64,000 nucleotides of DNA. It comes from Tetraselmis striata. Taxonomy: Eukaryota; Chlorophyta; Chlorodendrophyceae; Chlorodendrales; Chlorodendraceae. Below, piece after piece: positions 1 through 64,000 of this stretch; the first letter of the stretch is position 1; each line of letters begins with the position of its first letter. The notes under the pieces are model-generated. The model saw only the letters and a list, made by a program, of their open reading frames with translations, was not told the DNA's origin and made no database searches. The position numbers were made by a program, and so were the translations under genes. The DNA is taken from positions 62,001-126,000 of the forward strand of contig VCJN01000448.1 of NCBI GenBank assembly GCA_006384855.1, in the 5' to 3' direction.

Positions 1-1917
1 CCAGTCCAGGTTGTCGTCGAGATACTGGCCCTCCAGCCAAGCTGCAGCCCGGCTCTCGCCTTTTCGCCGCAACTCGGCCATGAGGACTGTAGACACGGCG
101 ACTGCCTGCTCCGTCGTCCGACACAAATGTATAACGTTGACGACGCTCCGCAGGAATCCGACATTGGCGGTGCGATTGCGTAGAATGGGGACTGGCTGCC
201 CGCCCTCCTTGATGCGGAAACTTGGGCTGTCGACCTTGCGGTGCAAATGCACCCAACAACTCACTCTCTGCGACGCGGACACCGTTATAAGCCCCGTGGC
301 ATTAAAAAACAAAGTAGGCGGGAGGTGACTTGTATACGGAAAGCCCTAGATTGTTGCGCCCCGCCGCATGGTGTTGTCTTCGGCATGCATTTAAAACAAA
401 CCGCGATCGAGCGTAGTCCTTCAAGTATTGTGTGACATACCTTCGCACTTGGAAAAACAGCCGGAATGGCAGCGCGGACGCCGACCCCCCTGTCCGAAAC
501 CACGGCATGCGGTGACGGTCGTTGGCCAAACAACTCCTCGCAGGAGTCTACAACAGCCTTGAATAACGTGCAGAAAGCGCCTTCGCTCTCCGTTCTCGCG
601 AAGCAAAACGCGATTGGTATGAAGGAGTTGACGAGATCGACGTGGCTATTAGTCGGGGGTCTGATTGTTGTTGTTCCCACCGTTAGCAAGACCCACCGAT
701 TGAAGGACACCTTGTGCGTGCCATCGGTCATGAAATGTAGCGGCAGGCCACTGAGTTGAACGTACTGAACCGTCCTCAGTAGCTCGATTGTGGAGAACGC
801 CACTGCCTCGGCTTCAGCTTGAACGCCATTCCGAAGCACGAACAACTTATCAACCTCGACGTCGTCATCCATATTCTGAGGGGCGGGCAGGAGATTGGAA
901 TCCACCCACTCTTGCAAGTCGGCAAAGGAAGACAGCGCACGAACTCCCTTCCCTTTCACCGCGAGAGCCCTCTTCCATCGCTGAACCTTTTTAAGCAATT
1001 CGGGTCGCCCCCCTTCGGGAACTCCCGCGTCCCGTAGCTCCTGCGACGTGAAGCGGTTCAACGCCTTCTTCGGGGTCATGCCGCAGTCAGTGATGAGGGG
1101 CTTCAACTTGGGGCGTAGAGCCTGTGGCACGCCGTCGTCATCGCCTAGCTTCGCCGCCGTGTGCGACACGTTGTTGTACTCAATGCCCCACTTTCCAGAT
1201 GACGTTTGAACGGCTCGTAGTCTCGCTGCGCATCCGGCATGACTCCGGCAAGCGTAGATCTTCCACGGCGCAGGAAGCATGCCATACACGCCCGTTATTT
1301 AGGCTAGCATAAAGGCCGTTTGAGGAAATAAATGCACCCGCGAGCCTTACCTTCGCGGCGCTAGATCGGTGGAGGTAGCGCCACTTTTCGCCGAAGTCGA
1401 GAATATCAGTCTTCAAGGCCTTGTACGACTCCCACTCTCTTTCATCAACAACCGGCCTTGACCACTCATGATCATATCCTCCTGACTTGGAAGGTTGGTG
1501 TTCTTGGACCGGGACGCTGGTAGAAGGCTGCGTGCGAGGCGGTAAGCGAGTCCCGGTACGGGTTGGGGTTGTAGCTTCCGGCCGAAACTTTGGCAGCGAC
1601 GCAAGGGCTTCACGGTCTGCGGGCACCCCCCCTCGAATGTTTGACGCCTCAGCCGGTGCTGGGAACTCCCGGTCATTAGGCCCGACGCTTGCCTCCTGTC
1701 CAGCGCTGCCATGTGTTGGAGTCGCACCAGTTCGTGGAAGCACCGGAACCTCAGCCAAGGAGCGGTCGACAAATCTAGTCAGCAAGCCCCGTGCCGTATC
1801 GGCACCAAGCGCAGGTTCCAGACGCTGCAACATCGACCACACACGCTCAGAATTGACCTGCATGTACTGAAACATGCCGTCGATATGCTCGCCATTGGAC
1901 CACGCCGAATTTGACAT
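1..1917 (-). mobile_element. MULE-type transposase remnant (cut by window edge)
   Basis: Two overlapping minus-strand frames (1917-1180 and 1289-285), then further open sequence to the edge, read as one decayed transposase. The first begins MSNSAWSNGEHIDGMF and ends in a region that normally leads into a zinc-binding module. The second carries that module (YACRSHAGCAARLRAVQ, with a later VSHTA) and then a DDE-like core: MTDGTHKVSFNRW supplies the first Asp and VVSDRGVGVRAAIP the second, followed by the KVCH stretch typical of MULE transposases. The frame shifts near 1260 and again near 430, where the downstream frame reads TQYLKDYARSRF. The third acidic residue and any terminal inverted repeats are not visible. 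Each conserved block is present but the chain is broken, so this is probably a dead copy. MULE assignment is from family knowledge; a search was not possible. Confidence 0.7.
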
Positions 1918-2439
1918 GGCTATAAGGTAGGAGGCCTATGGGGCACGGCACGGGTGTGGCGAGTGATGCCTCCCGTTGCGAAAACCGTTGACGACACAAT
2001 CTAGAAGCCGCGGTCGTGCCAGCGCCATGATCCCAGTACTTAATGCAACTGTACGAAACCCTAAATTCGTCCTTTTCGGTATAACGAGATTTGGCTCACT
2101 TTGCTCGGATTAGGGTTCAAAAACAGAGCCAAAACACGAGACGCGTGATACATTACCTTTTTGCTCGCGTTTTGGCCCTCTCCCAATATCAGCAGTTATA
2201 TTCATTCTGTCTGTTTTTTTGCTGCTATGTCATAGGTGCCTCTTCTGGTCCTCATATTGATCATCCTGATGATGAGTTTCACTAGGCTCTCAAAGAGCCT
2301 CTAGACAAATTTGAGATGGAGCAGGGCACACCCCTGTTCAGAGTTGGTACTCTGAAGAGGTCACTCTCGTTCTGGCGTTCTATATGCCGCGCTCGCTCAT
2401 GGGTCTTGCGATAGATCGAGGATGGTTTTTCTTCAAAAT

Positions 2440-3487
2440 TCAGTGTTGACCTGGTCCTCTTGGATTACTCTCACAACTGAAGCTAGGAATGAACTGTCGT
2501 TCTGGGAAGGATTTAGATAGAAGTTCCTGTGTGGGCAGAATCTGGCCTTGTCAGCATGTTGTGGCTAATAATTTGGAAACTGATGCCAGTAGTGATGTTG
2601 GTTGGGGTGTTCTTTAGATAAATGGCTTGTCAGATCCCCATCAACGTATCGCCCATGGGTTCTTCACTCTGTGGGAGAGAGCCCAGTCCTCTACCTTTAG
2701 AGAGATGGCAGGAGTTATCAGATGCATAATGTCTTTTATTACATTTTGTGTTGGCGCACTGGTAGTCATCCAGACTGGCAACCATAACCTCCTGTGGATT
2801 GTGGGGAAGGGTAGCAGATCTATCCCTATTAATGATCTGGCTATTGAATTACACCTTCTGTGTGTAAAGTGTGATATCACCCTGGATTTACACTGGGTTC
2901 CCAGAAAAAGGAATGTCCGTGCTGACGCTATCAACAAATATGAGGACACTAGTGACTGGGTGTTACACAGTAAATATTGTCAGATGTTGGATGCCCGATG
3001 GGGTCCTCACAACGCTAACCTCTTTGCGAGCAGCAGAAATGCACACTGTAGTGTGTTCTTTTCTCAGTTTTGGTGCCCCGGCACTCATGGTGTTAACTCT
3101 ACGCACCATGACTGGTCTCAGTTCAATTGCTGGATGTATCCCCCTTTCAGAATGGTGGGTGATGTGCTCAGGCACATGCACACTTGTGCTGCTACGGGCA
3201 CTTTAATTATCCCCTTTTGGGACTCCTCCTCATGGTGGTATGTCCTTGCACCTGACGGTGCTCACTTCATTGACGCTGTCATGGACTGGCTGTGGCTCCC
3301 CAGGGAGGACCCTGCCCTTTTTCTCCCGGGCCAGAACATCGGCAACCATAAATCACATCGACCGCCGACCTGGGACATTCTGGCCATCCGGATCGACTTT
3401 TCACGGTCAGGCCCTCCAATTCTCCCGCTCGCTGACCGCTGCGTCCACGGCGGCTGCCCACGCTGCTCCCCCTCCCGGTGGTTCTGA
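2440..3487 (+). pseudogene. RNase H and connecting domain of a DIRS retrotransposon
   Basis: Translation from about 2470 gives fragments of the RNase H region: LETDASSDVGWGVL, a TAG stop at 2615-2617, then SSTFREMAGV and the helix block LHWVPRKRNVRADAINKY near 2885-2942. The tail (WGPHNANLFASSRNAHC, FWCPGTHGV, YPPFRMVGDVLRHM) is the conserved segment that joins RNase H to the recombinase in DIRS elements. Stops at 2506-2508 and 2615-2617 break the frame, and the upstream polymerase palm is not recognisable. The second open stretch (2618-3487) has no good ATG start, which fits a decayed polyprotein rather than an independent gene. Confidence 0.8.
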
Positions 3488-3555
3488 GATGCCGGCGACC
3501 CCTTGGGACGAGTTCAGTATCGATAGAGGTGACCCCGTCGAGTGTTCCCTTCTGA

Positions 3556-4730
3556 ATGACATTCGTAATTCTGCTCGTAATACTGTCGCCGAGAGCACTC
3601 TCCTATGCCTATGCATGGCGCCGCTTCTTGAAGTGGTGCGCCTTCGTCTTAGTTCCCATGAGCCCCCTGCCAGCCTCGGATGAGACGGTAGCTCTCTTTT
3701 TACAGTTCATTGCTAATGCGGCTGAGTCGTACTCAGTAATAAAAACAGCTTCCGCTGCGATTGCGTTCCACCAACGTATTTATCTTTACAATCACCTTCC
3801 GACCCTCTCCCCGTGGGTCGCTATGGTGAGAAAGGCGGCTAAGCGCTCTATCGGCCTTAAGGTTTCCAATCGTAAAGAACCTTTCCTTTGGCGGGATGTT
3901 CTCGCGTTTGCGTCTATGTATACGCAAGAGAGTGCTCCTTACTATCACTTGGTAGTCGCAGTCCTGTGCGTCTTGTGTTTTGGCGCAATGTGCCGGTTCG
4001 ACTGCTGCGCGTCGGGCTTGAGACACTCCGATGTCGTTTTCGCCTCGTCGCGCGATAAATTTGTGACGAGTACATTCGTAAAGAGAAAAGCGGATCAGTA
4101 CCGTCAAGGGACACAGGTTGTTATATCTGAGATTCCCGGCCCTATTTGCCCTGTCCGGCTGCTGTTGCGGTTCATGAATTTGACTCGGCCTATTGGTAGG
4201 CAAGCTCCTGTTCGTCCTGTTTTTCAGAGCTTTGTCGGCAAATTTGTCCGGTCTTCCCCAGGCGAAACTGCTCCCAATGGCAAATTATTACATTTGCCTA
4301 GTACTGACGGTACTTGTCATAGTGGATGGGCTCCATTATGGGCGTCACTGCTAAAGAGTTCCTGGCTACTTACGGATCACACTCTTGCCATAGTGGCGGT
4401 GCTTCGGCCGCTGCTAATGCCGGAATTGCCCGTGAGGAATTGGGTCAACAAATGGGCTCCATTAGTGTTTCGTGCCAAGTCAGGTATATTAAGAGTAGTG
4501 AGGAAAGACTGCTCCCCGTATCTCGCGCAATCATGCCCGCCCCATTGGGTTCCACTGGTGTGGACGACCGGCCAGTTGCTCCTGACATGCCGACTACACC
4601 CGTGCCTTGCGAGGCCCCTATGCCGGAATCTGAACCGGACGAGTGTACAATTCCTGAGGTGGACGGTCGCCCTGAGAATATTTTTACTTTGTCTGTTCCG
4701 GATCGGGCTGATGATGAGGATGAATCTTGA
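3556..4730 (+). pseudogene. Tyrosine recombinase of the DIRS/PAT element, frameshifted
   Basis: The first part (frame from 3556) has the recombinase N-terminal helices (LPASDETVALFLQFIANAAE) and the box I region AMCRFDCCASGLRHSDVVF. Near 4320 the coding sense moves to another frame, which carries KEFLATYGSHSCHSGGASAA and VRYIKSSEE, the box II region and the expected tyrosine. In active DIRS recombinases the motif is H-S-x-R-x-G-G; here the Arg codon reads CAT (His), a change expected to inactivate the enzyme. With the frameshift, this copy is almost certainly dead. It ends just before the first split direct repeat at 4784. Confidence 0.75.
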
Positions 4731-4783
4731 TTTTGACTGACAACTCTACACTGGCTCCGTCCGCCGATCTTGCTGACACTCGT

Positions 4784-4858
4784 TTGCACACTGAGGCTAC
4801 GTACTAGTGTTGTCTCAGAGCATGCCGCTCAATTGCGAGCGGGCACGGCTCGGAAAAC
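4784..4858 (+). repeat. Split direct repeat B1 of the DIRS/PAT element
   Basis: A 75-bp sequence starting TTGCACACTGAGGCTACGTA and ending CACGGCTCGGAAAAC. It recurs at 5312-5386 with two mismatches by eye. It lies 53 bp after the last recombinase codon, where PAT-type elements carry B1. Confidence 0.8.
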
Positions 4859-5311
4859 TGAGCGTTTTCAATTGCCGTGGATGTAGCTGTACGCATCTTG
4901 CGAAGTACGGCTGGAGACCGGCATTTGAAAATGCCGGTTTCCGTGCCGTAGCCCGCCGCATATAATGCGGCGGCTGTCAGTCTGATTGCTCATTCTCTCG
5001 TCGTGCTTACCGGCGCTCTGATTTCCCACCCGCCGTCCCTTTGGAGTCTCACTTGTATTTTCCGTACTTAGGTACCATGCATGTTTCTGTGAGGTGTTTT
5101 TGTGCACGGTGGTGCGAGTACCGTGGTACTAGTTACGGGATTTGATGCGTTGCTCTGACCAGCTGTGCTAAGTATTGTGCCTTTTGGTTGAAGTGACACT
5201 GCTGGACGACCGCCGGCCTGGAGATGAGATGTATGAGTACGTAGAGGTAGCGGTTTCCCGGCTTTTTCATTTCCTGTAACGAACACCCCCCTGCTCACCG
5301 ACCTTCACCGG
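4859..5311 (+). repeat. Spacer between split repeats (candidate A2)
   Basis: 453 bp between the two 75-bp repeats with no convincing gene. In PAT-like elements this interval is A2, a copy of the left terminus A1. No matching A1 was found upstream in this window, so the label rests on position only. Confidence 0.5.
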
Positions 5312-5386
5312 TTGCACACTGAGGCTACGTACTAGTGTTGTCTCAGTGCCTGCCGCTCAATTGCGAGCGGGCACGGCTCGGAAAAC
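5312..5386 (+). repeat. Split direct repeat B2 of the DIRS/PAT element
   Basis: Second copy of the 75-bp repeat at 4784-4858. It marks the probable right end of the element, because the similarity stops at 5386 where the two flanks diverge. Confidence 0.8.
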
Positions 5387-6592
5387 CCCATGTGGGTACC
5401 CAGTGCCTGGTGCGTTTTGCGCGGTATCCTTACACACAACCAGACGCGAGTAATATTTCTTGTAACATGCACTACGCGCTACCGTATAGCTCCTTAATTA
5501 TCATGATAGTCGCTATTAATTGCCTATCCGCGGTGCCGAGTCGGACCGATACAGGATAAATATCAAATGCCACCGGCATATTGTAAGAGATTGCATGCAT
5601 TATGCGATCGAATCAATTCGCCAAACGCTACGAGTGGAGCCATGTTTCATTAAGTACTGCCTCGAGTACTTACAGTTCCGGTCTACCACACAACATACTT
5701 ATCATCATAGGCGAGGGAGGGAGGGCGGGGCAGGGTATATAGTTTGGTACTCCTGCACGTCGTCATTGCCGTTACTCAAGCGGGTGAGTTCGCATGGTGG
5801 GGAAATTCGCTTCCACGGCGCACCCGCCCGCACGGTCTTTAAAATCGGCGATATACACCGCTCGTACGGTGATGTCTCATGCACCCGTTTAAGGACCACC
5901 TCCATCCCACCCCCAAATCGGCCACTAGAAGTTCACATGACATGAACGAGAACCTCTATGCCATCACCCATGGCCCGTTTGGGGCTAGGGGTGGGATATG
6001 ACCCGAGTCGTGTGGGATTTGATGGTAAGGCTCGGGTGATGAGTCGCGCTACTCAGCCCGTGTCTCACCGCCGCCCGTTTACCGTATTCACGCTTTTTAA
6101 AAGATTGACATAGCTATCCGTCACTCCATCGGCTCCCGGTGTACCTACAGCCAGACGAATCGACCCACGTTGATCTCTATCGCTAGCATCACTAGCCTCG
6201 CGGACTGTCTCGTAATTATATGATAATGGCCCCGCAATCGCGATTTTCCCACGGAATGGGCATGTAATCGCCAAATCTACCGTGTAATGGCGTTCCGTAA
6301 TATGCTACCAATAGCGTATTGTGCCATCCCCATAGTACATTTGACCCACATATCGTGCCTCGCGCTTTGTCACGACATTGTGCACCACTTTCCTGGTATA
6401 CAACGTTGTCTCCTTCCCACACTCTGAAGAGCGCACGGAGAGAGTGAGCGGGGGTGCTCGGGTGCGGATAGTGCCAGCCGGTGCAAGGAAGAATTGCCCT
6501 AAGCAACGCGATGAGAAGTCCGCCAGCCCGAGGAACCGCTCCAAGTCCTCGCAAGTGCTGATGACGAAGACTCGGAAGGTGGATCTCGGCGA
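5387..6592. other. No gene recognised
   Basis: Short open frames only, none with a family match, a good start context or supporting splice sites. Base composition is mixed and nearer to AT-rich spacer than to the exons of this window. Confidence 0.4.
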
Positions 6593-7248
6593 CTAGGAAT
6601 CGTACTTCTTCATGTCCTCCCGGTAGGCGAGGGCCTCCATGACGCCGACGCCAGCGACATGCCACTCGCTGTATTTGATGGAGATGCCGCCATTGGCACC
6701 AACTAGGCCCTTGAAGACCTTGTAGCGCACCACGGTCTTCCCCGCCTCGATGTCATGGGGGATGAAGCGGCTGATGGCGTCCTGCTTGCACGGTCGGCAG
6801 AGCGTGCCGGCTGGTATCCTGAAGAGCGGGCGGAGGGCGGAAACAGAAAAAATAGAATGGCATGTAGCGAGTACGACTGGCATTATACGACTTAATTGTA
6901 ATTATCAACTACCCAACCCATCGCCATCGCCTAGGCACGTTGCGGCACTCACTTGTAGAGCAGGCCCGTGGGCTGCCCGCCGGCGACGTCCGTGATGTTG
7001 AAGGCCTCCGCCTCAGCGAGGTAGGGCAAGCAGTACGCAGCACATCGTGCGACGGTGCCGTGCTTGACATGACGCTCCGGGGCCGTCAGGGCGCGTCCGA
7101 TGGGCGGGGACAGCTCCAAATCGTCCTCATCGTCGCTCCCCTACTCGTACTCGCACTCCGACTTACTACCCACCACGTCATAGTCATCATCCGAGGAGAG
7201 GTCGAGGAACCTTGTGCCGTCGTGGTTCGGGTAGCGGGGGGTGGTCAT
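6593..7248 (-). pseudogene. Unrecognised two-exon reading frame with one internal stop
   Basis: A frame starting at ATG 7248 reads MTTPRYPNHDGTRFLDLSS, then acidic residues, to a TAG at 7151-7153. The same frame continues open (GSDDEDDLELSPPIGRALT) to TGLLYK at 6953, where a strong donor (GTGAGT) begins. An acceptor (CTTCAG) at 6819-6820 restores phase: AA plus G gives Lys, followed by IPAGTLCRPCKQDAISRF, and the frame runs to a stop at 6593-6595. Exact phase closure argues for a real spliced gene. The TAG is either a nonsense change in this copy or means the start lies elsewhere. The two Cys in CRPC are the only motif-like feature. I do not recognise the family. Nearby sequence is mobile elements, so a captured or viral-derived gene is possible. 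Confidence 0.45.
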
Positions 7249-7828
7249 GGCTGCGCGGCCGGGTTGGCTGCGGGTGGGTGCCGCGACCCCGCCGGTCCCA
7301 TCCTCCCCCTCGCGCTCTGCCACAGAATTACCCACCCACGAACTAAACCCGACTAAGGGACTGTAAAACACACTAGGAGAGAACTCACTAGGCAGAAAGT
7401 TGCCTGATACACGTCGCTAGGTCTCCTATCCGTGAAAGACAATTTCCTAGGCCGAGGAAACTAGTGGCATTGATGGTGCAAAGTTGAGGGATGTGGCTGG
7501 ATGGGCGTGTGCGCACTGTCCATGGTCTTGAGGGTGGCCACGGAGATCCCAAAATGCTTGGCCTCTGAGGCCAGAGCAGCCGCGCCAAGCAGCCGGAAGT
7601 CCCGTTTTGGGTCCATTGCGCCCTCGCGGGGGCCGGTGCTACGGTTGGTTGCGGGGCGGTGGGTGGCTATGAATGAGAATGTGGCATGGTGACGAGTGGG
7701 TGGGCCGGTACATGGCGCTGTGATGCAGCCGCACGCGTGCAGCTGCGTGGGCGGAAAACGGCATTATTTTGGATATAACATATTCGGGCAATTTTCGCAC
7801 TACGGTACGGGTTGCCGCAGAAAGCCGT
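7249..7828. other. No gene recognised
   Basis: Spacer between the orphan frame and the MITE. It may include promoter sequence for the minus-strand frame, but no core element is recognisable. Confidence 0.35.
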
Positions 7829-8311
7829 CACACCGGTTCGCGTAGGTACTCGTTTCTGACGACCGTAAACGGGTCTCAAATCCGAGATGTGTAGCTGGCA
7901 ACGCTTTTTGGCTACGTGGCACGCGCTACGTGCGTAATATTAGCACGTGACCGCTCGCGCTCCTCCCTCATCATCCCGCCGCCAGCCCCACCCCTGCCCG
8001 CGACACACAAGACGAGGCACCTGAACGCCACCATATGCCTACATTAGCGCGCTGCTACCGCGGTATGCAAGTGATGGTGCCGGCCGGTGTGTTCGATTGC
8101 TTTAGCATCGGTGGGGCGGGAGGGGTTGGCGAGACGGGTGGTCACGTGGGCTTTGAGCTTTGATCAAATGACGTTATATTTGACTGTATCAACCGGATAC
8201 TAATCACTATTCGCACTCGTTTCGGTAGTTGCAGCTCAGGATTGTGACCCCGCTATACACAGCTTGAAACCCGGGAGGATTTATTTAGCGAGTTTCCGGG
8301 GAACCGGTGTG
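7829..8311. mobile_element. 483-bp MITE with CACACCGGTTC termini, copy 1
   Basis: The segment begins CACACCGGTTC and ends GAACCGGTGTG, an 11-bp perfect terminal inverted repeat. Nearly the whole interval recurs in opposite orientation at 48562-49040, with scattered substitutions and small indels. It encodes no protein. Target-site duplication is not clear at this copy. The superfamily is uncertain because no transposase is present; non-autonomous DNA transposon is the simplest reading. Confidence 0.75.
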
Positions 8312-10611
8312 ATGTGGGCGCAGTCATGAAAGCTATGACAGCATTGACAGCTTGGATGCGGCATCTGGTGCGGGCCATATGTGAAGAAGTACTACACATG
8401 CAAAGGAGGGCGGAGCGCGAAGCAGCGATGGAGGCGGGAGGCGAGGCGTTCAACATCGGTGAGGGGGGGCTGAGGGCGGGGGTGAGCCAAGCACCCGCCG
8501 CTCATGTTCTCCAGCGAAGCGTCGATTTTTCGGCGGTGAGCTTTATTGCCGTACGGGTACCCGTATAGTGCAGCGGATCGGGCCAATAGGTGCATGACTA
8601 AAGCGCTTATCTACTGGCATGTACTACTAAGTACTATAATTCACCCACCCTTCCGCCCACCCACCCCCCCACGGTCCTTAATTACACAGCCGTCCGATTA
8701 CGATCTCACGGTTGGGAGGCTATGAACGCGCAGCGCGCAGGGCCGGTACTCGCTACTGGTGCTCGGTACTGGCTACTCGCTACTCTTACTGGCTATAATC
8801 CTTACTCGGTACTCGCTACTGGTACTCGCTACTCGCTACTCGCTGCTCGCTGCTGCTGGTAATGGTACAAAAAAATGGTAAATTGTGCTAAAAATCGACG
8901 CATCGCTGATTCAACTGTCAAGTTACTTCATATGGTTATCTATGGCAAATCTGGTAAGGGCGAGAAGGGGAGGGGGAATGGACACGCTCACTAGATGTAA
9001 TTATTTAATGCATTCACATCTTCCTTCGCTTCGTCGTTGCTTTCTCTGCCATCTCTGCCTTCACGGCATGTGCTTTCGCCTTGGGCAGGTGGGGTTGTGC
9101 ACGATGGTTTTGTCCGTATATACATGTCACGGTGGCGCGCCATCAAAGTGCTTCACGTCATGACTTGGCCAGTCATTGAGAGCGTCACCTTGCCGGACTT
9201 GAGCAAGCAAGCGCTGGGGCTGGTGGTAGCTGCCTTGGGAAATCCCCCTCGATCTCCATGTTTGCAGTGCTCCATGCACTGAGCGCTCAACGCGTCAACG
9301 TTGCCATGCAGTTCCATCCATCGTAGGAAGTGCCATGCAACTTCATGCATGTACGAAGTGATGTCCTTTGCTGTCGCGAAGTCCACGAAGGCTACTGCGA
9401 AGAATACCTCAGTCCGTAGCTGCCCGTAGCTCGTTGGCTGCTGCTTGAATGTCGGCCTTGAGGCCGCCAGGGTATACACTCAATGCATATTGACTCCATG
9501 TTGGTTGCTGACATGCCGTCGTACTTCTCCCACACCGCCAGAATCTTGACTCCGTCAGCATGTGACGCACGGGATCCGTTGGCAGAGTCTCGTTGAATTA
9601 CGGCCTTTGCGAGCTTTTCCGCATGCCAGCCTCCGCCCGCGCGGCACCCGCACGAATCTCCTTTTGAGCCGCGTCCTTAGCCCGGGGCGGGAGCGCACCC
9701 GCTCCGTCTCAAACTGAACATGTTAGTAGCGACTCGGCGTTCTTGTCCAGCTTCTCAACACGCTTGTAGAAATTGTCAACGTTGATGCGAAGCGAGACGC
9801 TCTTCGCTGCTTCCCGCTGTGTCCTCACCGCCGCAGCTCGCTCGCTCGCATTTTGCGGCTAAGTAATCGCAGCTCCGCCGCTTTTTGGCGCTGCTCCGCC
9901 TCTCCACTCGCCGACGGCTATCAAATCTGCCCCGCATTCCTGCTTTCATGGCGGGCTGTTGTGGGTATGGCTTGTCGTCGGGCATGGGCGTTGCGATAGG
10001 TATGTTGTTGGTACCGCGCCGCCACCTACCGTCGCGATGCCGCCGCGTACGCCCACCCACATATCCCCCGACCTGCTACCCACACCGCCGCCTCCCGATG
10101 GGCGCCCCACATGCCACTTCGTCCGTTTGTGCTGGCGCACATTGACCCGTACATGTCACGTACGAGGTCCTCAAGGGTTTTGGGCAAGCCCTGAGGTCGT
10201 ACGTGTGGTAGCCGAGCACCGCTTGTAGGTGGTGTTGTGTTATGTTACAAGGACGTAAAAAAAAGCGCGTTTTACGCGTTTTAGGAACGCCGTGGGGTAA
10301 TACTACGGTAAAACATCGTACGAGAATTACTACTGAACATGTACCTGCATGTACTTTGCATGGTGACACAAAAAATGATGAAAACGATGATGCGTCGCCC
10401 GGACGTGAGTGAGCGGGCATGCATGCAGGCTAGCAATCATGCACCCTCGCTCTCGATTTCGTACAGGATTCCCTAAAATGCCTGATACTTATCAAATTCC
10501 ACGCCGGTCGACCCGGTGCATTTCAGATTTGGCCCCTCCGGATTCCAGTACTTTACAGAATACATGTCGCACCGGTGTTGGATTTCGACCACTCAACAGA
10601 AAGGGATGAGG
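8312..10611. other. Mostly non-coding; possible degraded coding tract on the minus strand
   Basis: No intact gene. On the minus strand between about 10060 and 9150, short frames with helical, charged composition (FYKRVEKLDKNAESLL near 9770) follow one another with stops and shifts, like a decayed element ORF. I could not tie them to a family. The plus frame at 8314-8568 is open but unsupported. A CTACTCG-rich simple repeat lies at 8750-8862. Confidence 0.3.
8750..8862. repeat. Degenerate TACTCGC-type tandem repeat
   Basis: Imperfect 6-7 base units (TACTCGC, TACTGGC, GCTCGC) repeat across about 110 bp. It is a simple-sequence tract with no coding sense. Confidence 0.7.
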
Positions 10612-10888
10612 GAAAAAGTAAAGTTTGCCCTAGGTCATCCGCCGAAGCCCCCCCCCCCCCCCATCACTTGACCTCTTGCTTGCGCCAACTGCAGTCGTAG
10701 GTTTCGCGTAGCCATTAGACCGTTGCCTCATTCGAACCCCGAAGGACTAAATAAATTCATCAACCAGGTAAACCTAGGAGGCCAGGACACGGGCCCGGAC
10801 GATATTGCTCTGACATGATAGCCGGGAATCAATCCGGGGACCTCCTGAGTAGGAGACCACCGCTCTACCCAGCGGGCAGACAACTACG
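10612..10888 (-). mobile_element. tRNA-derived SINE, copy 1
   Basis: Read on the minus strand, a tRNA-like head (CGCTGGGTAGAGCGG as A box, GGATTGATTCC as a mutated B box) is followed by a body shared with three other loci in the window: the TTCGGGGTTCGAATGAGGCA block, the block around GACTGCAGTTGGCGCA, and a 3' end GCAAACTTTACT. A G-run interrupts the body. The family is defined by comparison with 17787-18030, 27685-27905 and 51564-51832. Confidence 0.85.
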
Positions 10889-11298
10889 AGGCATGTCAAT
10901 TCATCAAGTTATTTACGGCTCATCGTAGAAAAAAACTCGATCTAAAAAAACGCACGCGGCGGAAGTTGTTGCAGCGAGTCTATTTGCTTGCGTGCATGGT
11001 ACCTTGGGCGGCATTCTCTCTGCCGGGCTGCATACGCCAAGTCCGATGCGTCTGCCCGTGCTCATTCCGCACTCTCTTCCGTTGCTGCTCCCACCTCGCA
11101 GTTACTGCAGTGGACTACGTTTCCCATTGCCTTATCTGGTGATTTCCTGATCGCCTTTTGCAGCTAGCTCGTGTAATTATTATTACAAAACCTTGGTATA
11201 AGTACCTGCACGTGGTACGGGAGCTAGAATCATTTACGTTTGCGCCGTACGTTAGTGACGGAGCAAACGTACGCCAGTAGACTTACGGGGCGGGGTTC
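10889..11298. other. No gene recognised
   Basis: Spacer between the SINE and the LINE remnant. It may hold earlier, unrecognisable parts of the LINE. Confidence 0.3.
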
Positions 11299-12876
11299 TT
11301 GTCCGTGATTTTTCCCCGGAGAAAAAGAACAGTCGCGTGCTACCGTGCGTGCTTTTTCAGTCGCGCAGTTTTTCACGCAAAGCGTTTCACTAATAATAAA
11401 GTAGGCATAATGGGATACCATGGGGATGATCAGCCAAGTCGGGCGCGCCCCAACACGTGGACGTCGGGAACTGTGCGGTGGTTAGATCGACTAGCTAGGG
11501 CGAACGTAGGGCTAGCTGAGGGGGCGCACCCTCCACTTGAATGGAGGTCACTAGCCGCGTGCGATGCCGCTAAACTAGTAAAGGCATCGGTGTGGGCGCG
11601 TTACGAATCGTCGGTATCGTTAGCACGCAATAAAACCCGGGGCAGCATATATGTCCATGCGTCTTATGCGCCATACCCGTTGCCACAGTACGGTGTGGGT
11701 GTCCCCGCGGGGTTTGTGGCCGGGCTGCACATTATGATACAATTACGCACCACCGGAGTATTTCGTTCCCACTGCCCGCCGATTGGCCCGGATTCATGCC
11801 ATGCCTGAGCGGTTCCTGGAACACTGCCCTGCATGTGGCGCAGGTGAATCTGAGACTATCGAACATATGTTGGTGGAGTGCCCGCGGTGGGGGTATCACC
11901 GTCATAATTTTGGGTTGTTAGTTCCGGAGTTCGGGGATTTTATTAGTACAGTGACACTACCCCTATAGTGAACCTACCCCTATAGTTACACGGGTGGTGG
12001 GGGGGGGGGGGGGGGGGGGGGACGCTTAGCACCGTATCGTGTAAGCTACCCTATAATGAACAGTTGCTATAGTGACCGTACCTCACTATAGGGGGTCCCA
12101 AATCATGTTCCCTACCTCTATAGTGAACCACCAGTACTTGACGTTAGTACCGGCTGCGGTGGCGGCGTGCGGTGGCGGCGTGCGCGGCACGGCTCTAGAC
12201 AACTGTACTGTCACAGTGTTGGCGGAACATATTCATTGCGTGCATGCTGCCACAACAACAACGCAAGTCTCGCCGCCATGGCGGAACCCGCTCATCGCTG
12301 CTGCTATGCCATGCACTCAGTAGTTGCTGCCAGAGGAGAGCCCGGCGGGCCAGAGCTGAAGGAGTGTGGTGTAGCGGGTTGCACCACACTCCTGCCCCAC
12401 TTGTGGCGTCGTGTGCCAGGGCCAAGTTTCCCTTCGAAGTACAGTGATGCGCGAAAGGGTAGAAAGGTTGCAACCCACGGATGAGAACCCCCATCCCACT
12501 CCGGGCTGGCCTGGGGTGCTGTTTGATGTAACACGAGAGGGTTCCCATGCGTTTTCAGGACAGTCGCTCGCCCCACCATCAAGCTATCCGTCTGTCACTA
12601 CCTTCACAGTGAAAATCCTATCCCGATAGTGAACATTTCACTGTAGAGGTAGGCACCCCGAAGGCTACAGTGAATACCCCGATAGTGAACCTACCCCTAT
12701 AGTGAACAGAGGGGGGAGGGGGGGGGGGGTGAATATTCACTATAGGGGTAGTGTCACTGTAGTGAGGTTATTGCGTCAACACCTGAGGACTCAGCGTCCA
12801 GGACTTCACTGCCTTTATTCTGGTCCCCCCCTCCCTTCACGGCGCCCTGGATTGTACTGGGACTGGGAATTTTTTT
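11299..12876 (+). mobile_element. LINE (non-LTR retrotransposon) 3' remnant, split by a MITE
   Basis: Two plus-strand frames (11299-11808 and 11783-11968) overlap by a frameshift near 11790. The first ends in GLHIMIQLRTTGVF and the second has FLEHCPACGAGESETIEHML followed by VECPRW, the C-x2-C...H...C zinc module found at the C terminus of many LINE polymerases. An 811-bp MITE at 11949-12759 interrupts the frame after GDFIS. Joining the flanks across the single TA target keeps the frame open for about 35 more codons, to a TAG near 12878. The polymerase palm is absent, as expected for a 5'-truncated copy. Confidence 0.7.
11949..12759. mobile_element. 811-bp Tc1/mariner-type MITE
   Basis: A perfect 24-bp terminal inverted repeat, beginning CAGTGACACTACCCC, occupies 11949-11972 and 12736-12759. 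It is flanked on both sides by TA (11947-11948 and 12760-12761), the target duplication of the Tc1/mariner superfamily. Near both ends, variants of CCCTATAGTGAAC recur several times in both orientations (for example near 12045, 12085, 12118, 12625, 12690), giving a nested subterminal repeat array. A 23-base G run lies at 11999-12021. There is no transposase. It sits inside a LINE reading frame, so it inserted after the LINE. Confidence 0.88.
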
Positions 12877-12879
12877 CTA

Positions 12880-13894
12880 GCTATGACGTCGGGCCCTCCC
12901 TCACATTATTGCCTTTTTCTGTTGCACATGTAAGGATTATCGCACTCGAAATGCTTTGCTCCGCAGGATGGGGCTTGCAGTACTCGAATGGGCCAACGCC
13001 CAAACGGGTAGGGCGGACCTTTCGTGCTCAGTGCCGGGTATTTTCTTGGCAGTGTTTTAAACGGTGATTCAACAGTGTTGGAAATTCCGTCACTGGCCTT
13101 TAAACAGTCTTGCAGAATGCTTCGGCAATTTGCTTGACTATAATGGAGCGCTTATGGAGCGCTTGCCCTTGTGGAGCGCTTATTTCAGGCTTGTGTCTCT
13201 CGTCTTTTGCTGGCAACCTTTCATAGTTGCTGTTAGTTCTGTTTGTAGTGCGATTTTGTGAAAGCCCTAAGGATTAATTTGTAATATATACTATAATTGA
13301 CCGTCGCCTACCCAGGGCTTTCCGGAAGTGGATTGCTGCCTAGACGGCCGTCGTTCGTAGAGACGCTGCAAGGGTTTCACTGGTGCCAGTCCTGTCTCGG
13401 GGGCGGGAAAAACCACGAGGATGAGGAGGTGGTGTTTTTTTCCCCTGGAGGGGGTAGTGGTACAAGGCGAATGACTGCTGCCCGGCAACTCTGAGCCAGC
13501 GGCAACATCCCGCAAAGGCGATTAACAACGGCCCGTCGACCTGTCTAAACAGCGGCGGCAGCGCACTCTGCGTAAGCCGGCACTCTGGCGGAGTGACACC
13601 GCCAGCCGGCGGAGGCGGCGGGCGCCGTCGCGAGCGACCGAGCGCTGGGAGCTGGGCGCATCCGCCCCCTGCCAGCGAGTCGGACGCATAGCCACCAGGG
13701 ACGCCGTCGTCCGGGCGGCGTGGCCATGGCGGGAGCGGGACACGCGGGCCCGGGGGCACGGGACCCGCGCGTGGAACGGTGGATAAACGCGACCCCAACG
13801 TTCGTTAGGGTTCGTCCGCCTCGCCCCTCCTGCCGTCACCCACTGAGCCCAGTAGGCTGACGCCGCCGCCCCTGTCGCCGTCGCCGTCGCCACT

Positions 13895-13926
<32 letters not shown>

Positions 13927-14153
13927 TTTGGCAGGGCAAAAAGACGCATTCCCCCCTGCCCCCGTCTAACCCACCAACGTTTAAAAAGTCGTCCTGCTGC
14001 CCTTCCGCCTGCCTGCTTTCCTCCTTGCCCTTCCCTCCACCTCAAACACCCACCTCTGCAGCTACATACTATTATGCAAGCTCGCCATCGTGTGCCCCCC
14101 GGACCATTCACTGCCCCGGTACCCTGCACCTACCGCGGCGCTGGCCCTCGCAG
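12880..14153. other. Spacer and possible 5' region of the carrier gene
   Basis: 12880-13290 shows no gene. At 13342-13398 is a short sequence repeated in inverse orientation near 51051-51118. An ATG at 13726 opens a 44-codon frame (MAGAGHAGPGARDPRVERW) that could be a first exon of the carrier, but no donor with the needed phase can be chosen with confidence. A 31-base C run occupies 13896-13926. Confidence 0.3.
13896..13926. repeat. 31-base poly(C) run
   Basis: Uninterrupted C run upstream of the first visible carrier exon. It is one of more than fifteen G/C homopolymers of 18 bases or more in the window. Confidence 0.9.
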
Positions 14154-16153
14154 GAGATGCTGGCAGGTGGGGTGGCGGGCGGCATCGCCAAGACGAGCGT
14201 GGCCCCCTTGGAGCGCACAAAGATTATGTTCCAGGTCCCCCCCCCCCCCCCTTGCCCGCCGTGCAACTTGTCACGCCACCCATGCCACTTTGTTGTGATA
14301 CGGGTTTCGATTCCCTGCTACCTTTGGGCGGCTGCAGACCAACCAAGTTCCGCCAGGGCATGGCGTGTGGCGAACCCTTAAGGATATCTCTGCCCGCGAA
14401 GGCTGGCGAGGGATGCTCAAGTGCCCCCCCCCCCCCCCCCCCCCCTTCCTCTCCCATTGCCCCACCACACCCACCCACCTGCCATCAGAGGTGGAGGCAG
14501 CTGGTCGGGTTGGAACGGCTGCACCGGCTGGCAGGGTGAGCTGAATGTGGGGTAACACGTGGCGCGCAGGGGAAACACCGCCACCGTGGCGCGCATCATC
14601 CCCTACTCGGCCATCCACTTCTGGGCGTACGAGCACTTCCGGCGGATACTGGTCAGCGAGGCTCAAACTCGCGGTGAGCGCCGTGTCTCTGCGTCTATGG
14701 AGAGGAGAACAAAGGACGCCGCCCCCCCCTACATGGACACAGAGGCACGGCGCTCACTCCCCCCCCCCCCCCCCCCCCTTTGCCCCAACCCCATCCACAG
14801 GCGTCAAGCCCGGCCCATGGCTTGACCTGCTGGCTGGCTCCTCCGCCGGCGCGGTGGCGGTGGTGTTGACCTACCCCCTAGACCTAGTGAGAACACGCAT
14901 GGCATGGCAAGTGGACCTGCCAGCGGCAACCGCGGGCAACTCCGGTCCGGCCACCAAAGTGGGGAGAAACATGGCGGCGGCGCCGTTGCGGCCGGGTGGC
15001 GCGGGGCGCCAGGATTGCCAGGGCGGCGCCGGCCCGCCCGGGGCGAGCACGCAGAGCGCTGCCAAGCTTAGTGCTTCCACGGGCGGGGGCGGGGGAAGCC
15101 GGGCGAGGCTGAGCATGGCCGGCACGGCGAAGCGCGTGGTGGCTCGGGAGGGGCTGCTCGGGCTGTACAGCGGCATGGGGCCCGCGTTGATGGGAATCCT
15201 GCCCTACTCCGGCATCAAGTTTTACGTATATCAGAGCCTGAAGCAGCACTACAGGTGAGCCCCCTCTCCCCGGGCGGCAACGTGCCTTGGGCAACAGCGG
15301 GCAACAGGGGAGAGAGGAGGATGGGGCGGCAGGGCGTTGAGTATATGTGTGCACCCATAGTGTTATGTTGCATCGCCGTACCGGTATGGGTCAAAAGATA
15401 CATCATTCAGTTGAGCGTGTGTGTGTGGTGGTGGTGGTGGGGGGGGGGGCATATACATCTTGACATTAGAACATTCAGCCTCCCTCTGTCTATATGTCGT
15501 GGATGTTATGACGCCTCTGTTTCCATGTCTCACTCCATGTTGTATGTGCCTATTAGCGTACCGCACATCCATATCCCAATGTGAAGTTGGGACCCGGAAA
15601 CAGTAGCTCTTCCGCACGCGCGGAGGTTTGTGTGTGTGTCTGTGTCCTTCGGGCGGATAGCAACGCGTGACGTGCATATGCACCCGGCCAGCTATCTCAT
15701 TTGTCCAGCATGCACCGAGGGGACTTGCGCGGGCATGTTGCACTGCGCCCCTTAAGCGTCCCGCCCATGTCTGTACGCCGCAGGCACTTGGCAGTGGTCC
15801 GCGGCGACGGCGCGCCCGCCCGCCTGCCGTTGCCGCTGATGCTGGCGTTTGGGGCGGCGGCGGGCCTGGTGGGGCAAACGCTCACGTACCCGCTGGACAT
15901 CGCGCGGCGGCGCATGCAGGTGCAAGGCGCGCAGGCGCTGGAGGCCGAGGCCGCGGGTGTGCCCCACGCCGCGCGGCCCACGGTGTACCGCAGCACGCTG
16001 GCGTGCCTGGCGGGCGTTGCGCGGCAAGGCGGCGTGCGGGCGCTGTTCTACGGGCTGCAGATCAACTACATCAAGGTGGTGCCGTCCACCGCGCTGGGCT
16101 TCATGATCTACGACTACATGAAGTTCTGGCTGCTGCTTCCAAACCACTTGTGA
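14154..16153 (+). CDS. Mitochondrial carrier family protein (SLC25), 5' end missing
   Basis: An inner-membrane metabolite carrier, by sequence closest in style to the coenzyme A/adenine nucleotide branch (SLC25A42/SLC25A16/Leu5-like); the substrate is inferred. Exons are 14154-14234, 14338-14420, 14570-14673, 14801-15254 and 15784-16153, each bounded by AG/GT with matching phase and giving 363 residues. All three carrier repeats show their signature: APLERTKIMFQ (repeat 1), YPLDLVRTRM (repeat 2) and YPLDIARRRMQ (repeat 3), with the GxxxG-type helices around them (LAGGVAGGIAKT, LLAGSSAGAVAVVL). The second matrix loop holds a Gly/Ala/Ser-rich insertion of about 60 residues, unusual for the family. 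The first visible exon starts just before helix 1, so a short N-terminal exon is missing. Introns 1 and 2 have poly(C) starting 2-3 bases after the donor GT. Confidence 0.93.
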
Positions 16154-17189
16154 GCGGTTCTGCTCAAACAGCAGGCGATGCGGACACGTTACGTGCCGCG
16201 TCAAGGAGTGTGTACTATCAAGGCTGCGGTGCCAACGATATGGCCCAACGACGGCAATCACCGGATGATACCATGGAGCTATTATGCTGTCATCATGCCG
16301 CCGTTTCCTCATCAGGAGAAATGGGGCCCATTTGGGACGCGCCATGCGATACGGGGCCTGGCATTATAAGGCACACACGTGCTCACCCACATACATTGCC
16401 AGCCGCGGGCGCCCCGTCACCTTTGGCAATAGTGGATGAGGGGTTACACATGGGGGAGGACCCACGTGGAAAACACACGTGTCGCACCCCACTGTATTCG
16501 CTTTGACGGGGCTTAGCCTATAGAAAGACAAGACGCCAGCGGAGGTAGACATTTGACAAACTGGAGGATACGCGGCTAACAACTGCCAGAGGAAAACGAT
16601 ACATTCAAGGACTTGACGTCGTGCTGCGTGAGGCCAGGGTTTGAAGCAGTATAGTCGAGGTGTTTTAGGCCAAGGGGGGGGGGGCAGCAGCCACCGCCCT
16701 CCCTCCCTCTACATGTGACATCTCAACAGCCAGGTGCGATGGGACACGTTGTACCAAGGTTGCTCCCTTGCTTGACGTGCGATTTGCTATGATACATACT
16801 CGTCCACTCGTGACAACATCCTGGCTCAAGCCACTTGTACATCTCCCAAGGGAGGGGCTTTGTGAAAGCCGGGAGGGGGGGGGGGGGAGGGGGCGGGGAG
16901 CTCTGCAGGACTTTTCCAGCTGGCGGAACAAGTGAATAGTGTTAAGGGTTATCTGATATAGTCACGCGTCGATTCACACTTCCTGTCTTTCATGCCACAG
17001 CGTGTCCGCGTCTGCGCCATAGCTAAATGCCCCGGTTTATCGACCCGAAGTAAGCCCAAGAATGAGCGCTGGCGATGCCCCAACCAACCGGCAGCCTCCC
17101 TAGCCCCCTCATTCCCCTGGAAGTACTCAGCATAGTGAGGGTTTACATCGAACCATTCAGAAGGCCACCCCCCGCGAGGGTCGGCCCGC
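16154..17189. other. Intergenic, no gene recognised
   Basis: Convergent spacer between the carrier (+) and the propeller-hydroxylase gene (-). It holds G-runs near 16674 and 16876. On the minus strand, TGTAA at 17143-17147 is a possible poly(A) signal for the gene ending at 17190. Confidence 0.4.
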
Positions 17190-20100
17190 CTAGCACACGA
17201 TCAGCTTGCTCTTGTAGTGACACACCTGCCCGCGGTGCAACGTCCGCAGCCCCACCGGGGCCTCCATCACGTCGATCACCAGGTGGATGCGCGGCACCGC
17301 GCTCCCGTTCTGCAGCCACACGGGTGCACACCAAGCGCGGCAGGGGTCATCAGTGCCGCCTAGACGAGGCTTTCCATTTGGGGGCGCCATCACAGCCGGT
17401 CTGAAGAGGTCTCGAGCAGGGCTATGGGAGGCATCCCCGCTGCATGTGCTCATCACGGGTGCCTCCCGAGCGCCCCAGGGGCAGCCCCAACACGCCCCAT
17501 GGCCGCGCGGTTCAGAGGGCCCTCAAGATGTTTGGCATCGACACCACACGACAGCCAATTGTGACCGATCGCATAGCATGGCGCCAAGCGCTGAAGCACG
17601 GCAACTTCATGAAAGGCAAGCCGAAGAAGCGCAGACGCAACCCTGACGAAACATATATGTACATGAGCTAGCAGCAGAAGGCGATATCAGGAAATTACCA
17701 AAAAAATGGAAAATCAGAAAGGTCCTCTAAAGCGAAGCCCAACGTCTCCTGCGTACTGTGGCCCCATTCCTTGTGTACTGTACATTCCTTGTCTGCTCGG
17801 TCGAGCGGTGGTCTCCTACTCAGGAGGTCCAAGGTTCGATTCCTGGCTCTGTCATTTCAGGGCAATGTCGGCCGGGCCCGTGTCCCGGGCTTACCCGATT
17901 GATGCATTGGTATCCCTTCGGGGTTCGAATGACGCAACGGTCTAATGGCTATGCCAGACCTACGGCTGCAGGTGTCGCAACCCGTTCTGTGCTGGGGCGG
18001 CTTCAGCCGATGACCCGGGGCTGACTCTACATTTAGTGCACGTGAGTGCCTAGTTCCGATACGATGATACTCTCCGCGTGCCAGGCTGGGTGCACCAGCA
18101 GGGAGGGGCACCGGGCGCCTCTCATCGCCCTGCTCGGCACCCGAGCGGACTGGCCGTGGCGTGTCGTGAGCGAGAGGCGAAGTCACGGAAATATAATGCC
18201 GGGCGCATACGTACGGGACAAAAGTGATCAAAAGTGAACACAAGATTCGCAAAAGCGATCACGCGTGCTGCTGTTGTGCCCCCATTCATTCCGCGTGTGT
18301 TCGGCGCGCTTTCCCACCTGACTATTTTCTGTCCCAGTTTTGCCCGATTGCCAGTGCTTGAGATCGGGGGGAGGGCCGCACCTTCAGATAGTGCATGCGC
18401 CGGTTGTTGAGCTCAAACACGTCGCCCTCACCGTACAGCAGCTGCGAGCACTCCGCCTGCTCGGCGCCGGCGCTGTCGCGCCCGCAAATGTGGAACTCGG
18501 CGCCTGGGGCCACGGAGAGCGGCACGTGGATGCGGTGGCCGCGCCGCACCCAGGCCCCGTCATCCTACGCGTGGGCATGCCGGCCACACTCAGCGCGAAT
18601 GCGAGAGTAGAGTAATGAGGTGCTTCTGCCGGTAGTTGCTCTTACATTCGCATGTGGGGCACAAATACACGTGGCGCTGATGCGGTAATGAGAGCACTGC
18701 ACATGGAAAAACTTGCCCAACCTAAACGGGGACGAAACTATGGCGGGGCGGTGACAAAATCTCCTGTGGGTAGCATGCCACCCCAACCCGACGCGTGTAT
18801 TGATCGTTGTTTCTCAGGTTCGACGTAATACACATAGGCACATACACGTGATATACATAATAAATAGAGACAGAGTGTCGTCAGGATCATTGAATATGCA
18901 TGTATAAATGTACGTACCGCATAATGACATGACATGGCACTGCCAGCAGCCCAGCCGGCAGGCGGACACGATCAGATGGCGTGGGAAAGAGGGAGGCAAT
19001 GGGGCACGCCGCGCGGCGCACCTGGTGGTGGTTGATGACCGTCCCGGGCTTCATGCGGGCCAGCTGCAGCCGGATCACGTTGCCCTTGTCCGCGCCAAGC
19101 ACGCTGTCCAGGATGCGGTCCAGGTGCTCAGCGTAGCGCCTGCGTGCGGAGCACAAAGGAACCGTCAGACTCTCCAGCGACAGAGCCGCTCGTGCTGCAT
19201 TGGCGCCGCGTGGGGGCAAAAAGGGGGGGGGGGGGGGAGTACTCGTAAAAGGGGAAGCGGTAGGCCGTCACGTCGCCAGTGAGCTCGCCGTCGCTGAATA
19301 TCAGGTGGATGGACTCCACGCCTGGCTTGACCATCTCCATGTTGCCGGCGCGGCCCTCCAGGTAGGCGTTGTCGCGCTGTCAGCAGCAGCCGCCCGGAGT
19401 GACCAGCCAAGCAAGTCAGGCGTTTACATACAGGAGCTGTGTTCGCCTGAATACAAAGACACACATATAGTATATATATTCTATATATAAACAAATGTAT
19501 ATAATTGTATATATGTGCACGCAAACACAGTATACATAATCTATCTCCTCTGCTCTGCGCAATAAGCATGCCCACCGGTCTGGCCAACTAGGGACCATGT
19601 GGGGCGCGGGGCTGGTGCAAGGGCGGCAAGAGCGGGCCGATGTTGTAGCAACACAGGTAAAGAGTACCACCACTCCCGATGCCGCGGCACCGCATTCCGG
19701 CATCTTCACACAATCCCGCGGCATCGATCATAACGCGCCGCTCGGCCGGCTCGATGCTCGTTTCCAACCATTGCACAGAGGGATCCCCAGGTTCCAGCTA
19801 AACACCAACCTGATGAAGAAGCCCCATGCCTAATCCACAACACACTCGCCCTTCTCGCCTCAGCGCTGGCTCTACGGCAACGTGCTCAGAAACGACACTC
19901 CACCCCCACTCGATCAATTTTGCAACAGCAAAAGCCCCTCTCGGCAAACCCCTCTGACGGCACTACATGAAGGAGGGGAATTGATGAGGGTCAAGCCTCC
20001 GAGGACATGCCACGACGGCGACAAAATGACGCCGAGAAAGGACAAGGATCCGCGGGCACAGATCCAGCGCCCTGCGGTTGCCGCACCCGCTGCACCTCCG

Positions 20101-23100
20101 CGCCCCAGATGCTGTCCGGCTCCGACAGCACCGCCCGCTTGAACGCCCCCACGTCCATGTGCAGCAGCGGCAGGAAGCTGGCGGCGCGCTTGAGGCCCGT
20201 GACCTTTCGCGCCAGCATCATGAACGGCCGGCCGCTCGCCCACTTGCCGCCCACAAACTGCGCCGCGTCTGTCATCTGCGCAACGGCTGCGGACGTCAGA
20301 AAGCGGACAGCGGAGACCCACAAGACCGATGTCTTCTTAGTGGGGAATGGTCGGCGGGCACGGCAGTGGCGCACCGTGTTCCAGTCGATGTCGGACCCCC
20401 TGAGCGCCTTTGCCTCCGCGACCTGGAAGGCTATGTCGCCCAAGGCAGCCGGGGGAGGGGCGTCCTGCGCCGCCGCCCGCTCCGCCGCATGCGCCGCCCA
20501 CACCTCCTTAGCGGTGCGCCCGTCGTCGCTGAGGCGCAGGTAGTTGGCGTGGTAGCCGCTGCCGACCGCCAGGTGCGGCGCGCTGATCGCGTTGAGCAGG
20601 CCGTGCGTGGGAAGCTGCGGCCGCATGACGGCGGGGGGAAGGGGGGGGGGGGGGGCGGGGGGGGGGGGGGGGGGGGGGGGGGGAAGGGGTACGAGTGAGC
20701 CACGGGGTGACGCCCCATTGCGACCTACCAGCAGATAGTAGACATTGGCTCTGCTGCATCCAGCACTGGGGGCATCCCATCTGGGCCGGGTGCCAAGCTT
20801 TTCCCTGCCAGGGGATCTTCGTACGAGTACGTGTTCCCGCATGGCAGCCCTCAATAAACCCGATCCAGCCTGTTCACTCTCTTAAAGGCACTACGGTTCA
20901 ATCCCGTTCACTTTGCTCACACTCGCCCATGGGCGATCTGCAATTAATTGGAACAAATACAGATCAACGATGTGAGCTAGATAGGTTACCGGCGCGGGTC
21001 AGCAACCTCGGCTGCCTGGGGCGGTAACCAGGTCTTCTACCGCGATTTGGAAGTGCTGCGATCTCGCCGGACTGTCTGGCAGGTCATTGGGTTGCTGGGG
21101 TGGGCACAGAGGTGGGGCGGGGAGAAGCGGTCACCTCGAGGCACCACAGCTGCTCCCGTCGCACAAGGTCCACCGCGCACAGCTCCGAGTTGAGGCTGGG
21201 GTCGTTGCGCTGCGAGCGCTCCCGCGGCTGCGACACGCCGAGGTATGCGACGTCGTCCGTTACGGCCATGCCCTTCAGGAAGGGCTTGGGATCCGCGGGC
21301 GCCTGTGGCAATGCACCAGCCATATAGAGAGGAGGGGGGGGGGGGGGGGGGGGGGCTTCCTTAGGTGCACCACAGCGACCTACCCCCCCCCCTCCCCGAT
21401 CCCCTCGAACGCTACCGTCCTGAAATTTGATTGGCATGGATTGCAATTATATTGGGTTCATCATTGGGCGGCAGACCTATAAGGGATCAATATGGTACCC
21501 GGTGTTACATGGGTTCTGACGCACCTACCCCTATGAGAACCTGCAATGCAAGTATGCCTCAACCTGGGGTTGCATGCCAACAACGTTGGAACATTTACTA
21601 CAATCCCGCTATACCTCTGCCCTGTGTAAAGGCCCTCTGACAGGTTTAACAGCTGCTCATTCACAGTGTCGTTACTACCGCACTAGGAGCCGTAACATCG
21701 ATGCAATCATATCGCGAATACTAGAATGAGATTAGCTGAGCAGTTCACATGTGATTCAATTGAGTCATTTGTCTGAGGCCGCTGACTACAATCGGCTCTT
21801 AACGAAATGCACCAGCTGTGGTGAATGCACGGAGTCCGCACCACGACGAGCGAGGCAGAGCGCAGCCAGCCAGCGCCGCCAGGCCCACACAGCGCACCTG
21901 CCACAGCTCCAGCCGCTCCTCCGACTCTGGGTCCACGGCCAGCAGGGCGGCGCGCTGGCTGTCCAGCACCAGCAGCATGCCGCGCCAGTGCACCAGCCCG
22001 TGTGACATGCCGCCCACATCGCTGGCCAAGCCGGCGATGGCGGCTTCCCCGCCGGAGAAGCTCACGTCGGCCATGCGGCTCTTTCCCTGCCGTCACCCCG
22101 GGCAGCCACGCGCTCAACATCGGTCCGCAGAGAAACCCGGGTAGCACTGGCGTTCTTTCATTTCCAGTGGCATCAACATGGCTGTTTTTGGTTATATAGC
22201 AGCTTTGGTGTGTGTGTGGGGGGGGGGGGGGGGGGGGGGGGGGGTACCTTGTTGTGCAGCATCGCCCACAGATGGCCGGGCCGCGTGATGGACGGCGACA
22301 ACGTGTTGACGTGCTGGCGCTCCGTGAACAGCGGGTGCCGCGCCTTGAGCCGCATCGAGGGGAATCCCAGCTCCAGCAGCTCGCCGGTGCCAGTGCTGGC
22401 CGCGTACACCGTGCTCCCCACGCGGATCTGCACGGGAGGGGCGGCAGAGTCAGAGCTAGGGGAGTGTGCCGGCGCCGATGGCACCAGCCGCTGGCAGGGA
22501 ATATAGCAGATCGGATACATGGCAGCAGAGGATGGGAAGCGTTTCTCGGGGTGGCTCACTGCGTCGTGCGTGAAGCGCGAGTCGATGCGCACCCGCTTCA
22601 GCTCCCTCCCTGCGTCAATACGATGACAATGAGACGAGGCAGTACAGGCTACGGAGCAAAGGCAACAGGCAGCGCCGCCTGTATCGTCAGGCCCCCCTTC
22701 CCTGGCGTGCGCTTCTCCTGCAAAGCCCACCTGTGTTGATGTCCAGCTGCAGCAGCCACTCCGCGCTGTCCTTCGGGTGCCAGTTGTGCGGGCGCGACAC
22801 CACCCACAGCGTGGTTGGCGCGCCGTCGACGTCCACCTCATGCCCGGGGAAGTGACCATAGTATATTCCCTACCGAGGGGGGCGCCGCAGTGAGGCTCAG
22901 AGTCGCGTCGTGGGGCGCGGTGGCGTCGGGTGGGGTCGGGTCTGAGCGAGTCGGGGAATCATCTGCTTCTCTCGGGGGGGGGGGGGGGGGGGGGGCGAGG
23001 GGGGCCGGCGGCGGATGGGCACACCTCCCCCTCGTGCAGCACCTGCGCCTCGTGCGTGCGGTAGTTGAACCACAGCAGCCGGGCGTGGGTGGCGATGAGC

Positions 23101-23518
23101 AGTCGGTGCGGACGGGAGCCCGTCTCACGGGGAAAGGTGGGCCAGCGCCCCGGGGCGGCCGGCGCCTCGCGGTGCAGCGTGTCACCGCTGCGGTCCGCCG
23201 CCTCCACGTCCTCCAGCTGCTCCTGGAGCAGCACGCACACCGCGCCTAGGCACAGCAGCACCGCCAATGTCCCCGCCAGCTCCAGCCCGCGTCGCCCCTG
23301 CCGACGCCGCCGCTTGCCTGTGGACAGAGAAATCCACTGGGAAGTGAGCGCTGCAGCAAGGATGGCTTCCTGGCTGTGAGCGTAGCGTGTGCGCCGAAGG
23401 GGCGAAACCGTTTCGAAGTTGAATCGAAAGTACAAGTAGCGAGGACGAGCGCACCGGCCGGGTCGTCCACCGGCGGCCCGCCAACGGTCACTCGCACCAC
23501 CTCCGCCATGTACGACAT
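17190..23518 (-). CDS. Type II membrane protein: beta-propeller-like region fused to aspartyl/asparaginyl beta-hydroxylase domain
   Basis: Exons in coding order are 23518-23455, 23317-23025, 22869-22731, 22609-22560, 22427-22248, 22086-21898, 21302-21135, 20614-20375 and 20275-20096 (501 codons, all phases close), an unresolved exon near 19797-19588, then 19376-19243, 19139-19022, 18564-18382 and 17309-17190. After a basic stretch (KRRRRQGRRG), one hydrophobic helix (LAGTLAVLLCLGAVCVLL, about residues 32-50) suggests a signal anchor with a lumenal C-terminal part. Residues about 90-400 contain propeller-like strands (LLIATHARLLWFNYRTHEAQ, GGMSHGLVHWRGMLLVLDSQ, FLKGMAVTDDVAYLGVSQPR) resembling TIGR03032/DUF4915-type proteins. 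The last ~185 residues match PF05118: INHHQDDG (metal HxD), RGHRIHVPLSVAPG, NNRRMHYLK (second His) and VPRIHLVIDV (2OG Arg). All catalytic residues appear intact. The protein is about 730 residues long. The start at 23518 is inferred. Confidence 0.82.
17444..17671 (+). pseudogene. Possible LINE C-terminal fragment inside an intron
   Basis: A plus-strand frame inside the last intron of the minus-strand hydroxylase gene. ALKMFGIDTTRQPIVTDRIA followed by WRQALKHG resembles the C-terminal tail after the zinc module of some LINE polymerases (the 'DRxxWR' block). It ends at a stop at 17669-17671, about 110 bp before a SINE in the same orientation. Short and unproven. Confidence 0.35.
17787..18030 (+). 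mobile_element. tRNA-derived SINE, copy 2
   Basis: Head with A box (CTCGGTCGAGCGG) and a good B box (GGTTCGATTCC), followed by the family body (TTCGGGGTTCGAATGACGCA, then CTACGGCTGCAGGTGTCGCA) and the end GGCTTCAGCCGATGACCCGG. It lies antisense in the last intron (17310-18381) of the hydroxylase gene. Confidence 0.87.
20641..20683. repeat. 43-base near-pure poly(G) run in an intron
   Basis: G run on the plus strand broken once by C at 20657. On the coding (minus) strand it is a poly(C) tract 26 bases upstream of the acceptor of exon 8 and may serve as its polypyrimidine tract. Confidence 0.9.
22218..22244. repeat. 27-base poly(G) run at a splice donor
   Basis: On the coding strand the intron starts GTA and goes straight into this C run, so the homopolymer abuts the 5' splice site of exon 5 (ending 22248). 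Confidence 0.9.
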
Positions 23519-24274
23519 CACGCCACAGCCGGCGGCCGGCAAGCGGCTTGCGCAGGGACAGTGCGCGCTGCTGCAAAGTGTCGCTATAGCGCGGGCGCAA
23601 GACCGCCTTCTCGCTGACAGCGTTAGGCTGTCCGGGCCGTCGGGAGACGTGGACTGGGGCGACGCGCAACCGAGGATAAGTGCTGACCTACGTTCTCCTG
23701 ATGACGGCTCTCCGCGACGGCTCATATATGAAGGCGCCGGTTCGCGATGATGGCATGCCGACAGGGTACTATTGATGGTACGTGGCCGTCATCGCCACGT
23801 GACCCCTGGTCGTAACGTCCTACCTTTACGCAAGTGCCCGTACGGATTTATTTCAGGATTATTTATAATCCTTACTAATATACGGATGAATGGGCTTGGT
23901 CACACGGCGATTATGAATATCTTTTGGTTACAGGGAGAGCGTCAAGAGAATGCACGGAAAGTACTGCGATTATCCAATGTAATATATTACAAAATAATAA
24001 TATCATATGCTTTGCAGCGGCGCAAGGCAGGACCGCGGACGGTCAGCCCAACCCCCCTTTCTTGCAACACCTCGTCCGTAGGTGTAACTGTTTACGGACG
24101 AGCGACCTCTTCCGACAGCCACCCCACCGTGGTGGGCCTGGCCCCCGTACTCCCGACCCTCCCGCCTTAGCGCCACGCCTGCTGGCCCAAATCGCCCCAC
24201 CTAGGAGCCCCTCGCAAAGGCGGCCGAGCGAGCGCCCCAACCTCGCCGTCGAACCGGAGCACCAAGAGGCGACA
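23519..24274. promoter_or_regulatory. Divergent intergenic region between two 2OG-oxygenase genes
   Basis: About 755 bp separate the inferred starts of the minus-strand hydroxylase (23518) and the plus-strand TfdA-type gene (24275). Both promoters must lie here if the starts are right. No TATA box can be assigned. The middle (about 23850-24010) is AT-rich relative to its flanks. Confidence 0.4.
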
Positions 24275-27080
24275 ATGCTATACCCCTCAACGACCCGCGC
24301 CATGGCGCCCTGCTGCGATGCGAGCCCTCGTACCCACCACAGGCTCCCTCCCACAGGCGCCACAGTAAAGTGGGCCACGTCCCGTTCCCTCCGCCCGGCA
24401 GCCCGCGTCCGACGGGTGCCGGTCCAGCGGGGACCCGCTTCGCGGCCGGCAGTGGCCCGCGCGGCGGAGCAGGTGCCAGCGCTGTCGCCAGTGGCTGGGG
24501 CAGCCGCGTGGCTGGCCGCCGACCTCCGTGACGCAGCGGACCAGTGGCTGCATGTGCTGAACGCGGCGGAGGTGGCGGAGGTGCGTACCTGGATTGTGCA
24601 TTTGGGTCCAGCTGCGCGGGGGAGGGGGGTGTTCCTTGACATCAGGAATTATAATGCTGCCGTACGACATGTGTTAGTTGGTCGCTATTATACTGGGCCT
24701 ACGCTGAAGAGCGCATCGTCGCTATGTGACTGCGCATACCTGGTGCACCTATCTCATCCACGTGCCCACAGCCGTGCCGCTATGCCAGCACCAGCAGAGT
24801 TGACAGCGGCTCAGCACTCGGACCAGGCCCCCATCATCGCTCAGCGGCACGCCCGCCCCGTCTTGACCACCCCAAGGAAGGGTTTCACCAAGACTTACCC
24901 CTGTCCCCTGCCGCAGGTTCTGGCAGCCATGGAGAGCGTGGACGCGCAGGGCCTAGAGACGGAGCAGGTCACGCAGGCCACCTTCCCGCTCCCCACGCTG
25001 GGTCCCAAGCTGCTGCGCATGCAGGAGAAAGTTGTCAACGGCCGCGGGTTTGTGCTGCTGCGTGGGCTACCAGTTGAGGACATCAGCGTCAGGTGACGCC
25101 TCTGCGCTCCTGGCCCGCCTGCGAATCGCTCTGCCTCTGCTGGCATGCTCCAATCGGGAGCTAAGCATGCGCATGATGTGATGCTGGCATTCGCAGGGCG
25201 GCGGCCACCGCGTATTGGGGCATCGGCCGCTACTTTGGCGAGCCCGTGCCTCAGAACAAATCGGTGACGAGGGGCGCCAGGGCAGCGTTGCACAGCCAAA
25301 GATGCATGTGACTTCTATGGGGGGGGGAGGTGCTGACAGGGACGGTTGTGCGACTTGACAGGGGCACCTGCTGGGCCACGTGTGCGACTTGGGCCTGGAC
25401 GCCAGCAACCCCAACCACCGCGTGTACGCCACCAGTGCTGCGCAGCCGTTCCACACCGACTCTGCTGACATCGTTGGCCTGCTCTGCCTGCGGGAGGCCA
25501 TGGAGGGCGGTACGCCGGGCCTTCTCCTAGTCTTATCATCCACTTCCCCCCACCCCCACACCACCTTTGACCACCCCCACGCCATGCGGAAGGGGCTGCA
25601 GCAATGAGAGGGGAAGGGGGGGGGGGGGGAGGGGGGCAGAGGGAGGTGGCGCATCTCCTATGCTGAGCGCCACCCCGCTCCGCTGCAGGCCTGAGCAGCT
25701 GGTGCAGCTCGGTGTCCATATACAACGAGATGCTGCGGCGGCGGCCCGACCTTGTGCGCGAGCTGATGGGCGACTGGTACGTGGACCGCAAGGGCGAGAT
25801 CCCGCCTGGCAAGGGCCCCTACTACCGCATGCCCGTCTTCCACATGCATGAGGGCGTCCTCAGCGTCATCTACGCTCGCGGCTTCATCCAGGTGCGGACT
25901 GAGGCCGTCTGCGCTGTATTGCATGCCATATGTATACCGCTTGTCAGCCACTGGGGGGCATGCACTTGCTAGCGGCTGACTGCCGCCGTGGTTACAGGCG
26001 GCACAACGGCACGGCGACGTCCCGCGCTTAACGCCACTACAGGCAAGAGCCTACGTAATGGAGGCGAGAGGGCGGTAGAGGTGATGGCGCGTACGTGGGA
26101 TGGCGCATTGATGACCCGGCGCCTTAGCTGGGTGCGCTGCTTTTACAGGTGGAGGCGCTGGACATGGTGGATGAGCTGGCTGCTAGTGACCTGCTACGCC
26201 TCGACCATCAGCTGCAGCCAGGTGCGCCGGCACAGCGCGGATAGGAGCGAGTCAGCCGGCCATGTGTATCAGGCTTGTAGTGAGGGAAGATGGGGGCAGG
26301 GGGAGGCCGCTTGAGACCATCATGGGAACTCCGCCCAATCCAATGCACAAGCGTGTTCCGAACCCCCCTCCCCCCCTCCCCGTCCCCACCTCTCCTCCTT
26401 CACCCCGCACCCTCTTCCCTTCCGGCGGCTACCTCCTTTCTGACCTTGACAGGGGACATCCAGATCCTGCACAACCACCAGCTGCTCCATGCGCGCTCCG
26501 CCTTCAAGGACTGGCCAGATGGCGGCCCCAAGCGCCACCTGCTCCGCCTGTGGCTAAGCCCAAAGAATGGCAGGTGGGCAGGCGGCCGGCTGGCCATGCA
26601 CTGATTGCCTGAGCTCCGAGACTTGTTGGAACTCTTATCCACTCATCGGGGTCTCATCAGACGTAAATGCTTGAGTCAACAGGGGATTACTATCCCCGCA
26701 CCCACACACAAACAAACCTGACAGGGGCTACGGTAGCGGACTCATAACATGAGCAGCTATAGGAGCCTCAAATTGGGGTTGAAGTCTACAAGAACACTCG
26801 CTACTATAGTCCGTAGTAATTCAGCAATCATTATATGTACATTTGACCTCTGACAGGTTGGGCAGGTTCGTCTTTGCAGTGTCATAACTACAGCACCGGC
26901 ACATGTGGTGCTGTACCTTCCTAGGCAGCGCCAACTCACACAGGATTGCTGGTCTGTCGCTGTCGCAGGCCGCTGCCACCCGTCTTTGAGGAGCGGTACA
27001 GCAGTGTGGAGCCTGGGAACCGCGGCGGCATCCGCTGCCCCGGGGTGCAGCCGTTCATCACACTCAAGCCCTCCACCTGA
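24275..27080 (+). CDS. TfdA/TauD-family Fe(II)/2-oxoglutarate dioxygenase
   Basis: A non-heme iron oxygenase expected to hydroxylate a small molecule using 2-oxoglutarate and O2; the substrate is unknown. Exons are 24275-24580, 24917-25092, 25197-25263, 25362-25509, 25689-25891, 25998-26042, 26149-26221, 26453-26573 and 26969-27080 (416 residues, all phases close). Intron 6 starts with GC (CTACAG/GCAAGA) instead of GT. Conserved parts are GRGFVLLRGLP, YWGIGRYFGEPVPQN, the metal motif PFHTDSADIVGLL (His214, Asp216), IYNEMLRRRPDLV, the second metal His in HNHQLLHARSAF (His352) and the 2OG-binding region KRHLLRLWLSP. The catalytic set looks complete. Closest in style to the fungal and algal TauD/TfdA-like proteins. 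The start is the first ATG of an open frame; residues 1-60 are basic and Arg/Ala-rich and could be an organelle presequence. TGTAA at 27590 is a candidate poly(A) signal. Confidence 0.92.
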
Positions 27081-27401
27081 GGGGCACAGCAGACCCTCCT
27101 GGCTCCTCGCGTCTCTCGCGTTAAGCAAACCCTCTGTACAACAACCCACGAGACCTGCCAGCGACATGGGCAGCGCACCGTTGTTCAAACCACTTCCCCA
27201 CACGCAATGTGGTTACTGAAGTAAACCGTTGTTGAATTGTACATATGGCTAATGTAGGATACGACACCAGGGTAAAGTAAAAAAGCGACACATTGTCGAC
27301 TCGGTGTATCGTGCACGTATGAACAAGCCCAATTGGCCCCCTTCCATTATGTACTACCAACACGTCCCTTTGGGTGTGGTAGGCTGCTTACCTCAGACCC
27401 A

Positions 27402-27426
27402 GGGGGGGGGGGGGGGGGGGGGGGGG
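27402..27426. repeat. 25-base poly(G) run
   Basis: Pure G run in the spacer 322 bp after the dioxygenase stop; a shorter G-rich run follows at 27619-27646. Confidence 0.9.
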
Positions 27427-27589
27427 CTCGGGCTCTCTCCCTCCACATGCAAGCATCGCATTTGAACCTGTGTTCTGCATGCTCCACATTGTCAAAGTGG
27501 CGTTAATTGGTCGAAAGCAGGCCCCCTTCATCAATACTAATTACGGAGGGCAATTATCGCCAAAGCAAACGTGCGTGCAGTGCCTCGCT

Positions 27590-27594
27590 TGTAA
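27590..27594 (+). terminator. Candidate TGTAA poly(A) signal of the dioxygenase gene
   Basis: TGTAA is the usual green-algal polyadenylation signal. This one is 510 nt after the stop at 27080. A five-base match alone is weak evidence. Confidence 0.35.
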
Positions 27595-27684
27595 TATACA
27601 CTGCTTGGTAAGGGTGGCAAGGGGGGGGGGGGGGGGCGGGGGGGGTTAACGCATAGTGACTAAGGATTAATGATAAGGATTAAA

Positions 27685-27905
27685 TGTTCGGGTATTCCCT
27701 GCGGGGGCAATGTCGACTCGGCGTGTCCCGAGTTTACGTGGTTGATGTATTTGCGCTTATCCGGGGTTCAAATGAGGCAATGGTTTAAGGGCTATATGCA
27801 TGCCAGACCTTCAGTACGACCGCAGCTGGCGCAGGTAGCGACTAGTAGGTCAAATGCTGGGGCGGCTTCGGCCGACGATGACCCGGGCCGAACTTTGTTA
27901 CTCCT
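27685..27905 (+). mobile_element. tRNA-derived SINE, copy 3 (head damaged)
   Basis: The tRNA head is reduced to a possible B-box remnant (GGGTATTCCC). The body is clear: GGCGTGTCCCGAGTTTACGT, GGGGTTCAAATGAGGCAATG, then GGGGCGGCTTCGGCCGA, ending at GCCGAACTTTGTTAC. It is 5'-truncated or strongly diverged compared with copies 2 and 4. Confidence 0.8.
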
Positions 27906-28690
27906 AACAATACCGCCCGATACACATATGGAGGATTTCATTCTTAGAAATCTCTTAAGTAGACATCGGGCGCATGGCCACAAATCATATGTAATTAGAA
28001 AATGATTGCACGGTTATTATGTACCTTGGAAATGTTCCGTAAATATTACTTTCATGGTGAGTATTCGTACCAGCGGGAGCAACCCTGCACATATATTGTA
28101 GTAAGTACTGTCGCTGAATTGCCGCCAGCATATCATTGCTCTTGGTATTTTTGCGGTTGCTTTGCATCTTCCCAAAGTCTGACCTAACTACTGAAACTAT
28201 CTTCTAGCTGCCTAGCTGGCAGGCCTGGCGGGGTCGAGCCATACGAGCATCCCGCATACTCATACGCCGGCCGCACGCTGCGGCTCTGATGTACAGGGGG
28301 CGCATGCCCTGTGCACCTCCGCCTGCTGCGGTGCGCACGCCGACGGACAAACCTCCGCCACCCCCGCCCCGCGGGCGACAATACTGCATCAGCACCGACC
28401 GACCGAGACTCGCCCCTTAACGCCGGCGATCTTGTCGCCTGCCACAGCGAACACCACAGTCGCTACGTCAACCGCGGTTAATCAAGTATTACCGTTGACG
28501 AGGTGCACCCCGGCCTTGCCGTGCGGCGGTGCGTCGGCTGCCGGGTGCTCCCGGAACAGCGGCGCGGTGTCGGCGGAGAAACTATCTTGTTTGGTAGAGA
28601 TACCAGAATCAGGCCGCCTCCGCCGCCCCCCTCCCTCTCCTCCTTTGGCGCCACTCCGCCCGACCCGACACCCTCCATTCCTTTGAGGCC
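27906..28690. other. Intergenic, promoter side of the NUMOD3 gene
   Basis: No gene recognised. 27906-28200 is AT-rich; sequence becomes GC-rich from about 28210 toward the start at 28691. Confidence 0.35.
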
Positions 28691-28846
28691 ATGAGCTGCT
28701 ACGCTACTGCTGTCGCGCCACTCGGCATGCGCGCCACAAGTCAGCGGGCGCCGGGGCGCTGCCTGGCCCGGCCTCCGACGGGTGCGTGCCGCCCGCCGTT
28801 CCGACCCCAAAAAGCAGGCCGCGATTCTCAGTCAGCTCGCCCCTCG

Positions 28847-28882
<36 letters not shown>

Positions 28883-31800
28883 CGCTCTTTCCGTGCCAGC
28901 CCCCCAAGAAACCCCGCATGCGACGTATATGCGACACAGCCTAACGTCCACTGGCTTCCGGCTCCCCAGGCGGCGCGACGCAGAGCCTATGTCAGCCCGC
29001 CCGGAGCCGCCTCGGTGCGGCCAACCGGGGGCGTTCGCTGACGCTGCGAGCCCGCCCTGGAGCAGGTGGGCCGCGACCCCTCCCTCCCCAATCCAGTCCA
29101 GCTGTACCCCTCCCAGCTTTTTGCAGGAAGGGGTTTTGCAAGGCACGACTCGTGGCGTGGGCCTTCTAGGCTGTGCCGATCCCAACGGACGTGGCTGCGC
29201 ACAGTGGGCGTTCAGGAGCGGGTGCGGGTGGGAGAAATCGGGGGAGGGATGCCAGGTCCGCGCGTGGTTATTCGTCTGGATCCACTTCTCCGCCTGACGT
29301 ACTGCGTTGCGTGGGGCCGCTGCAGGCGATGCGCCCGATAAGCTCGCGCGATCGAGATCGCCGTCCACATCCTCCATGGCCGGCAACACGCAGATGACTC
29401 AGAGCTCCCGGCGGTCCATGGATAGCCAGGAGCCGCACTCGCCGCGTGGCTCGGTGGCTGCGTGTGCCTCGCGCAGCAGGGGGACGTTCGACGCCGAGGC
29501 GGGGCACGCAGACGTGGTGGAGCGCGCGGAGGAGGCGCCGGTGCGGAAGCGGCGCGGGCGGCCGCCGGGCATCCCGGCGTGGAACAAGGGCCGGAAGATG
29601 TCAGACAGCGCGAAGCAGTCGATCAGCAAGACGATGAAGGCCAAGTGGAAAGACCCGGACTTCAAAGAGAAGCAAACCAAGACGTTTCGGCGCAAGGTTG
29701 GAGCCCCCTCCTTCCAGCTGCAAACCCCCACTTCCGTCCGCTGCCTGGCGGGATCCCTTAAAACACACTCTGCCGCCCCGGCGGCCCTGCAGGCCGACGA
29801 GCCGTGGAACAAGGGCCGCACAATGAGCCTAGAAACGAGGCAGAAGATGTCTGCGGCAAAGACGGGCAGGCGCATGACTGTGGTACGCCTACGGCTGGAA
29901 GTTGGGGGGGGGGGGGGGGGGGGGGGGGAGGGGGCATATCACGTGCAGAGGCAGGAGTGGTGATCCATGCCTTTTGTTTTCGTAGGAAACCACTGGAATT
30001 CCTGGAATTTTACTCCTATCCCCAGTTCAAATCGAACCATGGCTTTAACACCTGCTATAACAACATCGGTGGCGGCTTTCAAAGATCATTATGATTTCCG
30101 CGGAAGGGCATCTGTAGGGTATTGTCATGGCATGTCTGGAATTCGGCTCTCCAGTTGGTTGTTCCGCACGTTGCTTGTGAAAACCTCATTCTCTGTCCCA
30201 ATCCTGGGCATGTTCCCGCAGGCCACCCGCCGGAAGATGAGCATCGCGCAGTCGGAGCGCCCGCTGCCGCGCTTCTCGCGTGAGGCGGCGGAGCGCATCT
30301 CAGCGGCCAACCGCGGTAAGCCCAAGTCGCCCGCGCACCGGCGCGCCATCGCGTCTGCCCAGCGAAAGCGGCGCGCGGCGGTGCGCGTGCTGGCGGCGGT
30401 GGAGCAAGTGCACCGCGAGCTCAGCGCGGGTAGCGGCGCCGGTGAGGAGGAGCCCCCCCCCCCCCCCCCCCCCTTCTCCACCCACAAAAACCCCAAGCGT
30501 CAAAGGGAGGTGGGGTCTGGGAGATGGATATTTACATTGGGTCAGCAGGATTGCGCCAACAAGATTCTATATGTCATTGGGTATTGGAGGTTTGGAGCCG
30601 AATTGGGTGAGAATTTGTTTGCAATGGAGTTGGCGAGATGTCCGGGTTTGGGCCAGCATTTGGCAGTATAATAGCTGGAAATAGGCCAGAAGGGCGAGCC
30701 GGAAGTAGGCCTCCAATTCATGATAGGACTCAACAGTGCTTGAATTCGGGACACTGCGAGTTTTTGGCGTAGGGCAGAATCGGGCCACTATTGGGCCGGT
30801 GATATGACCAGGCCATATTATGGGACGGCCGAGTGGTTGGCGTTGTGTCGGGAGGATGAGTTGGCATTAGGTCTGCAACCCATCATTGGGCTGAGCTGCG
30901 TTGAACCTGGGGCTTGGTTGGGGTTGGGTCCTTTGGGGCAGGGTGAGAGGGGGAGCGGGGGGGGGGGGGGGGGGGGGGGAGTTGCCCTCATTGATGCATT
31001 CGCACTGCGCCGCCCTTGTGGTTTTGTCTCTATGCAGCAGCAGTGTTTTTTTCTCTGGCACTTGCATACTGGCGGCTGCACGGATGGGAGGGGGGTGCGT
31101 GTGGGGTCGGTGCCCCCGCCTGACTGACAGCCATGTGGTGCGGTGCGCCGTGGATGCAGAGGGGAAACCGTCGCTGTCGCTGAGCTACGACGCGGCGGCC
31201 AAGCGCTCGCGGCGCCGCGGGGCGCCAACGCGCAAAGAGGTGCTGGACTCGTACAAGTCTGTGCTGCGCGAGTACCGCCACCTCCAGGTGCCCTCCCTCC
31301 CTCCCCCGGCCCCCGCCCCTCCTTTCTCCCACGATGCCCCTCCCTGCTTTGCCACGGGGAAGCATTGTTTGCATCCGTGCTGAGCGACGGCGGCCCTGCG
31401 CGCTTCAGGCGGAGCTGAAGCCATGGACGGAGGCCTTCATTGAGAAGAACGGCCGGAAGCCCTCGCTCTCGGTGCGCCCCGCCTCTCTTGCGGTGGATAG
31501 TGGGGAATGGTGGATGGGAGGGGAGACCGCGGCCGGGTGGAAAAGAGGGGGGGGAGGACCGCGATAACTTTATTGAGCGTTCGTGCTTTTTACCAACCCT
31601 GACAGGATGTAAAGGCTGAAGGTCACCTCACAGGGCTGGCCTGGTGGCGCATAGCTCCATCGGTTTATCTATTGTATCTGCGCCCTTTAAGTTAGATGGT
31701 TGGCGGTTCTAGAACTCCTTTCCAGGGAGCCCATGCTGGTCACCGCAGCCGCCTTGCCGCGGCCGCCAGCTGAGCCGACCCGCTCTTTCCCCCATTCCTG

Positions 31801-32835
31801 CCGCTCTTCCCCGCGCAGGACGTGCACGACACCGGCATCGACTGGCTGGTCACCAAGTACAAGCAGTACATCCTGCTGCGGGAGAAGCTGCTGATGGAGC
31901 TGCCGGTGTTCCGCGACAAGATGGGCGCGCAGGGTGACGGCGCGCTGCCCGCGAACCTGGGCGCCCCGGCAGGCGCGGGCGGCGGCAGCGAGCAGAGCGC
32001 GCAGATCATGGCGCGCCTCAACGCAGCGCGGGAGTACAAGTCAAAGCAGGCGCCTGGCGGGGGCGGGGGCGGGGGCGGGGGCGGGGGCGGGGGCGGGGGT
32101 GGGGGCGGCGGCAGGGGCCTGCCTACTGCGGGGGCAAACACGGACGTCCGGGTGGCGGCTGCCCTGAAGGTGCGCCTATCGAGCCCCCTGGATGTGGCGC
32201 CCTCTGAGCTAGGGTATTAGGACATACATTTGAAACCCTAGCCCTTACCTGTACAGCCGTCATCCCATGTGTAGATGGCTGATGCACAGCCCTACACACT
32301 TGTATCCATCTAGATTGCCCCATGTGTCCGGCCCGATACCCTGACATGAAGTTGTGTGGGTTCTGCGTCCGACATCAGACTGGTCTTGTGCATTATTCCA
32401 AGCCCTGTCCCTTGCCCGGCACTTCCGACTAACCGCACGCGGCAAATGCAATACCCTGAAACCCCTATCGAAGGCCCAATGTTTGATTTCATGTTCCTGA
32501 CGTATAAAAATGACGAGTTGTATATTGACATGAGAGCATCGTCCAGGGCCCCAAAATCAGGGTTTGCCTAACACCTGGAACCTCAAGTACAGCTTGACGG
32601 CGTGTAGCGCCATTGCCCGATGTGTTGCGGGATGGGCCAATCATGACATGCTGTGTTTTCTTCGCGGTAGGCTGCCACCGAGTACCGGAAATCGCAGGCC
32701 TCCGCGCTGGCAGAGAAGTCGAAGGCCGCGGCGAGTGCGGCCAAGCAGTCGCTGAGCGGCGCGTCGGCGGCGATGCCGTGGGAGGAGGGCAATGGGGAGG
32801 GCAAGGCGGAGGGCCGGAGCGACTCGCGCGCGTGA
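28691..32835 (+). CDS. NUMOD3-repeat nucleic-acid-binding-type protein with transit-peptide-like N terminus
   Basis: Exons are 28691-28781, 28970-29065, 29326-29696, 29793-29882, 30222-30441, 31160-31287, 31409-31471, 31819-32169 and 32671-32835; phases close to give 524 residues. The N terminus (MSCYATAVAPLGMRATSQRA) is rich in Ala, Arg and Ser with few acids, like a chloroplast transit peptide. After a basic hinge (VRKRRGRPPG, AT-hook-like) come NUMOD3 modules: PAWNKGRKMSDSAKQSISKT, EPWNKGRTMSLETRQKMSAA and ATRRKMSIAQSE with FSREAAERISAANRGKPKSP. NUMOD3 is a DNA-binding module of homing endonucleases that also occurs in plant organelle proteins. A later segment, LKPWTEAFIEKNGRKPSLS followed by WLVTKYKQYILLREKL, resembles the Sld2-like 'GRKP...KYK.Y' helix pair. 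No nuclease catalytic domain is visible. The C-terminal part includes a glycine run. Function beyond nucleic-acid binding is not claimed. Confidence 0.85.
28847..28881. repeat. 35-base poly(C) run in intron 1 of the NUMOD3 gene
   Basis: Pure C run between exons 1 and 2, on the coding strand. Confidence 0.9.
32061..32110 (+). repeat. GGGGGC hexanucleotide repeat within an exon
   Basis: About eight GGGGGC-type units inside exon 8 encode an uninterrupted glycine run. The DNA can form G-quadruplexes and its length could vary between alleles. Confidence 0.85.
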
Positions 32836-32996
32836 GCCCCTCCCGGGCGGCGCCTCTGAACAACCCCTTCCCCCGTTTGGCCGTTGGCACGGCGGGCCAT
32901 TGCCGCCAAGGCATTGTTACCGCTACTAGAGTTTGCTACTAACATAGAATCGCATTGCCAGAAGGACAATAAAGTTGGCGGTGCAATGGCTGCCGC

Positions 32997-33001
32997 TGTA
33001 A
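32997..33001 (+). terminator. TGTAA poly(A) signal of the NUMOD3 gene
   Basis: Located 162 nt after the stop at 32835, in a typical green-algal position. Confidence 0.5.
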
Positions 33002-33075
33002 TGATTACTTAGTAAATACTACATTTCCGAGATATGAGAGTGCTGACCTAAAGTTGTCTGCCAGTCCCGGGTGGG

Positions 33076-33108
33076 TTTTTTTTTTTTTTTGGGGGGGGGG
33101 GGGGGGGG
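33076..33108. repeat. T15 followed directly by G18
   Basis: A 15-base T run abuts an 18-base G run in the spacer between two convergent genes. Confidence 0.85.
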
Positions 33109-33264
33109 AGGGGCGGAGGAGCTTTTGTTGTAGCTATCATCTGCATCGGCACCCATGCCATGCTACAGCAGTATTTGAATTTGACATGCACAGGCGCTAG
33201 CGCTTTCACTTGCTGAGCGCGCGAGAGCATGGCTGCAAGCTGCTTCTTATATCCCTAAGTGAAT

Positions 33265-33269
33265 TTACA
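33265..33269 (-). terminator. TGTAA poly(A) signal of the orphan gene at 33.4-34.2 kb
   Basis: TTACA on the plus strand, 133 nt past the stop (33402-33404) of the minus-strand gene. Confidence 0.45.
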
Positions 33270-33401
33270 TGCTTGGTATGGGTCACATAATCGCCTGCGA
33301 ATCCGCCGGAATACACAGCTCATTGGGCCGGCTCAAAGGATGGCGGCCAACAGGCCAGGCTCAACCAGCCATGCCGGTGTATGCAGGAACGGACATGGTA
33401 G

Positions 33402-34210
33402 CTAGCCAGGCGGTGGCGCCGGCCACGCGTGCGGGCCCGTCACCTCCCTCAGCCGCGCCATGTCCTGTCTGTTCTGCACAAAGTAGCCCGTGGAGTCGTA
33501 CTCGTCGCCCACGCGAACGATCCGCGAGAGGTGCGTGTTGCAGAAGGTGTCGTTGCCCGTCTCGGCGGTCTGGTAGAACGGGAACAGCTGGCGCGCGTTC
33601 TGCCGCAGCTCCTCGTCCTTCGGTGGCACGCCCGGCGTCCAGTGGTCGATCATGTCGTTGATGAACGCCAGCAGCTTCACCACCTTCCCGTACGTCATAT
33701 CCTCCCCGTCGGTGCACGCGACGAGCGCCCGGCCGCATATGGTGCCCCGTGCCAGGCCGTCCATCTCCGCCGCTAAATAGGTCGCCACCACGTTGTTCTT
33801 CCCGCGGTGCTCCTTAGCCGCATCCAGCGGCGCTGCCCATATCTGAGGAAGGAAGCATCGGCAGTGAGGTGATCGGAGCAGGTAGCAGTGTCACCAACCC
33901 GGTGTGAAAGGAAGACAAAGTACCAGGCGAGCAGTCTCACCACTATCTTATCTTTCGCCCCCAGTAGAAAGTTGGATAGCGGGCAGGGGAACTCCACCCA
34001 GCCCTTGTCCGCCGCGTACTTCCGAAGCGCCTCGGCGCTGGAGGGGCGCTGCACCAGGATGCCCTCCGCATCGCCCGGCCGGTCGCGCCCCCGCCAGATG
34101 TGGCCCAGAAGTTCCGCCAGGCCGCCACCCTTCCCGGTATTTCCCTGCTTATTCTGCACCCACACCACCTGGGAGGTGGCCGCCGCCGCGCCGCCGTCCG
34201 CCGAAGCCAT
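33402..34210 (-). CDS. Unrecognised two-exon gene with a P-loop-like motif
   Basis: Exon 1 runs 34210-33941 (90 codons) and exon 2 33842-33402; donor GTGAGA and acceptor CCTCAG join in phase, giving 236 residues with no stops. The start (MASADGGAAAATSQVVWVQN) is the first ATG. The segment WVQNKQGNTGKGGGLAELL resembles a Walker A loop after a hydrophobic strand, in the style of small helicase domains, and KDKIVIWAAPLD could be a later strand; both resemblances are weak. The C-terminal part (YGKVVKLLAFINDMIDHWTP, then QLFPFYQTAETGNDTFCNTH) is well ordered but unfamiliar. I assign no function. Clean splicing, high GC and a TGTAA signal support a real, expressed gene. A domesticated replication or element protein is one possibility. 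Confidence 0.65.
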
Positions 34211-34783
34211 CGTTGGCCGCCCCGAGAGAAAATAATTGAAGGCGCGCGCGCCTCCGGCGGAACTTTCTGCGTCAGCTCAGGCGACACAGCACGCCCACTG
34301 ACCTCAGCGGCACGCTCCTTCGACGCAGCCCCGGGAGACTTGGCAGGTGGAAGGATCCTGTGCGTGGGCTGAGCTTGCTGGTCTCGCTTTTCAGCGTGAG
34401 GTGGCGAGTCTGGCCCTGATTGGCTTCGGCTCTGGCTCTCCTAACGAACGCACTATTTACCATTTCTGGATCCTGCCCTGGCGGGCGGTTCGTATTGTAG
34501 TTTTCGCAGCGCTAGACAGCGTAGATTTTGCATCAAAAGTACGAGGTCGGCTGGGACCGAAAGATCCCCGACTGGTAAAAGCAGGGTAAAAGTAGTACTA
34601 CTCCCTGTACTGGTGTGAATTACAAAAAGGACAGTTCCCCAGAATTAGAAAATCAACACAGCAAGCCGCCTAAAAGCGGCCCGCATCCCGCATAAGGCGG
34701 GATGGATGAGTGATGCGCACACGGTTCAGAGTCCGGGCCACGCGTGCACGTGGGTGGGTGATCCTCGGACGTGCTGTGCAGCT
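34211..34783. other. Spacer, no gene recognised
   Basis: Contains the upstream region of the orphan gene and the 3' flank of the non-LTR element. Nothing further could be assigned. Confidence 0.35.
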
Positions 34784-37700
34784 TCAGCAACGGGATGGCA
34801 GACGAATCTGCGCCGTCTGATGAGGCAGCGAGCGCGCTCTCGAGCGGCCACCAAGCAAGCTCAGGACCCCCAGGAAATCTCTTGCGAGCAAGGCCTCCTG
34901 GTGAGCCCTGGTGAAGCACCGAGTGCCCCGCGATGAGAGGGCACCCCGATCCGCAGCCAAGCATGCGATACCACGCACTGTGCGGTGCACCCCCTTGCTC
35001 ACCTCACCCACAGTGCCGAAGACCATGCCCGTGTACTCCGACATATCCAGGATGTCTCGAAGAGGACCCTTCTGTCCGGGCTCCGTGTTGTGCCACGCCG
35101 CATCCCGCGCAGCCAACCCCCGTTGTATGTCGCCCAACAGGGAGCGCTCAAACCGATCCGCAGCCGTGGCCCGGGGCACTGCAGTGTACTTGACCCCGTA
35201 CCGCATAGTCTTGAACTCCCACAGCGTGGACTTCAAGCTCCGGGGATCATAACTCCCGGTCACGACGTTGAACGCCGGAAGGGAGAGCTCTGCGTCCGGC
35301 ACTAGGTCCTTGAGTTCATCCCTAGGTACGGTGTTGCCGAGAGGCAATGCCTGCTGGAACAAGTCATCCACCTCCCGCCGTACCGCGATACCTAGGTCGT
35401 GAACACAGTGATCGCAGAAGGCATGTGCGATAGCGTCGTGTTGTACACGCCAGTGAGCGTCTCCAGGCGCCGGGAGGTTCATGAGCGCGTCGCCGTATAG
35501 GTCAACAGTGACGGGGTTGTGCTCTGTCGAGGGCAGAATGATCTGGCACCCAACCACCGGGGGCAGGCACGGGCTAGGCAAAAGGAAGTACCCGGCAGCG
35601 ACCTCCCGCAGCTCATGCGGAGTCATGGCTGTCCGCGCGGTGGGGATGGCCACTGTCCACATGCATGATGCCGCGTCGAGCTGGTTGAACAATATCCGTT
35701 CCCTACATGTGGCAGGGAGAGCGCACACCTCATTTCGAAGCCGAGAGTTGTTGGCCTGGTCTAGAAATGCCGTCAGCTCCGTTTGCGAGCCCGACGCAGC
35801 CTCCACTTCCCGCTCCATCTGGCGCGCATCTGCGTCCCCGAGATGGCCAGCACTAGCCGCTTGGAGGCGGCCCCACGCCTCGCGCATCTCCGCGGCGTAG
35901 CTGTCCGACCCATGAGCATCGTTCAGGAAGTGGTCATACTGGCGGGCGGAAGAAGTTGCGTTGAAGCTGCCTCGGCCAAGTACGGACCCGAGCTGTGGGT
36001 CGAAGAAACCAGGGGTGGGGGTGTTGGTGCCGGAGTTCCTAGTCAAGAACCTTGGGAGGATGGCATTCATGCAGCCGATGAAGTAAGGCGGCATCACGAA
36101 CGGTAGCCATGCGGCGGATGCCAGCTCCTTCAACCGAGTGGGGAGGTGAAGCCTGCTGCGCGCCCTGGCTACAGCATCCTCGCTCAAGGTAGCCACCTCC
36201 GCTGCCATGGGGTCGGGGTCGTGCAAAAGCTCCGCCAAGAAATCGGTGACCACCGGATTGGTGTCGGTGCCGTACGTGGAGGGATCAAAAGAGACCCCTA
36301 GCACCCGTTCGACCGCCGCGAGGATGGTGGCATCCACCGCCTCCGCAAAGGCCTCCACCTCGGACGGAAGACAATTGCGGAGCCAATACCCCGCCTTGTG
36401 TTGCATGCAATGCTTGAGCACGGCACATGCGTGGTGATGCAAGGCGTGGGTGTACCGACGGCTGGGCTTGGCAGACAGAAGCTTGCTCAGGCTAGCGTCC
36501 ACCTCCTCTCGTAGCTCCTCCGCCTTGCCGCGCATGTACGCCTGCACATACTCTGGCGATCCGAGCGGCACGTTGAGGACCGCGATGCCGTGATGGCCAT
36601 CTAGCTCGGGCCACTCGATGTCGACCGGAGCCTCACGCCGCGCGGCCTCCATGTCTGCGATGTACGCCTGCATCTTGTCGAAGCGCACCTCAAGCCCCAC
36701 GGACGCCTTGATGGATGTGCGGAAGGCGTGAAGAGCCGGCCAAACGTGCTCCGGAAGACCCACCAAGAATCCATCGTCGGCGTTGAAGCGCGCCGCCCCG
36801 TCATTGACCTCCAACGTGGTATCACACTGCTGCACCTCGGGGTGAATCGCGACGCAAAAGGAAGTTGTGGCCAAAGGTGCGCCCTATTGCACGCCGTCCT
36901 CCGACCGCTGAGGAGCGGACCTGGTCGTCCACGACTAGATACGAATCCGTGGGGAGAGGGAGGCTAGGAGCGCCGGGATGACAAGGTGTAGTGGAGAGCA
37001 ATCGATATGGCGTTGGATGATGGTGCGGCGCCATGCCTCGTTGTAAGCGTTCCGAAGGTCTGTGTGGACGATGACGGCGCGTGGGCCAAAATTCTCGGCG
37101 ATGAGCCTGACGCCGTGGATGAGCACAGAGTCGCCCGCGGGAATGCCAACGCCGAGCTGAGATGGAGCGAGCACCGACACGTATGCCTCCTTCATGTTGT
37201 CCACCACTGCGCGCTCCGCTGCGCGCCGCTCCGCCTTCCCGACTGCCACAAGCCGCACGTCCGGCGCCCTCCCCTCGCCTAGCTTCTTGACAGGTGCCAC
37301 GAGCCTAGCAGAGGCGAAGAGCCGGTTGAACCACCCGGGCATGCGACCTTGGAGGTACACATGGAGGCAATCTCCGACATGGCGCGGACTGCCGCGGACG
37401 CCGGGGCGTATTCGCCCACCAAACAGCGGAGATACTCGTTGCGCATGCCTGAGGGCCCCGCCGCCACGTGCTCCTTGAGTTGCTGGTACGGCACGCGCAT
37501 GTCCACCGTCAGGGCGGCCTCATCCACCGGAATGTCATACGCGGCGTATGGGATCGGGTGGCTACGGGACGGGTGCTTGTCGCGCAGCTGAGCAAGGATA
37601 GCAGGATCGGACAAGTCGCCCATACCCTTAGAAGATAGTCGGCCCGCCGCTCGGGAGAGCTCTCCGTCCTCCACCAATGCCACAACGGTGTCCGCGGTGC

Positions 37701-37870
37701 CCACGAGCAGCGCCGCAAAGAGATCGGCGTCTGTTCGACGCTGGCGGGCATGTCCAGCGTAGAACGCCTCAGTGCGCGCGTCGTCCCATGAGCGGACGAG
37801 TTCGGTCATGCGCTTCTCCGCGAAAGCGCGGAAGCGCCAGGCCAAGGCTTGTAGCCGCCGCCTCGGCTCG
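34784..37870 (-). pseudogene. Non-LTR retrotransposon with reverse transcriptase and candidate C-terminal ExK nuclease
   Basis: Read from 37870 downward. The N-terminal frame (37845-37279) has ALVEDGELSRAAGRLSSKG and HVAAGPSGMRNEYLRCLV, the pre-palm region. A frameshift near 37340 leads to RLVAVGKAERRAAERAV, LAPSQLGVGIPAGDSVLIHG and IVHTDLRNAYNEAWR, which holds the first catalytic Asp. A second shift near 36900 brings GVQ, a TAG in place of the usual Gln codon, GAPLATTSFCVAIHP, and then FNADDGFLVG (the YADD-type motif, Tyr to Asn). The frame then stays open for 696 codons. Its distal part contains VPDAELSLPAF and LKSTLWEFKTMRYG, which could be a PD-(D/E)XK nuclease core (Asp...Glu-x-Lys) as in elements with restriction-like endonucleases. 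With two shifts and a stop the copy is inactive, but the long intact C-terminal frame suggests recent decay. The branch of non-LTR elements (perhaps Utopia-like) is uncertain. Confidence 0.78.
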
Positions 37871-40415
37871 GGACCCTAAGCAACAATTGCGGCACCATGT
37901 GCTTCCACTTCAACGCCCTATCCAACACCACGGGGTCATCGGCCTCCACCGCCGCCACCACCCGCTCATTCACGCAGCGTTATGAACCCAAAACCCTAAA
38001 CGACTGGTACGGGGCCGCCAGGCCGGATCGGATGGTGTCCGGAAAGGCGCCGCGCGTCCCGAGCCCCCGCCGGTGTTGTATAAATTACATGCCAACAGCG
38101 ATCATGTGGCTCATCAGGACAGTACATTCCGCTATGCTGGCCCCGGCCTCTCATCACGGCCAAGACGTTGGAAAAGCCTGACTGATTGCTGCAGGACCTG
38201 GGCTTATCGGACACGCTACACCCCTGTGGAATGGCGTATATCAATACTGATATTCACTCCGCCCCACCTCAGGCGCTTTCACAACTAACCATACTATCCC
38301 TAATATAAATCGAGCAGCATCCGAAAACGTACTACACAAGCGAATAATTGTCTCCGGGTGAGTGGGAGGGAGACAATTTAGTTGGGTGCCTTCCAACAAC
38401 TGAAGGCGCTCCCGATCCGCGGCCGCGGCCCTTTATACTCGGATAAAGGGCGCCGCCGGACTGGCGCCGGCCGGTCCAGGCGGACCGGGCCGGCAGGGTC
38501 GTCACATAACCCTGACGGCGCTGCGAAAACCAGGGCTTTCCTAGGTCGTTTCTCCCAAGGAAACCCTACAGGTTTTTTGCACACGGATTCGACATATCAT
38601 TATAACGATGAGGGCGTTGTTAACCGGCGCGCAATCGCGCGCAAAGGCTTCATTGAATTGTAGTTACCTCTGTGCGCCGCTGTTATCCGGCTCGCCAACT
38701 GCTAGGATCCAGCACTGTGACCTAACCCAGTCCGGGTCACCGTAGCTGTACCGCGTAAGACCGTGTTGTTCTTAATTCGAAATTCGAAAGACGCTCACTT
38801 ACACCACCTCCGCCCTTGCGCGGCAGCACTTGGTCTCGCAACACCCGGCTTACACTGCCACCCAAGACACATCGCCGCGACATTAATTGTAAGGAGGGAC
38901 GGTTCGTACTCGCGGCGCCTCGCATTCCGGGGGGGGGGGGGGGGGGGGGCAGGCTTTCTCCGGTGATGCCAGCCGCCGCCCCCAGCCCACCAATTCAAGG
39001 TATGGACCGTCCGTGTCCCCCATGCTCCCCGTCCCCGCGCGACTCACCCCCCATTGAGATTGTTGAATCGCCCATTCCGCCGGGGCGTGGGAAGTCTACG
39101 CACGCGTGCGCCGTGTGGGTCGTTCAGCGCGCGGTGGATGTCGAGGCGGATGCGATATGTCTTCGGGGGAAAGCCAGTCCTGCCGCTACACCGTGTCATC
39201 TCTCCCCAGAGAGACCCGTCCCCGTAGGGTCGTGGTAAGATTCCAAAATGAATCGCAACGCCGCGCCATGTTTCGTGCAGACCGAAATGACACAAGCGAG
39301 GACGACATTTAGATGGAGACGGACAATCGACATCCCCGCCGTCGAGGTAGTCGCCCTCGCCACTCAGGACTAGGCGGTCCTAATGAGACCGGTGCGAAGC
39401 GCAATCCGCATCCGATACGTAATGGGCGTTTTTGAAACTGTTGGCTCTAAGTTGCAAGACGCGCACTAGCGCGGGGAGAGAGTCCGTGGGCGTTCTAATC
39501 AACCCAATCAGTTAACGCATGGAGATAGAGCCTTATCGTGTCTAGCGGATTGGGGGGGATGTATGGAGTTGTTTCGATCCCGAGGATTGAAACATTGTGT
39601 TGTAGTACGAGCACAACCAACGGTTGGAAATGTGGCGGGAGTACACGGGAGATATGTCGTCCCATGAGTTTATTGAGCCTTTGGACTTCGGCGATATACC
39701 TGGCGGCCGGGGCGCACATTCAAGCAAGTACATGTTACAACGGAGTTATTGGCGCTTGCTCTTTTGGACAACGAGTTTTCGCAAGCAACTTCGGTGGAAA
39801 GGGTTACGCTCAATGGGGTGCGTATATACACGACCCCCCCTCCCCCTCCCCACACACCCTCGCACTAGCCTCTCGCGATCGCGATCGCGATCGCGACGCG
39901 ATGCGTTTACATCCCGGGTACCTCACGCAGGTGACTGTATGGCTAGCGTTGTGTCGCATGCCTCGTGGCCGCCGGATCTCACCCTGGTGTTGCCCACGTC
40001 CGAGACGCCGTGTGCGGACTTGAAGAGGATGTTTCCGTAGGCGTGGCGCCACCTAATGAAGGTACATCCGCGTCTCACGGTGCAGAGCCTAGCCGCGACA
40101 AAGATGTTGCGGTAGCGGTGCGACTCGCCGCAATGAGACAAGAGGGCCGGACTTCTTCCGAAACATGGCCAACCGCCTCGTGCAAGGCATCGTCCGCGAT
40201 GGTACGCCGCCGTTTCGTCCGTATGTAGTCCTATAGTGTGTTGTGCCCCTATGTCTCGGGCAGCCACCATCTCTGTCGGGTACCCTCAAGGGAAGGGGAG
40301 AGGACCCCCTAGTGAGGGAACCCTATGGAGAGGGGGACACGGTGTAGCGGCACGATCGGCTATTTATTCGACGGAGGTTCATTTGACGTTGTTCGGCACT
40401 CGCGGCTTTTCATGC
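37871..40415. other. No gene recognised; low-confidence open frames
   Basis: Several plus-strand frames of 60-160 codons occur (for example 39538-40023 and 39624-40040), but none matches a family or has supporting splice sites. A strongly GC-rich block lies at 38408-38520, and a 21-base G run near 38930-38949. Likely decayed element sequence. Confidence 0.35.
39873..39900. repeat. Self-complementary GCGATC tandem repeat
   Basis: Four overlapping units of CGCGAT give a short palindromic tract that can fold on itself. Confidence 0.8.
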
Positions 40416-41111
40416 GAGCAATCCCCAATCGGGCAGTCAAGCGCGCCTACCGGCATCACGCAACTCATGAAGCGCTCGAACATGAGGCGCTCGAGCACGA
40501 CTGCTAATCTAACCGCGTGGCATGTTTAGGTGATGCTTGTGGATTGTGGGCGGGAGTTGCACGCGGAGTGTACCGCGCTAAAGCATCTGATGAGCGTGGC
40601 TTAGGACATAGCTGATCATTGTAATAGTAAATGCAATCATATGCTTGCGCCGCCCGTGCGCTGCCCCCGCGCCCGTGCACCGCCCTCGATCCACTACTGA
40701 CGGAACTACGGTTGATAAATCTACGGCTGTGAATCTACTAACCTCCCAAGCAGACGCATTCGAGCGGTGGGTGTCTATATTACATGGGCGGGAAGGGGGA
40801 GGGGGTGCGTCTTCCCGTACACCTTATACTCGGGCCTACGCTTGTGGGCAGTCTCTCCAACAAAGAGGCTATTGAAGTGGAAATGGATGCGCTCCGGTTC
40901 GGGGCAAACCACACAACATGTGAACTGGCGGGGCGCGGCAAGACACGGATAGCCTCAAAGCCGGTGCAAGTGCGACAATACATACGGGGCCTTTTAAAGC
41001 GGCTGGGGTGGAGGTTGGGGGCGCCTTTTTTGTAGGGGGGGGGGGGGGGGGGGCAGTGGGCGTAAACTCCTCCTCCTCCTCCTCCTTGTGGAGGGGACCC
41101 TCTGGAGAGGG
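40416..41111 (+). repeat. Tandem duplication, unit 1 (696 bp)
   Basis: Starts GAGCAATCCCCAATCGGGCA and is followed directly by a second copy starting at 41112. Differences are a few substitutions and small indels (for example GATGAGCGTGGC versus GAGCGTGGC). Includes a G run at about 41035-41053. Confidence 0.85.
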
Positions 41112-41806
41112 GAGCAATCCCCAATCGGGCAGTCAAGCGCGCCTACCGGCATCACGCAACTCATGAAGCGCTCGAACATGAGGCGCTCGAGCACGACTGC
41201 TAATCTAACCGCGTGGCAGGTTTAGGTGATGCTTGTGGATTTTGGGCGGGAGTTGTATGCGGAGTGTACCGCGCTAAAACATCTGAGCGTGGCTTAGGAC
41301 ATAGGTGATCATTCTAATAGTAACTGCAATCATATGCTTGCGCCGCCCGTGCGCTGCCCCCGCGCCCGCGCACCGCCCTCGATCCACTACTGATGGAACT
41401 GCGATTGATAAATCTACGGCTGTGAATCTACTAACCTCCCAAGCAGACGCATTCGAGCGGTGGGTGTCTATATTACATGGTCGGGAAGGGGGAGGGGGTG
41501 CGTCTTCCCGTACACATTATACTCAGGCCTACGCTTGTGGGCAGTCTCTCCAACAAAGAGGTTATAAGTGGAAATGGGTGCGCTCCGGTTCGGGGCAAAC
41601 CACACAACATGTGAACTGGCGGGGCGCGGCAAGACACGGATAGCCTCAAAGCCGGTGCAAGTGCGACAATACATACGGGGCCTTTTAAAGCGGCTGGGGT
41701 GGAGGTTGGGGGCGCCTTTTTTGTAGGGGGGGGGGGGGGGGGGGGCAGTGGGCGTAAACTCCTCCTCCTCCTCCTCCTTGTGGAGGGGACCCTCTGGAGA
41801 GGGGAG
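41112..41806 (+). repeat. Tandem duplication, unit 2
   Basis: Second copy of the 696-bp unit. Similarity ends at about 41806 after CTCTGGAGAGGGGAGC. The close match implies a recent duplication. Confidence 0.85.
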
Positions 41807-42238
41807 CCGTTGGGGAGGGTTGGGGCTCATCTCCACCATAATATGCTCCTTCTCCTCCTCCTCCTCCTCCTCATGTACCCCCTCCTCCTCCTGCACTTCC
41901 CCATCCTCCTCCTCCTCCTCCTCCTCCTCCTCCTCCGTCGTCACCTCCGCCTCGGCCCCGTGCGCCTCCTCCGCATCGACGGCCTCGTTCCTGGGCGCCC
42001 CCGCCTCCGCATCGACCTCCCCCGTATCAAGCGCGTCCTCCGGAACGCCTTGGCCGCCCGCCTCTGCGGATGTGAAGGTACCCAGCCATCGCCCCCCCCC
42101 CCCCCCCCCCCCCCCATATGCCGACGTCTTCGACCCCGCCGAGGGGGTTCCGGGGAAGGCTCCTCCGCCACAGCCGGTGAAGTCAACCAATATCGTTGCA
42201 CGGCTGAATTCAAACGCGTTAGAGCGTGACATGTACAC
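41468..42238 (-). other. Low-complexity 256-codon open frame
   Basis: The frame runs through the (CCT)n tract, which reads as Glu runs on this strand, and through a G/C run read as Gly. The start region (MYMSRSNAFEFSRATILVDF) and end are not family-like. Long frames arise easily in triplet repeats, so coding is doubtful; a related minus frame in unit 1 of the duplication gives limited support. Confidence 0.25.
41760..41938. repeat. (CCT)n polypyrimidine tract
   Basis: Interrupted runs of CCT cover most of 180 bp. Such mirror-like polypyrimidine DNA can form triplex structures. Confidence 0.85.
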
Positions 42239-45159
42239 ATACCCTATGTGTGGTCCCCCCTCTGCGGCATGACCCTCGACAGAGGGGGAAAGGGGGGGGG
42301 GGGGGGGCGCTCAAGATTGGCGCCCTCTGTCGGCCCGCAGGTCCGGGGGGCGTACTTGCTGCGTGCTGCACCGTCCGACTTAGTTTCAACTAGAGGCCCC
42401 TTCGGGCTGTCCCATAACGCGACAATGTGTCGTCCAAGGCGCATGAGGGCCGTCCGGGGAATATACGGCGCACCACGTCCAAACTCCGGAAGCGGCCGAA
42501 CCTTGGGGGCTTGGATGACCTCCCCCTTTTAGAAGTCGCCCTCGCGGCCCTCGGAAACTCTGAAGGGCGCATAGACGACGTCACTCGGTTTCAAGTACCG
42601 AGTGGTTTGCTACCCGATGTCTTACAATTGGACGGCACGCCTCTTTCCGCCTGGGAGGTATATTAGCGAATTCTGGATAAACCACCCAAACCGGCCGTCG
42701 CCTTCCCTGACTGAGATCTCGCTACGGATCGAGTCCGAGTTGGCGAGCGAAGCAAACGCCTATAGTTTCCATGTTGTCTCCCTAAGCGACGAATCCAAGG
42801 GAAGGGGGGGGGTCACCAAGATATATTGACCGTTGATTTAACCAACCGCAAGTTCGCCGCGAGGGCGCGGGGCGCCGTGACGTGTATTTATTACATCAAT
42901 TTACCACCGATAAGTTAGGCACACTATAAACCCGTACATGCGTCAGCCAGTGAGTACCTCATTGTGCAACGATGTATCCCACATCGGGCCAAGCTTTCAC
43001 GCCATGTATATATGCATTACATTCATCACCTATTAGCCAGGGACCGCGGCACTTGCCCAGCCATTTCATGACGTACTGGCAATACATCATGAATTCCACG
43101 TAATGCGGCGATGAATCCCACATGGGGGCCAGGTATATCGATTGGACTCGTTGTTGGTGGATGAATTGTCAGGCTGCACGGACGCCAAAAAGCACGCCCG
43201 GTGTTGCGCATATGCTCCCGCTAGTTATAGTTCATGCAAGTCATATTGAATTCAGCGCGGCAACAACGGAAAAGACATCTGATCCATACGCACAAACGAG
43301 TTGGAGATCTGCGATAGGGACCGGCTCTTCTGCTCCGCCAACAAAACGTTGCAAGCCCGAATCTTAAACTCCGCGTTGTTGTAGTCGCAACTGCATACGA
43401 CATGATTCTTCGAGTTGAACTATATGTAGAACTCGCTCCACTTGAAGTACTCTAGCTCTCGTGACAAAGCGTACTTGTGCAGGTTAAATCTTCGGGACGG
43501 GCCACGTGGGCCTAATATGAAATTGAAATTGAAATTGAATTACAACGTGCTAATTCGCTGCCCTCCGCCCCCCGGATCGAGTTGTTCTTTGGGCTTGCTT
43601 TATAGGGACACATATATGTGTATTACAACTCCGGCCACCGGCCTTTCTCTTTTGTTTCCATCCCCGCCTCCTTCCGTTGCAGCCTTGCTGGGCTGTCCCG
43701 CATGTCTACTATCACCGGCTTCGCGGCTTCTCCATCTTCCGAGCTGGTTCGGCATAGAAACCCAGGCCGTCCGATGGTTGTTGGTCCGCTAGTCGCAGCA
43801 TCGAACCGCTGCACAGGGTAGGCGTAGTCGGCCTAGGGCGGTACCATGTTATATTACCGTCCATTGCGACTAAGGAATAGATGTCCCGCAGAGGAGACCT
43901 TGTTGGACTAAGGCAGCCGAAGCGTCCCGTCCGCTCTAACTAAGTATCGTGTAGGGGTCCCGAAGCGGGCGCCACCGCGGCCGTTGTTAGACGGGGGGGG
44001 TTGTTTGGGAGTGACTGTGTTGCTTTGTGTTGCTGGTGTCCTCGAGCAGAGTGCACGAAGTGCCCGCCGAGTGGGGGTTGCAGGTGGGGGTAGGCGGCAT
44101 GTTATCGCGGGTTCGGAAAGTCCGCGAGGGTGGTTATGTCGGTGTTGGGGGTCGGTACGGTAGCCAGAGGTCCGTGCGTTGGTGGGGAAGGCGGCGGGTT
44201 GGGGGGAGGGCGTGACGGAGGAGTTAAAGCCCCTCGCCGTCGTCCATGGCCTCGCTCCCATTTTCTTCCTCCTCTTCTTCGAGGTCGGGGTATTCCATCC
44301 CTGAGGGTAGTGGGTCGTCTGCCATATGTTCGTCCCCCGCAGGGGGATCTGGTGAGGGCGTGCGTGTCATGGGGTGTAGTGGGTCGCCCGCGCCGATGGC
44401 CGCGATCGTGGCGGTGAGGCGGGGGTGCGTGCGGGGGGAGCGTTGGGTGAGCAAGGTGGCGGCCTCCGAGATGAGCTCATCGCGAAGGTCGGCTTCGGGG
44501 GAGGTGTCTTGGCATGAGTGGTCCTCCGGGATGCAGGTGCGGACCGGGAGAGTGGACGTTTGCATGGGGGTTATAGCCGATCGATGAAGGGGGTTGGGAC
44601 GCGGCTAGTGCGCGCTTGTGGGCCATTCGCCGCAGACGAGACGCGGCGCTGCGGCCTCGGTCCGCCATGGGTTTGGCGCTAGGGGCTGCCGTGTCACGAT
44701 GGGTTGGCGTTGTGGTTTGGTGGAGATACGAATGGTCGGGTCGGTCCGCTAGAGGGTTTGGTGTCGGCCCCGGGCTCTGTTGAGCGGAGGACTCGGTAGG
44801 CTTGGTCTCGGGTGGGGCGGGGGGGGGGCAGCGGCGGCCCGCGCTGTGGCTACGACCGCGGCTTTCGTTCAGGCGCCGGCCGGCTTGGAGCCCCATCAAG
44901 GTTGGAGGCTGAGATGCGTAGTATGGGAGCGTACGGGCACCCCGCGACTGGTTTGCTGCGCCTCCTTCAAAGCGTTGGAGAAGTAGTCCGTGACCCCGCG
45001 AGCTACCATTGCCAACGGGAGCTGCGTCGATCGCCGCAGACTGACATCGTCCGACACCCCGACCACCGAGCGAGCCACGCCCGGCGTTAGGGCAGTGCAG
45101 CGCGACCGAGCACTACTGGTATCGGTGGTAGGATAGGCCAACGAACGATGACCGGCCGT
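42239..45159. other. No gene recognised; several short frames
   Basis: A plus frame at 42427-42666 (LGGLDDLPLLEVALAALG) seems to continue after a one-step shift as the frame ending near 42829 (NHPNRPSPSLTEISLRIESE). It looks protein-like but I cannot name it. Minus frames at 44899-44224 are Pro/Arg-rich then acidic, possibly a decayed element ORF. 42840-43560 is AT-richer spacer. Confidence 0.3.
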
Positions 45160-47650
45160 ATTAACCTCGTATCAGTGACACCGTAGTTGCGCCGCGCACG
45201 ACCACGATGCGTACGCCTACACGGACAAATGGGGACTGGCAGCTGGTCGCGTTGCTGGTGACGCCCCGCCATGCGCAGTGCGTACACGCCGCATGCATGC
45301 CAGGCGCTAGGGCACGTTACGCTCCATTAAGGTGCCGGGCATACGCACCCGCGGGTCCGTGTGTGGTGTGTGTGTGTGTGTGTGAGGGGGGGGGGGGGGG
45401 GGTTCCATTCGCACCGCTACATGGACCTACCTTACCGGCAGCGGGTAGTCGCTCGCTGATGCTTGATGACGCCTCGATGAGCAGCGCAACTGCGCATACA
45501 TGTACCGGTACGTGTCGGCGTACATCTAGTTGGAACAACGACGGGTGTTATCACGGACACCGCCGGTATCTATGGCGTAAATCTCAATCACCCCCGAGTA
45601 GCAGCCGATGTAACAAACCTCGTACAACCCGCGCCGCATGACACATGATCACGTGTACATAGTGCATGTGCGCCCACACGACGGACGCTATGAAGCGCCG
45701 GCAGATGGTCCCTCTTTTATTGATAACACCTCGTCGTATACCGCGCGTTCACGCTGGCATGCCTTGCATGACCCGCGAGGCGCTAGCTCACGTTGCTCTC
45801 CGACAACGTATCGGTCATGCGCACTACCCCTGGAGATCGGCACGGGTGTCGGAGAAGTACGTCAAACTAGCGTTATTCCCGGCAACGGAGAACGCAACTG
45901 ATGACGCCGCGATGCGCGCAACTGCGTACACGCCGGCGTACACCTAGCTGGACCAGCGGGCGTTTGATTTCGGGCTCCCTTGTCTACGGCGTAACCTAAA
46001 ATCTCTGAGAGACGACCGAAGTAACCTCGTATTACCGTTCCAAAGCACGGACGATCGTGATGCGTACGGCCGTACGCTCGCTTGGACGAAGTGTACGGGC
46101 AGAGGGTCTCTTAGTTGGTTGCGACCGGCGTTACGATGCGCGTACACGCAGGCGGGCCTTGCGGAGTTTGGAAGGAGCTAGTTTTCGTTGCGCTGCTCCG
46201 CCTAGGCACGGACGATCGCGATGCGTACATGTACGCTCACACGGACGATGTGAACAAGCAGTTGGTCAATCACTTTATGTCGCGTGCTCGTTGTACGTAG
46301 CGCGTTCACGCCGGCATGCCTCACATGACCTGTGAGGCGCTAGTTTTCGTGCTTCGGCAACGTAGCATGTCATACGCACCCCTGCAGATCGACACGGGTG
46401 TCGGAGAAGTACGTCAAACTAGCGTTATTGCCAGCAGCGGAGCACGCTGCGGATGACGCCGCAATGCGCGCAACCGCGTACACACCGGCATACACCTAGC
46501 TGGACCAGCGGGCGTTTGATTTCGGGCTCCCTTGTCTACGGCGTAACCTAAAATCTCTGAGAGACGGCCAAAGTAACCTCGTATTACCGCACCAAAGCAC
46601 GCACGATCGTGATGCGTACGGCCGTACGCTCGCTTGGACGAAGTGTACCGGCGGAGGTTCTCTCATTTGATTGCGACTAGCCGTACGCTAGCTGCGCGTA
46701 CACGCCAGCGGCCGGCCTTTGCAGAGCTTGCAAGAAGCTAGTTTTCGTTGCGGTCCGCCTATCTAGGCGTTAATCATGCGCACCCGGCGAGATCGGCATG
46801 AGGGGTCGGAAAAGAACGCCGAACTAGCTTGCGGGCAGCCGTTAATCTGCTGATGACGCCGGCGTACACCTCGCCGGACCAAAGGGTGATTCTATTTCGG
46901 GCGCCGTTGGGTACGGAGTAACCTAAACCTCTGCTCAAGGGGCACAAGCCGAAGTAACCTCGTGCTCACATCAGTGCTCCGTGCACGATCGCGATGCGCA
47001 CAGCGGGTATGCGCGCTCGGACGAAGTTTACCCTGCGGTTATTGCTTCATACAGCCGCAACACGCACAATTGCGATGCGTATTTTGCGCACTCGGCGGGC
47101 GCAGATAACTGGCAGATGGTTCCTCTGTAGCTGACGCCCCATCGTACGCAGCGCGTACATGACATGCGAAGCGTTAGGTCTTGAGGCACCCCACCTATGT
47201 GTCGGGCTTAGGCACCCACGGATATAGGCAAGGGGGTCAAAATATATCCAGAACTAGTTGAACGGCGGCGGATGATGCTGCGATGAGCGCAACCGCGTAT
47301 GTACACGCCGGCGTACACCTAGTACCTGGACCAGCGGCGGTGAAAACCGGGCGGGCACCGTTGTCTATGGCGCAGTCGGGCAGCCGAGGGCAGCCGAAGC
47401 AACCTCGTACCTTCGTGCTACGCACGATCGCGATGCGTACGCTCATTCGGACAACCTTAACGGGTAGGTGGTCCCTCGGCTGACAACGCCCCGGCGTACG
47501 TGGTGCGTACACACCGGCGTGCCTTGCATAACATGCACGGCGCTGGCTCTCAAGGCGCTCCATCTATAGGAGGGTTATACGCACCCGGCGAGATCGGCAT
47601 GATGACTCAGAGCAAAACCTCGAAATAGTTTACCGGCAGCGTTCCAACTG
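45160..47650. repeat. Satellite-like array with variable period
   Basis: Units share a block near GATGACGCCGCGATGCGCGC followed by the TACACGCCGGCGTACACCTA block, and a second block around GATCGCGATGCGTACG. Copies start near 45470, 45851, 46403, 46808, 47225 and 47590, so the period ranges from about 370 to 552 bp. The 45851 and 46403 copies are nearly identical over about 260 bp; others are diverged. No protein is encoded. Confidence 0.8.
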
Positions 47651-47757
47651 CTAATATTGCTGCGATGGGCGTCACGATGGGGTGGAGTATTAATCGCGGA
47701 GGAATTAAAATAGTGTTGCCCGGATAGTCCCGCCGGGGGCTGATTACGAATGATTCA

Positions 47758-50700
47758 GTGAGGGGAGAGGTGGCCGTCACCGCAACGCGGGCGGCCAAGT
47801 TGACCGCGGCACCCAACTACCCGTCTGCGATTTTAGCACTGGCCATGGGGTCGATGCCCCACGGGCATTGGGCCGCGGTCATCTGTGAGATGGAGTGGTG
47901 CTCCCCGCCGTTATATCTCGGCGGGACAAGCCTACGTGACGGAGTTCTACTACGCAGCGCGTGACACACTCCTTATCGGCATGCTGTCGAGCCCGACGGC
48001 TGAGTGGGACCTGGATGAGATGTGTCGCGTCGGCGACCCGGCCATCGCGGAGCAGCGCGCGGGGGTGGTTGGGCCTAACTGTTACAACGCGAGTGCGCGG
48101 TGCAATATGATCGAGGGGTGCACCGCGATGACGGGGTACTCGCGCCGCCGTTTCTTTTGAGCAATGCCGGACCGAGTACGCCCTGGGACAAGTCCGTTTA
48201 TTCACATTTGCTGTCTGACGATGCGGAATTATTGGCACCGCGGAATGCTGAAATACGACATGAACCGGGTGTACCAGCCAGTGGTGCTGCAGCCATTCCA
48301 CGTTTTTTCCGAGGATTATTACGTCGGACGCATCAAGTTTTGCTGGCGGCGCCTGGTGACCCAGTTAACGGATGCATTATGGCTTTGCGCAATTGCAGCC
48401 GACTCGTACAATTTCGGCAAGTCATCGAACATGCGCGCGTAAATTTGTACATGGCTCCGGATGTGTTGCACCGGTATGGGCCGCGGTCACGCGGTAAACG
48501 CATTTTGTTCCGATTAGGACAATGCAGCGGCCGTAGGTGGTTCGACGTACCTCCACATCAACACACCGGTTCCCGGGGTACTCGCTAAATGAAATCCTCA
48601 CGAGGTTGAAGCTATGTGTAGCGGGGTCACAATCCTGAGATGCAACTACCGAAACGAGTACGAGAAATGACTAGTATCCGGTTGATACAGTCAAATATAA
48701 CGTCATTTTATCAAAATTCAGAGCCCACGTGACCACCCGTCTCGCCAACCCATCCCGCCCCACCGATGCCAATCGGACACACCGGCCGGCACCATCACGT
48801 TCATATCGCTGTAGCAGGGCGCTAATGTAGGCATAATGTGGCCTACAGGTGCCTCGTCCCGTGTGTCTCGGGCAGGGATGGGGCTGACGGCGGGATGATG
48901 AGGGAGGAGCGCGAGCCGTCACGTGCTAGTCATTTGCACGTAGCGCGTGCCACGTAGCCAGAAATCGTTGCCAACTACACATCTCGGATTTGAGACCCGC
49001 CCACGGTCTTCAGAAACGAGTACCTACGCGAACCGGTGTGAAGTTGTTGTTGCTCGCTTACCACAAAATGTGCAAGTCGTACAATCTGCACGTAGTGGCA
49101 CGACATACTCCGGGTGAAGACGACGGTTTGGCGGACGACATGTCCCGATTAGAGGGGCGGCTGGTTGACTGCTAGTTGCTGCTCGCGATCTTCTTGCGCC
49201 TTCCTAACCGAGGTCGGACCCTTTGACAAGGATGCGTGCTCCAATCCCCTCTGCCTGAACGCTTCCTGCGCGGTCTTTTGGTCGGCAGTCGACTGTTGTC
49301 TTCGACACCAATGACGGAATCGGCACGTTTACTACAACTCGCCGTTCGCGCCGAGCAAGGCGATTTTCGAACATTTTTGGGCCGAGTTTCAAGCGACCCC
49401 CATCTCGACGCAGGCCACGTTCGTACTGCCGACGTGGTTCTCTTCACCGTAGCGGAAACTTCTCGGCGGGGCCCGCGTCGTTGGTTATTTCGGCCGGGCA
49501 GGGCTAAGTTTACGCGCCCGGACGGGCACCTCACGTCGCGAAAGCAAATGTAACCGCAGAAGCAGCGCATTTTGTAGCGGCAAAGCGGGGCGTCGTACGA
49601 ATGCATTCCCCTTTGTGTTGCTGGAGGGCAGTGCCCCGCAGGACGTCGACATGCATCGCATGTTAGGCGACATATATGTGGATTGTCTTGCGCGGACTAC
49701 GGGATGGCTTTGTGCGCGAGCTGCACAAGGCAAAGTGAAACCGGCACGCCTAAATGCTTTATATGCACATCGTGCACTTCGTCATCTTGAACATGTGGTC
49801 ACGTTGCCGAATGGACCAGACAAGGGCCATTGGCGGACAACTTGGAAGCAGCACAACGCCTCAGGACGTCATTTAAGGAAACCTATGAGGAGTCGCTAGC
49901 CATTTTCCAGCGGTTTTGCAGTGATCGGAGGTGTGTCAACCTTCCAGCAACAGTGAGATTACAGCTGCGACGGAACATTCCTTGCACAGTCATTGCGTTT
50001 GTGACTTAAAACGTCAATCTACAACGGCTGGAGCTAGATGAATACCCGCTACTAGTTACTGACACTGGCGGCAGCATCGCTCGCTGTCACACGCTGGATG
50101 GACGTTGGCAAATCCGTGCCAGGTGGTCGCTGTCAAGGAATTATTATCGGTGGTGGCCAAGCGGGTTGTGCACAAGCCCGGCCCGGCCCGCACACGCCAT
50201 GCACTCACCTGAGTCGAAGTTCGCCATATGTACATGCGAGGCTTCAACCTCGGCTGGTCATAGAGTTTCCACAAGCGGTTATGCCTAGTGCTTTATTTGA
50301 ACCTCGGCTGTATGTCTAAGAAGAAGTAGTGCTTCAGCACAGCTTCGGATAAGATGCCGTATCCTCCCTGGCAGACGGGTCAGTAGCATTTGATCCAACC
50401 TCCGACGTGCGGGATTGCAGCGATGCACACTCTCCACATCCTTAAATTCGCATCTACGTTAATGTCGATAAAATATGGACAACAGTCAAGCAACTTCTGC
50501 TTATATCCCATATGACATCGCATCATTACGGGTCGGACCGGTGCAGCTGCTAGAACAATATATGAAGGTATTTCGGCCTCCGACTGATGGTCTCTTGCTC
50601 ACACCACCAACCAGACCCGGGTTGGGTCCTGCTACATTTGCCGGCAAACCTTATGCTAGATTTCCAGTAGTGTTTAAGCAAGCATCATATGTCCGGGCGT

Positions 50701-50935
50701 GTCCCAACGCTGCAGCCCGCACCGCGGTCTTGTCAAGGGTTTCCGGCCATTCGGGCCGGAAGTCACTCGCCACTTGGTTATATGGAACGCATATCAGAGT
50801 CGGCGGTTGATCGTGGATATGGGCCATTGGGCATGCATGGAGGATGCGATGGATGCATATTTTCGCACATCTGTGGCACCGATTTTGCTGTTGATTCGTT
50901 ATTCATAAATATCATTACAAGCCAGCATTAAGCGC
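47758..50935 (+). pseudogene. Tyrosine-recombinase retrotransposon remnant (DIRS/Ngaro-like)
   Basis: If the MITE at 48562-49040 is ignored, 48518-48561 joins 49041-49175 to read DNAAAVGGSTYLHIKLLLLA, then NLHVVARHTPGEDDGLADDM, the end of an RNase H domain with its DN motif. A TAG lies just before the DN. Further down, 50475-50810 gives LRVGPVQLLEQYMKVFRPPT and VSGHSGRKSLATWLYG (box II, H-x-x-R); after a frameshift come DMGHWACMEDAMDAYFRTS with the GHW and Tyr expected at the end of a recombinase. Box I is not clear. 47758-48500 and 49200-50450 contain decayed frames. The order RNase H then recombinase matches DIRS/Ngaro elements. The copy is dead. Confidence 0.65.
48562..49040. mobile_element. 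479-bp MITE with CACACCGGTTC termini, copy 2
   Basis: Begins CACACCGGTTC and ends GAACCGGTGTG. It is the inverted counterpart of 7829-8311. It interrupts the RNase H frame of the surrounding retroelement: flanks are CATCAA and AAGTTG, and removing the MITE with one AA gives CATCAAGTTG and an open frame. A 2-bp AA duplication is therefore likely, although a longer one with later change cannot be excluded. Confidence 0.85.
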
Positions 50936-51450
50936 CGCGCTGCGAAGCGCGCGTCAATGATAACCTCGTACCGTCGTGCTGTGCACGAGCGCGCGCGCTG
51001 CATAAGCCTACATTGATATGAGTTCCTCCGGTCTTTTTTTTTTCCGCCCGCGGACAGGACTGGCACCAGTGAAACCTGACCCCTGGTGAAACCCTTGGAG
51101 CGTCTCTACGACGGCGGTTTAGGCAGCGTTTAGACAGGTGGAATGCCTTCTCTGCTGATGGCGCCCCGATGTACGCAGCGCGTCCATGCCGGCGTGCCTT
51201 GCAGGTCCTATGAGAGGTTCGTTCGGGTGGTGCCCTGCCGACACGCAGTGCAGCAGCAATGGCATCAATGGCTCGACCACACCCCGTCGTGAGACCCCGC
51301 TGGACGGTAGGGGGGCGCACCCGGAACTAGCTTCCCGGCGGCGACCTCGCCGCTGATGACGCGACGAATTATACGCAGCAGCGGCGTATACGTCGGCGTA
51401 CACTTGGCTGATCCAGCAGGTGTAAAAACGGGCACCGTTAACCACGGGGT
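50936..51450. repeat. Isolated satellite-like unit
   Basis: Sequence around 51150-51200 and 51330-51440 matches the 45-47.6 kb array (GATGACGCGACG block, CGGCGTACACTTGGCTGA). It lies on the far side of the tyrosine-recombinase element, so the element appears embedded in the array. 51051-51118 shares a block with 13342-13398. Confidence 0.65.
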
Positions 51451-51563
51451 AACATGAAAGTTTGTGAGTGGAGTCATCGGGAGTCAGGTCTCTTGGCTGC
51501 TCTTCGATATTATCGTATAATAGCGATGAAGCTCGAGCCGGCACCTCAGATTGGCGAAAGCTA

Positions 51564-51832
51564 CAAGGTACTACATCCCTTGTCCGCTCGGTAGAGCGGT
51601 CGTCTCATATGCGAGAGACTCGGGTTCGATTCCTGGCCGATGTATTTCGGCAATAATATCGGCCCGGCGTGTCCCGGGTTTATCCGGTTGATGCATTAGC
51701 CCTTCGGGGTTTGAATGAGGCAATGGTCTATGGGCTATGCCAGACCTACGACTGCAGTTGGCGCACGAGGTCTAGTAGTGCCGGGGCGGCTTCGGCCGAT
51801 GTCCCGGGGCAAACTTTACTTTACTTTTACTA
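51564..51832 (+). mobile_element. tRNA-derived SINE, copy 4, with target-site duplication
   Basis: The best-preserved copy: A box (CTCGGTAGAGCGG), B box (GGTTCGATTCC), body and 3' end (GGGGCAAACTTTACTTTACT). It is flanked by a perfect 10-bp direct repeat, GCGAAAGCTA, at 51554-51563 and 51833-51842, which is the mark of LINE-type integration. Confidence 0.92.
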
Positions 51833-51842
51833 GCGAAAGCTA

Positions 51843-53120
51843 TGGTGCGGCGCAGGCCACGGTCACATTGCACTTCGAGCAAACATTGTAATGTACTGTG
51901 TTTACATCTCAATATTGCTTACATGTGCTTACAGACGCCTAGACGCAACATTCAAGAAATCCAGAAGGAAATCCAGAAGGAAATCCACATCGTCTCAGTA
52001 TATTCGCGAGTAGGAGTGTGGCCCAGCCCCTCCAAAAAACCCGCCTTCGCGCCCAGCTGCTGTTGTCGCTTTTTGGGTGCGCCGCTGGACGGCCCGGACT
52101 GTCCGTCGCCCCCCCTTCACGTGTTCTTCGCGAAGTACCTCCGAGAGAACACCGCCCAACCGCCGGCCCTTATTCGTCTACTACCGGCGGACGCCAGCAC
52201 GCGCGTTCCGCGCCAGCCCTGGTACTGGTACTTCGCGTCTGAAGTGCCGCGCCTTGCCTCATCCGCCGGCCCGCCCCGCCCGCCCCTGCTGCCTGCCGCC
52301 CAAAGTAGTGTACTTTGCCTTCGTCGCCCGACTCAGATACCGGTACGTACCCGTAACCAAACCCATCACGATCGGGCCACTTCTTGCTACTACTGGTCGC
52401 TACTGACGTAGCCGCGTAATCAATCTGTCACAGAAGACACTTTTCAACTTCCGCATTCGTCTACTTCGCCCGCCTCATTCGCAAGCGTTACGGCCACCAC
52501 AACCCTGCTGGGTACGTATCCCGACGGCTGAGGTCCCACGCACACCACAATCACCCTGCGAAAAGGCGACACCGACGCGCAACAGCCCCCCCCCCCCCCC
52601 CCCCCCCCCCCGCCCCGGTTATCGTCCGTACGAGTCCCATCAACAACCCGTCTACCGACACCCGCCATTTGAGTCGGCCCAGCCGACGCCGACGCGGCCT
52701 GAATACGCACAACCCGCAGCTCCGCCTCCCTGCACATAGAGCCTTTATCACTCATCTCCGCGGACAGCTGGGCCATGAGCTGGACCATTCGTCGGGTCCA
52801 CGCTAGCACCGCGACGTTGTAACGGTATTGTGTGCCATACACGTCGCCGTTGCGACACCCACTCCTAGCGCGCACTGCACAAGGAAGCCTGGCAGCAACC
52901 CCAAACAGGGAGGCAAATCCCCTGGCCCCACTGACTTCGCGTGCAGGGCATTGTGTTCCACCATATAACAGTCCTCGGCGATGGGGCGCTCGCCCCTTGC
53001 ACCCACCGCGGTCGTCCTCATCGTGGCGCGATCGTGGAGCGATCGCGCGCTCCGATGAGTGACTGAAGGCATTGTGCTGTCCCGCGCCGCGCAGGTCACT
53101 CCCGCACACCAGGCGACACT
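51843..53120. other. Upstream region of Mn-SOD; no certain gene
   Basis: A minus frame (53109-52444) includes a helical stretch (MVQLMAQLSAEMSDKGSMCR) but runs through a 26-base C run (52586-52611) and has no other support. The plus strand just before the SOD start has a possible acceptor (CGCGCAG at 53088-53094), so an upstream 5' exon cannot be excluded. Confidence 0.3.
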
Positions 53121-54271
53121 ATGGCGTTCTCTTTGCCCGCCCTCACATACGGCTACGACGCGCTGGAGCCGTACATTGACGCGACGACGATGAACATCCA
53201 CCACACCAAGCACCACCAGACTTACGTGAACAACATCAACGGTGCGATCGAGAAGCGCGAGGAGATCAAGGGCAAGAGCCTGGAGGAGCTGTGCGCCTCC
53301 GCCGCGGTGGTGCCCGCGGACCTCAATGCCATGGTCCGCAACAACGGAGGTGCGGCCGGGCGCCAGGCCCGCGGCTGACGATAAGCTCTGCTGGCACATA
53401 GTTGCGTCGGTGTATGGTGGTGGTGCCAATGCGCCCGCAATTGGAAGTTTTACGTTGGCAGCTAGGTTGAGCTGAGCTGAGGTGTTACTGGGCAGGGGGG
53501 CACTGGAACCACACCTTCTTCTGGCAGTGCATGGCTGCCCCCGGCAGCACCAACGGCCCTAGCGATGCGGTGAGAGCCCCCCCCCCCCCCCCCCCCCCTC
53601 CCCCGCCCCCCCAAAAAAAAGTAACAAAGGAAAGCGCATCACCACCACCACCACTCTCCCCCCGCTGGCAATACTTGTGCCTATTGTGTGCTGGTCTGAC
53701 CCCTGGGTTGCTCCGCTGTAATACCAGCTGAAGGCCAAGATCGACGAGAGCTTTGGATCCCTTGATGAGATGAAGGCCAAGTTCAACGCTGCGGCGGCAG
53801 GCCGCTTTGGATCGGGCTGGTGGGGACTCGTGCCATGACGCCTCAATCGCCTGGATGTCACTGCAGAGGCCAGGGCATATGCCTTTGCTCGACTGGGGCG
53901 AAGAGGCATCATTCAACAATATATCATTGTGGTGTTCTTGCTGCAGGGCATGGCTTGGGCAGGCCGAGGACGGGAAGCTCGCCATCACCTCCACGCCCAA
54001 CCAGGACAACCCCCTGATGAAGGACGTCGTGGACTGCCCCTGCACGCCACTGCTGGGCCTGGATGTCTGGGAGCACGGTATGGGCACCCCTGCCGCACTG
54101 CGGCCCGCCGCCTGCGCACCTGCCTGCTCCCCGGCACTGCCCTCGCACTGACCCGCCCGCCTGGGCCCTGCAGCGTACTACCTCAAGTACCAAAACCGCC
54201 GCCCCGAGTACATCTCCAACTTTTGGAATGTCGTCAACTGGGACTTTGTCAACAGCAACCTGAAGGTGTGA
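53121..54271 (+). CDS. Manganese superoxide dismutase
   Basis: Converts superoxide to H2O2 and O2. Exons are 53121-53349, 53496-53569, 53728-53819, 53947-54077 and 54174-54271; all junctions close in phase and give 207 residues, the usual length of a mature Mn/Fe-SOD. Metal ligands are present: His27 ([12 protein letters not shown]), His82 ([10 protein letters not shown]), Asp171 and His175 (GLDVWEHAYYLKY). The Mn-type signature is GGH before WNH together with [10 protein letters not shown], where Gln takes the Mn-type position; Fe-type enzymes carry Gln earlier. [18 protein letters not shown] aligns with the mature N terminus of bacterial Mn-SOD, so no targeting peptide is encoded from this ATG; location is cytosolic, or a presequence exon lies upstream. 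Intron 2 starts GTGAGAG and then has a 21-base C run. Confidence 0.96.
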
Positions 54272-54651
54272 AACGCACGGGTACGCGCTGGTCCCCGCTG
54301 TTGGCATAGCTTCACCCCGAGCTCCGCGCCAGTGGCCTCTGCCTAGCCGATGCCCCTCCAGCTGCCCACAATCCCGCACATGCCTGGCCGTCTGAAGCCA
54401 TGGAACTATTCCCTGCTGGGAGCAGTGTGAAGTTGTGATTTTTTAGTTGAGCCTGAGGCAGTGCGTGATTTCCGCGCCGAATGCAGGACTCGTCGATGGC
54501 AAAGCTGTAGGATCCTGCGGCACCCACTCGCAACGCGGCTCTGCTTTGGACCCGGATAGAGGACAGCCGGTGCCTGTTTTTTGCTCGTTAGACTCAGTGT
54601 ATGTAGAGCGCCATGTTGAGGCCCACGCCGGCTGCGTACCGGAGCTGCACA

Positions 54652-54656
54652 TGTAA
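54652..54656 (+). terminator. TGTAA poly(A) signal of Mn-SOD
   Basis: 380 nt after the stop, a common 3' UTR length in green algae. Confidence 0.45.
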
Positions 54657-56855
54657 CCAAGAGTACATCTGGCCTGTAACTACCTGAAAATGCGGCAGCC
54701 ACTTTTTGCCTGATCACATTGTGTTGGAATTCGGTATACTGCGGATCATTTCAGGTTCCTATTAGTTAGTGGCTTTCGGAGCTGAGCGGTCACTAGCAAT
54801 CAATTGCGCGCGCCCATATGTGTGCGCGTGGCGCCGCCGCTTGGCGTGTTTTTGCTGTTGGCGGCTTCCTGTGCCGTCCCACTTATGTAAGCACAGCCCT
54901 ATCCTCTTGCCGCTTCCCTGACTCATGCTGGTCTAGAGCAACGCTGAGAGTATCACACCGCACGGCCGTGAAAAGCGCGAGTCACCCATCCCAGCATGTG
55001 CACGTGGGTGGGAATTCTCGTCTGCCTTGCTCCGGCCCTCCAACACAACTACCTAAGCAGTGGTGCAAGAGGCATGTGCCGTGTGCACTGCTCACTACTG
55101 CCCTGGGTGGAGGACTGGCAGGAACAACAAAGTTGGTAAAAAGGTTCAAATTTCAAATCCTGCGCTAGAAAGCCAGCATTATTGGCGAGATCTTTGCATA
55201 TAGATAGTATACTGACACTCATCAGATGCACGGGGCATGTTGCACCAATCATTTGTGGCCCACCTACAGCTGCAAGTACTTGAGCGGCTTTCATGGTACA
55301 ACCCCTATGTCCGTCTTTGAATAACCTACCCCCGTGGTTCTGCTGTTGGGTCCCTGGGTCACACGGCTCGCCCCATGTATAACTAGGTTAATAGGCCACG
55401 ACCTATGCGACACCTGGGCCTCAAAAGCGGGAGTACTGCGTTAGGCGAGGGTGATCTTGCTGCCGCATCAGAGAAGCATGGCTTCCATTTGCGCCAACAC
55501 GCCGCGGCCCCTAGCCCCCTGCCCACTGCGCTAGAGCAGCCCAGGGGCATGCGGCCACATGCTGACCACTTTGAGGGTCCCGGACTCCTCCAAACGCCTC
55601 TTCCCTCTCAGCACTACCCCGCACGAGCCCCCCCCCCCCCCCCTCCCCCTCTGTCAACATGGCGACGCCACAGCATAGCCCCGCGGAATGCCATGGCTAC
55701 CAAATGCCAATCGAAATGGTGAGATGCAATGGCTGCCAACAGCTGCCTGCATTCCCTCAGTGGAGGCGGGGCCTGCCGCTGGCGCCGCTCTCCCGGAAGA
55801 TGCGGTCCGCAATGTCATCGCCTGCGGCTTTGACGCGGTACACGTTGCGCTTCGTCGTGGACGCAGGCGAGGCGTTGTCATACGGGCGGGGAACAAGCGC
55901 AGAGCAACCGCTTTGCGCGGGGCGACAGGTGAGGGCGCAGGGGGGACGACGGGGCGGTCGGGAAAGACGTAATGCATCACACAACTCATCATCTAGGCAG
56001 GTGTACATATGTATCAGTGCGATTTGAATAGTGGCCATTTCTTCAATTCCAGGTTGAAAATCAGCTTGGGTTTTGCCTGTACTAGAAATATGCGAGGGCA
56101 TCCTGACCACTCCCGCAGACAAAGCTCTGGGTCCCCATAATTTCAAAGGCCAGTTTTCACAGGTGTACAGATTTGAGCATCATTTGCAACAGCACCGAGT
56201 ATGGCGGGGCGAAAACCTCCCAGCCCGGAAACTATTCATTGATGAACAGTTTATACTAATAAATAACAATATCGCCTTAATTGATTTACATCAGCAAATA
56301 CTAAATAGGGATGTCTGCAAAATGGTATCGGTTATGAGTGGGTTTTCTGCATATAGACCAGACAATATCAATTGTGGCTAACGATGGGTGTAAAGCCTTC
56401 AGTCATGGTCTATACACTCTCAAATTTTGCAAAGAAGTGCATCTGTACCTGCCGGGATGTGTAGGCGTCATCGGATGTCGCAGACAAGTCGGCACAATCA
56501 TGACGGCCTCGATATGAATGACAATTATATGATGCTAGCCAGGCATCGCAGTTTATGGACAGCGAGAAGATGACACTTATAATTGCAGGAACGTCGTGAT
56601 GTTTTGATGCGTAATACTATTATGCTGGCGGCGGCAGCCTGGCGCGCGTGTCATGGCGGCTATGCAACAGGGTGCCATACGGTGGCAAAATTCATCGCTA
56701 TTTTCAAACGCTATATGATGCAATACGCTATCAGGAGCCCTCGCCAGATTTGCTGCTAATGAGCATTAATGCAAAGCACTTTGAGATCATCCACATGCGC
56801 AGTAGCTCGAGCGCGCCGTGCTCTAGCGTGCAAACGGACAATGTTAGTTGTTGAT

Positions 56856-56950
56856 ACGAGACGAGACGAGACGAGACGAGACGAGACGAGACGAGACGAG
56901 ACGAGACGAGACGAGACGAGACGAGACGAGACGAGACGAGACGAGACGAG
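56856..56950. repeat. (ACGAG)19 microsatellite
   Basis: Nineteen perfect pentanucleotide units with no interruption, suggesting recent expansion and likely length polymorphism. Confidence 0.97.
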
Positions 56951-57778
56951 ATTGCGAACTGGCGAGATTTGCTATCGCTGATTGTTCCGCCCGTCACTGA
57001 GCACGTTAGCCGGCCCGCTCGGAAGATCTCGCATTCATCCCATTGCTGCTGCACCAATACTCGTGCCCCTCCCCCCCCCCCTTGCCCCCCCCATCCGGCT
57101 CTCCTGCTTCACACCCAATACCCACAGTAGTCGCGGGTGTGCCTCACCCCCACCCCCACCCGCGGCCCGCAAGTCAAGAAGCGCATCTTCGCCGTGCGAT
57201 CGCGCAAAGCATACGAGTACAATCATCGGCCGGCATCGCAGCGAGTGTAACGGTCACGAGTAATCCTTAAGTGATATCAAAGAAATAATTTCAACTTAAC
57301 TATTTGCTTGTAAGATAGTCTATTTACATACGATGGGGCAGGGTTTTTTGTATCATATATATCGCCCTACGCCGACGAAATGACGACGACGCCGTCGACG
57401 ACACGACGGCCACTGGCGGACTCCCGCCGCCCGACGAATTATCGTCGGCGCGCAGCGCTGCAAAACTCAAACCCCCTTGCCCAGTAGCGCTCGTCGATGT
57501 CGCTATCGGTGAGCCAGCCCATGAAAGACACAACCACTTTTATTAGATCAGCTTCACCAGCTCGCGAACAGCAGCCTTAACGACACCTTGCGTCGCGTCA
57601 TCGCACTTCACTCTTGAGGCGTTGCTGCGTACCTGCGTCAAGCTCGCGTCGCGTTGGACGTTAATAACTCCGCACGGCCATACGAGATAAAGCGCTGCTC
57701 GTCTCAGAGTCTTGGGCTCAGAGCGGAGGGCTTCACGTTCGCAACGCCGACGGGCGCACGAGAGCCCGAGCCGTCGCC

Positions 57779-59397
57779 ATGGGCTGCTCGGAGTGGCTAT
57801 GTATCAAGCCAGCGAGCGGGCCGATGTTCTACATGGCCCAGGCTTGCTTCCTATACACGGGTTTTCTAAAGGACACCCTATTCATCCGCCTCGTCCTCGT
57901 CTTTGGGGTGCTTTTCATCACGGGATGGTGAGCATCTGCCCACCAACCCACCAGCGCTCGGGTGCCCCAGCCCCCGTCCGCAAATGCACCAGTATGACCC
58001 TGAATCTGCTGCTCGCAGGACTCTGCTGGGGGTGCCCATCTGGCCCTTGTGGATAAACTTGGACTTTCCCGGGATCCCGTTAGACGCGCTCATCCTGGGC
58101 TGCTGTCAGGTGCTCGTCAACGGCATCCCGTTCCTGCGGCAAGTCACGCAGAACGACAAGTCTGTGTCGTTCGACTCGGTGACCACTGACAGCAAGCACA
58201 AAGAGGACGCTGAGGCAATGTGGAGGGCATGGTATCAAAGGTACGCGCCGCGGGATCTCACTGTCAACCGACGAGCGGGGCGCGCGCGTCGTCGACAATT
58301 CCATCCCCAAAACCGGTTTCGTCCCGAGAAGAGTATGAAAGGGGGGAGAGGAGATTAAAACTCATGGGCAGGCGGGTCGCGCCATAGACGTATACTGACG
58401 CTCGGCTGTTTTGATTCCTCCAACGTACAGGAGCGGGGTCTCGCGTGCGGACTTCAAACAAATCCTGTCGGCTGGCGAGTGGGTGATGACGGTTCCCGGC
58501 GACACGCTGCCCATGTGGTCGTCCCCGCAAGGCGGCGGCGAGCCCGACGGCACGGCGGTCGGCGCATTCGGCGACACGTACTACTACATATTCAGCGGCA
58601 AGGTGGAGTGCAGCGCGAGATACGGCGGCAACTTCGTACACAGCTGGACCCCGACGGCCGGCTCCTTCATCAACAACTTCACACTGCTCACTTTGTTCGG
58701 CGCCGCACCCGGCGCACTGGCCATGCAAGACGGCGCGATCAGCGCGACGGTGGCGAAGGACAGCGTCGTGTTCGCCGTGGAGAAGGACGATGACCGGAGT
58801 CGCGGATCCCGCTTCGGCGACGTGTCGGGCCATGGATTCGACCTCGTTCCCAAGGTGGCCATGGCGGGTGCCTTGCTTTTCCGCTGGCGTCGCAGTGACA
58901 TCATGCAGAAGATCGTCCACTCGGGTTGCTTTGCCGCCGACGCCTTCCACTTGCTGCTCAGCCAGTCGATCATGGAGGGGCTCTTCGAATCAGTCCTCTC
59001 CATGACCTCGCCGGACCTGGGGGTAATGTACCACGACCTGCGTCGCGCCCGCATGATGCACGACCTCGCGCCGCTGCCACGCAACGTCAAGGCCAGGAAG
59101 CAGAAAAAGCCCTTCCTTGTGCAGTGGAGAAACAGCCACGGGTGGCCGTGGAACGTGTCGCCCAAGGAGCGCGCCGTCAACTCCCTGACATGCGGCAGCA
59201 ACGAGCTGCAGCGCCTCGCCGCCATGCGCGACAACGCCCAGGACCTGCAGACGCTGTCCAGGATTTTCGATGCCGAGGTGTCCAAGTCCTTCTCAACCTT
59301 GACAGCGCGTACGTCCCGCCCCAGCCTGGCTGTGAATCCCACAGTTACCTCCCCCTCTGACGAGACCAAGGTAGGTGGAGCAAAGTCGCAAGTCTAG
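57779..59397 (+). CDS. Popeye-domain-like membrane protein
   Basis: Exons are 57779-57927, 58019-58240 and 58431-59397, in phase, giving 445 residues. Residues about 16-50 and 60-90 form hydrophobic helices (FYMAQACFLYTGFLKDTLFI, LVLVFGVLFITGWTLLGVPI), then LDALILGCCQVLVNGIPFL. A linker (EAMWRAWYQRSGVSRADFKQ) leads to a cyclic-nucleotide-binding-like beta barrel (LSAGEWVMTVPG, YYYIFSGKVECSARYGGNFV, SWTPTAGSFINNFTLLTLF, ISATVAKDSVVFAVEKDD). This order of short N terminus, helices, short linker and barrel is that of Popeye (POPDC) proteins, which bind cAMP. The animal signature DSPE is not conserved (INNF here), so ligand binding is open. The C-terminal ~120 residues are basic and disordered-looking and end in SPSDETKVGGAKSQV. 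The start is inferred; a further upstream exon is possible. A CNBD protein of another class is the alternative. Confidence 0.68.
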
Positions 59398-60498
59398 ACA
59401 GCCGCTACGCCTAACCCATCATCGCCACCACCACCACCACGACAACAGCAGCACACAGCGCTCCCCCGCAATTCAGCTGAACAATCCAAGAAGGACAGCG
59501 GCACATCGAAAAAATGTGATTAAGTAATGAAAGTAGAAAGGGGGAAAGTAATTTCGTAGTAGAAGTTGTAAGCACATCCAAATTAGCATGCCAGGTTCAT
59601 GTTTACTTCCATGATGTAGTTGTAAACCACTACCTCTGGCGATCTTGCGAATACACGAGACCGCATCTGTGGCCGAGGAGCAGCCATGCGGCACAGGCTG
59701 CATTATGTGATTGGACGTTGGTGCAAGTTAGACTCACTCGCAGGGTTGATATGCTGGCGACATGCAGGCATGCCTAGTTCCCGCGGTATACCAAGCAGCC
59801 AACAGTCAGTCGTTCCATATATAAACACACATTACATAAGGAATACACAGGTAGCCAATTTACATCCTGGAATGCGCTCAGTCAGTACAACAGTGCAGAT
59901 TATCCAGGATCTGGGCGCTGGGGTTAACATTACTATCCCCATCACTTCGAAGCAGGTAATCTTGACCACGACATCTGATCCATCAATCTTGAATAATCAC
60001 ATCACAAACGGGGTCCAGGCCGCCAAGGGCAGGCGAGTTACTCAGAGAGCTTGTTCTGCGAAATCGTACCAACAAGCGGACAGGCTGCGCAAGTGATCAC
60101 AGTCTTGCAATACTGGTGACCAGCGATGACCATTCGATGATTCAACAGGCAGTGAAGAGCGACCCCCTCACCTTTGCCAAAGTCGTGGCCTCACCCGCAC
60201 AGTCCTTTATTGCGAATTTTGCCGTGACGGCCGCAATAGCAGTAAGCAGGTGCAATACGCAAGATTTTCTCGAGTGCACGGTGGGGCAGCTCTCCCAATT
60301 GCTTTCCATGCCGCAAGGACAGTTATCCTGTGGTAAGCTGCTCGGGCATAAAAAAAGCAGCTACGTTTGTCTTGCTGACATGAAACTTACGCGTGTCTTA
60401 TATGGGCAATGTGTGCGCACGGAGAAGGGCGGAGCGGTGGCGGGGGGGGGGGAGGGGGTTGGGGGGGGGGGGGGGGGGGGCTTTTCCCAGCTGCAAGC
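59398..60498. other. Convergent intergenic region, no gene recognised
   Basis: Lies between the Popeye-like gene (+) and the NCA2-like gene (-). 59470-60400 is AT-richer with short frames only. A G-rich block occupies 60440-60480. Confidence 0.4.
59567..59571 (+). terminator. TGTAA poly(A) signal of the Popeye-like gene
   Basis: 170 nt after the stop at 59397; a second TGTAA lies about 50 bases further on. Confidence 0.5.
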
Positions 60499-63400
60499 CT
60501 AATCGCGGAACACGGAGTACGAGCGGCTCATCCGGCTCAGGATGCCCAGCTTGCGCACGGTGCTCTTCTGCGGCTGCGCCAGCTCCAGGATGTCGGACTG
60601 CAGGTTGTACCACTCGCGGCCCATCATGGAGGAGCGCTGCTCGGAGGCCGCCATGTAGAGCGCGTTGATGCTGAATATCTGCGACAGTGACGGCATCGGC
60701 ATGAGGCAGGTGGAACGTTAGAGATGGGGCACATCAGCAAGGACTTTACAGGCAGGTTTGTTTGCTCACAATATTGCACATCATTTCCAACAATCAATAA
60801 CGCAATATGACCGTTAATCTAAACACACGTAATTAAATTATTCAACGTCAACGGATCGTGGCAACAAGCGCCAAGTGATAATTGCTTGCTTAGTGGTGAA
60901 AGCGGTCCTCTATTAGGCAATATCGGCCGCTTGTGCCCCCCCCCCCCCCCCCCCACCACAACCCCCCACCTGCATCCCCATCTGCAGCGCCGCGTCCCTG
61001 GCGTTGGCGTCCTCGCAGGTGATGATGGCGCGCTCCGCCTCCACGAGCAGCATGCGCATGTAGCCCTGCATGTCGCGGCGGTTGGCGGCTAGCTTGGCGG
61101 GGGAGGTGCCCGCCCACTTGGCCAGCCCGCGCGCCAGCAGGAGCGCGCCCCCGATGGCGGCAAAGAAGGGGAGCGCGGCGAGCGCGGCAAAGTTCATCTG
61201 GTTGGCCTGCAGCACGCGGTCCATCTGCACCAGCGCGCTCTCAACCTGCACCTTGATGCTCTGCATCTGGATCATCAGCAGGTTGGACAGGTCGCCCGCC
61301 AGCAGGTTGCGCAGCGGCTTGCGCGCCTCGAGCTCAAAGCGGCGCAGCACGCGCTCCATCGACGCCTGCGTGGCCTCCTTGGGCGGGCCGCCCGCCTGCT
61401 CGTAGTGCCGCGAGTCAAAGTCCAGCAGCATGCGGCGCAGCACCGCCTGGCTCTCCGCCAGCGCGACCAGATCCTCCGTCTGCATGCCGAGAGCGCACAT
61501 CGAACAGTGCACACAGGTAGAAGATGATCAGCATCACTGTCACCTTTCGAGATTGGCGCCGATCATTTAGTGCCCCTGGTTGGCGCACATCATTTGTAAA
61601 AATTGATCATCACTTATTACCAAGGCGTCGAGCATTAAACATGGCAGCATTAGATTACAAAATGGTATTTCATTAACATTCCGGCGGCACGGAGAACGAT
61701 ATCAGGCACTGGTACTACATTTTGAGGACGACAGGGCACAGCATATCGAGAATTTCTTCGTGGCATGGTGCATTTGATCCACTTTTTTGTGTAACAGTGT
61801 ACACATCAGTTCTGTATATCCTCGATCGTCATCATATCGCGATCCTATTCTTGCTGCTGGTTTCGGGGCGCAATCCGGGCCGATGCGCAGCGCCGGGTAC
61901 GGCAGAGACGAGAGGGAGGTGTAGATAGCTATGGTAGTAATTGCGTGATTTTTGTGGCAAGCAAATCCTACGCCCCTCAACAAAAGTCCGGGTTTCGGGG
62001 ATTCAGTCGACATGCACATACGTGGCTGCATCGAGGCCGTGCACGCGTGCATGCATGCTGCTAAGGGTAGTAAAACTTGGTAGAAATGCTGATGGCGCGT
62101 TACACCCAATTTTGCGACGTGGTAGGCGTTCCCATCCACACTTTCACCCAGCCAAAAGCGCAGCGAGTGGCGCTAGCGCTTCAAAACACATGTTGCGCCA
62201 TCCATGTGCATATAGAGCCATGGGACATAACTGCACCCGTACTCATACCACACCACCCTTGGTATGATAGTAATCCACCATGCTTGTAGGGCATTGAAGC
62301 TAGGTTATTCAGGGTATGGGACAAGCCCTATGTACGATCCATGCAACGCAATGGATATCCGCGTTTCTTGTTAGGGTGCTCGGCGACGGCATCACTGCAG
62401 TTGCGATGCCGTCGGCAAACACCGTGCACTGGCTCGCGCTTACACGGCCCCGCCGCGCCCAACGTCCTAGCCCCTTTGCGAACATGTTCCCTCGACCGAC
62501 CATGGCCGTACCACCATGCCGTGTTATGTGCATGCACGGGGGCCCGTGTCGGGCACCAACCCCAGTGTCGCGTGGATACTTGAAACGCCCCATGCGGCGC
62601 CATGGCCACTCATGGGCACAGTTGCTAGGGTAACAGGGTTTGGTTTAACCCTATGATGATAAAGGCTGACTGTAAATGTGCAGTATTCCAGGGTTTCAGT
62701 TCATGAACCCTATATTCACTTGCCATCTATTCGTAAACTCGGTTTTGGCGAAAGAGGGGCCTGAGACTGTTGTGGAGGGGTGTAGTATCGTAATCGGATA
62801 TATACAACCGCGACCATAGAAAATCGCCATCCCAGCGGCGGTGCCGTCATGGTTTCTGAGCCCTCGTATGTGCACTAAGGCGACAAATCAGATGGAGGGA
62901 ATACACATCTGCGAGGATTGCGATAAATTGGGATCATGGTTTTCGTCTTTCTGTATGCCCGACTGCTCTGGGGGGCACTAATCATCTGTTCAGCGAGCAG
63001 ACCTTGTAGTGGTTTCGATAAAGAGATGTTAGTTGTGGCGCGGCGAGCAGCGGGCTGCAGCGGGTGCTTGCAAGTGCATCCACTCATGTATAACAGTAGA
63101 CTCGAAAAGACAAACCTGACATTTAATTGGGTTCGCAGGTCAAAAAGCCAAAGAAGTGTTTTGCAGCCACAAGTAAGAATATCCGTGTATTTTTTGTGAT
63201 GTATTCTGCTGCGTTTCCAGATAAATTCAGTTTTTCTTTCGTCTCGGGATTCAGAACGACAATATACCGCAAACCCAATTGTAGTCCACAATCGTACCGT
63301 TACTATTGTGATCGGCAGTACGCTGGGGTAGATGAAGCAGTGCATGTGACATAGATCTGGTTTATTGTTGACTTTCTTCAACGAATGGAAAATATTCAAA

Positions 63401-63950
63401 TGGCAGCCGGAATCTCCCTCAATCTGCACTGGAGCTTGTAGCTCTTCTGATTGCTGTCGCTTTGGCTTTGGTATCATTCTGCATTCAGATAGGCCCTACG
63501 GTCCAATGATGGTGGCGGTGAGAACAGAAGGGGTAGCATGGGACGAACCAGATGCCGCATGTACCCCCTTCCCCCCCAACACCCTGCCCGCCCACCTTGT
63601 TGGACCTGAAGGTGCGTTGCAGCTCTTTCCGGATCTGGGATGCCGGCACCACCAGGTGCTCCCACATGAAGTTCTGCACCGAGCCGGCGGCCTGCGCGCC
63701 CCAGCGCTCCATGTCCCGCGAGCCCGCGAGCGGGCTGTGCCGCACCGCCTCGCCCGCGGCCGCCAGCAACAGGGCGTTCTGCGCGCCGCGCCGTAGCCAG
63801 GTCGCCTGTCGCGCCGTGGGGGAGCGGTGCTGGTTGATCTGGCGCATGGCCTCCCTGTCGGCGCAGGCCAGGTCCACCTGTAGCCCGCCCAGCTCCTCCC
63901 ACAGCTGCTCCGCCGTGAAAGGCACCAGCCGAGGCGACTCCGCCCTTGCC
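60499..63950 (-). CDS. NCA2: NCA2-like mitochondrial protein, C-terminal part (5' end outside window)
   Basis: Homologues of yeast Nca2 sit in the mitochondrial membranes and affect expression of ATP synthase subunits encoded in mtDNA. Visible exons are about 63950-63596, 61479-60970 (170 codons) and 60678-60499; the joins close in phase. Family landmarks are MWEHLVVPASQIRKELQRTF, TEDLVALAESQAVLRRMLLD, LRNLLAGDLSNLLMIQMQSI, KVQVESALVQMDRVLQANQM and NFAALAALPFFAAIGGALLL (hydrophobic helix), and NRRDMQGYMRMLLVEAERAI. The 'GDL...LIQ.QK.KV' and 'D.ll.aNe.nFa' blocks are the family signature. The protein ends in SRMSRSYSVFRD. The intron 63595-61480 is 2.1 kb, much longer than the other introns of this window, and contains no recognised element. 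The intron 60969-60679 starts GTGGGGGG and contains a G run on the coding strand. Confidence 0.9.
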
Positions 63951-64000
63951 TGCGCCGACTAACAGCACAGATTCCGCGTCAACGGACGGCAAGACAGCGC

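Follow-up and report, generated by a model that had tools for sequence, protein, structure and literature searches.

The window, a 64,000-nucleotide stretch of the Tetraselmis striata genome, carries on its minus strand (23518 -> 17190) a gene of 13 exons with a 688-aa product. A single reading frame opens with the ATG at 23518 and closes with a stop codon whose last base is 17190, phases close throughout, and every intron of this model is GT-AG. GC content by codon position is.71/.46/.92 in the exons, against an intron GC of.587. The parts of the gene are listed below, with the evidence for each in brackets.

23455..23518, minus strand: exon 1, start ATG and predicted cytosolic N-terminus, aa 1-21 (gene model, second-copy comparison)
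23025..23317, minus strand: exon 2, KRRRRQGRR flank, predicted TM anchor, linker and first propeller strands, aa 22-119 (gene model, hydropathy, alignment)
22731..22869, minus strand: exon 3, propeller, aa 120-165 (gene model, alignment to planctomycete proteins)
22560..22609, minus strand: exon 4, propeller, aa 166-182 (gene model, alignment to planctomycete proteins)
22248..22427, minus strand: exon 5, propeller, aa 183-242 (gene model, alignment to planctomycete proteins)
21898..22086, minus strand: exon 6, propeller, the part matching DUF4915/TIGR03032, aa 243-305 (profile matches)
21135..21302, minus strand: exon 7, propeller, aa 306-361 (gene model, alignment to planctomycete proteins)
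20375..20614, minus strand: exon 8, propeller end (about aa 375), then linker to aa 441 (alignment)
20276..20374, minus strand: intron 8, 99 nt, the sole propeller/oxygenase junction (second-copy comparison)
20087..20275, minus strand: exon 9, linker plus N-terminal oxygenase segment, aa 442-504 (bacterial-only HMM)
19243..19376, minus strand: exon 10, oxygenase, aa 505-548 (gene model, bacterial-only HMM)
19022..19139, minus strand: exon 11, oxygenase, with metal ligand His587 at 19025-19027 (gene model, alignment)
18382..18564, minus strand: exon 12, with metal ligand Asp589 at 18562-18564, His601 at 18526-18528 and the distal His646 at 18391-18393 (gene model, alignment)
17190..17309, minus strand: exon 13, 2OG-binding Arg656 at 17289-17291, C-terminus and stop (gene model, alignment)

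The initial annotation had described at least thirteen exons with closing phases and one exon missing at 19.3-20.3 kb. The phases do close. As for the exon, none is absent from that region, since exon 9 (20275-20087) connects in phase to exon 10 (19376-19243), with the oxygenase HMM match spanning the junction.

In terms of membrane topology, hydropathy peaks at about aa 33-53 with a value of 2.35, and every other region of the protein stays at or below 1.6. The basic stretch KRRRRQGRR precedes this sole hydrophobic segment, a pattern that, judged from sequence only, points to a type II protein with one N-terminal TM segment. The signal anchor first proposed is supported, as a type II anchor flanked by basic residues on its N-terminal side.

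A second copy of the gene is found in the same genome, on contig C2820. Exon lengths are identical in 13 of 13 cases and no exon (0/13) contains an indel. Indels are present in 11 of the 12 introns, with GT and AG kept. Intron 8 measures 99 nt in the window copy and 110 nt in the second, and is therefore a real intron. The dN/dS between the copies is 0.18, and the two are under purifying selection. The second copy is collinear within 9.9 kb at 93-95%; it is an allele or a segmental duplicate, which the 9.9 kb compared do not distinguish.

The propeller-family region and its relatives

The propeller-family region covers aa 88-375. The nearest relatives found are stand-alone proteins from one planctomycete order. 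Whole-propeller matches occur in 3 of the 392 genomes in the phylum of planctomycete G006, with 36-41% identity and E-values down to 4.9e-45. Three planctomycete proteins (L149, L150, L151) align from algal aa 74-93 to 372-373 (E 1.2e-47 to 4e-40), and in alignment A5 they match the algal propeller end to end at 35-39% identity, as members of the same family. An HMM of these three scores 185.5 bits on the algal protein, with 2.7 for the best of 200 shuffles. The planctomycete homologues are intronless; the match crosses six algal splice junctions, and introns 2-7 sit at clean positions of the alignment. The setting of the genes is different: the planctomycete ones adjoin polA, with no hydroxylase fused or adjacent, whereas the algal propeller is fused to an oxygenase. 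A PF05118 match is absent from two of the three planctomycete genomes with the propeller.

The propeller was originally assigned to the TIGR03032/DUF4915 style. About 300 residues of propeller-family sequence are indeed present and a remote kinship is seen, but simple membership does not hold. DUF4915 matches the algal protein with E 9.3e-4 and 19 bits, below the cut-off of 35, and TIGR03032 with 19.5 bits, below the cut-off of 251.5. Compared with TIGR03032 by hhalign, the algal propeller family gives 95.4% over 95 columns and 95.9% over 82 columns. By these comparisons, the algal propeller is a distinct family, only distantly related to TIGR03032/DUF4915.

Matches to PQQ_2/BamB were obtained for the three planctomycete rows of A5 (3/4 members, best E 3.8e-5), and the algal row gave only DUF4915. 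Two planctomycete proteins scanned singly fall below the PQQ_2/BamB cut-off. Self-comparison of the algal protein reveals no blade repeats, as 167 of 300 shuffled sequences match themselves at least as well as the real one. The propeller fold is a prediction from homology. Against the PDB, the best match of the TIGR03032 profile is a quinoprotein dehydrogenase (E 0.15). The A5 profile returned only heat-shock matches, at chance level.

The algal sequence alone as query gave no confirmed relative in the genome collection, and viral contigs yielded none either, whether for the algal protein or for the A5 profile. None of 249 genomes matched in the phylum of G005, which shares genomes with the phylum of G003 and is not an independent phylum. 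Ten plasmid records matched the algal protein, none over 80% of its length; one of the plasmid matches, H2 (E 0.3), is chance-like, with ORFs that include neither a propeller nor an oxygenase gene. The planctomycete propeller has no match in plasmids, and the two phage matches of the propeller (E 3 and 6) are chance matches. In the algal genome itself, TIGR03032 has no match at E <= 0.001, and the sulfotransferase PF13469 has 11, none of them on the window's contig (C354).

As for bacterial TIGR03032 loci, four ORFs in the 79 loci (L072, L057, L074, L039) contain PF05118, a sulfotransferase and DUF4915 in a single chain. As in the alga, a related propeller and an oxygenase share one polypeptide. 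These chains, however, have the oxygenase at the N-terminal, the sulfotransferase between and the propeller at the C-terminal; the algal order is reversed, without sulfotransferase, and the propellers are just remotely related. A Diaphorobacter plasmid carries this set as two overlapping genes. Each of the five bacterial hydroxylase-sulfotransferase-propeller sets lies no more than 0.9 kb from a beta-helix, PMP-repeat or Calx-beta protein. A beta-helix-like ORF is present in 31 of the 79 TIGR03032 loci, against 0 of 18 comparison loci (including L153, which itself carries a TIGR03032 gene, with no effect on the odds) and 0 of 8 viral TIGR03032 loci. No hydroxylase was detected by local HMM in these 8 viral loci. 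TIGR03032/DUF4915 chains also carry modifying enzymes, namely hydroxylase, sulfotransferase and TPR-glycosyltransferase.

The oxygenase domain

The Fe(II)/2OG-type oxygenase domain occupies aa 478-677 and contains HxD, distal His and Arg. In a Pfam scan of the spliced protein, PF05118 passes its cut-off of 22.6 with 23.9 bits (E 4.1e-5). A bacterial-only hydroxylase HMM gives 62.7 bits (whole sequence) over aa 478-677, the best of 200 shuffles reaching 3.9. H587, D589, H646 and R656 are conserved without exception in the 8 rows that make up alignment A2, composed of the algal domain and seven bacterial relatives. The domain is a member of the PF05118 clan with a complete 2-His-1-carboxylate iron triad, and the PF05118 domain with HxD, distal His and 2OG-binding Arg that was initially described stands. 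Catalytic activity is predicted from homology.

By sequence, neither the domain alone nor the whole protein matches the PDB at E <= 10. The eight-row A2 profile reaches L-proline cis-4-hydroxylase with E 2e-14 and AspH with E 0.17; its closest solved relatives are L-proline cis-4-hydroxylase (PDB 4p7w) and a caprazamycin beta-hydroxylase (PDB 7v4f). Both are small enzymes that act on small molecules, whereas the algal protein has an anchor and a propeller; neither of the two is known to have either. L-proline cis-4-hydroxylase acts on free proline. The 7v4f enzyme is described in excerpts of PMC9814697 as acting on a nucleoside-antibiotic intermediate.

Proposed role and alternatives

We propose that the product is probably a type II protein of the ER or Golgi, with a lumenal propeller followed by the oxygenase. 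A short basic cytosolic tail and the signal anchor would hold it in the membrane. The lumenal beta-propeller would be followed by the C-terminal Fe(II)/2-oxoglutarate oxygenase with its intact 2-His-1-carboxylate site, most likely hydroxylating a side chain of a secretory-pathway protein in transit. The lumenal location and the propeller's role are inferences, and so is the protein substrate, since the nearest enzymes of solved structure use free proline or a nucleoside-antibiotic intermediate. The propeller could plausibly recruit the substrate: it would form part of the substrate-binding surface, by analogy with AspH, where according to excerpts of PMC13168262 the neighbouring TPR domain shares in substrate binding.

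The nearest solved enzymes would also fit a lumen-held hydroxylase of a small molecule (free amino acid, lipid or glycan head group), with the propeller as scaffold. The membrane anchor and propeller, and the large-protein neighbours of the five bacterial sets, argue against this, and we regard it as unlikely.

Comparison with AspH bears on a further alternative. Human AspH is ER-anchored, with a lumenal C-terminal oxygenase after another domain (excerpts of PMC6817910), a layout like that of the algal protein, where its 2OG-binding His and Arg are matched. The iron site of human AspH has two His ligands only, with no carboxylate (excerpts of PMC13168262), whereas the algal domain has a full HxD...H with Asp589. 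AspH has TPR before its oxygenase and the algal protein a propeller-family region; the only Pfam families matched at E <= 10 are PF05118 and DUF4915, with no TPR, which supports the claim that the domain partner differs from that of AspH. A separate TPR-like AspH with His-x-Gly, read by eye, lies in the same genome on contig C2605, and the algal oxygenase domain does not match this locus (tblastn, E <= 10). A diverged AspH acting on Asp/Asn of EGF-like domains, its TPR swapped for a propeller, would agree with the PF05118 score and the type II layout, but the complete triad, the far better fit of the profile to cis-P4H and the separate AspH make it improbable. The first annotation as an Asp/Asn beta-hydroxylase, taken in the sense used for animals, is not borne out.

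Very improbable is a pair of genes, with exons 1-8 forming one for the propeller and a second, for the hydroxylase, beginning at Met442: exon 9 does start with an ATG, the intron 8 join is the only junction without a bridging homologue among the relatives found, and unspliced exon 8 of the second copy would hit a stop after 29 codons, but coding-like sequence (GC3.91 and.92) lies on both sides just 99-110 nt apart, very little for a 3' end, a promoter and a 5' UTR, and the window copy's unspliced frame stays open from exon 8 into exon 9. The 13-exon frame, the indel pattern of the second copy and the short intron 8 make it very likely that one gene encodes propeller and oxygenase, in line with the fusion initially described.

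A broader and quite tentative idea is that DUF4915-superfamily propellers may be substrate-docking modules for the modification of exported proteins. In bacteria, beta-helix surface proteins would be the targets to which they bring hydroxylase and sulfotransferase, or else TPR-glycosyltransferases, a residue being hydroxylated and sulfate then added to that hydroxyl. The algal protein would be a eukaryotic, membrane-anchored form that hydroxylates residues in the secretory pathway, in cell-wall glycoproteins for instance, so that they can be sulfated or glycosylated afterwards.

The bacterial propeller-hydroxylase fusions near large repeat proteins suggest an unstudied mode of modifying exported proteins. 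A function for TIGR03032/DUF4915 would be new in the literature searched, since it mentions neither. This uncharacterised family gains a testable context, with modifying enzymes in the chain and often large beta-helix-like neighbours, and the PF05118 oxygenases acquire a propeller-coupled branch, from a eukaryote in which an apparent classical TPR-AspH is also present.

Gene model and surroundings

The gene is built on the window sequence as a 13-exon model on the minus strand, from 23518 to 17190, encoding 688 aa, with GT-AG at all introns, phases that close throughout and an exon GC3 of 0.92, a value that together with the spliceosomal introns would fit a green alga. This bears out the initial annotation in its count of at least thirteen exons with closing phases. 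The exon that it supposed missing at 19.3-20.3 kb proved unneeded, as the gap closes.

The surrounding assembly comprises 224 Mb in 2,903 contigs. A search of it with the protein returned 25 matches, which fell at just two places, one in the window and one on contig C2820. Over the 9.9 kb compared, contig C2820 runs collinear with the window at 93-95%, which on sequence grounds makes its copy either allelic or a recent segmental duplicate. Indels separate the two copies in 11 of the 12 introns and in none of the 13 exons, the splice dinucleotides GT and AG are kept, and divergence comes to a dS of 0.039 and a dN of 0.0068 (ratio 0.18).

That propeller and oxygenase form a single gene is far likelier than a split into two genes at intron 8. 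The split would fit with an ATG as first codon of exon 9, with the lack of any homologue found to bridge the intron, and with the C2820 copy, in which the unspliced exon 8 frame hits a stop after 29 codons. However, coding-like composition reaches both edges of intron 8 (GC3.91 and.92), the gap between these flanks is only 99-110 nt, and the exon 8 frame of the window copy, read unspliced, stays open into exon 9. Intron 8 differs in length between the copies (99 nt in the window, 110 nt on C2820) and is therefore a true intron.

Other features of the window
10614-10878, about 17.78-18.02 kb (intron 12) and 51572-51822: dispersed repeat of ~250 bp
15671-16153, plus strand: mitochondrial carrier exon, probably the last by its stop (PF00153, E 1.5e-19)
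24.3-26.6 kb, plus strand: exons of a neighbour gene, TauD/TfdA-type 2OG dioxygenase (PF02668)
25667-25972, plus strand: PF02668 match (E 8.3e-5)
26284-26604, plus strand: PF02668 match (E 3.4e-6)

The TauD/TfdA-type gene is divergent from the propeller-hydroxylase gene, so that the locus pairs two different 2OG-oxygenase genes in head-to-head orientation. The C2820 version of the intron 12 stretch matches the window repeats at the other two places at 69% and 74%; this repeat is perhaps a SINE, with a tRNA B-box-like motif seen by eye. ARAGORN and Rfam detected no RNA genes in the window.

Oxygenase domain

The spliced protein matches PF05118 above the Pfam family cut-off, and an HMM of seven bacterial domains spans aa 478-677 with 62.7 bits (best of 200 shuffles, 3.9). 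H587, H601, D589, H646 and R656 are invariant in all eight rows of the alignment of the algal domain with these relatives. In contrast to the invariant H587, D589 and H646, human AspH holds its iron by two histidines only, H679 and H725, with S668, H690 and R736 as 2OG ligands (PMC13168262). Judging by spacing, H601 and R656 would be the counterparts of AspH H690 and R736.

Against PDB, the eight-domain profile ranks L-proline cis-4-hydroxylase 4p7w first (E 2.1e-14), followed by 7v4f (4.4e-6), a structure from work on a caprazamycin beta-hydroxylase (PMC9814697), 1e5r “proline oxidase” (2.9e-5) and AspH 5apa (0.17). This ranking places the group and not the alga alone, since bacteria supply seven of the profile's eight rows and the domain of the alga, searched by itself, matched no PDB chain at E <= 10.

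At least two further PF05118 genes are present in the algal genome. Exon translations read by eye show TPR-like segments and a His-Cys-Gly motif in the one on contig C2605, which is classical-AspH-like, and a His-Thr-Asp form in the one on contig C1066.

Propeller region and its closest relatives

The spliced protein gives weak matches to DUF4915 in Pfam (E 9.3e-4) and TIGR03032 in NCBIfam (E 3.9e-4), both far under the family cut-offs. With algal aa 88-688 as query (E <= 0.001), 7 of 392 genomes matched in the phylum of the planctomycete Adhaeretor. In three of these, ORFs of 295-323 aa match the propeller in full, with 36-41% identity and E from 1.2e-37 to 4.9e-45, a fourth (G708) matched part of it inside a TIGR03032 gene, and the remaining three matched the oxygenase alone.

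The alga was aligned with the three whole-propeller proteins. An HMM built from the bacterial rows alone scores the alga 185.5 bits (best of 200 shuffles, 2.7), and algal introns 2-7 fall at clean positions, between residues common to the intronless proteins. Support for a propeller fold comes from PQQ_2/BamB, which is matched by the planctomycete rows (3/4 members of the alignment; best E 3.8e-5) and not by the algal row; the two planctomycete rows that were scanned individually are under the cut-off of that family. Self-comparison of the algal propeller made no blades visible, with 167 of 300 shuffles reaching the observed self-match.

The profile of this alignment found the family in 3 of 9 genomes of that planctomycete order (E <= 1e-10), with weak matches in 2 of 297 genomes of the G002 phylum (E 2e-12 and 5e-12). 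There were none in the G007 phylum (292 genomes, E <= 1e-6) or the G005 phylum (249 genomes, E <= 1e-10). In the G003 phylum, the algal sequence matched 11 of 398 genomes, with the oxygenase part in all 11 and the propeller in none.

As for TIGR03032, the comparisons point to remote kinship: hhalign gives 95.4% over 95 columns for the alga and 95.9% over 82 columns for the alignment, and an HMM of 79 TIGR03032 ORFs scores the alga 16.4 bits (best of 200 shuffles, 0.4).

The hydroxylase is not adjacent in the three closest planctomycete loci, and PF05118 occurs in one of the three genomes, on a different contig. A TPR protein kinase adjoins the propeller gene in two loci (Pfam). DNA polymerase I, recognised with Pfam in two loci and by eye in the other, adjoins it in all three, for no obvious reason.

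Bacterial TIGR03032 loci and proposed role

One plasmid match of the algal oxygenase, in Diaphorobacter, combines PF05118 with a sulfotransferase in one protein. Its gene overlaps the beginning of a TIGR03032 gene, and this set adjoins a PMP-repeat, IPTL-CTERM protein. A TIGR03032 query returned at least 582 relatives among at least 585 matched stretches, the best 80 representing 79 loci. In the TIGR03032 ORFs of these best 79 (E <= 1e-4), DUF4915 is found in 76, TPR in 19, Glyco_transf_9 in 7, Sulfotransfer_3 in 5 and PF05118 in 3; a further ORF, the fourth of PF05118-sulfotransferase-DUF4915 make-up, sits at another place in locus L039. Synechocystis, Nostoc and Acaryochloris carry TIGR03032 in fusion with TPR-glycosyltransferase regions. 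A sulfotransferase is fused or adjacent in 7 of the 15 loci matched by the algal oxygenase whose surroundings were examined (L005, L007, L008, L074, L133-L141, L152, L154), a count that leaves out 6 further plasmid records, L130, L131 and L148, and whose local HMM could miss distant members.

All five hydroxylase-sulfotransferase-propeller sets (four fused, plus Diaphorobacter) have a beta-helix, PMP-repeat or Calx-beta protein within 0.9 kb. With these neighbours as queries, a beta-helix-like ORF was found in 31 of the best 79 loci (L015-L093), no more than 250 bases away from the TIGR03032 ORF in 23 of the 31; 27 are independent of the loci that supplied queries (L057, L072, L074, L039). The comparison loci, a small set (231 kb vs 993 kb) not matched for lineage, gave 0/18; one of the 18 loci (L153) itself has a TIGR03032 gene. 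The difference suggests that many TIGR03032 members serve surface-protein modification; a universal link to beta-helix proteins is disfavoured by the viral-contig loci (0/8). Among 14 other plasmid TIGR03032 matches, six were examined, and five have a large surface-type neighbour (choice-of-anchor Q, FG-GAP or autotransporter).

In L039, the hydroxylase-sulfotransferase-propeller ORF and a 2OG-FeII_Oxy_5 ORF (4184-4846) overlap at the end of the former, and in L065 a TPR protein with this domain is next to a TPR-PF05118 ORF. L072 and L093 lie in metagenome bins titled Klebsiella pneumoniae and Bifidobacterium breve, labels that look doubtful.

Domain order in the bacterial sets is the reverse of the algal one. 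The sets support a general pairing of the two kinds of domain and are not direct ancestors of the algal fusion, because the closest planctomycete propellers are not beside a hydroxylase.

The algal protein is most likely a secretory-pathway residue hydroxylase. Its single TM is preceded by a basic flank, which under the positive-inside rule for membrane protein orientation points to a lumenal location. The propeller would most likely form part of the substrate site, given the precedent of the AspH TPR domain, which takes part in substrate binding (PMC13168262). Candidate substrates are Pro, Asn or Asp side chains.

Lastly, in literature with most subscription journals outside its scope, we found neither such a propeller-hydroxylase protein nor such a hydroxylase-sulfotransferase protein. 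Annotated algal genomes may already contain the propeller-oxygenase architecture without its having drawn comment.
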